This document shows, piece by piece, positions 1 to 64,000 of a stretch of 64,000 nt of DNA. Positions within the stretch are counted from its first letter, which is position 1; each line of letters opens with the position of its first letter. The position numbers were made by a program, and so were the translations under genes. The stretch is from NCBI GenBank assembly GCA_016866235.1, contig VGMW01000002.1:1-64000 (forward strand). The letters run 5' to 3'. Below the pieces are notes generated by a model. It had not been told where the DNA came from. It did no database searches and saw only the letters and a program-made list of their open reading frames with translations. This DNA comes from Bacteroidota bacterium. Its GTDB lineage: Bacteria > Bacteroidota > Bacteroidia > Cytophagales > Cyclobacteriaceae.

Positions 1-1
1 A

Positions 2-274
2 GCAAATGTAAGAGAGTTTCGTAGGATGGATAAGGAAGGATATAATCCAAATCCAAACCAAAAAAAATATGGTAGAGAAGCTCTGTTCGTATTGGCAGCT
101 AAACTTTTTGAAGATGAGAAGGTATCTGTAAAGGATAAAAAAATTATTCATAAAGCTGTAAGTAGAACAATTTCAGATATGGAATCCGATGGGGTTTATT
201 TTTCTGAAGAAGTGAAAGAAGAATTAGAAAAATATAGAGACCCAAAGTTGAATGATTTAAAACAAGCGCATTAG
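2..274 (+). CDS. Small hypothetical protein, probably 5'-truncated by the window edge
   Basis: I do not recognise this protein. An ATG at position 26 gives 82 residues, but the same frame has no stop back to the left edge, and the extra codons read naturally (Ala-Asn-Val-Arg-Glu-Phe-Arg-Arg), so the real protein may begin outside the window. No Shine-Dalgarno sequence precedes the ATG. The product is charged and probably mostly helical, with a Lys/Glu-rich second half and no signal peptide, membrane segment or metal-binding motif. It is followed by a pyrimidine-rich gap and converges on the minus-strand propeller gene. That this is a real gene rests on codon use and the full-length open frame; the function is unknown. 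Confidence 0.55.
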   Translation, partial: ANVREFRRMDKEGYNPNPNQKKYGREALFVLAAKLFEDEKVSVKDKKIIHKAVSRTISDMESDGVYFSEEVKEELEKYRDPKLNDLKQAH

Positions 275-370
275 AATGATGAAGGAGAACAAACGGGAGG
301 CGGTTTTCAACTAATTGCTATCTTTTAAATTAAGGCTAATTCCATCCTACCCTTTTTCTCCTTCTCGCAC

Positions 371-483
371 TCCTTCTCATTCTTCTTTGTTGATTGAGAA
401 GGAAAAGTGGGGGTGCTTATCGGTTGAAATTGGTTATTACCTCCAACCTCACTCCCCCTCGCTCTCCCACTCGCTCTCCTCCT
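371..483. repeat. Pyrimidine-rich intergenic repeat with hairpin (copy A)
   Basis: The gap between the first gene and the propeller gene is low-complexity and pyrimidine-rich. It holds a 9-bp inverted repeat (arms 371-379 and 395-403, TCCTTCTCA/TGAGAAGGA, 15-nt loop), and then a CT-rich segment at 447-483. That second segment matches, in reverse complement and with a few mismatches, the segment just after the DUF6526 gene at 51004-51039. Both copies sit between the 3' ends of convergent genes. This may be a dispersed REP-like or terminator-associated element. The match was aligned by eye. Confidence 0.45.
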
Positions 484-488
484 CCACC

Positions 489-3400
489 CTACTGCATCCT
501 CACAAATTCATCGTACGGCTTAACCATTATTGGCTCTACTTTATCACCAGCCAATAACTTATTGATTTTAGCAATATGCTTTTCTTTGATCTTTTTGAAT
601 TCGGCTTTGCCCGCTGTAAATCTTGATTCAAGCGCTTCAAGATTATCAAGCTCTGCTTTAGACGGTTTTGCAAAACTGGAAGCAACTTTACTGTATAAAT
701 CAGCAAGCTTTTCACGCAGTTGAGGTTCAGCAGCGCCAACATAATTGTCGCCCTTCATCACAACCAAACTCTCTTTAAGCTTCGCAGTTTCATTTACAAA
801 AGGTGCGACCGCTTTCGTCGCTGCTGGCCCTTTTGACTTCAAGGCTTCCGCAACCTTAGTCAGCTCATCCATTTCATAAACGAGATAGGCCAATTCCTGA
901 TTCATTTTATAAAGTTTGGCCGTCATTTCTTCATTTGCCTTGCGGTCCGCCATCGATACATCAGACTTCGAATCATACTGAATCACAATCTCTGTTTTGT
1001 ATTCATCTTTTCCTTTCTGAATTACGGCTTCGTAAGTGCCCGCCGGAACCCGCGGAGAAGTAAAGCCTCCAAAACTAAAGGTCTTACCCGCCGCAACCTT
1101 GGGCGGTTTGATGGTGTAATTCCACTCAACAATATTGATCCCTTTACTCTTTCCGGGCGCCAACTCAGTCAATACATTTCCTTCTTTGTCCCGAATCTCT
1201 AAAGCCATCTTTCCAATGTTGTGCTTGCGACGAAGATGATACATGATGCGCGCCGCACTGGTGGGATTAGCGCCAACAAACTGGGTTTCTGTTGCAGTTC
1301 CGCCAAAACCATTCGACTCTGAAACAATCGTTGGCTTCACCGAAAAGAAATACAACTCCTTGTTCAGGCTCTCCTCTGAAAGCTGTCGCAACGGACTGAT
1401 GTCGTCAATAATGATAACGCCGCGGCCGTGCGTGCCAAGCACCAGATCATTCGTTTTCCGGTGCAGATCTATGAAATGAACCGCCACCGCCGGCATGTTG
1501 TTGGTAAACTTCAACCAGGACTTTGCGCCATCAAGGGTGATGTATAGCCCGTCTTCTGTACCCAAATACAACAAGTTCTGGTTTTCATAATCTTCCTGGA
1601 TGTTGCGGACAAACGTGGTCAGGTCTTCGGTTACAAGCGATTTCCACGTCGCACCAAAATCCGTTGTTTTATAGACATACGGTTTGAAATCACCAGTCAT
1701 GTGTCCTTCGAATGTGACATAAGCCGTTCCTTTATCGAATACACTGGCCTCAATATGGTGCACGAGCGTATTCTTTGGAACTCCGGGAACATTCGCGACC
1801 ACATTGGTCCAGGTCTTTCCACCATCTCTGGTTAACTGCACATTTCCATCATCGGTACCAGCCCAGATTATATTTTGATCAAGTGGTGATTCGGTGATCG
1901 TGAAAATCGTACAGTGATTTTCAGCACCTGAATTATCGCGCGACAATCCGCCGGAGTCTTCCTGATTCAATTTTTTTGGATCATTGGTCGTGAGGTCAGG
2001 TGAAATTTTTACCCATGTCTCTCCCATGTCCTCCGAGCGGTGAATAAACTGACTGCCCATATAAAAACGATCGGGCTGGTGGACACTTATGGCCATCGGA
2101 GAATTCCAGTTGAAACGGAGCTTTGGATCTCCTTTTGCTGCAAGAGGCTGAATGCTTTTGGCTTGATCTTTCTCTGGATCAAAGCGCCAAACATTTTCAG
2201 CACCCTGCATTTCAGAATAAATAAGTTTTTTACTCGGGTGACGTAAAACTCTGTATCCATCGCCCACCCCTACCCTTTTCCAGTCTGCCGCTTCTACACC
2301 ACCTGGCGATCTGGAAGGTCCAACCCAGGAACCATTGTCCTGTAAACCACCATAGACATTGTAGGGCTCATCGTTGTCCACGCTAACCTGATAAAATTGA
2401 GAAACCGGCAGATTTTCTACCATCTCCATAGTAGTTCCTCCATCCCATGAGCGATAAACACCACCGTCGGTAGCAGCATACATCCGATCAGAATTATTGA
2501 TGTCAAAGACAACATCATGAATGTCTGAGTGCATGAAGCCCAGATTTTTGAAGGTCTTACCACCATCACGAGAAATGCTTCCGCTAAGTCCTGCCTTAAC
2601 CACCACATCAGGATTTCGGGGATCAATAGTAATTCGAGAGAAATAAAATGGACGTACAACTATTTCAAAATCATTGTTGAGTTGCTTCCAGCTAGAACCG
2701 GCATCGTCACTTCTGTAAAGTCCTTTGTCTTTATCCTGCTCCGATTCAATTACAGCATACAACACGGATGATTTGGATGGCGCAACAGCCACCGCGATAC
2801 GTCCGAGTTTGCCCTTGGGGAAACCGTTGTGAATTTTGTTCCATGTTTTTCCACCATCAGTTGTTTTAAAAAGTCCGCTGTTAAGTCCGCCGGAATTAAA
2901 TGACCATGGCGTCCGGCGAAATTCCCAGAATGCCGCATAAAGAACATCCGGATTGGATGGATCCATGATCAGATCACTGCATCCGGTTGTCTTGTCAACA
3001 AATAAAATTTTGCTCCAGGTCTGTCCACCATCAGAAGATTTAAAAACACCACGTTCCTCACTGTCGCTCCAGAGTGCGCCCAGCGCGCCAACATAAATTT
3101 CAGCGGGGTTCTTTGGATTCACCTGAATTCCAGAAATGCGCTCTGATTTTTCGAGGCCCATCTTTTTCCAGGTGTTGCCGCCATCATTGGTTCTGTAAAT
3201 ACCATCTCCCAGCGAAACACTGTTCCGCGTCCATACTTCACCGGTTCCAACCCAAACCACCTGGTCGGGACTGCTGGGATCAATTTCTACTGCACCGATG
3301 GACTGGTTGTAATCATCAAAAATTGAATTGAAGGTTGCGCCGCCATTGTTGCTCTTCCAAACTCCGCCTCCACCAGTTCCGGCATATATCACACGGTCGT

Positions 3401-3563
3401 TGGTGGGATGAACTTCAATGTCTGTGATGCGACCGCTCATCAGCGCTGGTCCAATGTGTCGTGCACGAAGATCTCCGAAGAGTTCTTTTCCTTTTAGCAC
3501 TGCATTTTGTGCAAATAGTGAACAGGTTGTGGTGGTAAGAATGATGGCAATCAGTCTTTTCAT
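489..3563 (-). CDS. Exported BNR/Asp-box beta-propeller protein (sortilin/VPS10-like, 'glycosyl hydrolase' family)
   Basis: The 1024-residue protein starts with a clear signal peptide (basic start, hydrophobic core, cleavage near Phe-Ala-Gln at residue 19), so it is periplasmic or secreted. From about residue 70 to 690 it carries roughly ten Asp-box motifs of the form S/T-x-D-G-G-x-T-W (for example TNDGGNTW, SSDGGQTW, TTDGGKTW, TRDGGKTW), the hallmark of sialidase and VPS10-type propellers. The last 300 residues are a beta-sandwich-like stretch followed by a charged helical tail. Such proteins are often labelled glycosyl hydrolases or VPS10-domain proteins, but Asp boxes are structural and I see no sialidase catalytic set, so substrate and activity are unknown. 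No type IX secretion C-terminal domain is visible. A strong hairpin separates it from the upstream LolA-like gene. Confidence 0.85.
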   Translation of the reverse strand: MKRLIAIILTTTTCSLFAQNAVLKGKELFGDLRARHIGPALMSGRITDIEVHPTNDRVIYAGTGGGGVWKSNNGGATFNSIFDDYNQSIGAVEIDPSSPDQVVWVGTGEVWTRNSVSLGDGIYRTNDGGNTWKKMGLEKSERISGIQVNPKNPAEIYVGALGALWSDSEERGVFKSSDGGQTWSKILFVDKTTGCSDLIMDPSNPDVLYAAFWEFRRTPWSFNSGGLNSGLFKTTDGGKTWNKIHNGFPKGKLGRIAVAVAPSKSSVLYAVIESEQDKDKGLYRSDDAGSSWKQLNNDFEIVVRPFYFSRITIDPRNPDVVVKAGLSGSISRDGGKTFKNLGFMHSDIHDVVFDINNSDRMYAATDGGVYRSWDGGTTMEMVENLPVSQFYQVSVDNDEPYNVYGGLQDNGSWVGPSRSPGGVEAADWKRVGVGDGYRVLRHPSKKLIYSEMQGAENVWRFDPEKDQAKSIQPLAAKGDPKLRFNWNSPMAISVHQPDRFYMGSQFIHRSEDMGETWVKISPDLTTNDPKKLNQEDSGGLSRDNSGAENHCTIFTITESPLDQNIIWAGTDDGNVQLTRDGGKTWTNVVANVPGVPKNTLVHHIEASVFDKGTAYVTFEGHMTGDFKPYVYKTTDFGATWKSLVTEDLTTFVRNIQEDYENQNLLYLGTEDGLYITLDGAKSWLKFTNNMPAVAVHFIDLHRKTNDLVLGTHGRGVIIIDDISPLRQLSEESLNKELYFFSVKPTIVSESNGFGGTATETQFVGANPTSAARIMYHLRRKHNIGKMALEIRDKEGNVLTELAPGKSKGINIVEWNYTIKPPKVAAGKTFSFGGFTSPRVPAGTYEAVIQKGKDEYKTEIVIQYDSKSDVSMADRKANEEMTAKLYKMNQELAYLVYEMDELTKVAEALKSKGPAATKAVAPFVNETAKLKESLVVMKGDNYVGAAEPQLREKLADLYSKVASSFAKPSKAELDNLEALESRFTAGKAEFKKIKEKHIAKINKLLAGDKVEPIMVKPYDEFVRMQ

Positions 3564-3596
3564 AAAATTTTAAATTTGGGTTGATCGTAAATGAAA

Positions 3597-3618
3597 CCGG
3601 CCCGAATGTTCGGGCCGG
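3597..3618 (-). terminator. Strong GC-rich hairpin, likely terminator of the LolA-like gene
   Basis: A perfect 10-bp stem (CCGGCCCGAA / TTCGGGCCGG) with a 2-nt loop lies 19 bp downstream of the LolA-like gene. Read on the minus strand it is followed by TTTCATTTACG, a modest T tract. Placement and stem strength fit an intrinsic terminator that insulates the propeller gene behind it. Confidence 0.65.
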
Positions 3619-3636
3619 AATTTCAATTGCTTAGAA

Positions 3637-4383
3637 TTATTTATCGGTTGGCATCGCAAAAACAGATGCATCAACTTTTGGATTCACTTCTAGTGAAGTG
3701 ATGGTAATCGTTTGCCCTGGTCCGCCCTTCATTCCTATCGTTGTGCTAAAAGGAAACATCAATCCATTCACTTCCTGATAGTCACTCAGTTTGGTTTGGG
3801 TAACTGTGCCTTTACCGGGCCCTGATTTGGTCTCGCTTTCAGTAACAATCGGCACATAATCGTTGGCGTCGAAATAATAAAACATAATGTTTTCCTCCGG
3901 CTTTCCATCGACGGTAATGGGCTTACGGGTGAGTTTTAATTTGAAGCACTCTGTTCCCTCAACAGTTTCCTTACCCACCATATCCACTTTGTATCCTTTT
4001 GATTTGTAGTCAAGGAATGGATCGGGGAAATCTCCAATGTTGACTTTAAAATTTTCGGTTGACTCCGCATCACTTTTCTCTGCTTTCATAGTCATGAAAT
4101 TCATGGACCACAATGTATTGCCATCAAACACACCCTGCTTTATTTCTTTTCCCTGAAAAGTAATGGTGGTCGCCTGTCTGCCATCTTTCAGTTGAAGAAT
4201 TGACAATGGAATTTCCATGCCCATCTGATTTACCTTAGCGGACATTTTTATTCCTGAAAGCGCTCTCCATTTGTCCATACCGCCTGTGTTTTCGAAATAT
4301 TTAGAAAGCACATCATCTGCACTTTGAGCCCAAAGACCACTGGAGGCAAGCATCAGGGCTATCAGAGGTAGTAATTTTTTCAT
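3637..4383 (-). CDS. Exported LolA/LolB-fold-like outer membrane lipoprotein-sorting family protein
   Basis: This is a 248-residue protein with a textbook signal peptide (MKKLLPLIALMLASSGLWAQ, cleaved after about residue 20). The mature part resembles the family Bacteroidota annotators call outer membrane lipoprotein-sorting protein: an N-terminal helix with a 'yfentGGmdkwra' pattern, then alternating beta strands with a conserved 'FDGNTLWSMN' segment and a terminal 'FPFSTTIGMKGGPGQ' segment. Without a LolCDE or LolB context I infer only a fold similarity to LolA, not a proven lipoprotein carrier role. It ends at a strong hairpin and is probably monocistronic. Confidence 0.75.
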   Translation of the reverse strand: MKKLLPLIALMLASSGLWAQSADDVLSKYFENTGGMDKWRALSGIKMSAKVNQMGMEIPLSILQLKDGRQATTITFQGKEIKQGVFDGNTLWSMNFMTMKAEKSDAESTENFKVNIGDFPDPFLDYKSKGYKVDMVGKETVEGTECFKLKLTRKPITVDGKPEENIMFYYFDANDYVPIVTESETKSGPGKGTVTQTKLSDYQEVNGLMFPFSTTIGMKGGPGQTITITSLEVNPKVDASVFAMPTDK

Positions 4384-4553
4384 TTTATCGGGGTTTGATG
4401 GTAATAAGCTTATTTAAACTGATATGCCAGATTTAAGTTTCAAGATTAAAAGGATTTCTCTATTCCAGGAGAAAAACTTGTGAAGAATGGCCTAAAGCTT
4501 CGATTAGTAAAGGATTATCGAAATTGCGCTTCCAATTTCAACAGGAAACCGGA

Positions 4554-6629
4554 ATGAAAAAGGCCTTAATCATCATTTTTTGCAGCTTTTTAGCCGTTGC
4601 TGAAAGCCAAATTCTATCTCCGGCCATATGGTCCTATGCTTCTGATAAACGTGAAACAGTCGCTGGAAACACCATTGAGCTCACTTTTTCAGTAAAAATT
4701 GACCCAGTCTGGTACCTGTATTCAACGGAGTTCAAATGCGAAGATGGTCCTTTGAAAACCACTTTCACCTTCGAACCACATCCAAGCTACCAGCTCGAAG
4801 GAAAGATCATTCCCATTAATCCAATAGACAAGACCGATGAGATTTTTGGTTGTGACGTGCGGATTTTTAAAAAGACCGCAACCTTCATTCAGAAAATAAA
4901 AGTTCTGAGCAACCCGCTTGTATTGCGGGGCATGTATGAGTATCAGGTGTGCAGCGAAACAACTGGGCAGTGTGTTCCCGGTGATGGTGAATTTGACTTC
5001 GGATTTATCAAAGTTACCGGCAAAGCTTCTGAGCCTGTCGCGGCGCCCGAAAAGGAGAAAGAGGAGATATTCACCATAAAACCATCAGAGACCCAGACTC
5101 CCAACGAAGTTGCGCCAACGGGAGCTTCCATTTCTGAAACCTTTAATGGGCCCATCATTGACAAATCTATTTTAACCGAAGAAAAGGAATTCGGAGAGGA
5201 GTCGTTTTTCGGTTACCTGTTGTTTGCCTTTGTACTTGGGCTTACCTCATTGATTACGCCTTGCGTGTTCCCAATGGTGCCGATGACGGTAACCTTTTTT
5301 CTGCGCGATGGGCAAAGCCGAAGTGAGGGAATCAAAAAAGCAATTGTCTTTGGATTTAGCATTGTTACAATCTATACACTTGCGGGCACGCTGTTCGCTG
5401 TGTTGTTGGGAACCGATGGACTCAATGCGCTGGCAACGCACTGGGCGCCAAACATTTTTATTTTTATTCTGTTTCTGATTTTCGCGCTTTCATTTTTCGG
5501 TCTCTTTGAAATCAATGCGCCTCACAAGCTGGTCAATGCCGCTGACCGTAAAGCTGAAAAGGGAGGTTGGGCTGGTATATTCTTCATGGCGGCCACGCTG
5601 GTACTGGTATCATTTTCGTGCACGGTCCCCATTGTTGGCAATGTTCTTTTTATGTCGGCCGGTGGACAAATTCTGAAACCAGTTGCCGCGATGTTCAGTT
5701 ATGCACTGGCTTTTGCATTACCCTTTACACTTTTTGCTGCCTTCCCGGAATGGATCAAGGGTCTGCCGAAATCAGGCGGTTGGCTTAACACCGTAAAGGT
5801 TACCCTCGGTTTTCTCGAACTCGCACTTAGTCTGAAATTTCTAAGCATAGCCGATCAGGCATACCATTGGGGTCTCTTGGACAGAGACGTAAACCTTGTT
5901 CTTTGGATTGCAATTTTCAGTTTGCTTGGACTTTATCTCCTGGGGAAAATCAGGATGAAGGGCGATTCGCCCATTGAATCCATTAGTGTGTTCCGTTTAT
6001 TAATGGCGACCGGCATCTTCTCTTTTGTTGTATACCTCATTCCCGGACTTTGGGGCGCGCCACTTAAGGCATTGGCAGGCTATCTGCCTCCGTTGTACAC
6101 CCACGATTTCAATCTGGTAAAAGAAAATGGTGAGAAGGCCTTGTGTGAAAATCCTAAATACGCTGACTTCCTCCATCTGCCCCATGGACTCAGTGGATAC
6201 TTCGACTATAACCAAGCGCTGGCTTGTGCCAGGAAAGAAAACAAACCACTGTTCATTGATTTCACCGGACATGGCTGTACCAACTGCAGAGAAATGGAGG
6301 CAGTCGTTTGGAGTGATCCCGAAGTTCTTAAAAGACTAAAAGAAGATTTTGTAGTGGTCGCGCTCTATGTTGACGATAAAACACCGCTGCCGGAATCTGA
6401 ATGGGTGACCTCGAAATATGATGGTAAGGTTAAAAAAACCTTGGGCAAAAAGAATGCAGACATTCAAATTGCCAACCTGGAAAATAATGCACAGCCATTC
6501 TACGTTCTGCTCGGACCCGACGAAAAAGTACTGGCCTGGCCATATGCGTACAACCGTGATTCGAAAAAGTTTATTCAATTTCTTGAGCTCGGCAAGTCGC
6601 GCCATGCTGAGCGTTACAGCAATCAATAA
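4554..6629 (+). CDS. DsbD-family thiol:disulfide interchange protein
   Basis: This inner-membrane reductase would carry electrons from cytoplasmic thioredoxin to periplasmic thiols. From the ATG at 4554 (AGGAAA lies just upstream; a TTG 30 bp earlier is in frame but would spoil the signal peptide) it has 691 residues: a signal peptide, an N-terminal beta-sandwich domain with Cys133/Cys140, a linker, about eight membrane segments from residue 220 to 500, and a C-terminal thioredoxin-like domain with Cys575-Thr-Asn-Cys578. The membrane cysteines sit in TPCVFPM (Cys237) and SCTVPIVG (Cys356), so all three DsbD redox pairs are present and it should be active. An M23 lipoprotein follows after 24 bp and may be co-transcribed. 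The gene could equally be called a CcdA-type cytochrome biogenesis protein, but the three-domain build argues for DsbD. Confidence 0.92.
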   Translation: MKKALIIIFCSFLAVAESQILSPAIWSYASDKRETVAGNTIELTFSVKIDPVWYLYSTEFKCEDGPLKTTFTFEPHPSYQLEGKIIPINPIDKTDEIFGCDVRIFKKTATFIQKIKVLSNPLVLRGMYEYQVCSETTGQCVPGDGEFDFGFIKVTGKASEPVAAPEKEKEEIFTIKPSETQTPNEVAPTGASISETFNGPIIDKSILTEEKEFGEESFFGYLLFAFVLGLTSLITPCVFPMVPMTVTFFLRDGQSRSEGIKKAIVFGFSIVTIYTLAGTLFAVLLGTDGLNALATHWAPNIFIFILFLIFALSFFGLFEINAPHKLVNAADRKAEKGGWAGIFFMAATLVLVSFSCTVPIVGNVLFMSAGGQILKPVAAMFSYALAFALPFTLFAAFPEWIKGLPKSGGWLNTVKVTLGFLELALSLKFLSIADQAYHWGLLDRDVNLVLWIAIFSLLGLYLLGKIRMKGDSPIESISVFRLLMATGIFSFVVYLIPGLWGAPLKALAGYLPPLYTHDFNLVKENGEKALCENPKYADFLHLPHGLSGYFDYNQALACARKENKPLFIDFTGHGCTNCREMEAVVWSDPEVLKRLKEDFVVVALYVDDKTPLPESEWVTSKYDGKVKKTLGKKNADIQIANLENNAQPFYVLLGPDEKVLAWPYAYNRDSKKFIQFLELGKSRHAERYSNQ

Positions 6630-6653
6630 TCATTTACGGAAAATTGATCCGTC

Positions 6654-7901
6654 TTGACCTGGCACTCATTTATATTTTTTTCTCTTCTGATCTTCCTGTC
6701 ATGCACAGCTGATAAGCCAAAAGAGGATCGTGAAAAACCCTTTGATGACGTCTTTGTACCTCAGGTGCGCTACAACATGCTCGTCAATGAATTCTGCTCA
6801 GAGGACGGTGTCGTCAGAAAAAACCAGCAGTTCCAGGACATGCTGGGCGGCCATCCGATTTCGGCTCGAGCCATTCGCACTTTAAACACCATCCCACGAA
6901 AAGAATTTGACTTCCGAAGTATCCGCTCCGGAGACCGGTACACATTATTCACCCATCTGATGACCGACTCCGTACAGGCACTGGTGTTGGTTCATGATCC
7001 CATTCGGTACACAATTTTTCATTTTGGCGACTCACTTAGTATTGAGCGCTGCGCCAACAAAGTGGATACACTGCTGCGCACTGCCTCCGGTGTAATTACA
7101 AAAAGCCTATCCCACGCTATGGACGAAATGGGAATTAGTCCAACCCTAACAAACCGCTTCGTCGACATCTTCGCATGGGTGGTGGACTTTACCTATTTGC
7201 AAAAAGGTGATCGATTTAAAATTCTATATGAAGAACTGTCCGTAGAAAACAAGCCGTTCGGAATAGGAAAAATTCATGGAATTTATTTTAACCACAACCG
7301 GCAGGACGACTACGCTATTCCTTTTGATCAGGGCGACGGTGAAGACTATTTCGATGTGTCCGGAAAGAGTCTCAGAAAAGCATTGTTGAAGTATCCCATC
7401 GAATTCACGAGGATCTCCTCGCGATACTCTCTTAGCCGATTTCATCCGGTGTTAAAAGTAAACCGGCCACACTTTGGTACTGATCTTTCTGCTGCCACCG
7501 GTACACCAATCCGTTCGGTTGGCGATGGAACGGTGGTGGAGTCTGGCTACAAAGGAGGAAACGGTAATTATGTACGCATCAGACACAACGACACCTATAC
7601 GACGGGTTATCTGCACATGTCGCGCATTGCCAATGGAGTGCGGGCGGGGGTTCGGGTGAGACAGGGTGAGGTGATTGGATATGTTGGTCAAACAGGATGG
7701 GCTACCGGGCCACACTTATGTTATCGGTTTTGGAAAAACGGTGTGCAGGTAGATGCTTTGAGGGTTGAACTCCCTCCAGCACAACCTGTAAAGGAGGGTC
7801 GGCTAGCCCAATTTAAAATTCGCTCCGACAGCGTAATTCAAGCGCTCGCGAAAATTCCTGAACCTGTCGCACAACAACCCAGCCAAGGCGAACAAAATTA
7901 G
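6654..7901 (+). CDS. M23-family peptidase lipoprotein (LytM domain, variant zinc site)
   Basis: This is a predicted murein endopeptidase or regulator anchored as a lipoprotein. The start is a TTG at 6654, chosen because it alone supplies the signal peptide; a lipobox-like FLSC puts the lipid Cys at residue 17. Residues 30-260 form an N-terminal region with an OapA/LysM-like 'QKGDRFKILYE' segment. The LytM domain spans about 268-375, with HFGTD (His273, Asp277) and a GDGTV/GGNGNYV core. The usual closing zinc motif His-x-His reads His354-Leu-Cys356, so the second histidine ligand is replaced by Cys. I recall the GPHLCYRFWKNG form from other Bacteroidota homologues, so it is probably a lineage variant, and Cys could still bind zinc. 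The tail is Gln/Pro-rich. It may share a transcript with the DsbD-like gene. Confidence 0.88.
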   Translation: MTWHSFIFFSLLIFLSCTADKPKEDREKPFDDVFVPQVRYNMLVNEFCSEDGVVRKNQQFQDMLGGHPISARAIRTLNTIPRKEFDFRSIRSGDRYTLFTHLMTDSVQALVLVHDPIRYTIFHFGDSLSIERCANKVDTLLRTASGVITKSLSHAMDEMGISPTLTNRFVDIFAWVVDFTYLQKGDRFKILYEELSVENKPFGIGKIHGIYFNHNRQDDYAIPFDQGDGEDYFDVSGKSLRKALLKYPIEFTRISSRYSLSRFHPVLKVNRPHFGTDLSAATGTPIRSVGDGTVVESGYKGGNGNYVRIRHNDTYTTGYLHMSRIANGVRAGVRVRQGEVIGYVGQTGWATGPHLCYRFWKNGVQVDALRVELPPAQPVKEGRLAQFKIRSDSVIQALAKIPEPVAQQPSQGEQN

Positions 7902-7984
7902 TGGCCGTTTTGGTTAGGTTTAAAGTAGTTTGAAGTCAGACCGCCATGTAGACTTTCGAACATTAAATAAAAACTGATTCGATC

Positions 7985-9406
7985 ATGGACATCATACCCG
8001 AAAAGGAAATCATCAACCTGGTGGCTCAGCAAAAAGCTGAGGCTTTTCGTTTGCGCACTTCGCCTATTTCGGATCGTAAGAAAAAGCTTCGCAAGCTCCG
8101 GAATTGGATTCTAGACCACGCCGACCTTATTCGTAAAGCCGTGCACGATGATTTTTCCAAGCCTTATGCTGAAACCGATGCCTGCGAAATATTTCCAATT
8201 CTCTCTGAAATCAATCTAGTTCTAAGCCGACTTGACGACTGGTCAAGGCCAAGAAAAGTGGATACTCCGCTTACCCTTCTTGGCTCCAAGGGTGAGGTTC
8301 GATACGAGCCCCGGGGCGTCTGTTTAATTATGGCACCTTGGAATTATCCGTTCAATCTTTGCATCGGGCCTTTGATTCCTTGTTTGGCGGCCGGTAACAC
8401 GGCAGTTATCAAGCCTTCAGAAATTACCCCCGCCACTTCAGCCATTGTCAGACAATTGGTGAGCGAAATTTTTGAGCCCAGAGAAGTTGCAGTATTTGAG
8501 GGTGGGCCAGGCGTAGCACAGTTCCTTTTGAAGCAGCCTTTTGATCACTTCTTTTTCACCGGAAGTGCTTCGGTCGGTAAATTGGTTATGCAAGCCGCTG
8601 CCGATCAGCTTGCATCGGTTACGCTTGAGCTGGGTGGCAAAAGCCCCGCCATCGTGCACAGCGATGCCTCAATTAAAGACGCTGCAAAAAGAATTGCTTT
8701 TGGAAAATTTCTGAACAACGGACAAACCTGTATTGCGCCAGATTTTGTCATGGTGCACAAGTCTGTCCGCTCTGAATTTCTTAATAGACTGAAAGAAGAA
8801 GTGCTTAACATGTTTGGTAACGGCTCTACAGTTTCTGAGCAATCTGATGCTTACGGAAAAATTTCCTCCGATCGGCATTTCATCAAACTCAGGGGATTGT
8901 TAGACGATTCTCTACAAAAAGGTTGGCAACTGTTACTAAGCGGACCTATTATTCCAGAAAAAAGATTTTTCCATCCTACCATCATCACAGGAAGCTGGAA
9001 CACATCAAAAATTTTGGAAGAAGAAATTTTCGGTCCCATACTTCCGATAATGGAGTATGAAGACCTGGACAACGTGATCGCTGAAATTCATAAAATGCCT
9101 CGTGCGCTGGCGCTATATGTGTTTTCAGAAAGCAGCAAGATTAAAAACTACCTATCAGACAGGATACCCACCGGAACCGTCTGCTTCAATGATTGTTTGA
9201 TTCAATTTGTGCACAACAATCTCCCGTTCGGCGGTGTTAATCAGTCAGGCTTTGGATTGTCGCATGGTGAACATGGATTTCGGTCATTCTCGCATGAGCG
9301 CGCGGTGGTTTCACAGCGAAGCGGACTTTCCACGCCATACGTTTTTCATCCCCCCTACAAGTCTTGGCTTAAACCACTGATGAAAATTTTATTCAGATGG
9401 TTTTAG
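7985..9406 (+). CDS. NAD(P)-dependent aldehyde dehydrogenase (class 3-like)
   Basis: The gene encodes a 473-residue aldehyde dehydrogenase that oxidises an aldehyde to the carboxylate with NAD(P). The N-terminal half carries the cofactor-binding APWNYPFN and AAGNTAVIKPSE signatures; the general base is Glu215 in LELGGKSP; the catalytic nucleophile is Cys249 in NNGQTCIAPDF; and a C-terminal 'LPFGGVNQSGFG' segment matches the ALDH3/fatty-aldehyde branch. The length is close to that branch's norm of 450-490. There is no signal peptide, so it is cytoplasmic or, through its hydrophobic last residues (LMKILFRWF), loosely membrane associated like fatty-aldehyde dehydrogenases. It stands alone between the M23 and AsmA genes, so the substrate cannot be read from context. 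Confidence 0.93.
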   Translation: MDIIPEKEIINLVAQQKAEAFRLRTSPISDRKKKLRKLRNWILDHADLIRKAVHDDFSKPYAETDACEIFPILSEINLVLSRLDDWSRPRKVDTPLTLLGSKGEVRYEPRGVCLIMAPWNYPFNLCIGPLIPCLAAGNTAVIKPSEITPATSAIVRQLVSEIFEPREVAVFEGGPGVAQFLLKQPFDHFFFTGSASVGKLVMQAAADQLASVTLELGGKSPAIVHSDASIKDAAKRIAFGKFLNNGQTCIAPDFVMVHKSVRSEFLNRLKEEVLNMFGNGSTVSEQSDAYGKISSDRHFIKLRGLLDDSLQKGWQLLLSGPIIPEKRFFHPTIITGSWNTSKILEEEIFGPILPIMEYEDLDNVIAEIHKMPRALALYVFSESSKIKNYLSDRIPTGTVCFNDCLIQFVHNNLPFGGVNQSGFGLSHGEHGFRSFSHERAVVSQRSGLSTPYVFHPPYKSWLKPLMKILFRWF

Positions 9407-9444
9407 TGGTGCGGTTTCGCATGTCCCATAACTGAAGATTGAAT

Positions 9445-9452
9445 TAAATTTG
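9445..9452 (+). promoter_or_regulatory. Bacteroidota-type -7 promoter element for the AsmA-like gene
   Basis: TAAATTTG matches the TAnnTTTG -7 consensus described for Bacteroidota sigma-A. It lies 15 bp before the ATG at 9467, which implies a very short leader. I see no good TTG at the -33 position, so this rests on the -7 box alone. Confidence 0.4.
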
Positions 9453-9466
9453 GATTTTCCATTACT

Positions 9467-12418
9467 ATGAAAATCCTTAAAACATTACTGTTAGTTTTTG
9501 GTTCGTTGGTAGTCTTGTTATCGGCGTTAGCATTTGCTGTGCCCTATTTCTTCAAAGACGAAATAAAAGCAGCCATCGATAAGGAAATTTCAGGCGCCGT
9601 TCGCGCGGATATTGTTTATCACCCAGACCAAATCAGTTTATCCCTGTTTAAGGAATTTCCGCAACTAACCGTTTCTACGGGTGAAATTGGAGTATTCACA
9701 AGAGAGCCATTTGCAGGAGAGCATCTGTTTATCGCTGAAAATGTGAGCATAAGTCTTGACCTGTGGCAGCTCATCACTGGCGAATCCATCATTGTAAAAG
9801 GAATTATTCTCGAGAGCCCCGACATCAACCTAAAATATCTACCTGACGGAAGAGCCAACTTCGATATAGCTGTCGAATCAGAAGCTGAACCGGCATCCGA
9901 TACCAGCGCCGCTTTTTCGCTTCGGATTGATCACTGGGAATTGGTCAACGGAAAACTTTCCTACGACGATCCAACCATTCCCTTTTCCATGAACCTAAAA
10001 GGTGTTGAACACCAGGGAAGCGGAGACATCACTGAGAAGATTTTCGACCTTAAAACTTATACGGCCGCCGATACCCTATCGATGTCTTTTGATGGAACGG
10101 AGTACATAACCAACAAAAAGGCCTCGGCCGATGCCATCATCACGATCAGCGAAGACATTTCAAAGTTTACGTTTAAAGAAAATACAGGCAAGCTCAATGA
10201 CTTTGCGTTTGGTTTAGACGGCTGGTTCAAGATGAACGAGGCGTCATACGATATGGACCTGTCCATAAAATCAAAAGACAATTCTTTCAAATCCATTCTT
10301 TCGCTGGTTCCAGGAATTTACACGCAGAGTTTTACCAATCTTACAGCATCAGGAAGTGTAGATTTCTCTACCGTTTTGAAGGGAACCTTCAGCGATACTT
10401 CAATGCCCGGCTTTCGGGTAGAGACGACCATTAAAGATGGAATGTTTCGCTACCCAGATTTGCCCGAAGCGGTAAAAAATGTAAACCTTGATCTTGTCAT
10501 CAACAATACAGATGGCATAATTGACAATACCACCGTCGACCTAAAGCGTTTGCATTTAAACCTGGGGAACAACCCAATCGATGCTGCGCTAAAAATTGAA
10601 AACCTAAAAACTTTCCCTTTGAAGGCGGCGGTTAAAGCCAGCGTGAACCTCGCTGATGTAACCAAAATGTTTCCGGTTGATGGGCTCACCCTCAGGGGAA
10701 ATTTTTCACTTGACGCCAAGGCCGATGGCATTTACGATAGTGTGCGGCAAATAATTCCATCCATGAATGCGGGTTTTAGTCTGTCGGATGGTTATGCAAA
10801 AAGTAAAGACTACCCGTTTGCTGCAGAAAATCTAATGGTTAAGGGCTCCGTAATTAATCGTTCTGGAAAAATGGCTGAAACCGTTGTCGATGTGAGCAGC
10901 CTCAGCCTCATGCTGGATGGTGAACAACTGGAAGCCGCTATGCATCTCGAAAATCTCTCAGACTATACGTGGAAAGTTGCTGCTAAGGGTGGCGTTGATC
11001 TCGGAAAGATCTTAAAAATTTTTCCGGTAGAAGGAATGTCTGTTTCGGGTAAAATCAAAGCAGATGTTCAAACAAGCGGAAAATATTCAGACCTCACCGC
11101 TTCCCGGTATGACCGATTGCCCACCAGTGGCAACTTAAGCTTAAGCGATTTCAGCTACAGCTCGAATGATTTGCCGTACTCCGTAGCCATTCAGTCGGCA
11201 GCAATGATTTTTACACCTGCGTCCATTCAACTTGAAAAGTTTGAAAGCAAAATCGGGCGAAGTGATTTTAAAGCAAGAGGCAGCATTTCGAACTATCTGG
11301 CCTATGCCTTTTCTGAACAGGGCGATCTTAAGGGTTCGCTATCGCTCGAGTCTGGACTATTAGACCTGAATGAGTTCATGTCCGAAGAGGAAGGAGCTGA
11401 AGCCGATACCAGCGCCATGGGCGTTGTCCCTGTTCCTCAACGAATCGATTTTCAACTCAATTCAAAAATAAATACCATCAAGATGATGGATTATACCCTT
11501 ACCGATGCTTCGGGTGGTGTTGAAATAAAAAACGGGACTGCCAACCTGAACAACGTTCGCTTTAATATGCTTGGGGGTCGGTTTACCGTAAGTGGTTTGT
11601 ACGATCCGCGAAATCTCAAAAAACCGCTGTATAACCTGGGGCTGAAAATTGAGGATATGTCCATCCGGCAAGCTTCAAGCTCATTCAGTATGGTGAACAA
11701 GTTCGCGCCAATTGCTCAGGTAGCGAACGGAAATTTCTCACTCGACTTTAAACTCGCCGGGGCGCTTACAGAACAAATGAGCCCCGATCTAATGAGTGTT
11801 GATGCGTCCGGCCTGGTCAAAATTATTCAAGCAACCATAGCCGGCTCCAAAGCCCTGTCTGCTGTTGGCTCGGTGACCAAACTTCAAGGAACCGAACAGG
11901 TGTCGCTCAAAGACGTTTTAATCTCGGCGTCCGTAAAAGATGGTCGACTATCGGTTAAGCCATTCGACATAGCGCTGGGTAAATATGCCACCAACGTAAG
12001 TGGCTCAAGCGGACTGAACGGAGCGCTCGACTATGCCTTCAAAACACTAATTCCTGCAGAGATGGCAGGAAACCAGATTACAACCATGCTGGTGAAATCA
12101 GGAATCACACAACCAGATGCCCAGGGAAATATCCCCTTAAAAATCTCTCTTGGTGGAACCTTCTCATCACCAAAGGCGATTCTGCTTTCCGAGGAAGCAA
12201 AGGCTCAGGTCAAACAGGCCGTAGTGGAAGAGGTTCAGGAGAAAGGTAAGGAAGTAGTAAAAGAGGCGCTCCAATCCAATGAGGCCAAAAAGTTAATCGG
12301 AAATGTTTTAGGGCGCGATTCTGTTGCCAAGGATTCCTCAACGAAAACGCCCGCGGTTCAAAAAGTTCTGGAGGATAAACTGAAGGGATTGCTGCTTAAG
12401 AAGAAAAAGAAAAATTAA
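9467..12418 (+). CDS. AsmA-family protein
   Basis: This is a 983-residue inner-membrane-anchored periplasmic protein. Residues 4-30 form one membrane helix (a 'LLLVFGSLVVLLSALAFAVP' core) and the remainder is beta-rich with the AsmA pattern: an N-terminal 'KEISGAVRADIVYHPDQISLSLFKEFP' segment, repeated 'MKLDG/VKGIILESP' blocks, and a C-terminal AsmA_2-type stretch ending near residue 900. The last 80 residues are Lys/Glu-rich with a poly-Lys end. AsmA/TamB-like proteins are thought to form lipid-conducting bridges between inner and outer membranes, so a role in envelope lipid homeostasis is inferred. A -7 element precedes it and the PLP enzyme gene starts 1 bp after its stop, so the two are co-transcribed. 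Confidence 0.88.
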   Translation: MKILKTLLLVFGSLVVLLSALAFAVPYFFKDEIKAAIDKEISGAVRADIVYHPDQISLSLFKEFPQLTVSTGEIGVFTREPFAGEHLFIAENVSISLDLWQLITGESIIVKGIILESPDINLKYLPDGRANFDIAVESEAEPASDTSAAFSLRIDHWELVNGKLSYDDPTIPFSMNLKGVEHQGSGDITEKIFDLKTYTAADTLSMSFDGTEYITNKKASADAIITISEDISKFTFKENTGKLNDFAFGLDGWFKMNEASYDMDLSIKSKDNSFKSILSLVPGIYTQSFTNLTASGSVDFSTVLKGTFSDTSMPGFRVETTIKDGMFRYPDLPEAVKNVNLDLVINNTDGIIDNTTVDLKRLHLNLGNNPIDAALKIENLKTFPLKAAVKASVNLADVTKMFPVDGLTLRGNFSLDAKADGIYDSVRQIIPSMNAGFSLSDGYAKSKDYPFAAENLMVKGSVINRSGKMAETVVDVSSLSLMLDGEQLEAAMHLENLSDYTWKVAAKGGVDLGKILKIFPVEGMSVSGKIKADVQTSGKYSDLTASRYDRLPTSGNLSLSDFSYSSNDLPYSVAIQSAAMIFTPASIQLEKFESKIGRSDFKARGSISNYLAYAFSEQGDLKGSLSLESGLLDLNEFMSEEEGAEADTSAMGVVPVPQRIDFQLNSKINTIKMMDYTLTDASGGVEIKNGTANLNNVRFNMLGGRFTVSGLYDPRNLKKPLYNLGLKIEDMSIRQASSSFSMVNKFAPIAQVANGNFSLDFKLAGALTEQMSPDLMSVDASGLVKIIQATIAGSKALSAVGSVTKLQGTEQVSLKDVLISASVKDGRLSVKPFDIALGKYATNVSGSSGLNGALDYAFKTLIPAEMAGNQITTMLVKSGITQPDAQGNIPLKISLGGTFSSPKAILLSEEAKAQVKQAVVEEVQEKGKEVVKEALQSNEAKKLIGNVLGRDSVAKDSSTKTPAVQKVLEDKLKGLLLKKKKKN

Positions 12419-12419
12419 A

Positions 12420-13349
12420 TTGTTTTTACCCTACCAGGAGCCTGAGTGTCTTACGCTGGAGTTACCTGAAATTGCTCTTCGAGAAGTTTCAGTAAAAATC
12501 TTACGTGAAGATCAAAACCATGAGGAGGTTTCCGGTAACAAATGGTGGAGGCTTAAGTACAATCTTCTGCAAGCGTCTATGGAGCGCAAGCCCATTCTGA
12601 CTTTTGGGGGCGCTTTTTCAAATCATCTTTATGCAACAGCGGCGGCCGCCGCTTGTTTGAAAATTCCATCCATTGGAATTGTACGGGGCGGTCCATTCCC
12701 AACACCGGGGCCAACACTTGAATTTGTCAGGCAAAAGGGAATGGCCCTACACCATATTTCCAAAGAAAAGTACCGTGAAAAGGAGTCTGAGGAAGTCATT
12801 AAGGAGCTTCATGGATTGTTCGGTGAATTTTTAGTTGTACCGGAGGGTGGGAGCAATGAAGCGGCAATCAGAGGCTGCGAAGAGTGGGGACAAAAACTCT
12901 TGTCCACCTACGACTTTGATGTGGTTTGTCTGCCCGTGGGTTCTGGAGGAACCGTGTCGGGTTTAATTAAGGCCTTTGGCGGTCGTAAAGAAGTGATTGG
13001 ATTCAGTGCATTGAAAGATGGCGCACAACTCGTTGAGGTTATTAAGAAATTGTCAGAAAATTCTTCAAACCGCTGGCAAATTGAATCAGGCTTTCATTTT
13101 GGTGGTTATGCAAAGACCAAACCTGTATTGATTGATTTCATGCAGAAAATTTATGCTGACAAAAAATTGCCGCTCGATGCGGTTTATACTTCAAAGGCTC
13201 TTTGGGGTTTGCTGGCGTTGATAGAAATGGGTCGTTTTACGCCTGGGCAAAAGATTCTCTTCATCCACACGGGTGGACTTCAGGGCAATCTGGGGTTTTT
13301 CAATTCAAAGTTTCCTGGGGTGTTACGAAGTCACCGCGCAAAAGCCTGA
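12420..13349 (+). CDS. ACC deaminase / D-cysteine desulfhydrase family PLP enzyme
   Basis: This is a 309-residue fold-type II PLP enzyme. The PLP-binding Lys is in SGNKWWRLKYNL near residue 40, the nucleophile-loop motif GGAFSNHLYA follows, and a glycine-rich PVGSGGTVSG phosphate loop lies near residue 178. The family includes 1-aminocyclopropane-1-carboxylate deaminase and D-cysteine desulfhydrase; in non-plant-associated bacteria the second activity is the usual guess, but the sequence alone does not decide. The TTG start at 12420 is the only codon giving the conserved N-terminus and lies 1 bp after the AsmA stop, suggesting translational coupling. Its last 50 bp overlap the 3' end of the convergent TPR gene, so the two mRNAs are complementary there. 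Confidence 0.87.
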   Translation: MFLPYQEPECLTLELPEIALREVSVKILREDQNHEEVSGNKWWRLKYNLLQASMERKPILTFGGAFSNHLYATAAAAACLKIPSIGIVRGGPFPTPGPTLEFVRQKGMALHHISKEKYREKESEEVIKELHGLFGEFLVVPEGGSNEAAIRGCEEWGQKLLSTYDFDVVCLPVGSGGTVSGLIKAFGGRKEVIGFSALKDGAQLVEVIKKLSENSSNRWQIESGFHFGGYAKTKPVLIDFMQKIYADKKLPLDAVYTSKALWGLLALIEMGRFTPGQKILFIHTGGLQGNLGFFNSKFPGVLRSHRAKA

Positions 13350-15261
13350 ATCTTTTTCTTGCTTCAGCAGCATAAACGCTGCCGGGGTGATTGGTCAGCA
13401 GCTCTTTATACCACTCCATTGCTTTGTCAGGGTTTTTTAAATCGCGCTCATAAATTTCTGCGGTCATAAATACCGCGTCGTCGCACCAGACATCGGCGCA
13501 ATGCTGTTTCAATATTTTGTCCAACATTCGGATAGCGCCTTCATAATCTCCCCTCTTTCTAAAGATTTTTGCCCTCAACCAAAACACATCGTCCTGGATG
13601 GGCTTGAGGTCTGCGTTGTCGCTTACTTTTACCGTTACAGAATCGCCTTTTTCGATGAGGCTTAGTCCAACCAGCTTGGCCTTTGGCAAAAACGAGGCGT
13701 CCTTTTTAAAATTTTTTCTTCGGCTTTCCTGTGTCATCAGATCAAGAACCTCAGTGGCTTCCTCTGTACGATTTTGAAAAATCAACATCTCTGCGGCTGA
13801 GTAAATTTTAAGTGCTGTGCCAAGCGTGTCGGTTAGTGTGTTTTCCTTTATACGCAGACTAAGGTCAATGGCGTCATTGGATATTTCACGGCTGGTAGCC
13901 TGTTTGAGAATATCCAACTGTTCTTCGGCGAGCTTAAAATCCCCTTTAAAATAAGACAGCCGCGCGTTCCGAAGTTTGGCTTCATAACCAGCCGGTGATT
14001 CCTTTTGCATTTTCTCCACCTGAGCATAAAGGAGCGCCGATTCCCAATATTCATCACGGATCAAATAAATATCACCAAGCTCAAGTTTGGCCCTTGCTTT
14101 AATTGGGGCGGGTACGCGAAGATTTATGATCAGCCTGTTGAGAAGCGTGCTCGCAGAGTCAAGACGGTTCAAATAAAAAGCATAGAGCCGGGCCTGACTA
14201 ATAGCGGCCTCGTACGAATTGTTGTTCGTTGGAAAGCGTGCTGAGAAACCACTGTAGCTGTTGATCACGAGCGCAACAGAATCCTTGTTGACCGGAGAAA
14301 CGCGCACCACCTGTTCTTCCATGGCCTTTATATATCCAAGGGCTGACGGTGAAAATAAATCGCTGTTTGGATAACCGTTCGTTATAAAGCGATAACAAGA
14401 CTGAGCGGTTTGAAAATCACGGTTGTTAAAAGCTATCTGAGCAAGCTCAAAAGTTTTTACAGGATTGCCACCGCTAAATCGTCTGTCGTAAGCTTTTGAT
14501 TGAATTGCGGCGCCATAAAAATCTTTTTTCTGGATATAAGTCCAAATTAATAGATCCGCAAAAACATCCGAGTCAGGATTACTCTGGATCCTGGAAAGCA
14601 GGGATTGTTGAAGGGCATCCTGATCCTCCGAAGTAGTGAGAAACATTTGTAAAACATTCTTTATGTATCCAATGTTTGACGGGGTTTGGGTTACATAAAG
14701 TAGATACTCATCAACCATTTCTGTGGTTTTTCCCATAGCCCTAAGTGCGTTGGCTAATTCCAGAGCATAGAGGGCAAAGATTTGCGTTCGTTTTCTTCCC
14801 TCGCGATAGGTGGCTACGGCATATGCGGGTAGTCGGCGGTTTAGAAAGTAATCAGCGATGAGTCTGATCTGGTATTGATCTTCGGCCCGTGTCTTTATAA
14901 TTTCAAAAAACTTCTTTTCAGCATCTTCAAGTTTGCCTTGCTTAAGAAGTACATAAGCTTGGTCGAGCAAGAATGTTGGATTAGCCAAGTTTGATTTCGC
15001 GAGCCTCTCTGATAGATCCGTGGCTTCTCGGTACTTAGCCATATCAACCAAAAGATTGAAGAAGGATGGATATATCTGTAGGAGATTGGTCTGATCCTTG
15101 GTTAATGCTTTAAACGTTTGATAGGCCTTTTCTTTTTCGCCCTTTTGAACGTATTCATTGCCAAGTTGAATCTCTGACTGTTGACCTAAGAGATTAGTAA
15201 AGGATAAACACACTACTATTAGTATTAAATATTTATATATATAAGATATAATAGTAATCAT
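13300..15261 (-). CDS. Exported tetratricopeptide-repeat protein
   Basis: This is a 653-residue protein with an N-terminal signal peptide (hydrophobic 'YLILIVVCLSFTNLLG', cleavage near residue 26) followed by a solenoid of TPR-like helix pairs along its whole length; clear repeats are seen around residues 30-130 and again near the end ('GDYEGAIRMLDKIL', 'PDKAMEWYKELLTNHPGSVYAAEARKRF'). The C-terminal pair resembles the TPR of Tol-Pal accessory and BamD-like proteins, which suggests a periplasmic scaffold, but no partner is visible. Its promoter region is the 241-bp gap that also contains DnaA-box-like sites. The gene overlaps the convergent deaminase gene by 50 bp. Confidence 0.82.
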   Translation of the reverse strand: MITIISYIYKYLILIVVCLSFTNLLGQQSEIQLGNEYVQKGEKEKAYQTFKALTKDQTNLLQIYPSFFNLLVDMAKYREATDLSERLAKSNLANPTFLLDQAYVLLKQGKLEDAEKKFFEIIKTRAEDQYQIRLIADYFLNRRLPAYAVATYREGRKRTQIFALYALELANALRAMGKTTEMVDEYLLYVTQTPSNIGYIKNVLQMFLTTSEDQDALQQSLLSRIQSNPDSDVFADLLIWTYIQKKDFYGAAIQSKAYDRRFSGGNPVKTFELAQIAFNNRDFQTAQSCYRFITNGYPNSDLFSPSALGYIKAMEEQVVRVSPVNKDSVALVINSYSGFSARFPTNNNSYEAAISQARLYAFYLNRLDSASTLLNRLIINLRVPAPIKARAKLELGDIYLIRDEYWESALLYAQVEKMQKESPAGYEAKLRNARLSYFKGDFKLAEEQLDILKQATSREISNDAIDLSLRIKENTLTDTLGTALKIYSAAEMLIFQNRTEEATEVLDLMTQESRRKNFKKDASFLPKAKLVGLSLIEKGDSVTVKVSDNADLKPIQDDVFWLRAKIFRKRGDYEGAIRMLDKILKQHCADVWCDDAVFMTAEIYERDLKNPDKAMEWYKELLTNHPGSVYAAEARKRFRLLRGDFVTPQETLN

Positions 15262-15502
15262 AAGGGGTGTTGAATTGTGTACAACCTTCGGTCTGTTGAG
15301 GAATTGTTAGTGTATATAGTTTTTTAGGTTTTGATTTCCTTGGTCTTGCTTAATAAAAGCATCCTCACGCAAAGTTATGCACAATGTTGATGGATGTATT
15401 CTACAATTGTTGAATGTTAATAGGGTGATTCAGTTACTTACTTTTCATTGCTGATTGTTGTCAACTTTCTCCATATAACCTGTCGTGGTAGTTGTCCACA
15501 AG
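15262..15502. other. Intergenic region with three DnaA-box-like 9-mers (candidate origin element) and the TPR-gene promoter
   Basis: This non-coding gap holds TTATGCACA at 15375-15383 (fits TTATNCACA), TTGTCCACA at 15492-15500 (one mismatch from TTATCCACA) and, on the minus strand, TTGTACACA at 15276-15284 (one mismatch). Between them lies an AT-rich stretch (about 15305-15360) that could unwind. On the minus strand TAACTTTG (15370-15377) matches the TAnnTTTG -7 promoter element and could drive the TPR gene. Clustered DnaA boxes beside an AT-rich tract and within 5 kb of two ParB-type sites fit an origin or a DnaA-regulated promoter. The boxes were found by eye and no perfect TTATCCACA is present. 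Confidence 0.35.
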
Positions 15503-17119
15503 TTATTCAGGATCCCAGCTAACTGTTAACTCCCAATTTGCTCGTAGAGGTATTTTCCTGTCTCCGTTTTCGTTACGGTAATAGGTGATTTTTTCAGGGG
15601 GCCGTTTATTTGTTGGGTGCCCTGGATCCCAGGAGTTATTACCGTTCGTATCATGAATAGCCCGTAGACTGATATTTTCAGGGGGTAGGTTTTTAAATAG
15701 AATTCTTTTTCGCAAGGGTTCCTGGTGAATGATTTCTCCCTTTTCATTGAGGGCCTGGATTAAAACCTTGTCGGAGTTTTTCGCAGACTCTAATATTAAT
15801 CTGGCCATTGTTGCCTGTTTTCTAGCCGGTATCTTGATTGTTAGTGCCGTAGATGAATCATTAAATATTGAAACGAAGGTGGCTGCTGGTAAACCGACTG
15901 AGACGTCTGTGTTCTTTATAGAGTCTGGCAGTTGGATTTGTGTGACAATTTCCACCTTTCTATAGATGCTGTCGTATTGGGCAGAAAATTTCCTTTTAAA
16001 CAGAGGAATGGTATCCTTTAAAACCAGAAGAGAATCTTGCAGTTGTTTAACCAATGGAAGGTTGGTGTTTAGTGTTATGCTTGAATTTGGTTCGCCTTCA
16101 AAGTTTCTCGTTTTTATAACACTCAATTTGAAAATTTCTTTTATCGGCTTTTGAGGGGTTTGTTTGATGTAGAATGTACTGTCAGCCACGAATCCTGCGC
16201 TGTCGAGGACGCTAAGCTTTACCCGGGCACTGTCTCCAACAACTGTCTCAGGGTAATAGAGAATTTCATTTTGTGTTTGCGCAAACTGACTTAAAATTTT
16301 TTTGTCGCCCGTAAGGTTGGTGAGCTTATAGCCGACAATGTTTTTGTTTAATCTGATGATCCCATAGTTCGAGATGTTTCTGTAGCTGTTTATTTTTAAT
16401 GGGCGCGCATCAAGCTTTGTTGCAAAAAGTTTAATGCTATCTTTTTGATGGTGTGTTTTAATCGTGTCATTTAGAAAAGCAATCAGCTCCGTCTGTGAGT
16501 CAGCTCTTAGGTTTTTATTTTTATCCTCGAAAGCGTAGATAAAATATTTCCCTGGTTTTAGGTTGGTAAGTGAAAACCTACCTCGTTTATCTGTTCTTGT
16601 AAAGATGCCGGGCTGTGACTTGAGTATATTGAAGGTGTCTGATTGATATATGGCCACAGTTATTTTTTCAGCCGGTACATCCTCGGGCCATTTTTGTACA
16701 CGCCCGTGAATTTTTAGAGAGTCAATAAATTCACCGGTACTAAAGGCTAGTTTAAGATCCTCGGCCGGGTTTGCTTCATTGAGGTCTACAATGGCCTGCC
16801 TGAAAGCAATGCTATAAGTTATCCCTGATTCAAATGGCTTTGAGGGCCTTATTATTACTGAGTTTTTTCTAGCAAGGAATTGGGTTTCCTTTCCGGTGCT
16901 CGGTGTGATTATGATTTCTTCTTTGGCATTCTTCAAAGCGATTGCTTCGTCAAAGATTAGTTCAACATTAGCGCCTTGATATTTCACCTCCTCGTTCGAT
17001 GGAATTGATTTTATCAGTGTGGGCGGAATCGTGTCTTTTGGTCCGCCTGTTGGCGGCACCACATTTGCGCAACCGGTTAAGATTAGTGATATAACGATGA
17101 CAAAAAAGATCCTCAGCAT
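15503..17119 (-). CDS. Ig-like (Big_5/SbsA-type) domain lipoprotein
   Basis: This is a 538-residue lipoprotein: a signal peptide with lipobox LTGC (lipid Cys17), then the signature 'PPTGGPKDTIPPT' leading into a bacterial Ig-like domain (about residues 28-135, with the 'VELIFDEAI...I.I.P' core). A second beta domain around 150-240 resembles a carboxypeptidase-regulatory fold ('FSLTNLKPGKYFIYAFEDKN'), and a similar strand pattern recurs at the C-terminus ('LRAIHDTNGNNSWDPG', an EF-hand-like Asp/Asn loop). Proteins of this build are widespread in Bacteroidota and uncharacterised; a surface or periplasmic structural role is inferred. The ATG overlaps the methyltransferase stop by 7 bp, so it is the last gene of the mnmG operon. 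Confidence 0.8.
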   Translation of the reverse strand: MLRIFFVIVISLILTGCANVVPPTGGPKDTIPPTLIKSIPSNEEVKYQGANVELIFDEAIALKNAKEEIIITPSTGKETQFLARKNSVIIRPSKPFESGITYSIAFRQAIVDLNEANPAEDLKLAFSTGEFIDSLKIHGRVQKWPEDVPAEKITVAIYQSDTFNILKSQPGIFTRTDKRGRFSLTNLKPGKYFIYAFEDKNKNLRADSQTELIAFLNDTIKTHHQKDSIKLFATKLDARPLKINSYRNISNYGIIRLNKNIVGYKLTNLTGDKKILSQFAQTQNEILYYPETVVGDSARVKLSVLDSAGFVADSTFYIKQTPQKPIKEIFKLSVIKTRNFEGEPNSSITLNTNLPLVKQLQDSLLVLKDTIPLFKRKFSAQYDSIYRKVEIVTQIQLPDSIKNTDVSVGLPAATFVSIFNDSSTALTIKIPARKQATMARLILESAKNSDKVLIQALNEKGEIIHQEPLRKRILFKNLPPENISLRAIHDTNGNNSWDPGHPTNKRPPEKITYYRNENGDRKIPLRANWELTVSWDPE

Positions 17120-17985
17120 TTCTGGAAGATAAAGATATTGCTTGAGTAATTCTTAGTTCGCCGCGCCATGATGTTTGATACGCCCCCCGTAATGAAGGCT
17201 CTTAGGTAGCTCAATAAATCAGTTTGACCTTTTATGTATTTCTCGCTTAGCAGGCTGACATAATAAGAGTCAAGTTTCATCGGGTGGCCGCCTTCATATT
17301 TCCAGCCTGATTTTTCTGCAACGTTTATTAAGGACTTTTTAGTGAAATGATGTAAGTGACGCGGAACATCATATCCAGCCCAATATTTTTTGTAATGGTC
17401 TGCATCGTAACTTTTATAGTTTGGCACAGCGACGATCAATAAACCATTTCTGGGGGCAAGTTCATTAAGCCTCTTTAATTCAAGCGTTGGGTTCTTCGTG
17501 TGTTCTAGTACATGCCAGAGGGTTACCAGATCGTAACGTCCTCTTATTTCTTCGGCTGACTTGGTTATAGGTATGCCTGTTTTTTTCTCAGCTTCTTTTC
17601 TAGCCTCGTGATTAGGCTCTAATCCCATTATCGTCCAGCCCCTTCCTTTCATATAAGTTAAGAATGCCCCCGTTCCGCATCCATAGTCTAATAGGCTTCC
17701 TGGATTCTTCTTATATCTTGAAATGATTTTGTGCTTGTATCGAAGCATCAATAGCCGTGATACTTTGTACAGTTGTACGAGGAGGCCTCCTCCTTGATCG
17801 GTGTGTGAGTAGTATTCTTTGGAGTTGTAGTAGGAGCTTGTGTCATTGTTTTCTGGAAAATTTGTGGCGCCATGTCCACAGTCATTGCAAAAGCTGACTA
17901 TGAATTTTTTCTTCGACAGAAAGTGATCAGTTATTTCCTGATCTGTTAGCTCCATCGATCCACAAGCAGGACATTTTAAGCTCAC
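17113..17985 (-). CDS. Class I SAM-dependent methyltransferase with N-terminal zinc ribbon
   Basis: The 290-residue protein begins with a two-knuckle zinc ribbon (CPACG at residue 5 and CNDCG near 32) and then a class I methyltransferase domain with SAM-binding motif I LDYGCGTGAFLTYM at about residue 95 and 'LWHVLEHTKNP' as the motif following strand 4. A histidine-rich 'VPRHLHHFTKKSL' segment near residue 200 is typical of the Methyltransf_23/UbiG-like family, which modifies small molecules or sugars. The ATG overlaps the mnmG stop by 4 bp (ATGA) and the Ig-like gene overlaps its end, so it is co-translated within the operon. The substrate is unknown; the zinc ribbon hints at NovP-like or polysaccharide methyltransferases rather than a tRNA enzyme. 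Confidence 0.82.
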   Translation of the reverse strand: MSLKCPACGSMELTDQEITDHFLSKKKFIVSFCNDCGHGATNFPENNDTSSYYNSKEYYSHTDQGGGLLVQLYKVSRLLMLRYKHKIISRYKKNPGSLLDYGCGTGAFLTYMKGRGWTIMGLEPNHEARKEAEKKTGIPITKSAEEIRGRYDLVTLWHVLEHTKNPTLELKRLNELAPRNGLLIVAVPNYKSYDADHYKKYWAGYDVPRHLHHFTKKSLINVAEKSGWKYEGGHPMKLDSYYVSLLSEKYIKGQTDLLSYLRAFITGGVSNIMARRTKNYSSNIFIFQKC

Positions 17986-19856
17986 TTCCCGAGGTATATG
18001 GTTAGGATAGAAACGTCGGCAGGTGATACGCCAGAGATTCGTGACATTTGTCCGATGGTTTCCGGTTTTACCTTTTTGAGTTTTTCTCTGGCTTCTGATG
18101 AGAGCGCTTTAACGAGATCATAATTGAAGTCCGGCCGTATTTTATAATCCTCCAGCCCTTGTATTTTTTCTGCCAGCTTTTGTTCTCTATCGATATAGAC
18201 TTGGTACTTCAATTGAATTTCTGCCTGTTCGATAATTTCTTTTTTATAGCGTGACGTAAGATTTGAAAACTCAGGTGACAATTGTTGCAGTACGCCAGTT
18301 CCGATTTCAGGTCGCTTGAGCAAAACTGAGAGAGAAATTTTTTCGTTGATTGGTGCGGACTGTGCTTCTGTGAGAATTTGATTCGCTTCTTGTGGTGTGA
18401 CTTTGGTTTGTTCCAGAGCCTTGGTGATTTCTAATGTTCCACGTTCTTTCTCTAACAATTTCTGAAAACGGGATTCATCAGCCAAGCCTAGCTCATGGCC
18501 AGTTCTGGTCAATCGAAGATCAGCGTTGTCCTGGCGTAGAAGAATGCGATACTCTGCACGGGATGTGAACATTCGGTATGGCTCTTTTGTTCCCTTAGTG
18601 GTGAGGTCGTCAATTAGTACACCTATGTATGCCTGATCTCTTGTTAATGTGAATGCGGGTTTATTGTTAATCTTTAGGTGCGCGTTAATGCCCGCCATTA
18701 ATCCTTGACAGGCCGCTTCTTCGTACCCCGTAGTCCCATTGATCTGACCCGCAAAGTACAGATTATCAATTAGTTGTGTTTCTAAAGTAAGCTTTAATTG
18801 TTCTGGGGGGAAGAAGTCATATTCAATGGCATAGCCTGGACGGAACATTCTGGCTTTTTCAAAGCCCGGTATATTGATGAGTGCCTGATATTGAACGTCC
18901 TCAGGCAGAGATGTGCTGAAGCCATTGACGTAGATCTCAACTGTATTCCAGCCTTCCGGTTCAACAAAAATTTGATGTCTTTCGCGGTCAGCGAACCGAT
19001 TAATCTTATCCTCAATAGAAGGGCAATACCTTGGCCCCAAACCTTTTATGCGTCCCTGAAACATGGGAGATTTTTCAAACCCTGTTTTCAGAATATCGTG
19101 GACCTTATCGTTCGTATAGGTAATGTGACAGCTGAGTTGTTTTCTGGGCCCTGTCTCTGTTTTGTATGAGAAGACGCCCGGTTCCTCGTCGCCCGGCTGT
19201 TCTTCCATTTTTGAATAATCAAGGCTTCTTCCATCAATTCTTGGTGGTGTCCCGGTTTTCATTCGGCCCGCCTCAAACCCTAATGCTACCAGCTGCTCTG
19301 TTATTCCGTGTGAAGCCCTTTCAGCTGTTCTACCACCACCGAAGTTCTTTTCGCCTATATGTATTAGTCCGTTAAGAAAAGTTCCATTGGTTAAAACCAC
19401 GGCCTCGGAGAAAATTTCAAGTCCCATAGACGTTCTTACACCACAAGCTTTCTTGTCCTTAACTATGATTCCCGTAGCCATGTCTTGCCAGAAATCCACG
19501 TTCTTGGTCTTTTCAAGCGCTATTCTCCAGGATTCAGAAAAGCGCATTCTATCGTTTTGTGTTCTTGGACTCCACATAGCAGGCCCCTTTGACCTATTCA
19601 ACATTCTAAACTGAATTGCGCTCTCATCTGATACTATACCTGAATAACCCCCTAGGGCGTCTATTTCTCTAACAATTTGTCCTTTGGCCACACCCCCCAT
19701 GGCGGGGTTACAGGACATTTGTCCTATAGTGGTCATATTCATGGTTACCAACAAGACCCTAGATCCCATGTTTGCTGCCGCGGCCGCAGCTTCGCAGCCG
19801 GCATGCCCTGCCCCCACTACGATAACATCATACTTTGGAAAAATTCCGCTATTCAT
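17982..19856 (-). CDS. mnmG: tRNA uridine-5-carboxymethylaminomethyl(34) synthesis enzyme MnmG (GidA)
   Basis: MnmG with MnmE installs the cmnm5 group on U34 of tRNAs that read split codon boxes. The 624-residue length is normal. Residues 10-35 hold the FAD-binding DVIVVGAGHAGCEAAAAAA dinucleotide fold; 'SCNPAMGGVAKGQIVREIDALGG' follows near 50-72, and 'GTPPRIDGRSLDY' and 'CHITYTND' are further family signatures; the C-terminal helical domain ends with 'RISGVSPADVSILTIYL', the part that contacts tRNA and MnmE. The next gene start overlaps its stop. The 22-bp gap to ybeY upstream is almost filled by a ParB-type palindrome. mnmG is near the replication origin in many bacteria, which fits other signals here. 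Confidence 0.97.
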   Translation of the reverse strand: MNSGIFPKYDVIVVGAGHAGCEAAAAAANMGSRVLLVTMNMTTIGQMSCNPAMGGVAKGQIVREIDALGGYSGIVSDESAIQFRMLNRSKGPAMWSPRTQNDRMRFSESWRIALEKTKNVDFWQDMATGIIVKDKKACGVRTSMGLEIFSEAVVLTNGTFLNGLIHIGEKNFGGGRTAERASHGITEQLVALGFEAGRMKTGTPPRIDGRSLDYSKMEEQPGDEEPGVFSYKTETGPRKQLSCHITYTNDKVHDILKTGFEKSPMFQGRIKGLGPRYCPSIEDKINRFADRERHQIFVEPEGWNTVEIYVNGFSTSLPEDVQYQALINIPGFEKARMFRPGYAIEYDFFPPEQLKLTLETQLIDNLYFAGQINGTTGYEEAACQGLMAGINAHLKINNKPAFTLTRDQAYIGVLIDDLTTKGTKEPYRMFTSRAEYRILLRQDNADLRLTRTGHELGLADESRFQKLLEKERGTLEITKALEQTKVTPQEANQILTEAQSAPINEKISLSVLLKRPEIGTGVLQQLSPEFSNLTSRYKKEIIEQAEIQLKYQVYIDREQKLAEKIQGLEDYKIRPDFNYDLVKALSSEAREKLKKVKPETIGQMSRISGVSPADVSILTIYLGK

Positions 19857-19862
19857 ATCTTT

Positions 19863-19878
19863 TGTTCCACGTGGAACC
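19863..19878. other. ParB-binding (parS)-type site, 15 of 16 positions palindromic consensus
   Basis: TGTTCCACGTGGAACC differs by one end base from the perfect palindrome TGTTCCACGTGGAACA found 76 bp away, and shares the TGTTNCACGTG half of the well-known parS consensus TGTTNCACGTGAAACA. It fills the gap between the ybeY stop and the mnmG start. Its function as a ParB site is inferred. Confidence 0.7.
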
Positions 19879-20376
19879 TTAAAAACCTTTTTTAGATCCT
19901 TTTTTGGCCTTATTAGACTTTAGGGCCTTCTTTTTGATTGTTCCACGTGGAACACTCCACAAAGATAGGCAGGCATCCTCTTTTCTAGTCATTTCGGCCT
20001 TTTTAGATGGAGATTTATCACTATAACCCATGAGATGAAGAAATCCGTGGATAATCACCCGTCTTAGCTCAGTATGAAATTTTACGCCAAGTACATCCGA
20101 GTTTTCTTTAACCCGATCAGTACTGATGTAAAGCTCTCCGTTTATTTCCTTCCCACCGTCACCTAAATCAAAGGTTATGATATCCGTGAGGGTTTTATGT
20201 TTTAGGAATCGGTTGTTAATGTTCAAGAGAAACGGATCATTACAGAAAACTACCGAAGCTTGATTTAGACTAAATCCTTCTTTCTCGATTATTCTGGTTA
20301 TCCAGGATTTTAAATGAGAAGCCTGGTCAAGTTTGAACCTAACTTGATTTTTATGAAAGACGATCTTACTACTCAT
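19879..20376 (-). CDS. ybeY: Endoribonuclease YbeY (16S rRNA maturation / quality control)
   Basis: YbeY is a metal-dependent RNase needed for 16S rRNA 3'-end processing and ribosome quality control. The 165-residue protein has the family core 'NINNRFLKHKTLTDIITFD' and the metal motif His110-Gly-x-Leu-His114 followed by Gly-Tyr. The usual third ligand in HGxLHLxGYDH is Asp120 here (HLMGYSD); I recall this substitution from other Bacteroidota YbeY, so activity is still likely. It starts at an ATG sharing one base with the upstream ATPase stop (TAATG), so the two are coupled. The C-terminal 25 residues are a Lys-rich tail beyond the usual fold, and the codons for Ser-Val-Pro-Arg-Gly-Thr within it form a perfect ParB-type palindrome. 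Confidence 0.94.
   Translation of the reverse strand: MSSKIVFHKNQVRFKLDQASHLKSWITRIIEKEGFSLNQASVVFCNDPFLLNINNRFLKHKTLTDIITFDLGDGGKEINGELYISTDRVKENSDVLGVKFHTELRRVIIHGFLHLMGYSDKSPSKKAEMTRKEDACLSLWSVPRGTIKKKALKSNKAKKGSKKGF
19939..19954. other. Perfect 16-bp ParB-binding (parS)-type palindrome inside the 3' end of ybeY
   Basis: TGTTCCACGTGGAACA is a full 16-bp palindrome and conforms to the parS half-site TGTTNCACGTG on both strands. It lies within the coding sequence of the YbeY tail, where it dictates the residues Val-Pro-Arg-Gly-Thr. A near-identical copy is 76 bp to the left. No parA or parB gene is in the window. Confidence 0.75.
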
Positions 20377-20774
20377 TACTTATAGAAGCAGAGCTTGACG
20401 CAGCTTCCATTATTTTCAAAAGAGACCTCATCCGCCAGGTGCTTCATCAGAAATATTCCTCTACCGGCTGGTTTGTCAATGTTTTCAGGAAGTGTCGGGT
20501 CTGGAAGTTGTTGATAATCAAATCCTTGCCCACTATCCTGGATAATAAAACGAATCGAATGGTCATCCATTGACAGGGTTAAAGACACATTTTTCTCCGG
20601 ATCGGCAGCGCTTCCATGACGAATGGCATTGTTAACCGCCTCGGTTACTGAAATCATGATGTTGCCATAGATGTCATCATCCATCCTGTAATCATCCCTG
20701 GCATTTTCAATGAAGCTCTCGATCATCCGGATGTTTTCCGGTATCGCGGGAATATCGATGGTGATGCTCTTCAT
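20376..20774 (-). CDS. RsbW/SpoIIAB-like serine-protein kinase/anti-sigma ATPase (HATPase_c_2)
   Basis: The protein is a stand-alone GHKL ATPase of the anti-sigma/switch-kinase type. It has the N box SVTEAVNNAIRHG, the G1 box QDSGQGFD and the G2 segment GRGIFLMK. In partner-switching systems such proteins bind a sigma factor and phosphorylate a STAS-domain antagonist; neither partner is in this window. I chose the ATG at 20774 (132 residues); a TTG at 20789 overlapping the DUF4175 stop would add five residues. It sits between a DUF4175 membrane protein and ybeY, coupled to the latter by a TAATG junction, so it may tune envelope or ribosome functions, which is inference. Confidence 0.86.
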   Translation of the reverse strand: MKSITIDIPAIPENIRMIESFIENARDDYRMDDDIYGNIMISVTEAVNNAIRHGSAADPEKNVSLTLSMDDHSIRFIIQDSGQGFDYQQLPDPTLPENIDKPAGRGIFLMKHLADEVSFENNGSCVKLCFYK

Positions 20775-20785
20775 CAAATAATTAT

Positions 20786-23700
20786 TCAAAACTGCTTTCC
20801 TAGGCGCTGAAGATACTGCTCTGCTTCCTTTTTATAATACGGATACATCTTTAACGGAACACTTCTGAGCAATTCCGATTCACGCTCCTTCATGCGAAGA
20901 TATTCTCTAAAGGCTTTCGGAATATCTTTTTCATAATCTTTTGCCGTCTCCCCTTTTCGCTCCGGATCCATCTCCTGTTCACGCATAGACTTTTCAGCTT
21001 CAAGCAATCGGGTTAAAATTTCCTTTTGTCTTCGAATGGTTTGTTCCGTTATCTGCTTGTTCACCAGATCAATTTCTGTTTGCTCCATTTTAGCAGGGAT
21101 GTCGCCGCCAATCTTTTGTCCATTTTGCTCGTCAAGTTTTTCCTGAAGATTTTGCAACGCCTTCCGAATCCTCTCCTGCTCTGCCGCCATTCGAGCCAGC
21201 TCCTCCGAAAGTTCCCTCCCACCCTTTTGCCCGTTTTTGATCTGTTCAATCTGCTCGTTCAACTGACGTTGCATTTCTGCCAATCCTGGATTTTTCCCTT
21301 TCTTCTTTCCCTTTCCTTTTCCAGGCTTTGACATCATTTCCATCATCATCTGAAAATGATCATTTAGCATCAGCGAAAGATTGTTCATGGAAGTCATACT
21401 TAACTGCATCTCTGCCGAAGCATTGCTTTTCTTTCTTTCTCTGATGAATTCAGTAGAACGATCAAGATGATGGTTAAGCTCACCGATTTCACGTGTAACA
21501 AAACTTCCAAGCGCCATATCTTTTTTCCCTAATTCCATTAAACTGTCTTCCAGAACCTTGGCATCGTCCTGCAATTTCAACTGATACTGTGAAAGCCTCA
21601 GGTAGTCGGGATCAGCGGTATTTACCTTTGAAAACTCCTTCATGTTCTGCTCCTCATCAAAAGACAACTTGAGCATGCCATGCAATATTTGCCTTAAGCT
21701 TTCAAGGTTGGCCATGTCCATTTCCATCTGCATGGCGCTCTGCATGTTGGAAAGATTCTTTTCCATTTCTTTCATTTTTTGGATGGCCTTTTTCTGGGAC
21801 TCTCCTGATTTTTTACTGTCCCCACCCTTCAATTCCTGCTCACTCTTTTTCATTTCTTCCTGAACTGAATCGAAGTCGCTGTCTTCAGGTAAAGCCGAGT
21901 CGTCCTCACCCAACTCTTCTGCAGTTTTTCTGATGTCCTCCATCTGAAGTTTCTCATCGCCCAGATTTTCTTCGAGCGCTTTTTGTTGTTCGGCCAATTG
22001 GTCCTGTTCGGATTTTTTCTCCTCCCCTTTTTCGTTTCCGTCCAAAGTTTCTTTAAGAATTTTCTCCTGGTTTTTGATGCTCTCTTTAAGTCGATTCAGG
22101 CTTTGATCGATTTTTGATTCGAGCTGAAGCTGTTTGAATAACTCCTTGATTCGATCGAGCTCCTTTTCAAGGTTGATCTCATTGCGCTGAATCTTATCGA
22201 GAAGTTTCTGCATTTGTTCAGGCTTTGCATTTTCACGCAGAAGCTTTTCAAGCTCTCCGAAAAGTTTCTTGGTTTCCTCATCCAGTAATTCATCCATCAG
22301 CTTCTGCAGCTGCTCGGTCTTTTCTTTGATCCGCTCATCCTGCTCATCGAATGACGTTCTCTTGTCATTGAGCAACTTATTTTCCTGACTTAGTTCCTGG
22401 AGCGCTTTTTCAAGATCATTTTTTTGCTTCAGGATGTCTTCCATCATCGCCTTATCCTGCCAGTCAAGACTTTGCTTACCACGAAGCTTTTGTTGAGCCT
22501 CTTCAATTAATTTGCTTAAGGTCTTTACTTGTTCTGAGCCTGTTTTGATTTCCTCTTTTGTCCTTGACTCAGAAAGTTTTATTTGCTGATCAAGCGCTCT
22601 TTTGCCCGGCACCATCAAAACAAATTGCTCGCTTCGGGTTGACTTATTTCCATTTACACCGTCGTTGTCCCATACCTGCAGGTAATACTCCAGCCGATCG
22701 CCTGGGGCCAACGAAAGGGAATCGATAGACCAAATTTGTATGAACTCCTGTGATGCCTTGCCCGGCAAAATCTGAATGGGGTAGGACCGGTATTCAAGCT
22801 CTTTGATGCCGATACCGGACTTTCGCCAAAAAACCTTTAATGACTGAATTCCGTGATCATCGCTTACATCTCCGCCGAGGTAAACAGCTTTGAAAAAAAC
22901 AGAGTCCTGAGCGTTGCGTACCGAAATCTTTGGAAACTCATCTTTAATAACTTTCACATCATATCCGATCACATCTTTGTTTTCGCCAAAATCATTTTTA
23001 AGTCTGATCTCAAAAGGCGAATCATCCCGAAAAACTTTTTGGAAAGAAAACCACTCGTTTCTCTCAGCGTTCATGGCTTCGGCCATGCCTTCACCAAATT
23101 TTATACTGGCTTCCTGCGCGGCGCGGGTTGATATCTTCCATTTAACCGTAGTTCCTTCCGGCACTTCCAGATTTCCTGCATTGTCAATTTTTTGAGAACG
23201 CATACCGAGATAACTCGGAAAAATCAGCTCACTCGAAAGCCCTGAAAGTTCCGGCCGCGATTTGATTTCGATTTTATAGGCACCTGAATAATAACCCGCA
23301 GCATAGAGCCGGAACTCTTGTGATTTCTGAATCCTGGAGAAAATAAAACGAAACTGATTTTTTCCATCAGGCACCATCTTTCGAAGCATGCCATTTTGTT
23401 CCACGAAAAGTTCGTCGGGCAATGAACCGCCTTCAAGACCGGCCAACAGCTCAAAGTCTTCTCCCATATATCCTTTCAATTCCTGATTCTGAATCTGGAA
23501 ATCAAAGGGCGCCTGTGGGACGTATGTTTCAGAAAAGTTAAGGATGCGGGTGGTGCTACCGGTGATTACCGTTGAATTAATCAACAGCACGGCAATCAAG
23601 ACCGTTGTAGGCACGACAAGCCACGGCAGGTATTTTTTATTCAGCCGTAGATCAATTGTTTTTTCGAATGCCAATGTTCCGATCCGTACAAATTTCTGAC

Positions 23701-24082
23701 GTAAACTGGCCTCGGCCAGGGGAGAGTCCACCGTCTTCGAAAGCTGCAGCATGTTCAGCAGTTGATCATCTACCTGCTGATCCGACTTTCCGATAATCTT
23801 AGCTGCGATTTCATTGTCCATACCCCTTTTGAACAAATACCAGAGCAGGGGCTCGCGCAGGTACTTTAACCAACAGACGACCAGCAGGCCAATAAACGCA
23901 GCAAGAACGATCAGGCGAAGGAATGAATTCAACCATAAAAAATGCTCGCTGAAGGAGGCAAACAACACATAAGACAAAATAACACCCGCGCTCAGCATCG
24001 ACCCTCGTAGCAGCTGACTCAGGTAGTAACGGTTTTTAAATGGAAGCAACCGTTCATCAATTCTTTTTGTCCACTCAGTCAT
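20786..24082 (-). CDS. DUF4175 family large membrane-anchored coiled-coil protein
   Basis: This is a 1098-residue protein. Three hydrophobic segments near residues 25-45, 48-70 and 150-170 anchor the N-terminus in the inner membrane. A beta-rich periplasmic part follows (about 180-480; 'KAVYLGGDVSDDHGIQSLKVFW' is an Ig-like DUF4175 hallmark), then about 450 residues of Gln/Glu/Lys-rich heptads that should form long coiled coils with several acidic runs (residues 510-1030). The family is common in Bacteroidota and alphaproteobacteria and has no established function. The N-terminal topology and long coiled coil suggest an envelope-spanning scaffold. The coupled ATPase, YbeY and MnmG genes follow downstream; an ATG at 24082 is supported by the membrane segment pattern. 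Confidence 0.85.
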   Translation of the reverse strand: MTEWTKRIDERLLPFKNRYYLSQLLRGSMLSAGVILSYVLFASFSEHFLWLNSFLRLIVLAAFIGLLVVCWLKYLREPLLWYLFKRGMDNEIAAKIIGKSDQQVDDQLLNMLQLSKTVDSPLAEASLRQKFVRIGTLAFEKTIDLRLNKKYLPWLVVPTTVLIAVLLINSTVITGSTTRILNFSETYVPQAPFDFQIQNQELKGYMGEDFELLAGLEGGSLPDELFVEQNGMLRKMVPDGKNQFRFIFSRIQKSQEFRLYAAGYYSGAYKIEIKSRPELSGLSSELIFPSYLGMRSQKIDNAGNLEVPEGTTVKWKISTRAAQEASIKFGEGMAEAMNAERNEWFSFQKVFRDDSPFEIRLKNDFGENKDVIGYDVKVIKDEFPKISVRNAQDSVFFKAVYLGGDVSDDHGIQSLKVFWRKSGIGIKELEYRSYPIQILPGKASQEFIQIWSIDSLSLAPGDRLEYYLQVWDNDGVNGNKSTRSEQFVLMVPGKRALDQQIKLSESRTKEEIKTGSEQVKTLSKLIEEAQQKLRGKQSLDWQDKAMMEDILKQKNDLEKALQELSQENKLLNDKRTSFDEQDERIKEKTEQLQKLMDELLDEETKKLFGELEKLLRENAKPEQMQKLLDKIQRNEINLEKELDRIKELFKQLQLESKIDQSLNRLKESIKNQEKILKETLDGNEKGEEKKSEQDQLAEQQKALEENLGDEKLQMEDIRKTAEELGEDDSALPEDSDFDSVQEEMKKSEQELKGGDSKKSGESQKKAIQKMKEMEKNLSNMQSAMQMEMDMANLESLRQILHGMLKLSFDEEQNMKEFSKVNTADPDYLRLSQYQLKLQDDAKVLEDSLMELGKKDMALGSFVTREIGELNHHLDRSTEFIRERKKSNASAEMQLSMTSMNNLSLMLNDHFQMMMEMMSKPGKGKGKKKGKNPGLAEMQRQLNEQIEQIKNGQKGGRELSEELARMAAEQERIRKALQNLQEKLDEQNGQKIGGDIPAKMEQTEIDLVNKQITEQTIRRQKEILTRLLEAEKSMREQEMDPERKGETAKDYEKDIPKAFREYLRMKERESELLRSVPLKMYPYYKKEAEQYLQRLGKQF
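21485..21500. other. Degenerate ParB-type site inside the DUF4175 gene
   Basis: GATTTCACGTGTAACA keeps the CACGTG core, both inner TT/AA pairs and the outer ACA end of the parS consensus, but mismatches at three positions. It may be a weak site or chance; it is listed because it lies between the strong sites at 19.9 kb and the one at 25.3 kb. Confidence 0.25.
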
Positions 24083-24147
24083 CGCAAAGAATCAATTGAA
24101 ACGCTTGATTTTTTTGTTGGTTTGATCGGAGCATAAAAAGTGCAGCA

Positions 24148-24525
24148 TCATTCGGCAGGATTTTCATCAGGATTCCATCCAAGCTCGTGAACAAAGTATT
24201 CAACGACATGCTCGCGCAGGAGATGCTCCTGTTCAAGGAGATCAAATCGGGGTAATTTTTTGACCAACTCCCAATGCGGCCATCCTTCCTGATCAATGCC
24301 TTTGAGTTCATAATAGCCCGCCAGGCTAAGTACTTTACAGATGGCAATGTGCATGAGATCTTGTTTTTCCTCTTTGGAAAAATTTCTATTGCCTTTGCCC
24401 AGTTCATGTACGCCAATAATGAATAGTACCGCATTTAAATCCTTGGGCCTTTTTCCTATTGTCTTTTGAAGGTATAGCGTAAGCCTTCCCCACTTTCTGG
24501 CCAGTTCCAGATCACGTTTATACAT
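24148..24525 (-). CDS. Conserved hypothetical protein (125 aa, Bacteroidota type)
   Basis: I do not recognise a named domain. The 125-residue protein is compact, predicted helical and soluble, with a 'NAVLFIIGVHELGKG' segment followed by a 'KEEKQDLMHIAICKVLS' helix and a His/Glu-rich C-terminal third (HLLREHVVEYFVHELGW). Several His and Glu residues are spaced as in helical metal-binding proteins, but no standard motif is present. It lies between the carboxymuconolactone-decarboxylase-like gene (6-bp gap) and the DUF4175 gene (65-bp gap) on the same strand, so it may belong to the same long transcript as ybeY and mnmG. Confidence 0.75.
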   Translation of the reverse strand: MYKRDLELARKWGRLTLYLQKTIGKRPKDLNAVLFIIGVHELGKGNRNFSKEEKQDLMHIAICKVLSLAGYYELKGIDQEGWPHWELVKKLPRFDLLEQEHLLREHVVEYFVHELGWNPDENPAE

Positions 24526-24531
24526 TTTCAG

Positions 24532-24873
24532 TTACGAAGCCTGCAGAGCATTCCAATATTCAAAAGCCCTTCTGAGATGGGGAATAACAATGGTTCCGCC
24601 GATCAGGGTTGCGACACCCATGGCTTCCTGAACTTCTTCTGTTTTGAAGCCCACCTCCTTACATTTTCCCAAATGATACTTTACGCAATCATCACACCGC
24701 AATACGAGCGAACAAGTAAGGCCGATGAGCTCTTTTGTCCGAATATCCAGTGCGCCTGGCGCGTAAGCATTCGTGTCTAGGTTAAAAATCCTTTTGATCA
24801 GGAGATTATCACTGTCGAGGATCTGTTTATTCATCGCCGAGCGATAGTCATTAAACTGTTCTACCAATCCCAT
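24532..24873 (-). CDS. Carboxymuconolactone decarboxylase / AhpD-like protein
   Basis: From the ATG at 24873 the protein has 113 residues; an upstream ATG in frame at 24966 would overlap comF on the other strand and add 31 residues unlike the family. The AhpD-type redox motif is complete: Glu48 in 'TKELIGL', Cys60-Asp-Asp-Cys63, and His67. Such proteins act as alkylhydroperoxidases or thiol-disulfide switches; a true carboxymuconolactone decarboxylase is unlikely with the CxxC motif. The conserved 'AMGVATLIGGTIVIPHLRRAFE' C-terminal helix pair supports the trimeric AhpD fold. It is divergent from comF, 45 bp apart, and leads the leftward block. Confidence 0.88.
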   Translation of the reverse strand: MGLVEQFNDYRSAMNKQILDSDNLLIKRIFNLDTNAYAPGALDIRTKELIGLTCSLVLRCDDCVKYHLGKCKEVGFKTEEVQEAMGVATLIGGTIVIPHLRRAFEYWNALQAS

Positions 24874-24899
24874 ACGTGTATTTAGTTTGCGAAGCACCT

Positions 24900-24907
24900 C
24901 AAATCTA
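24900..24907 (-). promoter_or_regulatory. -7 promoter element for the leftward AhpD-like / DUF4175 block
   Basis: Read on the minus strand, TAGATTTG matches the TAnnTTTG element and lies 26 bp before the ATG at 24873. It sits in the 45-bp divergent gap next to comF. No clear -33 TTG was found at the right distance. Confidence 0.4.
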
Positions 24908-24918
24908 ATCAGCCGAAA

Positions 24919-25611
24919 ATGAATTGGAGTTACCTGGAAGACTTTGCAAGATTGTTTTTTCCTCACTTCTGTTATGGATGTGGCGGCTCGATGGTTTCAG
25001 GCGAGAAATTATTGTGCACCTCCTGCATTATGCAGCTCCCTTATTTGTCCTATGGACAAAATGAAAACAACCCGCTAACCCGCCGACTGGTTTCTAAAAC
25101 CCGTTTTGAATACGGTTTTGCTTTGCTTCGATTTAAACAGTCCGGGCTTGCTCAAAATTTATTGCACGCATTAAAATACCAGGCACAGCCCGAAATTGGC
25201 TTTCGTCTTGGGCAAATCCTTGGTTTACGAATGTCCAGGCAGGGTTTTTCAGAGAATTTTGATTTGGTTTTACCAGTTCCCATCCATGTTTCACGTGAAC
25301 GGGTTAGGGGCTATAACCAAAGTGAAGCCTTTGCGAATGGCGTTGCCGCAGGGATCGGCAAGGAGGCCATCATTAAATCGGCGGTTCGCTTGCGTAAGAC
25401 AGAGACCCAAACCAGGAAGGATAAAATGAGCAGATGGAGAAATGTAGAAGGGTCGTTTAAAGTTCTTGATCCTGAAGTTATCCGAGGAAAACGCATTCTT
25501 ATCGTCGATGATGTTATTACGACCGGCGCGACAGTAGAGGCCTGTGCGGCAGAAATCATGAAATATGACCCAATTTCACTAGGCGCAGCTTGTATTGCCG
25601 ACGTTGTTTAG
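24919..25611 (+). CDS. ComF family protein (phosphoribosyltransferase fold)
   Basis: This is a 230-residue ComF/GntX-type protein. It starts with a four-cysteine zinc finger (CYGCG near residue 18 and CTSC near 34), then the 'LKYQAQPEIG' helix, 'PVPIHVSRERVRGYNQSE', the classic ComF signature, and a C-terminal PRPP-binding loop ILIVDDVITTGAT. In naturally competent bacteria ComF helps in DNA uptake; in others its substrate is unknown. The ATG at 24919 directly precedes the conserved 'LFFPHFCYGCG'. A ParB-like palindrome core (TTCACGTGAA) is built into the conserved HVSRER codons. Weak hairpins follow the stop. Confidence 0.93.
   Translation: MNWSYLEDFARLFFPHFCYGCGGSMVSGEKLLCTSCIMQLPYLSYGQNENNPLTRRLVSKTRFEYGFALLRFKQSGLAQNLLHALKYQAQPEIGFRLGQILGLRMSRQGFSENFDLVLPVPIHVSRERVRGYNQSEAFANGVAAGIGKEAIIKSAVRLRKTETQTRKDKMSRWRNVEGSFKVLDPEVIRGKRILIVDDVITTGATVEACAAEIMKYDPISLGAACIADVV
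25287..25302. other. ParB-type site (13 of 16 parS consensus) inside comF
   Basis: TGTTTCACGTGAACGG matches TGTTNCACGTGAAACA except for its last three bases and contains the perfect 10-bp palindrome TTCACGTGAA. It overlaps codons for the family-conserved HVSRER residues, so it could be chance driven by protein constraint; it is supported only by proximity to the two strong sites at 19.9 kb. Confidence 0.4.
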
Positions 25612-26004
25612 GGTAAAAAACCCCCTAATTCTCAGCATGTTACAAATGCTATTACTTTTTAGCCTAACACTCCAGAGTCCAATTCATTCACATTTCAAGG
25701 AAGTTATGCACAGCGATTTCCGGAAAGCACATAACCAACTGATTTACAGATAAATACACCTATTTTAATAAATCAATTATTTGTGGAAATCTTTTTTTCA
25801 GCACTGATTTTCACTCAATTCTTTGCTTTATAAGCCTCAGATTATCAGCGAATTTCTATTCCAAATTACCCTCATAAGCCTTAGAAGCACCTTAAAATGC
25901 CCCGTAGATCAAATCGAAATTGTTGGGGATTGGGCAAAAGGAACAAGAATTACTCCTGGCAATCCGTTATGCTCCCCTGAGGTTGGTAAAAGTATATTTA
26001 CCCA
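25612..26004. other. 393-bp intergenic gap with DnaA-box-like site and AT-rich tract
   Basis: This is the longest gene-free stretch in the window. It starts with weak hairpins after comF, holds TTATGCACA (25704-25712, TTATNCACA type), then an AT-rich tract at about 25740-25800 with ATTTGTGGAAAT (a reverse DnaA box with two mismatches), and a run of sequence up to the TTG start of the 1552-residue protein. A box plus AT-rich tract plus the nearby strand switch and ParB-like sites make it a second candidate origin element beside the 15.3-15.5 kb gap. It also must contain the promoter of the large exported protein gene; I saw no clear TAnnTTTG (TATATTTA near 25993 is one base off). Confidence 0.35.
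25634..25660 (+). terminator. Weak hairpin plus T run after comF
   Basis: AGCAT/ATGCT arms (5 bp) with a 7-nt loop are followed by ATTACTTTTT. A second weak stem, TTAGGG/CCCTAA, overlaps the comF stop at 25608-25628. Either could end comF transcription; the stems are short, so confidence is low. Confidence 0.35.
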
Positions 26005-29000
26005 TTGTATCCACCTGTGGTTCGAAAGTGTCTCATATTTACCCTTGCGGTTTTTGCTGTATTGACCGCATCCTCGCAGGTTTCTAATACAGCCGCAGGA
26101 ACAGCAAAACCAGTCATGCAATTCCCGGATAGCGTCGCGAAGATGCTAACCGCTGCAGGACAGTCGGACGCCACGCTGATCAGCGGTAAGTTCTCCTCCG
26201 TTTGGAAGCAATTACCAATCAATCAGCAGCAGAGTATTCGAAGACATCTTCGGCTGATGAAGGAACTGAGGTTTAAACCCAAGCAAGAGGTTGTTCAATA
26301 CATTCGAACAGTTGCTTTTTCCGGCCACCCGTTCCTCACCAATTCATTTTCAGGATGGCTTGCTGTTACCGATTCTGTTTTTCGTTATGAAAATCCTCCA
26401 CGCATTGGAAAATTTTTAGAGTCAAGCAGAAATCTTTTTGAGTTTCAATCGCTTCAAACAGAAAAAACTTTTCGCTATCGCATCAGTGCTTCAAAAATTG
26501 AATTTGAATTTTTTACACAACCCTTTGATCCTTCTAAAGACTCAACCAAAATTTTTCCAGATTCCCTTATTCGAAAACCAAATCTGTATGCCTTTCAGCT
26601 TTCTGCTGCTGTTACCGGCGCGGTTGCAAAGTTTGTTAATCCTGAATTGATGCTGAAAGGTCTTTCTGATTCTCTTCGTTTTAGTTTTAACGATGGTGTT
26701 TTCTCTTTATCCGATAAGGTTCTTCTTGGACAACAAGGGGAAATTGTCTGGAATAAGTTTGATGTTGAGCCACCGGTTTATACGATGAAGGGCCCGTGGT
26801 CCCTCTCGGTTTCGAAACCTGAAATAATTTTTGACAAAGGTCACTTGAAACATCCGAAAACACTACCCGATTCGGTCTGGGGAGTTTTTTCATTTCGGAT
26901 TTCAGGAAAGAGTGATCAGAAAAATCCGAAGTTCATTTCTTTTTGGAACGACATTCAAACCAAGAGAATTGACTATCCTGGTTTAAACTTTCGGGGAGGT
27001 TATTCCCTCAGCGGAAATCAGATTTCATCTGAATCGGTTTCTGGCCTCCCATCCAAACTTGCGCTGGTCCGCGACAGCATTCCAAAGTTTGTGGTTCGCT
27101 CAATGCGTTACGATTTCAGGGACTCACTGGTTGTTGCACCATCAGCCGCCATAACCATTTACCACGGACAAGACTCCATTACCCATCCATCGATTGATTT
27201 TGTTTTTTATACACGACAACATCGGGTACAGCTCTCCAGAAGCCGCTCCATTCAAAAAGATGTTCCATATCAGAGCTCGTATTTTGGAGTGGACTTTTCC
27301 GCCGATGAGTTGCGTTGGGATATCCCGGCAGACAGCATCAACCTCTATTCGGCGTCCAATGTTGCACAGGTACCCGTGGTCATTGAGTCGAAGGATCATT
27401 TCAACAGAAACGACTATCGATTGTTGGCAGGCGTTGGATTTAGTTTCCATCCGCTGGCCTTGGTGGCCGATTACGCAAAGGAAATCGGCACACGAACATT
27501 TTATTCAGGAGATCTGGGAACCCGTTACAAGAAGCTACCCGGAGAAATCAGATTGGCATTGGAATTTTTAGTCCAAAAAGGAATGGTGCAGTACGATCCG
27601 TCCACCGGCGTTGTCGAGGTAAGTGAAAAAGCCATACACGTTACAAATGCAGCAAGGAACAAGGAGGATTACGACAACATGAAAATTTTGGCGATACCCG
27701 ACAAGAATGTTCCCAATGCCTCCCTTAGTCTTAAGAATGGAGAGATGATCATCCGAGGCGTTGAAAATTTTAAGGTCAGCGACTCTCTCAACCTTTCCAT
27801 CAAGCCCGACAGCAGTATGGTGAGCCTGAGGAAGAATCGTGATCTGCAGTTTGATGGACGCATCACAGCGGGAAATTTTGAAATCAACGGAAAAGATTTT
27901 CAGTTTAAGTATGACAGCTTTTTTATCACGCTTAAAGAAATTGATTCCATACGGTTTTTGGTAACGGAAAGAAATGCCCGCGGACAAAAGGTTCGTCGCC
28001 GGCTGAGCAATGCAATGGTCAATGCCGACAGCACCGGCATGGCAAGTGCAAAGGCCGAGGAGACCACCAGCGGCGTTATTTATATCAACACACCGGATAA
28101 CAAATCAGGTGCTAAAATATTTCCCGATTACCCAAGACTTAACGCCTCTTCCGGCGGTATTATCTTCTTTGATCAGCCTCAAATTCTTGATGGCATATAT
28201 GGAAGGTCTGTTTACTTTTTAATTCCTCCATTTAAAATGGACAGTCTCAATCAGCAGGAGCGCGCATCGATTGGTTTATCCGGTGCATTGGTCAGCAGTG
28301 GAATGTTTCCTGTCTTTAAAGAAAAGCTTCGTGGAATGGAGGATAAGTCACTTGGTTTTATCCATCAGGTTCCCCCTAAAGGCTACAACCTTTACAATAC
28401 CGATGGAAAATTTAATGGAACGCTCACGTTGGACAACCAGGGGATTATTGGAAACGGCGAGCTTAATTTCCTGGCGGCTAAGGTTAAATCTGATCGATTT
28501 ACTTTCTATCCCGATTCAGTTGTTGCCTTAAGTCAAAGCGGCGGCATTGAGGAGAAGAGGATAGGGGACAAGTATTTTCCGCAGATCACCTTCCCTGAAT
28601 TTAGGTTGAAATGGACCCCAAAAGCAGATCATTTCGGCATTTTTAGCCTTAAAGATCCCTTTGCGCTATACGATTCAACCGCAACGCTAAAAGGCGAACT
28701 GTCGGTTTCCGGCACTGGCGTGTCAGGAAATGGAACCATGCTCACCAGAGGATCTGAACTTGTTTCTGAGAAAATGACCTTTGAAGGAAAAAACTTTACA
28801 GCACGCGAATCGACCTTTAAAGTTTTAACGAATGATCCCGACAAACCGGCACTCCTTGCAGAAGCGGTTAAACTAAACTTCGACCTCAACCAAAATTTTG
28901 CAGAAATCAATCCGGAACTTTCTGGTACAGCCGCTATAGAATTTCCATACGCCCAATTCAAAACTTCTATTCCATCTGCACGTTGGGAGCTCGACAGAAA

Positions 29001-30663
29001 AAAAATCGTGATGAAAAAATCTCCAACGGTTCCGTTGGAGGATTCCTGGTTTTATTCGACTAAAAAAGATCTTGACTCTCTTGCGTTTTCAGCAACAGGC
29101 GCGGAATACGATATCCCATCGCAGCAACTGCTTGTTACAGGAATTCCTTATATCACTGTGGGTGACGCCCGGATCACACCTGATCAGGGCCAGCTTCTCC
29201 TAAAACCCAATTCTGAAATCGGTCAGTTGACAAATGCAACTATAGTGCTGGATACACTCAATGGTTATCACCGATTAACCGGTGGCGTAATTGATATCGC
29301 TTCAAGAAAATCATTTAGAGGTTTTGGGGTCTACGAATATGTCAATGCGCTGCAGGACACGTTTAGAATTAAGATGGCAGACTTCCATAGAGATTCTGTT
29401 GGCACGGAAGCGGGTCAGACGGTTGCTATTGGACAGGTTTCTCCTGAACAAAAGCTTCGACTTGCTCCAAAGGTTTTTTATAAGGGGAAGATGACCATGT
29501 ATGCCCGTCGGCCCGCATTAGAACTCGAAGGTTATGTAAAGCTCGATCTTCCGAAGGTGCGCAACTACAACACCTGGTTGTCACACACCCAATCCGGAAA
29601 AGAAAAACTCTTTTATATCGACTTTGATAATGCCATCACGGAAGAAGGCAGGAAAGCAACCGCTGGTATCCATTATGGCCGTGATTTGGATCTCTATGCC
29701 AATTTTGTTTCTGAAAAGAGAAGCGAAGAGGATGAAGATTTTTTCCTTCCATCCGGCAAACTATTTTATGATACAGCGTCAAAAGAGTTTCGCATCGAAG
29801 ACCCCAGGAAGGCCGCTGGGGAAAAATTATCCGGAAAGGTTTTTGCCTACCGCGACGAAAATCAGGATGTGAAATTTGAGGGACTGGTTAACCTGTTTCC
29901 CGATCAGTCTGATTTGAAGATCATTTCATCGGCAATCGGTTACGGTAATCTGGAAACGGACGAGGTAAAACTCAATGCACTGATTTCAGCTGACTTTAAT
30001 GCGGGTTCAGGTGTTTTTCTACTGATGGCTCAGGCCATTTCCGATGTCATAAAAAATGAGAGCGTACCGGAAGCATCGGCCGATCAGACAGAGCTTCTTT
30101 ATAAAGTTGCCAATGTGGTAGGAGAGTCTGCAGCGACTGAATATGAAAAAAGGTCGCTTGCTGCGTATACCTCGCTTTCACTGGTGCCAGGGCTCGGCGC
30201 ACCCTTGGTTTTTTCCTCGGTGGATTTAAAATGGTCTCCAAAGCACAGAGGTTTTTATAGTGTCGGCGATCTTGGATTGAGCCACGTTGGGCGGACGGAT
30301 ATCAATGGGGCCTTTGAAGGTTTCATGGAGTTTAGAAAAAATGAAGATGGTAGCCCCGTCTTTAATGTTTTCTTAAAAGCGTCGCCCGAGGCTTGGTTCT
30401 TTTTTGGATATGAAGACGATCGTATGATGATTCACTCCTCTGTTGAGCTGATCAATGAACAAGTCTATAAGAAGGCAGGGGGTGGACGACCGGGATCGGG
30501 TAATCTGGTGGTAATACCAGGCAGCGAAGAAGAAACCCTTGCCTTTGTTAACAAGTTCCGGTCGGTTTATCTGGACAATGATCAGCCTTATAGCTTGAGC
30601 GGTAAATCACAAGCGGCCGGTAAAAAAGAAAAAAAGAAGAACGAAGAAGACGACGGATTTTAA
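26005..30663 (+). CDS. Very large exported protein of unknown function (1552 aa)
   Basis: I do not recognise a named domain. The TTG at 26005 (GTG at 26017 is an alternative) gives a proper signal peptide with core 'CLIFTLAVFAVLTAS' ending near residue 25. A helical segment (about 40-140) is followed by more than 1200 residues of beta-rich sequence with long alternating patterns. Repeated 'DGVFSLSDKV', 'LDNQGIIGNGELNF', 'LSVSGTGVSGNG' and 'INGKDFQFKYDSF' units suggest a beta-solenoid or a long lipid-binding groove like AsmA/TamB/LptD-type proteins. There is no obvious membrane anchor beyond the signal and no type IX sorting domain; the tail is Lys/Glu/Asp-rich. It is probably periplasmic or outer-membrane associated. 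The DUF4382 lipoprotein follows on the same strand. Confidence 0.75.
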   Translation: MYPPVVRKCLIFTLAVFAVLTASSQVSNTAAGTAKPVMQFPDSVAKMLTAAGQSDATLISGKFSSVWKQLPINQQQSIRRHLRLMKELRFKPKQEVVQYIRTVAFSGHPFLTNSFSGWLAVTDSVFRYENPPRIGKFLESSRNLFEFQSLQTEKTFRYRISASKIEFEFFTQPFDPSKDSTKIFPDSLIRKPNLYAFQLSAAVTGAVAKFVNPELMLKGLSDSLRFSFNDGVFSLSDKVLLGQQGEIVWNKFDVEPPVYTMKGPWSLSVSKPEIIFDKGHLKHPKTLPDSVWGVFSFRISGKSDQKNPKFISFWNDIQTKRIDYPGLNFRGGYSLSGNQISSESVSGLPSKLALVRDSIPKFVVRSMRYDFRDSLVVAPSAAITIYHGQDSITHPSIDFVFYTRQHRVQLSRSRSIQKDVPYQSSYFGVDFSADELRWDIPADSINLYSASNVAQVPVVIESKDHFNRNDYRLLAGVGFSFHPLALVADYAKEIGTRTFYSGDLGTRYKKLPGEIRLALEFLVQKGMVQYDPSTGVVEVSEKAIHVTNAARNKEDYDNMKILAIPDKNVPNASLSLKNGEMIIRGVENFKVSDSLNLSIKPDSSMVSLRKNRDLQFDGRITAGNFEINGKDFQFKYDSFFITLKEIDSIRFLVTERNARGQKVRRRLSNAMVNADSTGMASAKAEETTSGVIYINTPDNKSGAKIFPDYPRLNASSGGIIFFDQPQILDGIYGRSVYFLIPPFKMDSLNQQERASIGLSGALVSSGMFPVFKEKLRGMEDKSLGFIHQVPPKGYNLYNTDGKFNGTLTLDNQGIIGNGELNFLAAKVKSDRFTFYPDSVVALSQSGGIEEKRIGDKYFPQITFPEFRLKWTPKADHFGIFSLKDPFALYDSTATLKGELSVSGTGVSGNGTMLTRGSELVSEKMTFEGKNFTARESTFKVLTNDPDKPALLAEAVKLNFDLNQNFAEINPELSGTAAIEFPYAQFKTSIPSARWELDRKKIVMKKSPTVPLEDSWFYSTKKDLDSLAFSATGAEYDIPSQQLLVTGIPYITVGDARITPDQGQLLLKPNSEIGQLTNATIVLDTLNGYHRLTGGVIDIASRKSFRGFGVYEYVNALQDTFRIKMADFHRDSVGTEAGQTVAIGQVSPEQKLRLAPKVFYKGKMTMYARRPALELEGYVKLDLPKVRNYNTWLSHTQSGKEKLFYIDFDNAITEEGRKATAGIHYGRDLDLYANFVSEKRSEEDEDFFLPSGKLFYDTASKEFRIEDPRKAAGEKLSGKVFAYRDENQDVKFEGLVNLFPDQSDLKIISSAIGYGNLETDEVKLNALISADFNAGSGVFLLMAQAISDVIKNESVPEASADQTELLYKVANVVGESAATEYEKRSLAAYTSLSLVPGLGAPLVFSSVDLKWSPKHRGFYSVGDLGLSHVGRTDINGAFEGFMEFRKNEDGSPVFNVFLKASPEAWFFFGYEDDRMMIHSSVELINEQVYKKAGGGRPGSGNLVVIPGSEEETLAFVNKFRSVYLDNDQPYSLSGKSQAAGKKEKKKNEEDDGF

Positions 30664-30751
30664 AATCAGATGACCAAACTCATCGGTTGATCCTGCCTGA
30701 TGTCTGCTGTTTAGGATCTCCGAATTCAGATTTTTGCTTAAATATTTTAAG

Positions 30752-31525
30752 ATGATGCTTTCAAGATTAACCTTTTTCGTTTTTTCCTTGATTACCCTGG
30801 TGATGTTTTCCTGCGGCGATAAAGACGACGCCCGCATTGAAGTAAGTCTCACTGATGCACCAGGCGATTACGAAGCTGTTAACATCGATATCCAGGATGT
30901 TCAAATTAATCGTACCGAGGAGGTGGGTGGCTGGGAATCACTTGATATGGAAAACCAAGGCGTTTTTAATCTTCTTGATTTGACCAATGGCATGGACCGA
31001 CTTTTAGGGACATTGTACCTCGGACCGGGGAAAATTTCGCAGATCAGATTAACGCTCGGAACCAATAATACTATTTTGATTAATGGTGACACCAAGCCAC
31101 TGGTTACGCCAAGCGCGCAACAGTCTGGTTTGAAAATTAACATTGATCAAAATTTAGAGGAAGGGGTTACCTATCGGATTCTACTTGATTTTGATGTTGC
31201 CAAATCAATCGTTGCCCGCGGAAACGGGGTGTATGCGCTGAAACCGGTCATACGCGCCATTGTAGAATCCACCAGCGGATCAATCAGCGGCTCTGTTGTG
31301 CCAGTTCAATCTAATCCTGCCGTTTATGCAATTGCCGGCACCGATACGGTGGGCACAACTTTTGCGGATGAGGATGGACATTTCCTTTTGCGCGGAATTG
31401 CAGCTGGTTTGTATCGTGTGTCTTTGGCGCCAAAAACAGGGTATAAAACCCGCAACCTCGATCAGGTTCAGGTAACCACCGGTGTGGTAACGAACCTTGG
31501 CGAGCTCGTGATCGAACCGGAATAA
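30752..31525 (+). CDS. DUF4382 domain lipoprotein
   Basis: From the ATG at 30752 (a TTG at 30734 is in frame) the protein has 257 residues. The signal peptide ends in a lipobox-like VMFSC, so it is a lipoprotein. The DUF4382 domain spans about residues 30-160 with the signature 'IEVSLTDAPGDYEAVNIDIQDVQ' start, 'LDLTNGMDRLLGTLYLGPGKISQIRL' and 'YRILLDFDVAKSIV'. The C-terminal 90 residues form a second beta-sandwich of the carboxypeptidase-regulatory type ('GSISGSVVP...DGHFLLRGIAAGLYRVSL'). Its function is unknown; family members are common surface lipoproteins in Bacteroidota. Confidence 0.87.
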   Translation: MMLSRLTFFVFSLITLVMFSCGDKDDARIEVSLTDAPGDYEAVNIDIQDVQINRTEEVGGWESLDMENQGVFNLLDLTNGMDRLLGTLYLGPGKISQIRLTLGTNNTILINGDTKPLVTPSAQQSGLKINIDQNLEEGVTYRILLDFDVAKSIVARGNGVYALKPVIRAIVESTSGSISGSVVPVQSNPAVYAIAGTDTVGTTFADEDGHFLLRGIAAGLYRVSLAPKTGYKTRNLDQVQVTTGVVTNLGELVIEPE

Positions 31526-31558
31526 AGCCTTTATTTTGGGTGCACATTTCTTGCGCCC

Positions 31559-32518
31559 ATGTTGTTTCTGAAGGATGATGAATTGGATCGGTTCTCCGAT
31601 CCTGAAATGTTGGTTTCCTCCGTGGAGGCGGCTATGGTTTGGGATGAAACCCATCCTGGAAACGTTCCTCAAAGAATGCATATCAATCGGGGCGATAATA
31701 CTTTTCTGATGATGCCTGCTTTTGGGCCTGTCCGATACGGAACGAAAGTGGTTTCGGTGCTCCCTGGAAATTCCGTGAATGGTATGCCGGTGATTAGTGG
31801 AACATATCAACTCAACGATAACAGGGATGGATCTGTGCTTGCGCTTATGAGTGCTGCGAAACTAACTGCACTTCGGACCGGCGCAATTGGCGCTGTAGCG
31901 GTGAAGCACTTATCCGATGTTGATGCAACAAACGTTGGAATCGTGGGATGTGGTGTTCAGGCCAGAGCACTGGTTAAAATGATTGCCGCCGTTAGAGCGG
32001 TAAAGCGCATCTATTATTTTTCACGCACCAGACAGTCGGCCGAATTCTTTGGCAGTGAAATGAAAAAAGTCCTGCCCAACATCGAATGGATAGCCAGCGA
32101 GAGCATTAGCAGCCTGATTTCTTCTGTTCATGTGGTGGTCACGGCTACCACGTCACCAGATCCGGTGTTACCCGATCGAGAGCCTTTGTTGATGGGAAAG
32201 ACTTTTATTGGAATGGGATCTTATAAAACCAACATGCGTGAATTTCCCGATGCGGTTTTCAGATTGGCACATCAGGTCCTGCTCGATGCGCCCGGAACGC
32301 GTTATGAAACAGGCGACGCACTTCATCCGGTAAACAGCGGCATCAGAAAAGCAGAAGATGTTTTTACTCTTGGGAAAATATTGACAGGAACTAGGCAGGT
32401 GTCAGGGGCCACCAAAGTATTTAAATCGGCGGGTTATGCCTTGTTTGATTTGTTTGTGGCAGAGGCTATCTGGCAGCGCGCCTTACTTGATAAGAAAAAC
32501 ATGGAAATAAATTTTTAA
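31559..32518 (+). CDS. Ornithine cyclodeaminase / mu-crystallin family NAD(P)-dependent enzyme
   Basis: The 319-residue length and layout fit the ornithine cyclodeaminase/alanine dehydrogenase/iminosuccinate reductase family. The N-terminal half supplies the substrate pocket ('QRMHIN', 'YGTKVVSVLPGN', 'LTALRTGAIGAVA'), and the Rossmann motif GIVGCGVQA near residue 125 binds NAD(P). The family contains several different imine/keto-acid reductases, so the substrate is not fixed. Two genes downstream is a fold-type II threonine/serine dehydratase; such pairs are known from ectoine breakdown (EutB/EutC) and the beta-hydroxyaspartate cycle (BhcB/BhcD), though their other genes are missing here. 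The nitroreductase starts 24 bp later. Confidence 0.88.
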   Translation: MLFLKDDELDRFSDPEMLVSSVEAAMVWDETHPGNVPQRMHINRGDNTFLMMPAFGPVRYGTKVVSVLPGNSVNGMPVISGTYQLNDNRDGSVLALMSAAKLTALRTGAIGAVAVKHLSDVDATNVGIVGCGVQARALVKMIAAVRAVKRIYYFSRTRQSAEFFGSEMKKVLPNIEWIASESISSLISSVHVVVTATTSPDPVLPDREPLLMGKTFIGMGSYKTNMREFPDAVFRLAHQVLLDAPGTRYETGDALHPVNSGIRKAEDVFTLGKILTGTRQVSGATKVFKSAGYALFDLFVAEAIWQRALLDKKNMEINF

Positions 32519-32542
32519 TCAGAGGAAATATAATTTAGAGCG

Positions 32543-33136
32543 ATGAGTACTGAAGTTGAAATATTCGAAAAGGTGGTGATGCAGAGAAGGTCTGTTTTTC
32601 AAAAAGACTATCTGCCTGAACGGATTGAAGATGAGGTGGTGGCGAAAATGCTTGTGATGGCAGACCGCGCGCCAACCCATAAGCGCACGGAGCCATGGCG
32701 ATTTGTGGTTTTTACCGGCCAAGGGATCACCAAGCTGGCAAAATTTCAATCTGAGCTTTATAAAAAGGTTGCCACCGCCGACGGCAGTTTCCGCGAAGAC
32801 CGATATCTGAATCTGTTGAACAAGCCAGCTGAATCCTCCCACATCATTTCGGTTGGCATGAAGCGAGATGCAGCCCATTCAATTCCGGAATGGGAAGAGT
32901 TGGGCGCAGTATTTTGTGCAGTAGAAAATCTTTATCTGGCTGCAACCGCTTTTGGTTTGGGAGGTTACCTAAGTACCGGAGGAATTACAAACTTTGCCGA
33001 AGCAAAAGAATTTTTTGGTTTAGGCCCTGAGGATCGTTTATGTGGATTTTTTCATTTGGGGAAAATTAAGACGATTGAAACCCCTTTGAGCAAGAGAAAA
33101 CCAATGGAAGAAAAAGTCAGCTGGGTAAAAGATTAA
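32543..33136 (+). CDS. Nitroreductase-family FMN oxidoreductase
   Basis: This is a 197-residue flavin oxidoreductase. The N-terminal 'MQRRSVFQKDYL' segment and 'DRAPTHKRTEPWRFVVF' carry the Arg/Ser-Arg-x-x-x FMN-phosphate and Asn/Trp motifs of the family, and 'AVENLYLAATAFGLGGYLSTGG' is the characteristic dimer helix. These enzymes reduce nitroaromatics, quinones or flavins with NAD(P)H; the physiological substrate is not evident. It lies between the cyclodeaminase-family and dehydratase genes with 24- and 10-bp gaps, so all three are likely one operon. Confidence 0.9.
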   Translation: MSTEVEIFEKVVMQRRSVFQKDYLPERIEDEVVAKMLVMADRAPTHKRTEPWRFVVFTGQGITKLAKFQSELYKKVATADGSFREDRYLNLLNKPAESSHIISVGMKRDAAHSIPEWEELGAVFCAVENLYLAATAFGLGGYLSTGGITNFAEAKEFFGLGPEDRLCGFFHLGKIKTIETPLSKRKPMEEKVSWVKD

Positions 33137-33146
33137 TCCCCAATTC

Positions 33147-34109
33147 ATGAGCCTTCAAAATATACCCACCCGAGAACAGATTGTTGAAGCACACAACCGC
33201 ATTAAGCCGTACATCAATCGCACGCCTTTATTAACCAACGACAGCATCAATACACTTTGTGGCGCAACAGTGTGGTTTAAGTGTGAAAACCTTCAACAGA
33301 TTGGCGCTTTCAAGATGAGGGGAGCGATGAACGCCGCATTGTCTCTTCCGGCGGAGCTGTTGAACCGCGGACTGGCAACACACTCTTCAGGTAATCATGC
33401 ACAGGCATTGGCACGCGCTGCTAAACTTTTGGGTGTGCCTGCCTATATCGTGATGCCAAGAACAGCGCCTGAGGTTAAGAAAAATGGCGTTCGAAAATTT
33501 GGCGGAGAAATTACTGAGTGTGAGCCGACCCTCGCGGCAAGGGAAGAAACACTCGCCCGGGTGATGGAACGAACCGGCGCTACAGAAATACACCCTTTCA
33601 ACAATTATGATGTTATGGCAGGGCAGGCCACTGCTGCACTTGAGGTTTATGAAGAGCTGAGACCAGATTATCTAATTGCACCGGTCGGTGGAGGTGGATT
33701 GCTAAGTGGCAGCGCCGTTGCTACTTCCTGTTTTTCAGCGGGTACAATTGTAATTGGCGCCGAGCCTGAAGGCTCTGATGATGCTTACCGATCTATGCAA
33801 TCAGGGAAAATTGAACCGGCACAGTCCCAATCCATTGCCGATGGCCTGCTTACAACCCTTGGGGATAAGACATTTCCTGTAATCAAATCGAGGGTAAGTG
33901 AGATTATAACGGTCAGTGACAAGGAAATTATTGAGGCTTTGAGACTGGTCTGGGAGAATCTGAAGGTAATCGCAGAGCCCAGTTGTGCGGTGGTGCTTGC
34001 TGCGGTCTTAAAAAGACCGGAGCAATTCAGGGGTAAAACGGTTGCTGTGATCCTGAGTGGGGGGAATGTGGATCTGGTCCGGATACTGGACCTTTTCAAA
34101 AACCTTTGA
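33147..34109 (+). CDS. Threonine/serine dehydratase or serine-racemase-type PLP enzyme
   Basis: This is a 320-residue fold-type II PLP enzyme without a C-terminal ACT domain, so it resembles catabolic threonine dehydratase, serine racemase or beta-hydroxyaspartate dehydratase rather than biosynthetic IlvA. The PLP Lys is in GAFKMRGA near residue 54, 'SSGNHAQALARAAK' follows, and the phosphate-binding loop is PVGGGGLLSG. The C-terminal 'PSCAVVLAAVL' segment is typical. It closes the cyclodeaminase-nitroreductase-dehydratase cluster and is followed by a TetR gene on the same strand 71 bp later, from a separate operator-bearing promoter. Confidence 0.9.
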   Translation: MSLQNIPTREQIVEAHNRIKPYINRTPLLTNDSINTLCGATVWFKCENLQQIGAFKMRGAMNAALSLPAELLNRGLATHSSGNHAQALARAAKLLGVPAYIVMPRTAPEVKKNGVRKFGGEITECEPTLAAREETLARVMERTGATEIHPFNNYDVMAGQATAALEVYEELRPDYLIAPVGGGGLLSGSAVATSCFSAGTIVIGAEPEGSDDAYRSMQSGKIEPAQSQSIADGLLTTLGDKTFPVIKSRVSEIITVSDKEIIEALRLVWENLKVIAEPSCAVVLAAVLKRPEQFRGKTVAVILSGGNVDLVRILDLFKNL

Positions 34110-34148
34110 TTTTAAGGTTAAAAGTATTGTTTTGAGGTCAGGTAATTA

Positions 34149-34176
34149 TTTAACAATTTTGTTAAACAATATTGTT
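34149..34176. promoter_or_regulatory. Overlapping inverted repeats: probable autoregulatory operator of the TetR gene
   Basis: TTTAACAATTTTGTTAAA (34149-34166; arms TTTAACAA/TTGTTAAA) overlaps a second, perfect 12-bp palindrome AACAATATTGTT (34165-34176). Both end within 5-32 bp upstream of the TetR ATG at 34181, the usual place for an autoregulatory operator. The two share the AACAA/TTGTT half-site. Confidence 0.6.
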
Positions 34177-34180
34177 AAAA

Positions 34181-34795
34181 ATGACGGAAGTCGAAGCAAC
34201 GGATCATTTGATTTTGGAGGCAGCACGGGAGGTCTTTTTGAAAAAAGGCTTTGCGGGCGCCCGGATGGAGGACATCGCTAAAACAGCAGGAATGAACCGC
34301 GCACTTCTCCATTACTATTTCCGCTCAAAGCGTGAATTATTTCAAATCGTATTCGACAAACATTTTACCGAACTACAATCTGGTCTTCAGGACATTTTAT
34401 CGTCAGAGGTTATTCTAACTGAAAAAATTCAGCTCATCATTAATTTTTATCTCGATAAGCTTGAGGCCAATCCTGATTTGCCTGCATTCATCATCCAGGA
34501 ATTAACCGTTAATCCTGAAAGATTATTTCTTTTGATCAAAGAGAAGCAGCGATTACCCGGACGCACCAGATTGGTTTTTGAAGAGCAAGTCAGGGAGGCA
34601 GTACGTAAAGGACGAATTCGTGAAATTGATTCACGTCACCTGATAATTAATATTCTGTCACTGGTAGTGTTTCCATACATCGGAAGACCGTATGCTAAAA
34701 TGTTTCTGGAACTGGATGAACCTTCCTACAACGCTTTCCTTAAAATAAGGAGAAGAGAAATTTCGTCCTTTATACTGAAATCCATTCAACCATAG
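34181..34795 (+). CDS. TetR/AcrR family transcriptional regulator
   Basis: The regulator has an N-terminal TetR helix-turn-helix (residues 8-55: 'LILEAAREVFLKKGFAGARM', 'IAKTAGMNRALLHYYFRSK') and a variable all-helical ligand domain. The ATG at 34181 is preferred over a TTG at 34172 because an operator-like palindrome covers the upstream bases. The length of 204 residues is typical. Ligand and target genes are unknown; the immediate operator palindromes upstream suggest autoregulation, and no efflux gene is adjacent, so it may act on the dehydratase cluster or elsewhere. Confidence 0.9.
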   Translation: MTEVEATDHLILEAAREVFLKKGFAGARMEDIAKTAGMNRALLHYYFRSKRELFQIVFDKHFTELQSGLQDILSSEVILTEKIQLIINFYLDKLEANPDLPAFIIQELTVNPERLFLLIKEKQRLPGRTRLVFEEQVREAVRKGRIREIDSRHLIINILSLVVFPYIGRPYAKMFLELDEPSYNAFLKIRRREISSFILKSIQP

Positions 34796-34874
34796 ACTTC
34801 AAAACAATTTCTTTAGTTCTTTAATCGATTCTCTTGAAGACCAGGATAAACAACCAATGAAAGAAGGAACTTTA

Positions 34875-35891
34875 TTACTTAATACGGAGCTCAGTTTTAA
34901 ATCCGATCAGGTGGTTTTTTAATGCCTGAAACTTGTCCTCATCGGCATCCCACTTCGTTCCTAAATAATGATTACCGTTTTCCAGATGCTTGAAATAAAA
35001 TTTCCAAACGGTGGTTTCAGCCGAAACGTTTTTTATTTCAGCCTGTCCGGAATCAGTGAACGATATGGTAGGAAGGGTCTTTCCAATTTTTGTAGGCTCA
35101 TAACCCAATAACCGCATGGCCACCCCTGCGCGCGCATGAACGTATTTTAGGATGTATAGAAATCCTTTTGAACGAATGTCTTTATCTAAGACTCCTGGAT
35201 TAAAGAATTCAAACTTGAAGGGATAATTCTTCGCAAAGTATTCTTCCACGATTTTATCCTCGGCCGCAAGCCCCGATCGAACAATGGCCAGTCTGTCTAC
35301 TTTCAGATCCAATGCAAAAAATTCATTCCGATTTCCGGTAATTGTATTTAAGCTCAGCTGAGTCTCTGGAGTTTCATTGATGAGTAGATTTCTCTTTTTG
35401 AGTTTTCCCGCTGTAAGCCGAAAAATACTCTGTGTAATCGCGCTAGCATCGGTACCGAATAGATGCCAGGCCGCGTGTCCTTCTGTAAACCAATCCTTTT
35501 TACCATCAAAGGGGGCCACAACCAAATCGTAGAGTGATTCTTTTTTGGTGAGTATTATAAAATAATATACCTCACGCTTGGACGCATAATTTATGAATAA
35601 GCGATTCACCTCAGCATTGGCGGTCGGTATGTCGTAGGGTACGTAAAGCACTGCATCGATACCACAACGCTGAAATCCGGATTGAAAAGATTCAAGCTCC
35701 TTTAGGCTTATAGCAGGATCATGCAACACCAGTGACTTTCTGGTGAGCAACTCCTCCGGTATGGCGTCGCCCTGATTCAACCGAGAAACAATCGTTGAAA
35801 TATCAGGTGCAGGCTGACCAAAGACCATTGGACAACAAAGAAATGTCAATAAGCCTAAGAGCCTTTTAATTTTCAATAGATCAAAAACCAT
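34875..35891 (-). CDS. Exported protein of unknown function
   Basis: I do not recognise the family. The ATG at 35891 (338 residues; an ATG seven codons earlier is also open) begins a signal peptide ('LLGLLTFLCCPMVFGQ', cleaved near residue 26). The mature protein is mixed alpha/beta: 'FIILTKKESLYDLVVAPFDGKKDWFTEGHAAWHLFGTDAS' in the middle and a C-terminal 'TTVWKFYFKHLENGNHYLGTKWDADEDKF' segment that is rich in aromatic residues. It lies 27 bp downstream of the Rieske gene on the same strand, so they are probably co-transcribed, though a periplasmic partner for a cytoplasmic Rieske protein is not obvious. Confidence 0.7.
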   Translation of the reverse strand: MVFDLLKIKRLLGLLTFLCCPMVFGQPAPDISTIVSRLNQGDAIPEELLTRKSLVLHDPAISLKELESFQSGFQRCGIDAVLYVPYDIPTANAEVNRLFINYASKREVYYFIILTKKESLYDLVVAPFDGKKDWFTEGHAAWHLFGTDASAITQSIFRLTAGKLKKRNLLINETPETQLSLNTITGNRNEFFALDLKVDRLAIVRSGLAAEDKIVEEYFAKNYPFKFEFFNPGVLDKDIRSKGFLYILKYVHARAGVAMRLLGYEPTKIGKTLPTISFTDSGQAEIKNVSAETTVWKFYFKHLENGNHYLGTKWDADEDKFQALKNHLIGFKTELRIK

Positions 35892-35918
35892 TGCGGAAAG
35901 ATAAAAAATCACTCAACG

Positions 35919-36221
35919 TTAAACTGCAATAAAAATTTCGCCGTTTTCCTCTTTTATTGGAAAGACCTCTGCGTCTTCACAGGCCTCACTGCAACGGCCA
36001 TCCATAAGCCTGAAACGGTAGCCATGCAAAGGACACACAACTTCTCCGAATGCTGTTAGCCGACCCTGACTAAGCGAAGCACCATTGTGCGTGCAACGGT
36101 CTGCAATGGCCATCCACTTACCAGCGTAATGGCCAAGACAAATCTTTTTACCAGTAACCTCCAACTTTATGAGGGCTTTAGATGGGACAGGCTCCGGCAA
36201 GGAAATTCTTATCCATTTCAT
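35919..36221 (-). CDS. Small Rieske [2Fe-2S] ferredoxin-type protein
   Basis: This is a 100-residue stand-alone Rieske domain. The two cluster-binding motifs are complete: Cys-Thr-His near residue 43 (CTHNGASLSQG) and Cys-Pro-Leu-His near residue 63 (CPLHGYRF), about 18 residues apart as in NirD-like and dioxygenase ferredoxin components. No signal peptide, so it is a cytoplasmic electron carrier. No oxygenase or nitrite reductase lies nearby; the adjacent gene is an exported unknown. It is divergent from the first M20 gene, 70 bp apart. Confidence 0.9.
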   Translation of the reverse strand: MKWIRISLPEPVPSKALIKLEVTGKKICLGHYAGKWMAIADRCTHNGASLSQGRLTAFGEVVCPLHGYRFRLMDGRCSEACEDAEVFPIKEENGEIFIAV

Positions 36222-36291
36222 AAAAAACCAGCAAGTCTTCCGATCATCTTTTTCCTAACTTGGATGAAATTTAACTTCAAAAACCGCAAGT

Positions 36292-37623
36292 ATGGCACAC
36301 AAGTACTTTTTAAATAAGGTCGCTGCAATCAGAACGCTCCCAATTTTTTTACTGATTGTTTGTTTTTCAGCGATCGGTCAGATGAATCCGAAGTTGGCAA
36401 CCAAACTCGATCAGGAGGCAACAGGGCTTGAGAAAAAAGTGATCGAGTGGCGTCGTCATTTTCACCAGAATCCTGAGCTTTCAAATCGTGAGTATAAGAC
36501 TGGGGCTTACATTGCAGAACACCTTAAGGCTCTTGGTATGGAAGTTAAGTACCCTGTAGCCAAGACGGGTGCGGTTGGAATATTACGCACCGGTAAGCCC
36601 GGACCTGTCATTGGTCTGCGTGCAGACATCGACGGATTGCCTGTCGAAGAACGCAACGGACTTCCTTTCGCTTCGAAGGCAAAAGGAGAGTACAATGGAC
36701 AAGAAGTTCCTGTCATGCACGCATGCGGTCACGACACGCACATCGCCATTCTCATGGGCGTGGCTGAAATTTTTTCTAAAATGAAAAATGATTTGCGAGG
36801 AACCATAGTATTTCTTTTTCAACCTGCAGAGGAAGGCGCTCCAGCCGGTGAGGAGGGAGGCGCTGAGTTAATGGTAAAGGAAGGGCTCTTGGACGACCCT
36901 AAGGTAGAAGCCGTTTTTGGTTTGCACATCAATTCGCTTACCCCCGTTGGAGTGCTTACCTATAAGCCAGAGGGCGAGTTAGCTTCTGCGGATGGGCTGC
37001 ACATTAAAATAACAGGACGGCAGACACATGGTTCAGCGCCATGGGCAGGAGTTGATCCAATTGTGGCATCAGCACATGTGATCACAGCCCTTCAAACCAT
37101 TACAAGTCGGAGCATTGAGGTAACCAAAGCACCAGCAGTGGTAACCATTGGCAAAATTACCGGAGGTGTTCGCAGCAACATTATTCCTGAATCTGTTGAA
37201 ATGACCGGCACCATTCGAAATCTGGATACAGGAATTCAGGATCAGGTTCATGCCCTCATTAAACGCATTGCTCAAAATACCGCTGAAGGCCTTGGCGCAA
37301 AAGCAGAAGTGACCATCACCAGAATGTATCCCATTACATACAACGATCCGAAATTAACCACATGGTCAGGCCCAATTCTCGAACGAGTAGCCGGAAAGGA
37401 CAACGCCAGGATTATAAAGGCGCAGACCGGCTCTGAAGACTTCAGTTTCTTCGCCAACAAGGTTCCTGGATTTTTCTTTTTTGTTGGCGGAATGCCAAAA
37501 GATGCCGATCCGAAAAAAACTCCTTCGCATCACACACCTGATTTTTTCATCGACGAGTCAGGTATGCTCACCGGCCTGCGCGCTATGCTTAATTTATCCG
37601 CTGAATATTTATACAGAAAATAA
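36292..37623 (+). CDS. Exported M20-family amidohydrolase (first of tandem pair)
   Basis: This is a 443-residue di-zinc amidohydrolase of the M20D type (hippuricase, IAA-amino-acid hydrolase, N-acyl amino acid amidase). A hydrophobic N-terminus ('LPIFLLIVCFSAIG') acts as a signal peptide. Metal ligands are visible in HACGHDTH near residue 145, QPAEEGA near 180, GLHINS near 210 and the C-terminal 'HHTPDF'. A dimerisation domain follows with 'GRQTHGSAPWAGVDP'. The second copy starts 6 bp after its stop and the PIG-L deacetylase overlaps that one, so three hydrolases are made together. The substrate is unknown; an extracytoplasmic N-acyl amide is likely. Confidence 0.9.
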   Translation: MAHKYFLNKVAAIRTLPIFLLIVCFSAIGQMNPKLATKLDQEATGLEKKVIEWRRHFHQNPELSNREYKTGAYIAEHLKALGMEVKYPVAKTGAVGILRTGKPGPVIGLRADIDGLPVEERNGLPFASKAKGEYNGQEVPVMHACGHDTHIAILMGVAEIFSKMKNDLRGTIVFLFQPAEEGAPAGEEGGAELMVKEGLLDDPKVEAVFGLHINSLTPVGVLTYKPEGELASADGLHIKITGRQTHGSAPWAGVDPIVASAHVITALQTITSRSIEVTKAPAVVTIGKITGGVRSNIIPESVEMTGTIRNLDTGIQDQVHALIKRIAQNTAEGLGAKAEVTITRMYPITYNDPKLTTWSGPILERVAGKDNARIIKAQTGSEDFSFFANKVPGFFFFVGGMPKDADPKKTPSHHTPDFFIDESGMLTGLRAMLNLSAEYLYRK

Positions 37624-37629
37624 AATTTT

Positions 37630-38949
37630 ATGAAATCACTTTTGGCCGTAGGCCTTTCATTGGTCATCGCGACAACATTAACTGCACAGGTTAATCCAAA
37701 GCTCCAGCTTAAGCTGGATCAACACGCCCGTGAGCTTGAACAAAAAACAATTGAATGGCGACGATACTTTCACCAATACCCGGAGCTTTCCAATCAGGAG
37801 GTTAAGACATCAGCAAAAATTGCAGAGATACTTCGTGGGATGGGCCTTGAAGTAAAAACAGGCGTCGCCCGAACTGGTGTGGTGGCCACGCTCAATTCTG
37901 GAAAGCCAGGACGTGTGGTTGCGCTTCGCGCGGACATGGATGCATTACCGGTTGAGGAGCGGAACGATTTAACCTTTGCATCAAAGGAGCGGATAGTGTA
38001 CAACGATCGTGAAACATCAGTGATGCACGCTTGTGGCCATGATTCACATATGGCAATTCTTCTTGCCGTCGCGGAAATCCTGGTTCGAAACAAAGCTGAT
38101 TTAAAAGGACAGGTGAAATTTATTTTTCAACCCGCAGAAGAAGGAGCCGGAACTTTAAAAGGTGGCGCAGCTATGATGGTTGAAGAAGGGGTACTCGAAA
38201 ACCCCAAAGTGGATGCCATTTTCGGCTTGCACATTCAGTCAACGGTACCGGCTGGAACGATCAATTATCGTTCTGGCGCTTTGATGGCTGCCCCCGACTT
38301 TTTCACCATTAAGGTTAGAGGTAAAGGTGCGCATGGTGCTACGCCGTGGGATGGTGTGGATCCACTGGTGGTGGGCGCACAAATTGTGATGGGAATTCAA
38401 ACCATCATCAGCCGTCAGCTTGAGTTGACCAAGGAACCGGCCGTAATTACCATTGGAAAATTCACCTCCGGTAATCGGGAAAATATAATTCCCGAATCCG
38501 CAGAGATGGGCGGGACGATCCGGACCTTCGATAAGTCAATGCAGAAAATGGTGCATGAAAAAATAAGAACCACTGCCATGAACATTGCGGAAAGCGCTGG
38601 TGCAACAGCAGAGGTTATAATTAGTTCCGGATCTCCCGTAACCTACAATGATCCATCGCTCACCGCTTCAATGGCAGCAAGCCTGGAGCGTGCTGCGGGT
38701 AAAGGAAATGCGTTAGCGGTTAGTCCTGTGACCATGGCAGAGGATTTTTCTGAGTTTCAGCAAAAGATTCCGGGCTTATTCTTTTTTATAGGCGGAATGA
38801 AGCCGGGAACCGATCCGAAAAAGGCACCAATCCACCATACGCCTGATTTTATGTTGGATGAAAGCGGATTTGGTACAGGCGTTAAAGCACTGGTTAACCT
38901 CACGGTTGATTTTTTATACCGCGACACTAAACTGGATCCGAAAAAATGA
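37630..38949 (+). CDS. Exported M20-family amidohydrolase (second of tandem pair)
   Basis: This is a 439-residue paralogue of the preceding gene; the two align without major gaps and share motif order, so they arose by tandem duplication. Its signal peptide is clearer (MKSLLAVGLSLVIATTLTAQ). Metal motifs: HACGHDSH, QPAEEGAG, GLHIQS, AEDFSEF and HHTPDF are intact. Differences in the substrate-side residues after 'GAHGATPWDGVDP' suggest different specificity from copy one. Its last four bases overlap the start of the PIG-L gene (ATGA), so translation is coupled. Confidence 0.9.
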   Translation: MKSLLAVGLSLVIATTLTAQVNPKLQLKLDQHARELEQKTIEWRRYFHQYPELSNQEVKTSAKIAEILRGMGLEVKTGVARTGVVATLNSGKPGRVVALRADMDALPVEERNDLTFASKERIVYNDRETSVMHACGHDSHMAILLAVAEILVRNKADLKGQVKFIFQPAEEGAGTLKGGAAMMVEEGVLENPKVDAIFGLHIQSTVPAGTINYRSGALMAAPDFFTIKVRGKGAHGATPWDGVDPLVVGAQIVMGIQTIISRQLELTKEPAVITIGKFTSGNRENIIPESAEMGGTIRTFDKSMQKMVHEKIRTTAMNIAESAGATAEVIISSGSPVTYNDPSLTASMAASLERAAGKGNALAVSPVTMAEDFSEFQQKIPGLFFFIGGMKPGTDPKKAPIHHTPDFMLDESGFGTGVKALVNLTVDFLYRDTKLDPKK

Positions 38950-39746
38950 TCCGACTGATCTCCTGGCTTCTAATCACCATACTATTCGGTATCGGCTGCA
39001 CGGGAAAAAAAGCGGAGCAGCCTTCGGTTAGCGGTAAAGTTCTGCTTGCTGTTTTTGCTCATCCAGATGATGAGACTACCGTAACACCGGTATTGTCGCG
39101 TTATGCGGCAGAAGGTGTGAAGGTTTTCCTTGCAATTGCCACCGACGGACGGTATGGAGTAACTACCCATGCCGGAATTCCGGCAGGCGACAGTCTTGCC
39201 GCTTCACGCGCCCGCGAATTGACCTGTGCTGCTGAAAAGTTGGGCATACAGCCACCAATTCTCTTTGGCTTACACGATCAGTTTAAAATGCAGGGAGGAT
39301 ATGACTCTGTTCACCATCAGTTGGATGAGTTGCGTTTACAGGTAAGAAAATTGTTTGATGAGATTCGTCCGGATGCAGTGATCACCTGGGGACCTTCTGG
39401 TTGGTCGGGCCATCACGACCATCGTTTGGTAGGAGCGGTGGTAACGGAAATCTTTGAGAGCCAGCAGTGGGACAAGCCGAAACAGCTTTTTTATCCAGCG
39501 ATTCCAACAGGCAAAATACCAGTCGGCGCAAAGGGCTATGCGACTACCGACAGTACGTATTTAAATGTCAGGATTGGAGCATCGGAAACAGATTACGAGC
39601 GCGCTCGTGAATCATTACAATGTCATGCCAGTCAGTATACTCCGGAAGTGATGGACCAAATGCGGGGAATGATTGGTTCGGCCTTGGGTCGTACCACATG
39701 GTTCCGCACTTATCATGGTTCGGAGCAGCGAACCACCTTGTTTTAG
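38946..39746 (+). CDS. PIG-L family deacetylase lipoprotein (LmbE-like)
   Basis: The 266-residue protein is a zinc-dependent N-deacetylase of the PIG-L/LmbE type. Metal motif His39-Pro-Asp-Asp (AVFAHPDDET) is near the N-terminus and the second motif HHDHR lies near residue 158. A lipobox-like GIGC places a lipid Cys at residue 18, so it acts outside the cytoplasm. PIG-L enzymes remove acetyl groups from GlcNAc-linked compounds (GlcNAc-PI, bacillithiol precursors); an exported form probably acts on a sugar or amino-sugar conjugate. Translational coupling to the second M20 amidohydrolase suggests shared action on a substrate with both amide and acetyl groups. Confidence 0.88.
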   Translation: MIRLISWLLITILFGIGCTGKKAEQPSVSGKVLLAVFAHPDDETTVTPVLSRYAAEGVKVFLAIATDGRYGVTTHAGIPAGDSLAASRARELTCAAEKLGIQPPILFGLHDQFKMQGGYDSVHHQLDELRLQVRKLFDEIRPDAVITWGPSGWSGHHDHRLVGAVVTEIFESQQWDKPKQLFYPAIPTGKIPVGAKGYATTDSTYLNVRIGASETDYERARESLQCHASQYTPEVMDQMRGMIGSALGRTTWFRTYHGSEQRTTLF

Positions 39747-39757
39747 CTGTTAGTGAA

Positions 39758-40615
39758 TTATTGGTAGAGGCAAGTTGAACTGTCTTCGGAGACAAGGTAG
39801 CTCTTATAGTTCTTAGCCTTGGGATCCTTGCATCCCTTCAGGTTGAGCAATTCAACTTTACGGAATTCTATGGGATGGCTTTCGCTTTGCAGCGCAATGA
39901 ATCCTTCCGCTAAACTTTTTCCATCAATTTTTACAAGACTATCGTAGCCGTTGACTACGCCCCCTCCGATTTCAGGCTTGGTGTATTCCAGCACGGTTTC
40001 ACCTTCAACAGTATGCCGAATCAGAGAGTCACCCAGCACAAGAAATTCAACATGCACCCATTGGTCGCCATCGTATGTTTTTGATTGAGCATTAATGCAG
40101 TGGGGAATGAATAAGGTGTCGGCGAACCGAACATGCGTGCCAGGCGTGCAAAGGTTGGCAGTCGATCTGGGTCCATCACCAAGGCCTCCCAGAAACTGTG
40201 CTTCAATGCTGATTGGGAAATCCTGATCCTTAAGCATCGATGTTGGATCCTGGCTGTGAAGCATAGCGCCGCTGTTGCGTGTTGCCCAACCTTCTCCGCC
40301 AGCACATTGTTTTCCGATGAAACGGTATTCAACGACCAGTCTGTAATGTGAGAATTTGTCTTTATAAAATAAGTGCCCATAGCGTTGCCTAAAGGAGTCG
40401 TAGGCGTGGTAGTTCACTTGAATTCGGCCACTGTCCGCTTTGAATGTTTCACCAAAATTTTCTCCGGTTTCATATCCACGGATTTTTGGAATCCAGCCGG
40501 TAAGGTCCTTCCCGTTGAAAAGTGCTATCCACTCTTCCTTATTGGGGTCGTTGGAAGGAGCGCATGCAATAAAACTAAAGGCAAGGATGATGAGTAGGGT
40601 GGGGGTGTACTTCAT
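39758..40615 (-). CDS. DUF1080 (3-keto-disaccharide hydrolase-type) lipoprotein
   Basis: This is a 285-residue lipoprotein (lipobox FIAC, Cys18) with a concanavalin-like DUF1080 domain: 'EWIALFNGKDLTGWIPKI', 'KFSHYRLVVEYRF' and 'GFIALQSESHPIEFRKVEL' are the family signature strands. Several such enzymes hydrolyse keto-glycosides. The C-terminal tail after the domain, with 'LKGCKDPKAKNYKSY' and a final Ser-Ser-Thr-Cys, is the Cys-Asp-Pro-x-Ala-x-Asn-Tyr motif seen at the end of many Bacteroidota surface proteins and probably forms a disulfide. It converges on the PIG-L gene with an 11-bp gap. Confidence 0.88.
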   Translation of the reverse strand: MKYTPTLLIILAFSFIACAPSNDPNKEEWIALFNGKDLTGWIPKIRGYETGENFGETFKADSGRIQVNYHAYDSFRQRYGHLFYKDKFSHYRLVVEYRFIGKQCAGGEGWATRNSGAMLHSQDPTSMLKDQDFPISIEAQFLGGLGDGPRSTANLCTPGTHVRFADTLFIPHCINAQSKTYDGDQWVHVEFLVLGDSLIRHTVEGETVLEYTKPEIGGGVVNGYDSLVKIDGKSLAEGFIALQSESHPIEFRKVELLNLKGCKDPKAKNYKSYLVSEDSSTCLYQ

Positions 40616-40791
40616 GGAATGGATTTGATTTAAAGATAGCGTCTGGAGGGGCAGGAAAATACGTCGATGAGCAAGAAAAACACGATTGACTGAAGAGAAT
40701 TGGTTTAGGTGTTTTGTCGAGGCAGATGCAGGCTCTTTATATTATTTAAATATAACTTACACTTAATGTTAATTAAATTATTAATTTTGCG

Positions 40792-41124
40792 ATGACGGTT
40801 AGATTTGCGGATAAAAAACTAGGAAAGATATTGGCGGATTATGGTCTGTGTTGTAAAAAAATGGGGAGCATCAGAGCTAAGCTTTTATACCTCAGACTTT
40901 ACGCTTTAGAACGGTCGAAAACATTAGAAGCGGTTAGACATATGTCAGGCCGTTTTCATGAGTTATCGGGTAATCGGAAGGGTCAGTGGGCATGCAGTCT
41001 TGACCATCCATATCGATTGATATTTAAACCCGCAGACCATCCTATTCCATGTAATGAAGACGGTCAGTACATATGGTCCAAAATTACCTCTATCGAAATA
41101 ATTGAAATAGTAGACTATCATTAG
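40792..41124 (+). CDS. higB: HigB/RelE-type toxin
   Basis: This is a 110-residue member of the RelE/HigB mRNA interferase fold. The family core is visible: 'KLLYLRLYALERSKTLEAVRHMSGRFHELSGNRKGQWACSLDHPYRLIFKP' (the last part is a Tyr-Arg-Leu-x-Phe strand holding a catalytic-type Arg) and a C-terminal 'IEIVDYH'. HigB cuts mRNA at translating ribosomes and is neutralised by HigA. The ATG at 40792 gives the conserved 'MTVRFADKKL' start. The toxin precedes the antitoxin by 10 bp, the order typical of higBA. The surrounding 40.6-41.5 kb is more AT-rich than neighbouring genes, consistent with acquisition by transfer. Confidence 0.85.
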   Translation: MTVRFADKKLGKILADYGLCCKKMGSIRAKLLYLRLYALERSKTLEAVRHMSGRFHELSGNRKGQWACSLDHPYRLIFKPADHPIPCNEDGQYIWSKITSIEIIEIVDYH

Positions 41125-41134
41125 GCTGTAAAGT

Positions 41135-42049
41135 ATGGAAGATAAAATGATATATGTACCCACAATAGTTTTTCCACCAGGGGAAATACTCAAAGAAAAA
41201 CTGGCTGAAATGGAAATGGGTCCAAAGGAATTTGCCTTGCGCACAAACAAACCTGAGAAAACTATTATTGCTGTATTTAAGGGGGATAGCTCTATTACAG
41301 CTGAAATGGCAGTACTCTTTGAAAATGTTACTAGGATTCCTGCGCACTATTGGCTGAATCATCAGAGAGGTTATGATGAATTTATAGCACGTAAAAAATT
41401 GGAGGCGAGGATCCATCAAGCAGTGTCATGGGCAAAAAGATTTCCAGTTAAGGAAATGATAAGAAAGAAATGGATATCTGAAGCTGCAGGGATTAAGGAA
41501 AAGACAAGTCAAATGCTGGACTTCTTTGCATTTTCAACGCATGAAGGATGGGAAAAATATTATTTCAAGCAACAATTGAAGGTAGCCTTCAAAATATCGC
41601 TCAAAAGAGTGAGTGAACCATATGCACTCACGGCCTGGCTCCGAAAAGGTGAACTACAGGCTCAGGAGCTGAGAGCCAAAGAGTACATTCCTAAAAATTT
41701 TAAAGTTGCACTCCCGAAAATAAAATCATTGTTTGATAACGAGCGGCAGGACTTTTTTGAACAGCTTCAAACTATATGTTTGGAGGCAGGAGTGAAGGTG
41801 GTGCATACACCTCGATTGAATAAAGTTGCTATTCGCGGTTGTACCAGGTGGCTTCATGACACACCGCTGATTCAGTTATCAGGTCCGATTAAACAGAATG
41901 GGACGTTTGCCTTCACTTTTTTCCATGAAGCCGGACACATCTTTCTCCACGGTAAAAAAGATATTTTTCTGGAGCAGATAGACTACTCCGATAAGGACGC
42001 TGTTAAGGAACGGGAAGCCGACACCTTTGCGGAGAAGTGGGTGATCTGA
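41135..42049 (+). CDS. higA: HigA-like antitoxin fused to ImmA/IrrE metallopeptidase domain, apparently C-terminally short
   Basis: Residues 5-85 form a HigA/XRE helix-turn-helix antitoxin domain ('PPGEILKEKLAEMEMGPKEFAL' and 'FENVTRIPAHYWLNHQRGYDEF'). Residues 180-304 are an ImmA/IrrE zinc peptidase with HEAGH at about residue 267 and the downstream Glu ligand in 'KEREADTFAE'. The protein stops right after 'EKWVI', where relatives I recall continue for some tens of residues, so the gene may be truncated at the junction with the AraC gene 19 bp away, although the catalytic residues are all present. It should bind and silence HigB and repress the operon; proteolysis could relieve repression, which is inference. 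Confidence 0.82.
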   Translation: MEDKMIYVPTIVFPPGEILKEKLAEMEMGPKEFALRTNKPEKTIIAVFKGDSSITAEMAVLFENVTRIPAHYWLNHQRGYDEFIARKKLEARIHQAVSWAKRFPVKEMIRKKWISEAAGIKEKTSQMLDFFAFSTHEGWEKYYFKQQLKVAFKISLKRVSEPYALTAWLRKGELQAQELRAKEYIPKNFKVALPKIKSLFDNERQDFFEQLQTICLEAGVKVVHTPRLNKVAIRGCTRWLHDTPLIQLSGPIKQNGTFAFTFFHEAGHIFLHGKKDIFLEQIDYSDKDAVKEREADTFAEKWVI

Positions 42050-42068
42050 CCATGGATCCTTGCTGAGC

Positions 42069-42977
42069 TCAATTTAAACTTCGGTACTCCAATGGCGTCT
42101 TTCCAGTTTTTTGCTTGAATAATCTGCTAAAGTATTGAGGGTATTCGAAGCCTAATGAATAGGCTATTTCGCTTATCGATTGGTTGGTCTGTAATAAAAT
42201 GGTTTTAGCCTGTTCAATAACAAAAAAGTGTATGTGATCCTGGGCATTTAACCCTGTTTCTTTTTTCAACAAATCGCTTAGATAGCCCGGCGATAAATTG
42301 ACCTGATCAGCAACATATTTTACTGAAGGAATGCCATGTTCTTTATCTCCACCAGTTTCAAAATAGTTTTTAAGGATTTTTTCAACTCTTACCATAACAT
42401 CGCGGTTTGCATCTTTTCTGGTAATGAATTGCCGGCCATAATAACGAGTACAATACTTCAACAACAGCTCAATGTTTGAAACAATTAATCCCTGGCTATG
42501 TGGATCAATGTTTTGAGTTAATTCACTTTGAATTTTCAAAATACAATCATACAGCAACTGCTTCTCCTTTTCGGAGAGATGCAACGCCTCAGAGATCTCG
42601 TAAGAAAAAAAATTAAAATCTTTAATTCTAAATCCAAAGGGTGTACTTCGTATCAAATCAGGATGAAAGAATAAGCCCCAACCCATCATGTCCTCTTTGA
42701 TTTCAATATCATTATCAATCGTAATGATCTGATTGGGGGCGATACACACCAGGCTTCCATCCTGAAAATCAAAGGTCTTTCGGCCATACCGAATATGGTT
42801 GCGGCAATAGTTTTTGTACATGACAGAGTAAAAATCTGTCTTGATCCGAATTTCACCCGGAGTGTGTTCAACTACTTTTCCAAAATCTACTACTCCGACC
42901 AGAGGATGATGGGCAGGACCTAAATTTAAAAACCTGAATAAATCAGAAATGGTTCTTAAGTGCAACAAATCGTCCAC
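42069..42977 (-). CDS. AraC family transcriptional regulator
   Basis: This is a 302-residue regulator with an N-terminal cupin-like sensing domain (residues 1-170; 'FQDGSLVCIAPNQII' and 'GLFFHPDLIRSTPFGFR') and a C-terminal double helix-turn-helix (residues 200-300; 'NLSPGYLSDLLKKETGLNAQDH' and 'ISEIAYSLGFEYPQYFSRLFKQKTGKTP'). The short-chain dehydrogenase gene is 12 bp upstream on the same strand, so regulator and enzyme form one unit, a common arrangement in which the regulator controls its own operon. The inducer is unknown. Confidence 0.93.
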   Translation of the reverse strand: MDDLLHLRTISDLFRFLNLGPAHHPLVGVVDFGKVVEHTPGEIRIKTDFYSVMYKNYCRNHIRYGRKTFDFQDGSLVCIAPNQIITIDNDIEIKEDMMGWGLFFHPDLIRSTPFGFRIKDFNFFSYEISEALHLSEKEKQLLYDCILKIQSELTQNIDPHSQGLIVSNIELLLKYCTRYYGRQFITRKDANRDVMVRVEKILKNYFETGGDKEHGIPSVKYVADQVNLSPGYLSDLLKKETGLNAQDHIHFFVIEQAKTILLQTNQSISEIAYSLGFEYPQYFSRLFKQKTGKTPLEYRSLN

Positions 42978-42989
42978 AGCTTAGTCAGA

Positions 42990-43805
42990 TTATAGCTTAA
43001 AAAACTTTTTATTCATGTTGACGATAAAATTATAACCAAACCATTTATTCAAAAACTGGTATAGTTTGGCATCGGACCCCGCCATATAACGCAATCTATT
43101 TTTTCCGTCAGTTGCGGCCTCATAAATCACCTTGGTGACTACACTTGCCGGTGCAGCGTTTTTAAGCATTTTCGGCATCACTGCTGTGATCTTGGAAACG
43201 ATGTTGTTGTACTCCTGTAGTTTGTCATTATGGCTAAAATCAAAAGATCTCCCCGCAAAGTCTGTCGCGATGGCGCCTGGTTCAACTATTTTAACTCTTC
43301 CTCCGAATTGTTCTACTTCATACCTTAAGGATTCAGAGATTCCCTCCACCGCAAATTTGGTTCCGTGGTACAACGAACCTAAAGGAAATGTCATTTTTCC
43401 TCCCATGGATGAGACATTGATGACTATTCCGCTTTTGTTTTTTCGAAAATGTGGGAGCACAGCCCTGGTCACATCCATGAGACCAATCACATTGGTATTA
43501 AACTGACGAAGAATTTTTTCTCTGGGGAAAGATTCCAGCGGGCCATAAGCACCGTAACCCGCATTATTAAGTAACACATCAATTTTTCCAAATTTTTGAA
43601 TGCCTTCCTCAACAGCATGGTTGATGGAATCTAAATCCAGCACATCCAGTTTCGTGACAAGGACATCAGGTAATTTGATTAGTTCTTTTTCATTTTCCGG
43701 ATTTCTCATGGTGGCAACAACGCTCCACCCTTTTGACTGAAAGAATTTCGCTGTTGCTTTACCAATGCCGCTACTGGCGCCTGTGATTAAAATAGTTTTT
43801 TTCAT
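42990..43805 (-). CDS. Short-chain dehydrogenase/reductase
   Basis: From the ATG at 43805 (an ATG 21 bp earlier is unlikely) the protein has 271 residues. The NAD(P)-binding motif is TGASSGIG near residue 8; the NNAGYGAYG segment, the catalytic Ser in 'INVSSMGG' and Tyr-x-x-x-Lys in 'LYHGTKF' are all present. This is the classical SDR (SDR5C-like) type; the substrate is unknown. The C-terminal 'FNLWFGYNFIVNMNKKFFKL'-type tail is basic. The gene leads the AraC unit and follows an inverted repeat at 43855-43877 in its promoter region. Confidence 0.92.
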   Translation of the reverse strand: MKKTILITGASSGIGKATAKFFQSKGWSVVATMRNPENEKELIKLPDVLVTKLDVLDLDSINHAVEEGIQKFGKIDVLLNNAGYGAYGPLESFPREKILRQFNTNVIGLMDVTRAVLPHFRKNKSGIVINVSSMGGKMTFPLGSLYHGTKFAVEGISESLRYEVEQFGGRVKIVEPGAIATDFAGRSFDFSHNDKLQEYNNIVSKITAVMPKMLKNAAPASVVTKVIYEAATDGKNRLRYMAGSDAKLYQFLNKWFGYNFIVNMNKKFFKL

Positions 43806-43854
43806 TTGCTTGATGTTTGAAAACAAAACTCATTAATCTCCTTGCACCTTATGG

Positions 43855-43877
43855 ATACAAATTCAGGATGTTTGTAT
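43855..43877. promoter_or_regulatory. Inverted repeat upstream of the dehydrogenase/AraC unit (candidate operator)
   Basis: ATACAAA (43855-43861) and TTTGTAT (43871-43877) form a perfect 7-bp inverted repeat with a 9-bp spacer, 50 bp upstream of the dehydrogenase start. Spacing and place fit a regulator-binding site, possibly for the AraC protein of the same unit, which more often binds direct repeats; the assignment is tentative. Confidence 0.35.
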
Positions 43878-43930
43878 ACTATTTTCGGAATTTGATTTCA
43901 GTGGGATTGCTTTACCACGATTGCAGGTAA

Positions 43931-44230
43931 TTAAACACCAACAATTACATCAATCACCCCACCAACATAAATTCTTTCTCTAACCCTAATCTCTTTTTTC
44001 AACGGTAACAAATAAGTCCGGCGCCGGGTGTCAAACCAAATGGCAGTTGCCCATTTACTTTTCCCGGTTTGTGCTGTAATTTTTAATCTTCCCCAGCCTT
44101 GTTCCTGTGACTTAAATTGTTTCCTTATTTCTTTTGTTACGGACTCGGGCAAAGAAATAAAATGCCATCCGCCAGGCGCGGGGTGTTGCCAGACCTTTGA
44201 TCTGAATTCATATTTAATGTCAAGGCTCAT
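43931..44230 (-). CDS. DUF1905 domain protein
   Basis: This is a 99-residue DUF1905 protein ('SKVWQHPAPGGWHFISLPE', 'GWGRLKITAQTGKSKWATAIWFDTRRRTYLLPLKKEIR'), a small beta-barrel family usually annotated only by its DUF number and often near YdeI/OmdA-type proteins. No signal peptide. Its ATG overlaps the end of the RND permease gene by 4 bp, so it is translationally coupled as the last gene of the efflux operon, an unusual partner. Whether it takes part in efflux or is merely a passenger cannot be judged from sequence. Confidence 0.85.
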   Translation of the reverse strand: MSLDIKYEFRSKVWQHPAPGGWHFISLPESVTKEIRKQFKSQEQGWGRLKITAQTGKSKWATAIWFDTRRRTYLLPLKKEIRVRERIYVGGVIDVIVGV

Positions 44231-47200
44231 TTGGCCACATCATCCTTTTTAATCCTCGGTGGCATTAGTTTATACACCACTGGTGTTACCACTCTGCTCA
44301 ATAATGTAGAGCTGATTAATCCGCCAATCAACACAATGGCAAGCGGGGAAATCAGTGGATTGGATGACCAGGCGATTGGAAGTAACCCGCCGATCGCGGT
44401 GAGCGAAGTCAGAATGATGGGTAGGAAACGAACTTCTCCGGCCTCGCGAATGGCAGTTTCCAGGTCATGTCCGCGTGCCCTCAGCTGATTGGTGAAGTCC
44501 ACCAGTAAAATGGTATTCTTGACCTCAATGCCTGCCAGCGCAATCAGTCCAACAATCGCAACAAAGGACAATGAATTTCCAGTAAACAGCAGCGCCAGCA
44601 CCGCACCTACAATTCCGAGCGGAATAACAGATAAAACGATGAGCGTGCTTTTGAAGGTTCCAAATTCAAGGATCAGTACCGCAATAAACAGAAAGATGGT
44701 TACGATGATCACGCTTCCGAATCCACCGAATGATTCTTGTCTGCTTTCAACCTCACCACCCATTCCGTAAGAATACCCTGATGGTAATTTCATAGCGTCC
44801 ATTTTCTTGGTTGCCTCAGAGACTACTTCACTGACCAGAAAATTTTTATCAACAAATGCAGTCACAGAGACCATTCTGTTTTTATTGTAATGATTAATGT
44901 TCAGCGGGGAAGCCTCGAATCGCACATTGGCTACCTGCTGAAGAGGAATTGCGCGCCCTTGCTGATTGTTCACAAATAAATTATCCAATGCATCAAGTTC
45001 AGGCCGGCCTTTGTTTCCTTTGGTTAAAACAATTCCGACATCTTCTCCGGATTCATTGGCAAATTTTCCCACCGTCAATCCTGCCACTGCCAAGCGTACG
45101 GTCCGGTCAATTTCAACTGTTGGAATTCCAAGCATTTGAGCTTTTTCCTTGTTGATGTCCACTTTGATGTCGGACTTGAGATAAGCCACGGGGTTATTAA
45201 TATAAATGGCTCCGGTTGTGGCTGTCAGCATGGTTTCAACTTTAGCAGCCAGTGTGCGCAGACTGTCTAGATTTTCACCGAATAATCTGATTTCAATCGG
45301 TGCATTGATGGGAGGACCCTGTTCAAAATTTTTCACTTCTACCTTGGCGCCAGGATATGGCGTCCATTTTTTTCGGAGTGCATCAATCAACTCCAGCTTT
45401 GCTTCTGCGGGTGTGTCTTTGTCGAGCTGCACAAAAAGTTGCGAAAAATCGCTGCGCTCATTTTCAGGAATCACATTGTAATAGATCCGCGGATTTCCTT
45501 TTCCGACATTGGTGGTCAGATATTCAACTTCCTTATAACCCAATAGCTCTTCTTCTACTTTCCGGGTGATGCTGTCGGTATAGGCTAGACTGGACTGAAG
45601 TGGCGTGGTGATCTCCACCAGAAACTGAGGTTTTTCACTCGCAGGAAATAAACTGAATCCGATCACTGGAAAAAGTTGCAATGATCCTGCGAAGATTAAA
45701 GCCGCAACACCAATGGTCCACCATGGTTTACTGAGCGCAACGTCCAGCAGTCGCGAATAACTTCCATGGATCAGTCGCTTTAAACTCCGCATAAAAATAT
45801 TTCCATCCGGATGGCCATGTTTTTCGTTCAAGAGTCGGCTGGAAAGAAAAGGAATGATGGTCAGTGATACGACCATGGAAGCAAGTACAGAGGTAATGAC
45901 ACCTACGGGCAAACTCCGGATAAACTCACCGGATGCTTCAGGCAGGAAAACAAGCGGCAAAAAAGCGATGATCAGCGTAGCAGTGCAGCCAATCACGGCA
46001 ATACCAATTTGCTGTGTGGCCTTGAGTGTTGCTTCCATTCTGGAGTGTCCTTCCCGAAGCCACCGCTCAATATTTTCTACAACGACGATACTGTCGTCCA
46101 CCAGCAAACCCAGTGCAACGACCAGTCCGACAATACTGAGCTGATTGAGGCTATAGCCAAGCGCGCTCATCAACACAATACCTATTGCGAGTGAAAGTGG
46201 AATGGAGATCATCACGATCAAGGCTGCACGTTGTCCGAGGGGGAGTAAAGTAATGGCCACCAGTAAAATCGCGATCGCAAAGTCCAATCCAAGTCCACTA
46301 AGTCGACGGTTCACATTATAAGCCTGATCGAAATGATGAACCAGATCAATTCCTTCCGGCAGTGACTTCCGGAACTCATCCAATACAGGTAGATAAAATT
46401 TTTGTGCACCGGTGATGTTCTCCCCCGACTTAAGCGCAGCGGTGATGATGATACTGCGATGCCCGTTTAGTCTGGTGATGTGTACCTCATCCTGAAAGGT
46501 GTCATATACATTGGCGATATCACTCAGGGTGATGTTGCGTCCGCCGACCGAGGAAATAATAGTATGACGGACTTCATCAGCATTATGAAAAGCGCCGCTT
46601 GTTTTGACATTAAATGATTTGTTTCCGGCATTGATATTTCCGCCGGGGATGTTGGCGATTTCACTTTGCAAATTTCCAATGACGGCATTCAAAGGAATAT
46701 GAAACTGCGCCATTTTGTCTAGCCGGAGGTCTACGCGTACAATCGGATCAGGTATTCCGTGAATTTTTACTTTTTTGAGTTGATTGATCTGCTCAAGTTT
46801 TTTCTGAAGTTCTTTCGCCTGCTTTTTTAATGACTCACGTGAGGCGTTTTCGGACACCAAAGCCGCCTGAATCACGTTTACATCTGATGGCGTAACTTTT
46901 CTGACCTCCAGACTTGTAATGTTTGCCGGCAATTCATCCCGAAGGGCATTCACCTCCCGTACCAGTTCAGAATATTTTTCTTCGACATCACTTTCATAGT
47001 CATATTCAACAAATGACACCACGACGCCATCGCTGATGGAGGTAACGATTCGTTTGATGTTGTCGAGTTGGGAGATTTCGCGCTCAAGAGGCTCGGCGAT
47101 CAGTTCTTCCATGTCTTCCGGACTTGTTCCCGGAAACACCACTACAATCGGAAACTGGGGAGCGTTGAGTTCTGGGTCTTCTGATCTCGGCATGGTCAGG

Positions 47201-47286
47201 ACAGTGACAATTCCCAATGCTACCACCATCAGAAAGATGACGAGTGTGAACTGGTAATTTTTTACGGCGTAATCTGAAATCTTCAT
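44227..47286 (-). CDS. RND efflux transporter permease subunit
   Basis: The 1019-residue inner membrane permease of the RND superfamily (AcrB/HAE1-like) uses the proton gradient to extrude compounds through the TolC-type channel. Twelve membrane segments are expected; the N-terminal one starts at residue 10 ('FTLVIFLMVVALGIVTVL') and clusters follow around 340-500 and 850-1010. 'GLVVALGLLVDDSIVVVENIERWL' holds the acidic membrane residues of the proton relay, and 'GDAVRT'-type adaptor is encoded next door. The MFP gene ends 31 bp upstream and DUF1905 overlaps downstream. Substrate range is unknown; heavy-metal (CzcA) features such as a DFG-x-x-x-D-x-x-E motif are not obvious, so a drug or solvent pump is more likely. 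Confidence 0.94.
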   Translation of the reverse strand: MKISDYAVKNYQFTLVIFLMVVALGIVTVLTMPRSEDPELNAPQFPIVVVFPGTSPEDMEELIAEPLEREISQLDNIKRIVTSISDGVVVSFVEYDYESDVEEKYSELVREVNALRDELPANITSLEVRKVTPSDVNVIQAALVSENASRESLKKQAKELQKKLEQINQLKKVKIHGIPDPIVRVDLRLDKMAQFHIPLNAVIGNLQSEIANIPGGNINAGNKSFNVKTSGAFHNADEVRHTIISSVGGRNITLSDIANVYDTFQDEVHITRLNGHRSIIITAALKSGENITGAQKFYLPVLDEFRKSLPEGIDLVHHFDQAYNVNRRLSGLGLDFAIAILLVAITLLPLGQRAALIVMISIPLSLAIGIVLMSALGYSLNQLSIVGLVVALGLLVDDSIVVVENIERWLREGHSRMEATLKATQQIGIAVIGCTATLIIAFLPLVFLPEASGEFIRSLPVGVITSVLASMVVSLTIIPFLSSRLLNEKHGHPDGNIFMRSLKRLIHGSYSRLLDVALSKPWWTIGVAALIFAGSLQLFPVIGFSLFPASEKPQFLVEITTPLQSSLAYTDSITRKVEEELLGYKEVEYLTTNVGKGNPRIYYNVIPENERSDFSQLFVQLDKDTPAEAKLELIDALRKKWTPYPGAKVEVKNFEQGPPINAPIEIRLFGENLDSLRTLAAKVETMLTATTGAIYINNPVAYLKSDIKVDINKEKAQMLGIPTVEIDRTVRLAVAGLTVGKFANESGEDVGIVLTKGNKGRPELDALDNLFVNNQQGRAIPLQQVANVRFEASPLNINHYNKNRMVSVTAFVDKNFLVSEVVSEATKKMDAMKLPSGYSYGMGGEVESRQESFGGFGSVIIVTIFLFIAVLILEFGTFKSTLIVLSVIPLGIVGAVLALLFTGNSLSFVAIVGLIALAGIEVKNTILLVDFTNQLRARGHDLETAIREAGEVRFLPIILTSLTAIGGLLPIAWSSNPLISPLAIVLIGGLISSTLLSRVVTPVVYKLMPPRIKKDDVAK

Positions 47287-47317
47287 AAGTCAGGTGGATT
47301 CATCCGGCATCAAAAAA

Positions 47318-48358
47318 TTATTGTACTGAGATCGATGAACCATCTTTCAGGTAAGCACTTCCGCTGATGATCAGATATGGTGCGCTGTCAAGTCCGGAAA
47401 GAATGGTCACATACTCTTTATCAATGCGGCCAATCACGACCGGAATTTTCTTTGCGGTCTTCTGATCGTTGGAAATAAACACATAACCGGAATTACCATT
47501 ACCATCCAATAATGCTTCGTATGGAATCTGCCATGCCGATTGATTTTGTTTTGTGCGGATGACCGCATTACCAAACAATCCCGACGCAAGGCCAGAAGGA
47601 TTTTTTACCTGCAGGTCGATGTTGAAGGTGCCGCTGAAGGTGTCGGTTCCAACGGATTTTCGTGAAACTTCTGCCTCAAATAGTCGGTTTGGTAGTGCGT
47701 CGCTTGTGATGGTTGCGGCATCGCCCAACTGAATGGCCGCCCACTCGCGGTCGCTCACGCCAACTTTTAGTAGCCACCGCCCTTTACTTGCGCCATTGGT
47801 GATCAATACCGGCGCCCCGGGTGCAATCATTTGACCTTCGTTTGCCAGTTTTCTTAGGATAAAGCCATTGCTTAGTGCTCGGATTTGTGAATAGGATTGG
47901 TTGAATTTCGCGGTTGCCAATTGACGTTCGGCCACCTTCATTGCAGTTTGTGCATTTTGAAATTGCTCGAATGTTGCCACACTGTCGCGGTAGAGATTTT
48001 CTGCTCGACGAAAATCACGCGATGCTTTATCGAATCCCAGTTGAGCCTGCTCCACCTGTGCCTCAATTTCGGTCATGTTCAGTTGCGCAAGAACTTGGCC
48101 GGTACGTACGGCATCACCTTCTGAAACCAGGATCTTTTCAATAATGCCGCCTGTCTTAAACGCCAGCATGGTTTCATCATCGGTGCTGAACTGACCGGAG
48201 GTTTGTACGAAGAATTCAAAAGAGCTCTTTTTTAATTCTTGCAACCGGACCGGAATTCGTTCTGTTTCCGAAGCAACTGTTTGAATGTTGTTATCTGATT
48301 TGCTGCAGCTTTGGATGATGAGAACAAAAATGAAAAGAGGTAAGAAATATTTTTTCAT
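47318..48358 (-). CDS. RND efflux periplasmic adaptor (membrane fusion protein)
   Basis: This is a 346-residue lipoprotein (lipobox IIQSC, Cys18) of the MFP/HlyD type. The lipoyl-like motif 'GGIIEKILVSEGDAVRTGQVLAQL' near residue 70 and its return half 'FILRKLANEGQMIAPGAPVLI' flank a coiled-coil hairpin ('EAQVEQAQLGFDKASRDFRRAENLYRDSVAT'). The beta-barrel and membrane-proximal domains follow. It links the permease to the TolC-like channel gene, which ends 13 bp upstream. Confidence 0.93.
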   Translation of the reverse strand: MKKYFLPLFIFVLIIQSCSKSDNNIQTVASETERIPVRLQELKKSSFEFFVQTSGQFSTDDETMLAFKTGGIIEKILVSEGDAVRTGQVLAQLNMTEIEAQVEQAQLGFDKASRDFRRAENLYRDSVATFEQFQNAQTAMKVAERQLATAKFNQSYSQIRALSNGFILRKLANEGQMIAPGAPVLITNGASKGRWLLKVGVSDREWAAIQLGDAATITSDALPNRLFEAEVSRKSVGTDTFSGTFNIDLQVKNPSGLASGLFGNAVIRTKQNQSAWQIPYEALLDGNGNSGYVFISNDQKTAKKIPVVIGRIDKEYVTILSGLDSAPYLIISGSAYLKDGSSISVQ

Positions 48359-48371
48359 GATGAAGATGTGA

Positions 48372-49739
48372 TTAATTCAATTGATAAGTAGCAGTCTCTC
48401 GTTCAAGACCGGCCTCAGCGATAAGGACTTTGTACAGATTTAATCGCAGCAGTAGTTCGGCGCCAGTGAGTTGATTCCGGGCGTCGACCGATTCAAGAAA
48501 AGTATTGACTCCTTCCTTGTACCCTTTTTCTATGAGGCGTTGGTAGCTGCGCGCAGCTTCGAGTTGTTTGAGTGAGGTCTTGTAATTCTGATAAGCGCTG
48601 ATTAGCGTATTGAGGGAAACATTGGCAGCCAGGTGTAATTGTTGTTGGGTTAGCTGAACATTTAATTCCACATTTTTTACCTGGAGTTCTGACTGATTGA
48701 TTTTTTGTTTGTTGTTAAAACCCGAGAACAGCAGCATTTCCAATTGAAGGCCGGTAAGTTGATATCTGGCGTTGCGATTGTATTCCAGGTTTTCGGCCTG
48801 AGCGCCAAGGTCAATGAATCCGCTCAGGCGCGGTGACCAAAAGAGCTTGTTCATTTTCACCACTTGTTGGTTGATGTTCAATGCCCGCTGCAACTGAACG
48901 ACCTCTTCGCGTTGTTGGGTGCTTACTTCACCGGATAAAAGCGTAGTGACATTTGAAAGATCTGTAACAAATTCAGTTTCTATTTCAGCGGATCGATCTC
49001 TGTTGAGTAAGAAATTAAAATACATTTTAGCATTGTCTGTACTTCGTTCCGCCTCGACCATTTGTCCATTGATGGTTTCAATTTCACTTTCAGAGCGCAG
49101 AATATAGGCTGGCAATCCTTTGCCGTTGGTCAGTAGTGATTCGTTCACGCGTTTTCCTTCTTTAGCCCGTTCGAGTGCGCTTTCATAAATCGAAAGACTT
49201 TCGCGGGCACTCAGGTAATTGTAATAGGCGGTTTTGATATTCCGGACGAGTTCACGTTGATAGATTCTGATTTCCATTTCCTGCAGTAATACCTGACCAT
49301 CCTTTATTTTTCGGTTGTAGATCAGGTCGGTGTTGAACAGCGGCATGGAAGTACGAGCGCGGACATCATAGAAATCTCTTGGAAAGAAATTCGTGTTTAC
49401 ATTTTCAATGGTTGGAAAATTCTGAGATGCTGTGAGTTGGTTGAGTGTTGAATAGACTGGGTTCAGCAGATCTCCGACCGGGAATGAGATGCTTCGTCCT
49501 CCTGTACCGTTGGTGTAGTTTCCTAATAAAGTGACGGAGGGCGAGAACATGCCATTAGCCATTTTGAGTGCTACCAGTGCCTGATCCAGTGTGATGTTTT
49601 TTTGTTTCAGGACCAGATTGTTTTCCAGTCCATACCGGACATAGGCATCAACCGGTGAGATTTTTTCCTGGGCCTTGAGCGGTAGTGAAGAAACCGCTTG
49701 AAACAGAGAAATAAGGCAGATCGTAAATACTGTTTTCAT
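48372..49739 (-). CDS. TolC family outer membrane efflux protein
   Basis: From the ATG at 49739 (an upstream ATG at 49766 lacks a signal-like start) the protein has 455 residues with a signal peptide ending near 'SLPLKAQ' (about residue 23). Two repeats of long coiled-coil helices (around 160-260 and 370-450), each with the strand-flanking Tyr/Asn patterns of the OEP fold ('LVRNIKTAYYNYLSARESLSIYESALERAKEG', 'LNTLISAYQNYKTSLKQLEAARSY'), identify a trimeric TolC-like channel. It is the first structural gene of the efflux operon, 33 bp after the TetR stop. Confidence 0.92.
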   Translation of the reverse strand: MKTVFTICLISLFQAVSSLPLKAQEKISPVDAYVRYGLENNLVLKQKNITLDQALVALKMANGMFSPSVTLLGNYTNGTGGRSISFPVGDLLNPVYSTLNQLTASQNFPTIENVNTNFFPRDFYDVRARTSMPLFNTDLIYNRKIKDGQVLLQEMEIRIYQRELVRNIKTAYYNYLSARESLSIYESALERAKEGKRVNESLLTNGKGLPAYILRSESEIETINGQMVEAERSTDNAKMYFNFLLNRDRSAEIETEFVTDLSNVTTLLSGEVSTQQREEVVQLQRALNINQQVVKMNKLFWSPRLSGFIDLGAQAENLEYNRNARYQLTGLQLEMLLFSGFNNKQKINQSELQVKNVELNVQLTQQQLHLAANVSLNTLISAYQNYKTSLKQLEAARSYQRLIEKGYKEGVNTFLESVDARNQLTGAELLLRLNLYKVLIAEAGLERETATYQLN

Positions 49740-49772
49740 TCTAAACACTGTTAAGTAACAGATCAAAAAAAG

Positions 49773-50411
49773 TTAATTATTTAGTTGTTCAAGCATTTTG
49801 ACAAATTCCTCATACGCCGCAGTGAGCACGTCGTCAAGGTTGTGATTGCTGTTCCGGACAAGGCTTACATGACCAAGGTGGCCGCTGGTGCGCAGTGTAC
49901 ATAGACCATGCATGGTGCTCCAGATTACGAAGGAGAGGTTAATGGTTTGAAGGTTGGTGAAATGTCCCTGCTTCTGACATTCCTGGACGGTATTCATGAG
50001 CAGGTTAAAAGCTTTATCCCCTTCATCCCAGTCCATGGTTGCACAACTGGCTACATGTTGCATGGGCTCCTCCATTACGAAAAGGAGCTTGTAAGTATCC
50101 TGATTTTCAAGGGCAAAGCGAATATAAGCGCGCCCCATAGCCTGTAGACGTTCAAAGGGATTTTTCACACCCTTTAGCACATCCAGATAGTTGACAAGCA
50201 GACGAAATCCTTCGCGGTGGAGGTCGAAAATGATTTCGTTTTTGTCCTTATAGTATAGGTAGATTGTGGCGGGGGAGTATTCAATTTTTTCTGCGATGTT
50301 TCGGATGGACGTTGATTCCCATCCTTTTTCGGTGAAAAGTTCACGGGCGGCGGTAAGGATCTCTTTCTTGAGATCGGCCTTATGTCGGAGTTTTCTTTCG
50401 CTAATGCCCAT
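49773..50411 (-). CDS. TetR family regulator of the RND efflux operon
   Basis: The 212-residue regulator has the TetR DNA-binding domain at residues 12-60 ('ILTAARELFTEKGWESTSIRNIAEKIEYSPATIYLYYKDK') and an effector domain resembling those that sense efflux substrates. It is the first gene of the leftward efflux operon and is likely its autorepressor: a perfect 7-bp inverted repeat with a 3-bp spacer lies 25 bp before its ATG and overlaps the -7 element. The inducing ligand is unknown. Confidence 0.92.
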   Translation of the reverse strand: MGISERKLRHKADLKKEILTAARELFTEKGWESTSIRNIAEKIEYSPATIYLYYKDKNEIIFDLHREGFRLLVNYLDVLKGVKNPFERLQAMGRAYIRFALENQDTYKLLFVMEEPMQHVASCATMDWDEGDKAFNLLMNTVQECQKQGHFTNLQTINLSFVIWSTMHGLCTLRTSGHLGHVSLVRNSNHNLDDVLTAAYEEFVKMLEQLNN

Positions 50412-50428
50412 TGATTTTTGAGTGCGGA

Positions 50429-50452
50429 CAAAATTAATGAACAGTGTTCATT
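50429..50452 (-). promoter_or_regulatory. -7 element overlapping a 17-bp TetR-type operator for the efflux operon
   Basis: AATGAAC-AGT-GTTCATT at 50436-50452 is a perfect inverted repeat. On the minus strand the adjacent TAATTTTG (50436-50429) matches the TAnnTTTG -7 element. The overlap means a bound repressor would block transcription of the tetR-tolC-MFP-RND genes. Confidence 0.6.
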
Positions 50453-50571
50453 TTCTTGTAAAAAGTTATTAGTTTTAAAGAGTTGCTGTTTTTGACCTTA
50501 AGGGAGCGCTTTTTATCTTCCATTCTAAAGCAAGATTGAACACTTGACTTTTAACCAACCATACCCCTGAA

Positions 50572-51003
50572 ATGAAAAAAGAACAAAACTTTGAGAACCA
50601 CGAACAAATTGTAATCGGCTATCACCGGGTGGGTACCATCGGAATTCTATTACTGATCATCGGTTCATTTGTTAACCTTTTTAAATCTGCACCGGAGAAT
50701 CTTTATTCCGCGTCGCTCATTTGTCTGATGTCGTTTATTCTGTTTCTGGTAGCAGCTTATGCACGGTTGTTTCCGTTGAAGGCACAAGACCGTGCCATCC
50801 GTGCGGAAGAAAATCTTCGCTATTATGTTTTGACCGGTAAATTGTTGCCGAAAGAATTGAGGATCTCTCAGATCATTGCATTACGCTTTGCGCCGGATGA
50901 AGAATTGGTAGCATTGGTGGAAAAAGCCGTCGCTGAAAAACTTAAGTCAAAGGAGATTAAAAAGACAATAAAAAATTGGAGAGCGGATTATCATAGAGTT
51001 TAG
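50572..51003 (+). CDS. DUF6526 family membrane protein
   Basis: This is a 143-residue protein with two membrane segments (about residues 24-42 and 52-70; 'GTIGILLLIIGSFVNLF' and 'LICLMSFILFLVAAYARLFP') and a cytoplasmic helical C-terminal half. The N-terminal 'QNFENHEQIVIGYHRVG' and the pattern 'LKAQDRAIRAEENLRYYVLTGKLLP' fit the DUF6526 family of Bacteroidota, function unknown. It is divergent from the TetR gene, so the operator region between could affect it as well. A CT-rich hairpin follows its stop. Confidence 0.8.
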   Translation: MKKEQNFENHEQIVIGYHRVGTIGILLLIIGSFVNLFKSAPENLYSASLICLMSFILFLVAAYARLFPLKAQDRAIRAEENLRYYVLTGKLLPKELRISQIIALRFAPDEELVALVEKAVAEKLKSKEIKKTIKNWRADYHRV

Positions 51004-51095
51004 AAGAGAGCAAGTGGCAGAGCGAGATGGGAGTGGGGGAACTACAAATGAAATTTCTTTACACTCTTTTCTCGCGCTCGCTCTTTATTTTTAAA
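51004..51095. repeat. Pyrimidine/purine-rich repeat copy B with terminator-like hairpin
   Basis: Directly after the DUF6526 stop, 51004-51039 matches in reverse complement the CT-rich segment at 447-483. An 8-bp inverted repeat (AGAGCGAG 51019-51026, CTCGCTCT 51077-51084, 50-nt loop) is followed by TTATTTTTAAAG, so the element may act as a terminator for the plus-strand gene. Like copy A it sits between convergent genes. Confidence 0.4.
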
Positions 51096-51133
51096 GAATC
51101 TTATCAAGTAAGAATCGAGCGCTTCAAAAATTC

Positions 51134-53980
51134 TTAGGATAGCTTTTCTTTCAAGAATTTCGCTGTATAGCCCTTTCCCTTTTTCACAACAGCTTCAGGA
51201 GTTCCTTGCGCAACGACAAAGCCACCCTCAGCATCGCCGCCTTCCGGTCCAAGATCAATTATCCAATCGGCACACTTTATGACTTCAAGATTATGTTCGA
51301 TGATAATCACACTATGCCCTCGGTCGACCAATGCCTGGATTGCTTTCATCAATTTTCCAATGTCATGAAAATGTAGTCCGGTCGTTGGTTCATCAAAGAT
51401 GAACAACACATTTTTTTCAGCTGGACTGTTTTTACCCAAAAAGGAAGCCAGTTTAACCCGCTGGGCTTCACCACCACTTAAAGAACTGGATGATTGGCCC
51501 AATTGAACATAACCCAAACCAACTTCGGCCAGCGGACTGATCCGGTCATGAATGGTTTTTCGATCAGCAAAAAACTCAAGGCTCTCTTCCACCGTCATGG
51601 CCAGAATATCGGAAATGTTCTTACCGTGGTATTCAACTTCTAGAATTTCCTGTTTGAAACGCTTACCACCACAACTTTCACAGGTGAGATGGATGTCGGC
51701 CATAAATTGCATTTCAACCGTAGTCACCCCTTCACCTTCACAGGTTTCGCAACGACCACCTTCAACATTAAATGAAAAGTGTGAAGGCTTGTAAGATCTG
51801 GTTTTGCTTAAGGGCAACTCAGCGAAAAACTGTCGGATGGCGTCGTAGGCCTTAATGTAACTCACAGGATTCGATCGCGATGACTTGCCAATCGGATTCT
51901 GATCAACAAACTCAACCAAACCAATCTGTCGGACTTCGCCATCCAACGAATCAAACTTTCCAGGATACTCAGTGCCTGTTCCCGTAGCCCTGCCAAGCGC
52001 AGGATAGAGAACTTTTCTAATCAAAGTAGATTTCCCTGACCCACTTACCCCGGTAACCACACACAAAACACCAAGTGGAAATTCGACGGTCAGGTTTTTT
52101 AAATTGTTCTCTCGTACACCGTGCAATACCACAGAATTATTCCACTTTCTTCTTACCGTCGGCACAGCCACGGAATCTTCTCCTGAAAGAAATTTCAGTG
52201 TGTATGATCTGTTGTTCGATGGACTGATTTTAGAAGCCCTCTTTGGTACAATGCCCTGATAAACCAATTCGCCGCCATGTCTGCCAGCATCTGGTCCAAT
52301 ATCAATCAGCTCATCAGCAGCACGCATGATCGCTTCTTCATGCTCAACCACAATTACGGTGTTGCCTAAATCGCGGAGTGACAAAAGAACTTCAACCATT
52401 TTTCCGGTATCCCGCGGGTGCAGTCCGATGCTGGGTTCGTCAAGGATATACATGGAGCCAACCAGTGCACTGCCCAACGAGGTCGCCAGTTTGATTCGCT
52501 GATATTCACCACCAGACAAAGAGGAGGTAAGGCGGTTTAAGGTGAGGTAGCCCAATCCAACTTTGTTCAGATAATCCAGGCGTGTTACAATTTCTGTAAG
52601 CAATCGCTCAGAAACTTTTTTATCAAAGTCTGGCAGCTGTAATTTTTTGAAAAACTCAAGCACCTGTCCAATGGGTAAAAGACAGATATCGGTGATCGAC
52701 GTATTTGAAATCTTCACGTAAGATGCGTCTTTCCTCAACCGCGTGCCCCTGCAATCCGGACAGGTGGTCCTTCCACGGTAGCGCGACAGCATCACTCGAT
52801 ACTGAATCTTATGCATTTTAGATTCAAGATGACGGAAGAACTGATGAATGCCCTTAAGTTCCCGGTTACCGTCCCAGAGCAGTTTTCTGTGGGCCGCTGA
52901 TAATTCGTTGTAAGGACGATGAATGGGGAAACCAAAATCAATCCCTCTTTTTAACCATGGCTTGGCCCATTCTCCCATTACTTCGCTTCTCCAGGGGGCA
53001 ACGCAACCATCAAAAAGTGAACGAGATTTATCGGGCACCACCAATTCCTCATCGATGCCAAGAATTTTTCCGAAACCCTCACAAGTGGTGCAGGCGCCGT
53101 AAGGATTATTGAAGCTGAAGAAATTAACCGACGGTTCTGTAAACGTGACCCCATCCGATTCAAAGCGATCAGAAAATTGTAGTGTTCCGGAATTTTCTAC
53201 GTGGATGATACAGTCGCCATGCCCTTCGTAAAAAGCAGTTTGTACCGAATCGGAGAGACGGAAAATGAATTCCTCATCATCTTTTTTTACGGCTGTTCGG
53301 TCGATCAACACTTCGACAGGCGTTTCCTGTTTGGCTTTGGCACTTTTCCTTTTTGGGGTCTCTGTGCTTTTGAGCAATTCCTCGATGAACTCAACCTTTC
53401 CTTCTTTTAATATTCTTGCGAAGCCTTTGCTCAATAGAACTTTAAGTTCGTCCTGCATCGAACGACCCTGAACAGGTTTAAGTGGACAGGTGATCGTAAT
53501 CCGGGTTCCTTCATTAAGTGCTATTACCGCATTCACCACATCGGTTACCGAATCTCGCCTCACCTCTTTACCTGTTTCCGGTGCATAGGTTTTGCCAACG
53601 CGCGCAAACAATAATTTGAGGTAATCATAAATTTCGGTGGTCGTGCCGACCGTAGATCTTGGATTTCGTGTGTTTACCTTTTGCTCAATGGCAATTGCCG
53701 GCGAAACACCTCTGATATAATCTACATCCGGTTTTTCCATCCGACCAAGAAATTGTCGGGCGTAAGAACTTAGGCTTTCTACATACATTCTTTGTCCTTC
53801 GGCAAACAAGGTATCGAACGCCAGCGAAGATTTTCCAGATCCCGATAATCCTGAAACCACCACAAGTTTATTTCTTGGAATGGCGACACTTAGGTTGCGC
53901 AGGTTGTTCACCCTTGCTTTACTGATGATGATGTACTCTCTTGGATCGAGTTCGTCGAGTGCTGCGCCTTGGATGGTCAT
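51134..53980 (-). CDS. uvrA: Excinuclease ABC subunit A
   Basis: UvrA recognises DNA damage and loads UvrB in nucleotide excision repair. The 948-residue length is normal. Walker A motifs are GLSGSGKSSLAFDTLF near residue 45 and GVSGSGKSTLIRKVL near 650; ABC signatures SLSGGEYQRIKLA and SLSGGEAQRVKLA; and two zinc modules (CTTCEGFGK with CPDCRGTR, and CETCEGEG with CESCGGKRF). A UvrA insertion with 'RSLFDGCVAPW' is present. The ATG overlaps the stop of a 47-codon open extension from the neighbouring aminotransferase gene by 4 bp. It is leftward, probably in one transcript with that gene. No LexA-like box was noticed. Confidence 0.97.
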   Translation of the reverse strand: MTIQGAALDELDPREYIIISKARVNNLRNLSVAIPRNKLVVVSGLSGSGKSSLAFDTLFAEGQRMYVESLSSYARQFLGRMEKPDVDYIRGVSPAIAIEQKVNTRNPRSTVGTTTEIYDYLKLLFARVGKTYAPETGKEVRRDSVTDVVNAVIALNEGTRITITCPLKPVQGRSMQDELKVLLSKGFARILKEGKVEFIEELLKSTETPKRKSAKAKQETPVEVLIDRTAVKKDDEEFIFRLSDSVQTAFYEGHGDCIIHVENSGTLQFSDRFESDGVTFTEPSVNFFSFNNPYGACTTCEGFGKILGIDEELVVPDKSRSLFDGCVAPWRSEVMGEWAKPWLKRGIDFGFPIHRPYNELSAAHRKLLWDGNRELKGIHQFFRHLESKMHKIQYRVMLSRYRGRTTCPDCRGTRLRKDASYVKISNTSITDICLLPIGQVLEFFKKLQLPDFDKKVSERLLTEIVTRLDYLNKVGLGYLTLNRLTSSLSGGEYQRIKLATSLGSALVGSMYILDEPSIGLHPRDTGKMVEVLLSLRDLGNTVIVVEHEEAIMRAADELIDIGPDAGRHGGELVYQGIVPKRASKISPSNNRSYTLKFLSGEDSVAVPTVRRKWNNSVVLHGVRENNLKNLTVEFPLGVLCVVTGVSGSGKSTLIRKVLYPALGRATGTGTEYPGKFDSLDGEVRQIGLVEFVDQNPIGKSSRSNPVSYIKAYDAIRQFFAELPLSKTRSYKPSHFSFNVEGGRCETCEGEGVTTVEMQFMADIHLTCESCGGKRFKQEILEVEYHGKNISDILAMTVEESLEFFADRKTIHDRISPLAEVGLGYVQLGQSSSSLSGGEAQRVKLASFLGKNSPAEKNVLFIFDEPTTGLHFHDIGKLMKAIQALVDRGHSVIIIEHNLEVIKCADWIIDLGPEGGDAEGGFVVAQGTPEAVVKKGKGYTAKFLKEKLS

Positions 53981-54120
53981 GGATAAAGAGTCCCAATATT
54001 ATCGAAACCGCCGACAAGCGCCTTAAAGAATAAATGAAATTGTGCGCCAATCAGATAATTGCCTTCGGGGGTCGTGAGGTTGGTCAGAGAAAGTACAGGT
54101 TTAGGAGTAAAGGTGGTTGT
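53978..54120 (-). other. In-frame 47-codon open extension downstream of the aminotransferase stop (possible gene remnant)
   Basis: After the aminotransferase TAA (54121-54123) the same frame stays open for 47 codons and ends at a TGA that overlaps the uvrA ATG (ATGA). No ATG, GTG or TTG lies in it. The conceptual peptide (ending 'KALVGGFDNIGTLYP') alternates hydrophobic and polar residues like an outer-membrane beta-barrel end. It could be a degraded gene end or chance; an open frame of this length is not rare. Confidence 0.2.
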
Positions 54121-54951
54121 TTAGTGGCGGCTTTGGATGTAGTGCCGCTCAGCCTCCAGTAATTTTTGTAGTAACAAACTGGCAACCGGACCAGGCTTAC
54201 CGTTACCAACCTGAAGACCGTCGACCGAAACAATAGATTGTATTCTTTTTGTGCTGCTCGTCAGGAAAATCTCAGATGCTTTTCGCACCTCATCGAGCGT
54301 TATCCTACGAATGTTTATGGGTTGACCAGGAATTTCCAGAAGCCTTTTCCGTGTAATGCCTTCAAGGATGTTGTGACCCGGAGTAAAAACCTCACCATTC
54401 TTGTTTACCACGAAAGCGTTGCATCGTGGAAACTCACTGATGCCTGCAGCGGTATAATATAAGACATCATCGGCCTTAAGCTCTTTAACTTTTTCCTGAA
54501 GCCACACGCCCATGGAGTAATTGATGGTTTTTGCTTCGGGGAGATCACGAACAAATTCATGGGTTATGATGCGAATGGCTTTAGGTTCACTTGGCGAAGG
54601 ATCAATTACAAAGGGTTGCTGAACAACCATAAAAGCTGGGCGACCAATTTGCCACGCGTCAGGAGAATCGCCGCCCGTGAGCACCATGCGAATACCGGCA
54701 TCGGTGAGTCCGTTCAATTCGCTGAGCTCCTTAAGAATTTTGATAAGCTCTTCATTGTTGTAGGGTACTTCCAACCGAAGCATTTCTGCTGATTTCCTGA
54801 ATCGGGCAAGATGGTCTTCTACATACAATAAAACCCCTTGCTGAAGTCTGAAAAAATCAAAGATGCCATAGCCTCTTTGAATCGAAAGATCTCCTATCGG
54901 AAGCATGGCTTCCCGCGCCTCTAAAAACCGATCGTTCAAAAATACCTTCAT
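54121..54951 (-). CDS. Class IV aminotransferase (branched-chain / D-amino acid aminotransferase or ADC lyase type)
   Basis: This is a 276-residue fold-type IV PLP enzyme. The N-terminal 'LPIGDLSIQRGYGIFDFFRL' is the family's dimer and substrate segment; the Schiff-base Lys is in 'AKTINYSMG' near residue 140; and 'EFPRCNAFVVN' with 'GHNILEGITRKRLL' gives the PLP-phosphate and C-terminal signatures. Substrate cannot be told apart among branched-chain, D-amino acid transaminase and aminodeoxychorismate lyase by sight, although 'GITR' and the length favour the D-amino acid/BCAT side. Leftward, probably cotranscribed with uvrA. Confidence 0.87.
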   Translation of the reverse strand: MKVFLNDRFLEAREAMLPIGDLSIQRGYGIFDFFRLQQGVLLYVEDHLARFRKSAEMLRLEVPYNNEELIKILKELSELNGLTDAGIRMVLTGGDSPDAWQIGRPAFMVVQQPFVIDPSPSEPKAIRIITHEFVRDLPEAKTINYSMGVWLQEKVKELKADDVLYYTAAGISEFPRCNAFVVNKNGEVFTPGHNILEGITRKRLLEIPGQPINIRRITLDEVRKASEIFLTSSTKRIQSIVSVDGLQVGNGKPGPVASLLLQKLLEAERHYIQSRH

Positions 54952-55068
54952 AGGTAGGTTCCGTTGCTGGAATCATTATAAACCGAGCCCAAGATAATCA
55001 GTGGGAACCATTGAAAAATTTGTCATTCCATTCCTTGGTGGGTTACTTTGAATTCCAAACGATTCTGC

Positions 55069-56175
55069 ATGAGAAACATCTGGACAATTCTGTTGATGAT
55101 TGGCCTCAAAGGCACCTTTGCCCAGGATAAGCCACTTGACCTGAAAATGGATTTTGAGGAATACGATCCCCCATCATCCCTCGTAGTAGCAGAGCATAAG
55201 CTGAATAAGGCCAAATTCCCTTTCATCGACATTCATAACCACTACGGCAATATGAATTCTGCTGATTTAGGAGAGCGCGTAAAGTACATGGATCAGCTCA
55301 ATATGAAAGTTATGGTCAACCTCAGCGGACGGGGTTTCCGGGGAAGCAGTGATCACCTGAAGTCCAGTCTGGAAAACATCCGGAAAAACCATCCCGGTCG
55401 TTTTGTTTTGTTCACGAATGTAGATTTTGCTGGCATTGATGAGCCAGGCTGGACAGAAAGAACCGTTCGCGAACTCGAGCAGGATGTTAAAGCGGGCGCG
55501 ATGGGTTTAAAAATTTATAAGAGCCTTGGCATCCACAGCAAAGACAGCAAAGGCAACCGGATAAAAGTAGATGATCCAAGAATTGATCCAGTGTGGGCCG
55601 CCTGTGGTCGATTGGGTATTCCGGTTTTGATTCATTCGGCCGATCCTAAACAATTTTGGGATCCGCTTGACAATAAAAACGAGCGGTGGTTGGAATTGAA
55701 ACTTCATCCCGGAAGACGGTACGGCAGTCATGAAGCTTCTTGGCAAACCATCATTGATGAGCAGCACCGGGTTTTTAAAAAGCACTCAAAAACAATTTTC
55801 ATTAATGCCCATCTGGGTTGGTATGGAAACGACCTTCAGAAATTGTCGACACTGATGGATCAAATGCCAAACATGTATACCGAGATCGGTGCCGTTATTG
55901 CTGAGCTCGGCCGTCAGCCGCGGGCTGCAAAAAATTTCCTGACGCGTTACCAGGACCGGGTATTGTTTGGGAAGGACAGCTGGGTTCCTGAGGAATACCA
56001 AACCTATTTCCGTGTATTGGAAACGGAGGATGAATATTTTCCGTACCACAAACGCTACCACGCCTTTTGGAAGATGTATGGTATTGGACTTCCAGACGAA
56101 ATCCTTAAAAAGATTTACTATAAAAACGCGCTGAGGCTAATGCCTGCGCTCGATGCCTCTGCTTTTCCGAAATAG
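55069..56175 (+). CDS. Exported amidohydrolase-family metal-dependent hydrolase
   Basis: From the ATG at 55069 (a TTG at 55048 is in frame) the protein has 368 residues and a signal peptide ('IWTILLMIGLKGTFAQ'). The amidohydrolase superfamily (TIM-barrel, amidohydro-rel_2 branch) is shown by the HNH-type metal motif 'FIDIHNHYG' near residue 55, 'LIHSADPKQFW', 'INAHLGWYGND' and the terminal Asp in 'VLFGKDSW'. Members hydrolyse lactones, amides or decarboxylate aromatics; an exported form is unusual for decarboxylases and points to a hydrolase. It stands alone and ends 2 bp from the convergent oxygenase gene. Confidence 0.87.
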   Translation: MRNIWTILLMIGLKGTFAQDKPLDLKMDFEEYDPPSSLVVAEHKLNKAKFPFIDIHNHYGNMNSADLGERVKYMDQLNMKVMVNLSGRGFRGSSDHLKSSLENIRKNHPGRFVLFTNVDFAGIDEPGWTERTVRELEQDVKAGAMGLKIYKSLGIHSKDSKGNRIKVDDPRIDPVWAACGRLGIPVLIHSADPKQFWDPLDNKNERWLELKLHPGRRYGSHEASWQTIIDEQHRVFKKHSKTIFINAHLGWYGNDLQKLSTLMDQMPNMYTEIGAVIAELGRQPRAAKNFLTRYQDRVLFGKDSWVPEEYQTYFRVLETEDEYFPYHKRYHAFWKMYGIGLPDEILKKIYYKNALRLMPALDASAFPK

Positions 56176-56176
56176 A

Positions 56177-56797
56177 TTATAAATGCCGTAGGTCGCTGTA
56201 TTGGTCGAGCATCCATCCGGTAAGCGATGCTCTTTCTCTTCCTGCAGGAAGAACTTCGTGCTCGATCGAATCACTTCTGAAGCAAATCAATTTTCCACCT
56301 TCAGGAAGAACCTCCAACGAGTGATCCGGAAAATACATTTTGAGTTGTCCGCCATCTTCCGCTTTCCAGCCTTCATTAAGATAGCATACGACTGAAATTT
56401 TTCGATGATCATCTTTTTTGAACTGATCCAAATGTCTTTTGTAGCCGGCACCGGCTGGATACCTCGCAATGTGAACCTCAAAATCCTTAAGGCCTAAAAA
56501 AAGGGTTCTGTTTAAATAAGTACGGAGCAATTCAATTTTTTCAAGGACAATTTTGAGCTCCATCGGAGCTGTTGCTGCATCAATCCATTGAATATGGTCG
56601 CCGCGGACCGCTTCATTGATTTGTTTGTTTTCCTTGCCAATACCCGCTTTTTGGAGTGTTTCGATGTCGGATTGCAGCACCTTCAGGCCTCTGATCGCAG
56701 CCACTTCCTCTTTTGAGAGAAAATTTTCAGCAATGCCATAACCTTTTTCGGCGAGTCCGTCAGCAATAAGTTCGAATTGATTTTGAAGTTCGTCCAC
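56177..56797 (-). CDS. 2-oxoglutarate/Fe(II)-dependent oxygenase (prolyl 4-hydroxylase/PKHD-like)
   Basis: This is a 206-residue cytoplasmic oxygenase. The iron ligands are the His-x-Asp of 'RHLDQFKKDD' near residue 119 and a distal His in 'SDSIEHEVLP'; the 2-oxoglutarate-binding Arg is in 'RERASLTGWML'. The build matches SM-20/Egl-9-type prolyl hydroxylases. A GTG at 56797 is the start because no ATG gives the complete N-terminus. Substrate unknown; eubacterial homologues hydroxylate prolines in EF-Tu, an attractive but untested idea. It is divergent from the LEA lipoprotein gene, 21 bp apart. Confidence 0.87.
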   Translation of the reverse strand: MDELQNQFELIADGLAEKGYGIAENFLSKEEVAAIRGLKVLQSDIETLQKAGIGKENKQINEAVRGDHIQWIDAATAPMELKIVLEKIELLRTYLNRTLFLGLKDFEVHIARYPAGAGYKRHLDQFKKDDHRKISVVCYLNEGWKAEDGGQLKMYFPDHSLEVLPEGGKLICFRSDSIEHEVLPAGRERASLTGWMLDQYSDLRHL

Positions 56798-56818
56798 AGC
56801 GCAGCAAATTTAGGTATT

Positions 56819-57265
56819 ATGTTGAAGCAGGTAATCGTTGGTGGCGTTATGGCCGTCCTGATTTTAATCAATGGATGTTCAGGGCCCAGTGATCTGGAAT
56901 TCAGAAAAGTTTCTAACGTGAAGTTTTCTATGATGGGCAAGCCTAAGGTAACCGCCGACGTGGTTTTGTACAATCCAAACCGTATTGCAATGGAGCTGCG
57001 CTCTGCCGATCTCGACATTCGGATTGATGGAAAAAGTGCAGGCAAGGTCAATCAGACCTTTCAACTTAAATTGCCCAAACAATCTGAGTTTGTTTTACCT
57101 GTGGAGGTTGGTTTGTCACTGAGGGAATCAGGGTTGCTGGGTACGTTGTTGGGGATGGTGAATGGGAAAACTTTAAAGGTTGAATTTATGGGAGAGGTTA
57201 AAGTGAAAATTAAATCAGTTCCCGCTTCGGTCAGGGTGTATCATACAGAAGAAATTAAACTTTGA
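56819..57265 (+). CDS. LEA14-type (water-stress/WHy domain) lipoprotein
   Basis: From the ATG at 56819 the protein has 148 residues; a lipobox (INGC, Cys20) marks a lipoprotein. The mature part is a single WHy/LEA type 2 immunoglobulin-like domain ('VTADVVLYNPNRIAMELRSADLDIRIDGKSAGK', 'LPVEVGLSLRES'), typical of periplasmic proteins in Bacteroidota. The next gene starts 4 bp after its stop, so it is translated with the DHp-like protein. Function unknown. Confidence 0.83.
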   Translation: MLKQVIVGGVMAVLILINGCSGPSDLEFRKVSNVKFSMMGKPKVTADVVLYNPNRIAMELRSADLDIRIDGKSAGKVNQTFQLKLPKQSEFVLPVEVGLSLRESGLLGTLLGMVNGKTLKVEFMGEVKVKIKSVPASVRVYHTEEIKL

Positions 57266-57269
57266 TATT

Positions 57270-57578
57270 ATGATTTGGTTGATATGGTTGTTGTTTCTGA
57301 TGCTTGCTGCCTCCGTTTATTTTCAAATCCGATCTGCCAATAAGATAGCCGTTTTGGAAAAGCGCCTTGCAGAAAATCCTGATATTGGCGACGAGGCGCG
57401 AAGGGTTAAAACCCGTCACGATTTAAAAGGGTACTTCAACCGGATCATGGCGCTCTCCAAGCTAATTCAAATGAGCGGGCCGGTGGATGAGGGTCAGCGT
57501 GATCTGCTCACCAAGATTGAAAAGGAATGTTCTGCCGGAACAGCATTTGTTAATCAGGTGATACCAAAAGTAGAGTAG
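57270..57578 (+). CDS. Membrane-anchored DHp (histidine-kinase dimerisation)-like protein without an ATPase domain
   Basis: The protein has 102 residues: an N-terminal membrane helix (residues 2-19), a short charged linker, and a two-helix hairpin from residue 44 to 98. The first helix begins 'RHDLKGYFNRIMALSKL', which resembles an H-box (EnvZ has SHDLRTPLTRI) with His50-Asp51; the second ('IEKECSAGTAFVNQV') lines up with the second DHp helix. No catalytic ATPase domain follows; the stop comes first. It could act like Spo0B-type or HPt phosphotransfer proteins, or as a decoy. Its stop lies 2 bp from that of the receiver-domain gene. The resemblance is by eye and the family assignment is inference. 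Confidence 0.6.
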   Translation: MIWLIWLLFLMLAASVYFQIRSANKIAVLEKRLAENPDIGDEARRVKTRHDLKGYFNRIMALSKLIQMSGPVDEGQRDLLTKIEKECSAGTAFVNQVIPKVE

Positions 57579-57580
57579 CG

Positions 57581-57967
57581 TTAGGAGAACAACATCTCTT
57601 CCTCTTTGCCGTCTAAAATGGCATTGAGCGAGTCGACGGCATTTTCATCTTTGATCACATAATCGCGGACGCCGCGGCGAATGAACCCCAGGACGATTTT
57701 CCCATCGTCCAGTCCACTTAGCATGATGATCTTCACCAGTCCTTTTTCAAAAGTTCCATTAAGTTTTTCGAAGAGGTCAATGCCTTTTATTCCGGGTAAG
57801 TCGAAATCAATGATAATGGCGTAAGGAGCCTGGGGATTGGTCGAAAGGTGATCCAGCGCAGCTTCTCCGGTTGAAAAATGGCGAACTGTTCTGCCGGGTT
57901 TAAGCATTAGCGACTTCCTGATATAAGTCGCATAGATTTCATCATCCTCAATCAGAAGAATTTCCAT
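57581..57967 (-). CDS. Single-domain response regulator (receiver only)
   Basis: From the ATG at 57967 (the longer frame start at 58033 adds residues unlike the family) the protein has 128 residues, just one CheY-like receiver. The acidic pair Glu7-Asp8-Asp9, phospho-acceptor Asp54 (IIIDFDLPG), Ser84 (MLSG) and Lys106 (VIKDEN) are all in place, so phosphorylation is expected. There is no output domain, so it acts by protein contacts, like CheY or Spo0F. It converges, with a 2-bp gap, on the DHp-like protein gene, the best candidate partner in the window. Confidence 0.93.
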   Translation of the reverse strand: MEILLIEDDEIYATYIRKSLMLKPGRTVRHFSTGEAALDHLSTNPQAPYAIIIDFDLPGIKGIDLFEKLNGTFEKGLVKIIMLSGLDDGKIVLGFIRRGVRDYVIKDENAVDSLNAILDGKEEEMLFS

Positions 57968-58114
57968 AAGAAAAAGCTGCCCCCAAAGGCCATGCAATAT
58001 AGTATTGGAGGATTCGATTTGGAATCGCTGCAATGATTTATAGCCTGGGGTTGTAGAAAATCCGGATAAAAATTAATTTCCAAATCGCTTATACTCAAAC
58101 CGACCCCCTAAATC

Positions 58115-59833
58115 ATGAGAATTATTCTGATCGTTTTACTTCTACCGGTAATGTTTGCCTGCTCCGGTCGCAAAGAGGCCGTGCAATTCAGCATTTCATT
58201 TAATGACTCACTTTCGGCTCAACAGCAAGACGGCCGCTTGTTGATTCTTCTATCATCGGATGCTACCGGCGAGCCCAGAATGAAAATCAATGACGGATTA
58301 AACTCTCAGATGGTGTTTGGAATTGATGTTGAGGGAATGAAACCCGGACAAACCGTTGAAATTGATTCAGCTTTCGGATATCCCGTCACTGAATTCAGGG
58401 ACATTCCTCCTGGAACCTATACCGTTCAGGTTTTACTCAATCGATATGAGACCTTCAACCTAAGCAATGGAAAAACCGTAAAGCTTCCCCCCGATCAGGG
58501 CGAAGGCCAGCAATGGAACAGAAAACCCGGCAACTTTTTGAGCAAGCCATTTACCATAGAACTTAAACCGGGCACCGGACAAAAGATTAAAGTGGAGATG
58601 ACCGAAGCAATACCTGCCATTAAAGAGCCTGAGGATTCCAAATACATAAAGCACATCAAAATTCAGAGTAAGCTCTTATCGGACTGGTGGGGCAAGCCAA
58701 TGTTTTTGGGTGCACACGTTCTGGTACCGGAAGGATTCGAGGAGCATCCGGAAGCACGCTATCCGCTAATGATTTACCACGGGCACTTCCCTTCTGATTT
58801 TGGTGGATTTCAAACCACTCCGCCCGATGCCAACATGGACACCACCGATTACAGCTCACGGTTTGGAATTTATGGCTACGCAAAAATTCAGGAGCAGGAA
58901 GCGTACAATTTTTACAAACAATGGACCTCTCCAAAGTTTCCAAGATTTCTAGTAATTGAAATCCAGCACGCTAATCCTTACTATGATGATTCATACGCTG
59001 TAAACTCAGCCAACCTGGGGCCTTATGGAGATGCCATCATGAAGGAATTGATTCCAGCCATCGAAGAAAAATTCCGAGGCATCGGACAGGGTTGGGCAAG
59101 GTTCACTTATGGTGGTTCCACCGGTGGATGGGAAGCACTGGCGGTTCAAATGTTTTATCCTGACGAATTCAATGGCTGTTTTGCCGCCTGTCCCGACCCC
59201 ATCGATTTCCGGGCGATGTGCTTGGTGGACATTTACAGTGATAAGAATGCATTCTATTATGAGAGCAATTACAAGCAGCTCCAAAAACCTGCACACCGCG
59301 ATTACCTTGGACAAATTCAAAGCACCATGAAGGAGGCCAATCACTATGAGTTGGCTTTGGGCGATAAATCAAGATCAGGACAGCAGTGGGACATCTGGGA
59401 GGCGGTTTATTCACCTATGGGTGAGGACGGTTATCCGAAGCGGATTTTTAATAAGCGCACCGGTGAAATCGATCAGGAAGTTGCCAACTACTGGCGCGAA
59501 AATTATGACCTGCGCTACATCCTGGAGCGTGATTGGAAAACTCTTGGACCGAAGCTTAAGGGTAAGATTCATATTTTCTGTGGCGATATGGACAACTACT
59601 ACCTCAACAATGCAGTGTACCTGATGGAAGACTTTCTGAAGAAAACCAACAATCCTTTTTATACTGGTGAAGTGGATTACGGCGATCGGGCAGAGCACTG
59701 CTGGAACGGCGATCATGAAAATCCGAATTACATCTCCAGGTTACGGTACAATACCATGTACCTGCCGAGAATTCTAAAACGTATTTCTGAATCGGCACCC
59801 AGCGGAGCAGACGTAAAAAGCTGGAGATATTAA
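58115..59833 (+). CDS. Esterase-like alpha/beta-hydrolase lipoprotein
   Basis: This is a 572-residue lipoprotein (lipobox MFAC, Cys16). Residues 25-170 are an Ig-like beta domain; from about 200 an alpha/beta hydrolase of the esterase D/enterochelin-esterase type begins. The nucleophile Ser335 is in the elbow YGGSTGGWEA, with Asp and His candidates near the C-terminus (VDYGDRAEHCW). Family members of this build are labelled putative esterases in Bacteroidota and act on an exported ester or peptide substrate. A beta-lactamase-like hydrolase gene follows 11 bp later; the two are probably cotranscribed. Confidence 0.83.
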   Translation: MRIILIVLLLPVMFACSGRKEAVQFSISFNDSLSAQQQDGRLLILLSSDATGEPRMKINDGLNSQMVFGIDVEGMKPGQTVEIDSAFGYPVTEFRDIPPGTYTVQVLLNRYETFNLSNGKTVKLPPDQGEGQQWNRKPGNFLSKPFTIELKPGTGQKIKVEMTEAIPAIKEPEDSKYIKHIKIQSKLLSDWWGKPMFLGAHVLVPEGFEEHPEARYPLMIYHGHFPSDFGGFQTTPPDANMDTTDYSSRFGIYGYAKIQEQEAYNFYKQWTSPKFPRFLVIEIQHANPYYDDSYAVNSANLGPYGDAIMKELIPAIEEKFRGIGQGWARFTYGGSTGGWEALAVQMFYPDEFNGCFAACPDPIDFRAMCLVDIYSDKNAFYYESNYKQLQKPAHRDYLGQIQSTMKEANHYELALGDKSRSGQQWDIWEAVYSPMGEDGYPKRIFNKRTGEIDQEVANYWRENYDLRYILERDWKTLGPKLKGKIHIFCGDMDNYYLNNAVYLMEDFLKKTNNPFYTGEVDYGDRAEHCWNGDHENPNYISRLRYNTMYLPRILKRISESAPSGADVKSWRY

Positions 59834-59844
59834 ACAAGAGCCCC

Positions 59845-60876
59845 ATGCGTAAAATCTTTGTTGTCCTTTTTCTTTTTTCCGGCGCTCTATTCGCACAGAA
59901 AAAGAAAGTTGTATCTCAACCCGATCCTTCTGCACAATACGAACAGCGGCTGAAGTCTGAGGTTGAAAGACTTTCCCAGATCTGTGGTGGTAAACTTGGT
60001 GTCACAGCACTCCATATTGAATCCGGAAAACGATTCACTCAAAACGGAAGTGAACCTTTCCCAATGGCAAGCTCTTATAAAATTCCGATCGCTGTGCAGC
60101 TGCTCACTCGGGTAGACAGTGGGAAACTTAGCCTCGATCATATGGTGGAGTTCACCAACAAGGATTTGCACATTGGCAGTGGAATGATTTCAGAGCGCTT
60201 CAGCTGGCCGGGTGCATCTAAACCAGGTGTTGCATTAAGCGTGCGCTCATTGTTGGAACTGATGTTGCTTATTAGCGACAACAGCGCAACCGATGTCTGT
60301 CTTCGGTTGGCCGGTGGACCACTAAGGGTTAATCAGTGCCTTGACCGAAATGGCGTTCAAGGCATTCGGGTCGACCGACCAACGTCCTGGCTAATTTCAG
60401 ATTGGCTTGGAGTTCCCTGGCCGGAGAATGCAGACAATCCTATTGCAGCGTTTGATTCTTTGGAAAAAGGAATTTCAGCAGAACAGGCCAAAGAAAATTC
60501 CAGAAAGGCGGACAGTGATCTAAGAGATACCGCTACTCCGGACGGTATGGCCAACCTGTTATTAAAAATTTATCAATCAGACTCACGACTGCTCAGTCCA
60601 GCCTCAAGAACATTATTACTGGACATCCTTGATCGTTGTGAAACCGGCTTAGGCAGATTAAAAGGAGCACTTCCACCCAATACTCAGGTCAGGCACAAGA
60701 CAGGGACTATTGGCATGACCACCAACGATGTTGGAATTATCTCTTTGCCGGGTGATGCCGGTCACCTGATTGTTTCTGCTTTTGTAAAATCCTCTGAAAA
60801 GCCAATTGCCGAACGTGAAAAGGCTATAGCCCAGGTTACCAGGATGCTGCATGACTATTTTATCATCCATCGATAG
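59845..60876 (+). CDS. Class A beta-lactamase-like serine hydrolase (Glu166 position not conserved)
   Basis: This is a 343-residue penicillin-recognising protein with a signal peptide ending near 'GALFAQ'. The three active-site boxes are present: Ser76-x-x-Lys79 (MASSYKIP), Ser144-Asp-Asn146 and Lys285-Thr-Gly287. In the omega loop, where class A enzymes have Glu166 for deacylation, the sequence is 'RVDRPTSWLISD' with no Glu, so it may acylate without efficient hydrolysis or have another substrate. RDTATPDGMANLLL is the usual following helix. It should not be reported as resistance. The upstream esterase-like gene is 11 bp away, the TPR gene 25 bp downstream. Confidence 0.87.
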   Translation: MRKIFVVLFLFSGALFAQKKKVVSQPDPSAQYEQRLKSEVERLSQICGGKLGVTALHIESGKRFTQNGSEPFPMASSYKIPIAVQLLTRVDSGKLSLDHMVEFTNKDLHIGSGMISERFSWPGASKPGVALSVRSLLELMLLISDNSATDVCLRLAGGPLRVNQCLDRNGVQGIRVDRPTSWLISDWLGVPWPENADNPIAAFDSLEKGISAEQAKENSRKADSDLRDTATPDGMANLLLKIYQSDSRLLSPASRTLLLDILDRCETGLGRLKGALPPNTQVRHKTGTIGMTTNDVGIISLPGDAGHLIVSAFVKSSEKPIAEREKAIAQVTRMLHDYFIIHR

Positions 60877-60901
60877 AAGCCTGCATACTACCTTTGTATT
60901 G

Positions 60902-62011
60902 ATGAAAAACTTTCTCCTGGCATTTTTGATGGTTGGCGTAACGCTGGTCTGCGTTGCACAGCCTGACCCACTTACGGCTTCCAGAAAAAAGATAGAAACC
61001 GGTGATTTCACCGGAGCCAAAACAGATCTCACTGCATTTATAGAAAAGAATCCACGCAATAAAAGCGCACTTGTGCTTCGTGGTAAGGCCAGATTGAAAT
61101 TAGAAGATTATTATGGTGCGATCTCTGATCTGACGGCTGCGCTTGAAATTGACTCGACGCTCGCAGAAGCCTACAATGAACGCGGAGCGGCTAAAATAAA
61201 TTTGGGTGATGATGCCGGTGCCATCTCAGATCTTGATCGTGCGATCCGGCTGAGCCCGAAAATGGCCGACGCCTACACCAACCGCGGTTTTGCCAAATAC
61301 AACATCGAAGCCCTGGCTGATGCCTATTTTGATTTTGCCAAGGCGCTTGAGCTGGGTCCACCCGACGCTGATAAATATTATAACTGCGGTGTCGCCAAAG
61401 CTGCACTGGGTGAATATGTAAGTGCCATTGATGACTATAACAAAGCCATTGAATTGGATAAAACCGATGCCAGTCTATTTAATTTTCGCGGCATTGCATT
61501 CGACCAGCTCAGCAACTTTGAAAAAGCCATCGCTGATTATTCTGAAGCCATTAGACTTGATGCCAAAGTCGCTGATTATTTTGAAAACCGTGCATTGGCC
61601 CGCTCTTCACTGAATGATTTGAGAGGCGCATTGGAGGATTATTCCAGTGCTTTAAAACTCAACCCCGATGATCCATCCACCCTTAACCTGCGCGGTGTGG
61701 TGAAATTCAATTTGCAGGATTTTGATGGCGCGATGGAAGATTATACCCGCGCCATTGCTCTGCATGCCGATAATCCGACCTATTATGACAACCGCGCCCT
61801 ATGCCGAGAACAAAAACAGGATCTAAACGGCGCCTTGGAGGATTACTCAGTTTCTATCGACCTTTTTCCAACCGATCCGGAAACATATCTCGATCGAGGA
61901 AAAATCAAATTAAAGATGAGCAACGTTTACGATGCGTGCCTTGATTTCAAACGATCTGACGAGTTGGGTTCGCAGGAAGCTAAAACCCTGTTGAGAAAAA
62001 ACTGCAAATAA
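60902..62011 (+). CDS. Exported tetratricopeptide-repeat protein
   Basis: From the ATG at 60902 the protein has 370 residues; the longer frame start at 60851 overlaps the beta-lactamase-like gene and would spoil the signal peptide (MKNFLLAFLMVGVTLVCVAQ). The mature part is about nine consecutive canonical TPRs, each with the pattern A-x-x-D-Y-x-x-A-I-x-x-D ('AISDLTAALEIDSTLAEAYN', 'AIDDYNKAIELD', 'AMEDYTRAIALHADNPTYYDN'), so it is a periplasmic adaptor of the Sel1/TPR type. It closes a plus-strand run of three exported genes and ends 4 bp from the convergent kinase. Confidence 0.88.
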   Translation: MKNFLLAFLMVGVTLVCVAQPDPLTASRKKIETGDFTGAKTDLTAFIEKNPRNKSALVLRGKARLKLEDYYGAISDLTAALEIDSTLAEAYNERGAAKINLGDDAGAISDLDRAIRLSPKMADAYTNRGFAKYNIEALADAYFDFAKALELGPPDADKYYNCGVAKAALGEYVSAIDDYNKAIELDKTDASLFNFRGIAFDQLSNFEKAIADYSEAIRLDAKVADYFENRALARSSLNDLRGALEDYSSALKLNPDDPSTLNLRGVVKFNLQDFDGAMEDYTRAIALHADNPTYYDNRALCREQKQDLNGALEDYSVSIDLFPTDPETYLDRGKIKLKMSNVYDACLDFKRSDELGSQEAKTLLRKNCK

Positions 62012-62015
62012 TTTA

Positions 62016-62651
62016 TTAAGCCAGCGCGCTAAACAAATTATTGATCTCCAGATCAATTTTATTTACGATTCCTGAGAAGTCTTCTACGCGTTCCACAAAA
62101 TCCAACTGGTTAACATCGATGACCAGCAGCTTTCCGAGGGTATAATTGCTGATCCAGTTTTCGTAATGCTCGTTCAGGCTTCGGAGGTATTCCAGTTTGA
62201 TGTTGTACTCAAACTCCCTGTTTCTTTTTTGAATTTGATGAACCAGTTTCGGAATGTCAGCTTTTAAATAGATGAGCAGGTCCGGAGCTTGAATAAAATT
62301 GGTCATCGATTGAAAAATATCGAGGTAGCTCTGGTAATCCCGCTCTGAAATATGTCCGCTGCGATGGAGGTTGGAGGCAAATATGTGTGCATCCTCGTAG
62401 ATGGTCCTGTCCTGGATGATCGTGTTATCGCTTTGACGAATTTGGTGAACCTGATTGAACCTGCTGTTGAGGAAAAAGATCTGAAGGTGAAAAGCCCAGC
62501 GCCCCATGTCCTCATAAAAATCACGCAGGTATGGGTTGTTGTCTACCGACTCGTACAGCGGCGTCCATCCATAATGACGGGATAATTTTTCTGCCAGAGT
62601 AGTTTTACCCGAGCCGATGTTACCGGAAACTGCGATGTGCTTTAAGGCCAT
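62016..62651 (-). CDS. Deoxynucleoside kinase
   Basis: This is a 211-residue salvage kinase of the dNK/dGK/dCK family, phosphorylating a deoxynucleoside with ATP. The P-loop GNIGSGKTT is at residue 10; 'PLYESVDNNPYL' gives the base-recognition Glu; 'DRTIYEDAHIFA' is the DRS-like catalytic motif; and 'RNREFEYNI' is the LID Arg-rich segment. Which base it favours cannot be read by eye. The gene starts 30 bp after the LysE stop and is leftward, so it may belong to the same transcript. Confidence 0.93.
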   Translation of the reverse strand: MALKHIAVSGNIGSGKTTLAEKLSRHYGWTPLYESVDNNPYLRDFYEDMGRWAFHLQIFFLNSRFNQVHQIRQSDNTIIQDRTIYEDAHIFASNLHRSGHISERDYQSYLDIFQSMTNFIQAPDLLIYLKADIPKLVHQIQKRNREFEYNIKLEYLRSLNEHYENWISNYTLGKLLVIDVNQLDFVERVEDFSGIVNKIDLEINNLFSALA

Positions 62652-62680
62652 TGGTGCGATAAGTTACTAAACCCCCACCG

Positions 62681-63298
62681 TTACATTAAGAGATATTTTA
62701 TGAAGGCATAAACCCCAAGCACCAGCAGTACGATTCCCGGTGTTCTTTTAACCCAGATGTTGCTGCTCGCATAACCAGAAACCCGGTTGGCAAGAAAAAT
62801 ATAAATGAGCAACAAGATCATAACACCCACTGAGGTTCCGAAAACATAGCTGTGTATTCCTGCTGAAGTATCTACCTTCAGCCATCCTGTCGATCGGAGG
62901 TAAGCAGTGATGGCAATCCAGAAAGGAATGGCCATTGGATTGAGGATGCTCAGGATTATCCCTCTTCTGAATCCACTTTCATCCAGTCTTTTTGTAATTC
63001 CTGAGCCGGAGGACGCGGAGAGCAATATCAAAATTCCAACAAGGGTCATGACCGTGGCAGTGATCAACTGAAAATGTTCCAGGATGGTTGGCCTTGAGGT
63101 GATCCAGGATTCAAATTCAACCGCTATCCATGCGTAGGGGTATTCAATGATGGCAACTGCAGTGGCAAACCGGAGTGCAATTTTTGTTTTCCCCTCAATA
63201 CCAAGTTGCAATACCGCCATGTTGAGCGTTCCTGGCGGTATCGAGCCCAGGAAACTGAAAACAGCCCCCAGTATAAATGCGATGGTTAAATCAATCAT
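62681..63298 (-). CDS. LysE family amino acid/metabolite exporter
   Basis: The 205-residue inner membrane protein has about six membrane segments and the N-terminal 'GSIPPGTLNMAVLQLGIEG' motif of LysE/RhtB exporters, which pump out amino acids or related compounds. 'AVAIIEYPYAWIA' and 'ILSILNPMAIPFWIA' are the second and third conserved segments. The ATG overlaps the stop of the upstream ATP-grasp gene by 4 bp, so the two are translated together; exporter plus ligase suggests the ligase product, or its amino acid substrate, is exported, which is inference. Confidence 0.9.
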   Translation of the reverse strand: MIDLTIAFILGAVFSFLGSIPPGTLNMAVLQLGIEGKTKIALRFATAVAIIEYPYAWIAVEFESWITSRPTILEHFQLITATVMTLVGILILLSASSGSGITKRLDESGFRRGIILSILNPMAIPFWIAITAYLRSTGWLKVDTSAGIHSYVFGTSVGVMILLLIYIFLANRVSGYASSNIWVKRTPGIVLLVLGVYAFIKYLLM

Positions 63299-64000
63299 AG
63301 GTCCTTTCCCAAAATAGCAGTAGTTCTTTTATAAACTTTTATTCCTTCACCGAAGGACATATACGAAGTTCCCCTTTTACTGTTTTGAACACTTACTTCA
63401 TAAAGATCGTTCATGTGTCTGAAAAGTGTTCTCCAGGCACTCCAAATGGAAAAACCTGGCTGATATATGTGTGAAGGCTCTGCGCCACATCCGTTCAATT
63501 CCATAATCTTTACCCTCCCCAGCCGCAGGTCTGCTTCAGAAGCGCATCGCAGGTCAAATCGACCGAAATAAAACCCGGGGATTCTGTCAACAAGATCATT
63601 AAAACTTTTTTCAAGCCGCTCGTCGATCAGGTTTCCGCAGTTTAGAAAAGTGGTACCCAAACAATGGTTACCAATGGGATTCAATTCAAAAGTCTCGCCC
63701 TTTTCCAGAACAGTTTCCCACTGATCCTCAAATTCTCTCCTTAGTTTTTTATACTGAAGGCGCGCTCTGCGGTTCCTTTCAATTAATTGTCCGATAGACT
63801 TTTTACCATCCCCGGTAACGGACAACATCATTTTACCGGTCACCGACACCACTTTGCCCTGACTTTCTTCCGGCTTGCGGACATAGTAGACCCCAAATTC
63901 CATAGGCTCGTGTACATATTCCTGAACGATGAAATCAATAGGAACTTTTTTTAAGTAGTCTTTCAGGTCGCCTTGCCCACGGATAACATTTACCATCCAG
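63295..64000 (-). CDS. ATP-grasp enzyme (D-Ala-D-Ala-ligase-like), 5' end beyond the window
   Basis: This is the C-terminal part of an ATP-grasp enzyme; the frame stays open to the right edge, so the N-terminus is missing (a start at 63996 is an artefact of the window). Visible parts: 'DFIVQEYV' (ATP-binding strand), 'GKMMLSVTGDGKKSIGQLI' and the metal-binding 'GRFDLRCASEADL...KIMELNGCGAEPSHIYQPG' with the Asp, Glu and Asn that hold magnesium. The family joins a carboxylate to an amine or thiol with ATP; D-alanine-D-alanine ligases and uncharacterised relatives are closest. Coupled to the LysE exporter by an ATGA overlap. Confidence 0.83.
   Translation of the reverse strand, partial: WMVNVIRGQGDLKDYLKKVPIDFIVQEYVHEPMEFGVYYVRKPEESQGKVVSVTGKMMLSVTGDGKKSIGQLIERNRRARLQYKKLRREFEDQWETVLEKGETFELNPIGNHCLGTTFLNCGNLIDERLEKSFNDLVDRIPGFYFGRFDLRCASEADLRLGRVKIMELNGCGAEPSHIYQPGFSIWSAWRTLFRHMNDLYEVSVQNSKRGTSYMSFGEGIKVYKRTTAILGKDL

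Follow-up and report, generated by a model that had tools for sequence, protein, structure and literature searches.

What are the two palindromes that lie 76 bp apart, start to start, where ybeY meets mnmG in this genome? We approached the question in a window of 64,000 nucleotides, which is positions 1-64000 of contig C2, and in a scan of the whole genome (2,772,386 bases in 12 contigs). Four features of the window are needed at the outset:

19939..19954, no strand: predicted parS site 1, a perfect 16-bp palindrome, TGTTCCACGTGGAACA, in the 3' end of ybeY
19863..19878, no strand: predicted parS site 2, TGTTCCACGTGGAACC, in the 22-bp gap between ybeY and mnmG
17982..19856, minus strand: mnmG (gidA), PF01134, the gene that parS accompanies in most of the relatives examined
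19879..20376, minus strand: ybeY, PF02130, whose 3' tail is coding through predicted parS site 1

Two palindromes of the parS form

A re-scan against the 16-bp palindromic parS consensus TGTTNCACGTGNAACA gave no mismatch at the 19939 site and one at the 19863 site, which bears out the coordinates and near-perfect match that a first-pass annotation had given for both strong palindromes. The 19863 site occupies 16 of the 22 bp separating the end of ybeY (19879) from the start of mnmG (19856). When the window was shuffled, two matches at up to 3 mismatches arose in 1 of 100 shuffles. Compared with the P. aeruginosa sequences of parS1-parS4 in Table 1 of PMC4368675, the 19939 site is parS2/parS3 and the 19863 site parS1/parS4 of Pseudomonas aeruginosa, letter for letter. 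The first-pass annotation had regarded a palindromic right half, rather than the GAAACA form, as unusual; it is instead a known, standard form of parS, because it is shared with P. aeruginosa and, according to the table in the review PMC7022226, with P. putida, and is near-identical in Myxococcus xanthus.

Within the 2.77-Mb genome, the pair at 19863 and 19939 provides the only matches to TGTTNCACGTGNAACA at up to 1 mismatch, where a reversed control pattern has none. Rather than the many scattered sites that would have spoken against a centromere, there are thus two, in one region. At up to 2 mismatches the count rises to 17, compared with 4 for the reversed control, and these matches are spread over the contigs. 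For this reason we place two weaker sites, at 21485 (2 mismatches) and 25287 (3 mismatches), at background level; in each, only 5 of the 8 dyad pairs are intact and 3 are broken. At the homologous places in 17 related loci (12 DUF4175 and 14 comF places) the best match had 4-7 mismatches. We therefore rejected both as cluster members, and the four-site cluster reaching comF that had been proposed shrinks to the 19863/19939 pair.

A predicted parS-type ParB encoded on another contig

The absence of a parB gene from the window had been correctly noted, and it does not extend to the genome: a profile search found one ParB match, to TIGR00180 (E 1e-54), on contig C3. Its locus (L011, C3:100183-103716) also encodes a ParA ATPase, in an ORF at 614-1396 of the locus (AAA_31, E 5e-70) that overlaps parB from upstream, and a DUF5683 gene follows parB. 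By eye, we take the gene after DUF5683 to be dapB and the ORF before parA to be yidC-like. The ParB_N, HTH_ParB and ParB_C domains all score over cut-off, and the protein has matches of about 200 residues among solved ParB/Spo0J chains. We surveyed ParB residues in 30 loci fetched out of 38 ParB matches, with numbering taken from PMC7383237 via the offset of the GK-R motif. All 30 loci have R at position 173, G at 201 and Y at 179; position 184 holds K in 29 of them and R in the remaining one, and the GERR and ENIQR motifs are conserved. In PMC7383237, R173/G201 is the parS-type combination and Q173 and R201 are the Noc residues; the latter are absent from the surveyed loci, and a Noc/NBS nucleoid occlusion site was rejected on this ground. 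The genome's ParB carries R173 and G201 and, judged by its sequence, is of parS type, with CTPase motifs, a parS-type HTH and a dimer domain. The genome also encodes SMC (1023 bits) and a TIGR00281 protein, presumably ScpB.

In established ParABS systems, dimers of ParB bind parS, close into a CTP clamp and slide, making contact with ParA and loading SMC. By analogy, a dimer of ParB, encoded together with parA on another contig, would bind each of the two palindromes; bound ParB would close as a CTP clamp and may slide over mnmG, ybeY and the neighbouring DNA, where loaded ParB could serve both as cargo for ParA and as a loading place for SMC. The expected outcome would be that newly copied origins are parted. 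From these sequence comparisons, we consider it very probable that 19863-19878 and 19939-19954 serve a ParABS system as its chromosomal parS centromere. The identity of the sites, their rarity, their conservation and the presence of a ParB all favour this reading, which the first-pass annotation had already proposed, and which holds for the pair only.

Conservation beside mnmG

In a set of 39 genomes of the same order, our own included, a site with up to 1 mismatch was found in 31, mnmG over cut-off in 33 and a ParB match in 34. Sites lie at ybeY and/or mnmG in 21 of 29 relatives' loci (L013-L041, one locus per genome and not always its best site); the other eight (L016, L017, L019, L030, L031, L035, L039 and L040) lack homology to those window genes that served for the comparison. 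Strong conservation in relatives thus answers another objection to the parS reading, that the sites might not be conserved at all. In four genomes (G006, G012, G017 and G022), two of them 97% complete, a ParB match is absent despite parS-like sites, so that an assembly gap or a divergent ParB must be assumed. One further genome, G025, 99% complete, has neither a ParB match nor a parS-like site at up to 1 mismatch, and joint loss of ParB and parS is possible there.

A first, broader survey comprised 110 mnmG loci, 80 of them named; it includes our own locus, and one locus repeats another (L105 repeats L044). Sites with up to 1 mismatch occur within 600 bp upstream of mnmG in 77 of the 110 loci, at a density of 128 in 71.8 kb upstream of mnmG compared with 39 in 1,673.5 kb elsewhere. 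With our own locus and the duplicate removed, 82 of 108 loci carry the exact 14-bp core NGTTYCACGTGRAACN in the span from 1.5 kb before to 300 bp after mnmG, and 26 carry none. The core is near mnmG in 69 of 78 loci where ybeY is adjacent versus 13 of 30 where it is not. Genera with sites include Algoriphagus, Roseivirga, Echinicola, Pedobacter, Mucilaginibacter, Chitinophaga and Chryseobacterium.

The pattern extends across the phylum. Among 99 genomes sampled, our own included, the exact core is present in 93 and the reversed pattern in 4. We examined 88 of the 98 phylum genomes other than our own around mnmG (28 among those listed, read by eye, and 60 fetched), of which 78 have the core within 3 kb of the gene and 10 have none within that distance. 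A site at that distance is present in 26 of the 28 listed genomes, G102 and G075 being the exceptions, and in 52 of the 60 fetched ones. Altogether, 168 loci hold 274 copies of the core, whereas none of 100 permuted palindromes reached more than 1 copy. The flanks vary, with conservation of 0.03-0.32 bit per base over the 11 or 12 positions that border the core to left and right, the core's own conservation in this comparison being a consequence of selecting exact matches.

These data bear directly on whether the palindromes are products of chance or of coding constraint, without function. One site does lie in coding sequence, and 15 of the 17 genome matches are two-mismatch copies elsewhere. 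Phylum-wide recurrence beside mnmG amid variable flanks is hard to reconcile with such an origin, and we hold it refuted by the phylum sample and the permuted palindromes, leaving it a negligible probability. An equally negligible one attaches to a role in RNA, as a hairpin ending the ybeY mRNA or preceding mnmG. Each palindrome could fold into a short stem (three short strings gave -5.5 to -8.1 kcal/mol), but 53 of the 274 sites combine C at position 5 with A at position 12, two bases that do not pair in RNA; sites are found both before and after mnmG, and neither of our two is followed by a T run on the transcribed strand.

A more serious alternative is that the palindromes are operators through which a transcription factor, or ParB acting mainly as a regulator, controls mnmG or a ybeY-mnmG operon. 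In many loci a site indeed begins 10-22 bp ahead of where mnmG is estimated to start. Yet other lineages place sites after the gene: the 60 fetched regions include 28 with sites upstream, 40 with sites downstream and 16 with sites on both sides. Where ybeY and mnmG have parted, a site is kept at each (L130, L153) or stays with ybeY (L038), and the motif is that of parS in a genome that encodes a parS-type ParB. We regard regulation as quite improbable, and a centromere remains the preferred reading.

Much of the phylum retains parS next to mnmG, away from parAB and dnaA. Just 1 of the 274 copies lies within mnmG, at +392 from its start in L170 (CP075895.1). With parS beside mnmG, and parAB and dnaA elsewhere, mnmG, and not dnaA or parAB, would mark the centromere-origin region of the phylum. 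On this tentative and somewhat doubtful interpretation, the centromere is anchored to mnmG across Bacteroidota (before it, after it or on both sides, almost never inside it), and something selects for the link, perhaps the loading of ParB over mnmG or the early doubling of the gene.

Several loci depart from the common arrangement. The genome of L170 has two further sites about 0.85 kb upstream of mnmG. Seven Chryseobacterium loci (L159, L166, L168, L172, L173, L175 and L177) have one parS before mnmG and another past its 3' end (about +1880), so that the gene is flanked by centromere sites. In Terrimonas ferruginea (L136), at least 8 parS-like sites with up to 2 mismatches lie within 1 kb between ybeY and mnmG, forming an expanded array. 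Ten Saprospiraceae/Lewinella-like loci (L118, L122, L124, L126, L127, L134, L138, L164, L165 and L179) have no ybeY in the fetched stretch and no parS near mnmG.

Position relative to the replication origin

The first-pass annotation had added that such clusters normally lie near the origin, a point that we approached by sampling 20-kb stretches and regressing GC skew on two variables, gene-strand bias and the side of parS on which a stretch lies. With gene strand accounted for, the skew shifts at the sites in three of the five relatives examined. In G023, a single contig of 4.26 Mb, t is 5.7 for an origin at parS; the maximum, 6.26, was reached in 0 of 1000 shuffles and falls at 2472-2536 kb, parS itself being at 2570 kb. 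Two relatives with parS in mid-contig gave t values of 3.2 (G019) and 4.0 (G008). These three support an origin near the sites. In the other two, G033, a complete genome, has a non-significant t of 1.5 at parS (636 of 1000 shuffles), and G028 gives a weak signal, with t 2.1 at parS but the best fit at 2830-3099 kb, 0.57-0.84 Mb from its parS at 3666 kb (42 of 1000 shuffles). In our own genome, 10 of 10 stretches are positive on the long side of parS on contig C2, as expected, the other side spanning only 20 kb; inside the 64-kb window, gene-strand noise leaves no usable GC-skew signal.

We considered dnaA as an origin marker and rejected it, the change in skew at this gene having t values of -0.9 (G023), 1.0 (G033) and 0.3 (G028). 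Our own genome has positive skew in 8 of 10 stretches of contig C1, with t 1.4 from the regression at dnaA. The change at parB in G023 has t -1.6. In the single-contig relatives, the best-scoring parB lies 1.2 Mb (G033), 1.7 Mb (G023) and 3.1 Mb (G028) from parS by the shorter way round. The parB gene of G023, at 31 kb, is about 0.4 Mb from the point opposite parS.

A candidate oriC

A gap on the far side of mnmG from the palindromes offers a candidate for the origin itself:

15262..15502, no strand: candidate oriC, a 241-bp gap homologous to a gap with clustered DnaA boxes in related loci
15375..15383, plus strand: DnaA-box-like TTATGCACA, in the candidate oriC
15492..15500, plus strand: degenerate DnaA-box-like TTGTCCACA, in the candidate oriC
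15276..15284, minus strand: degenerate DnaA-box-like TTGTACACA, in the candidate oriC

The gap is intergenic, with 64% A+T compared with 56% in the window. Its own boxes are weak: one TTATNCACA box and two degenerate copies, and no perfect TTATCCACA box was found in the window. The argument for an origin here comes from relatives. In Cytophagales-like loci (L101-L117 and L120; such group labels were assigned from record titles), TTATNCACA boxes gather at offsets of +4.3 to +5.0 kb, counted from the start of mnmG. At +4300..5000 there are 20 boxes versus 0.58 expected in L101-L109 and 25 versus 0.28 in L110-L117 and L120, with at least 2 boxes in 6 of 9 loci of the first set and 5 of 9 of the second; as this division into discovery and test sets was made after the pattern had been noticed in 17 loci, it is only a partial control. 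Counting k-mers with no motif preset, in 19 gaps that had been chosen for their boxes and that include the window's own, ranked TTATCCACA as the top 9-mer (21 occurrences versus 0.84 expected, in 12 of 19 gaps). At the same offset in five other groups, box enrichment was either not significant or marginal (0.045, in the Chryseobacterium group). Two of these five groups have weak bins at +5000..+5500. Extrapolating from the relatives, we think it reasonably likely that replication starts near parS, the leading candidate for oriC being the gap at 15262-15502, some 4.4 kb from the sites.

Relation to known systems and significance

The sites themselves look like ordinary, textbook-like parS. As described in PMC4368675, parS1-parS4 of P. 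aeruginosa share with them the same 16 letters, the company of ParA and ParB, and a clustering that in our genome, too, would be near the origin; in P. aeruginosa, however, four sites are clustered where we find two, and parAB here is on another contig and not beside the sites. Within the same phylum, Bacteroides caecimuris and Muribaculum intestinale likewise have ParABS homologues. PMC10197239 reports such homologues in all 12 gut-strain genomes studied, uses parS clusters and GC skew to place the origin, and states that the origin is not always with dnaA, these two strains not being named at that point; gidA is absent from its text. It also reports that no known condensin was found in B. 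caecimuris and M. intestinale, whereas our genome has Smc and a TIGR00281 protein. An origin region beside gidA/mnmG recalls the gidA-linked origins of gammaproteobacteria (PMC6323995 and PMC10225481), with the difference that in those bacteria oriC itself adjoins gidA, whereas here parS does and the candidate oriC lies about 4.4 kb further on. A literature search, mostly of titles and the starts of abstracts and hence no proof that the link is unpublished, found no paper naming a parS-mnmG link in Bacteroidota.

The points of interest are the phylum-wide anchoring to mnmG and the candidate oriC. If the anchoring holds, a single gene, mnmG, could mark both the centromere and the probable origin in a large phylum where dnaA or parAB can mislead, with uses in orienting Bacteroidota genomes and MAGs and in choosing places for origin labels. 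The 241-bp candidate oriC is a testable prediction.

One further feature of the neighbourhood is a HATPase_c_2 gene at 20376-20789 of the window, between ybeY and a long gene that we take to be DUF4175-like. Of 18 Cytophagales-like loci, 15 have the HATPase gene upstream of ybeY/mnmG.
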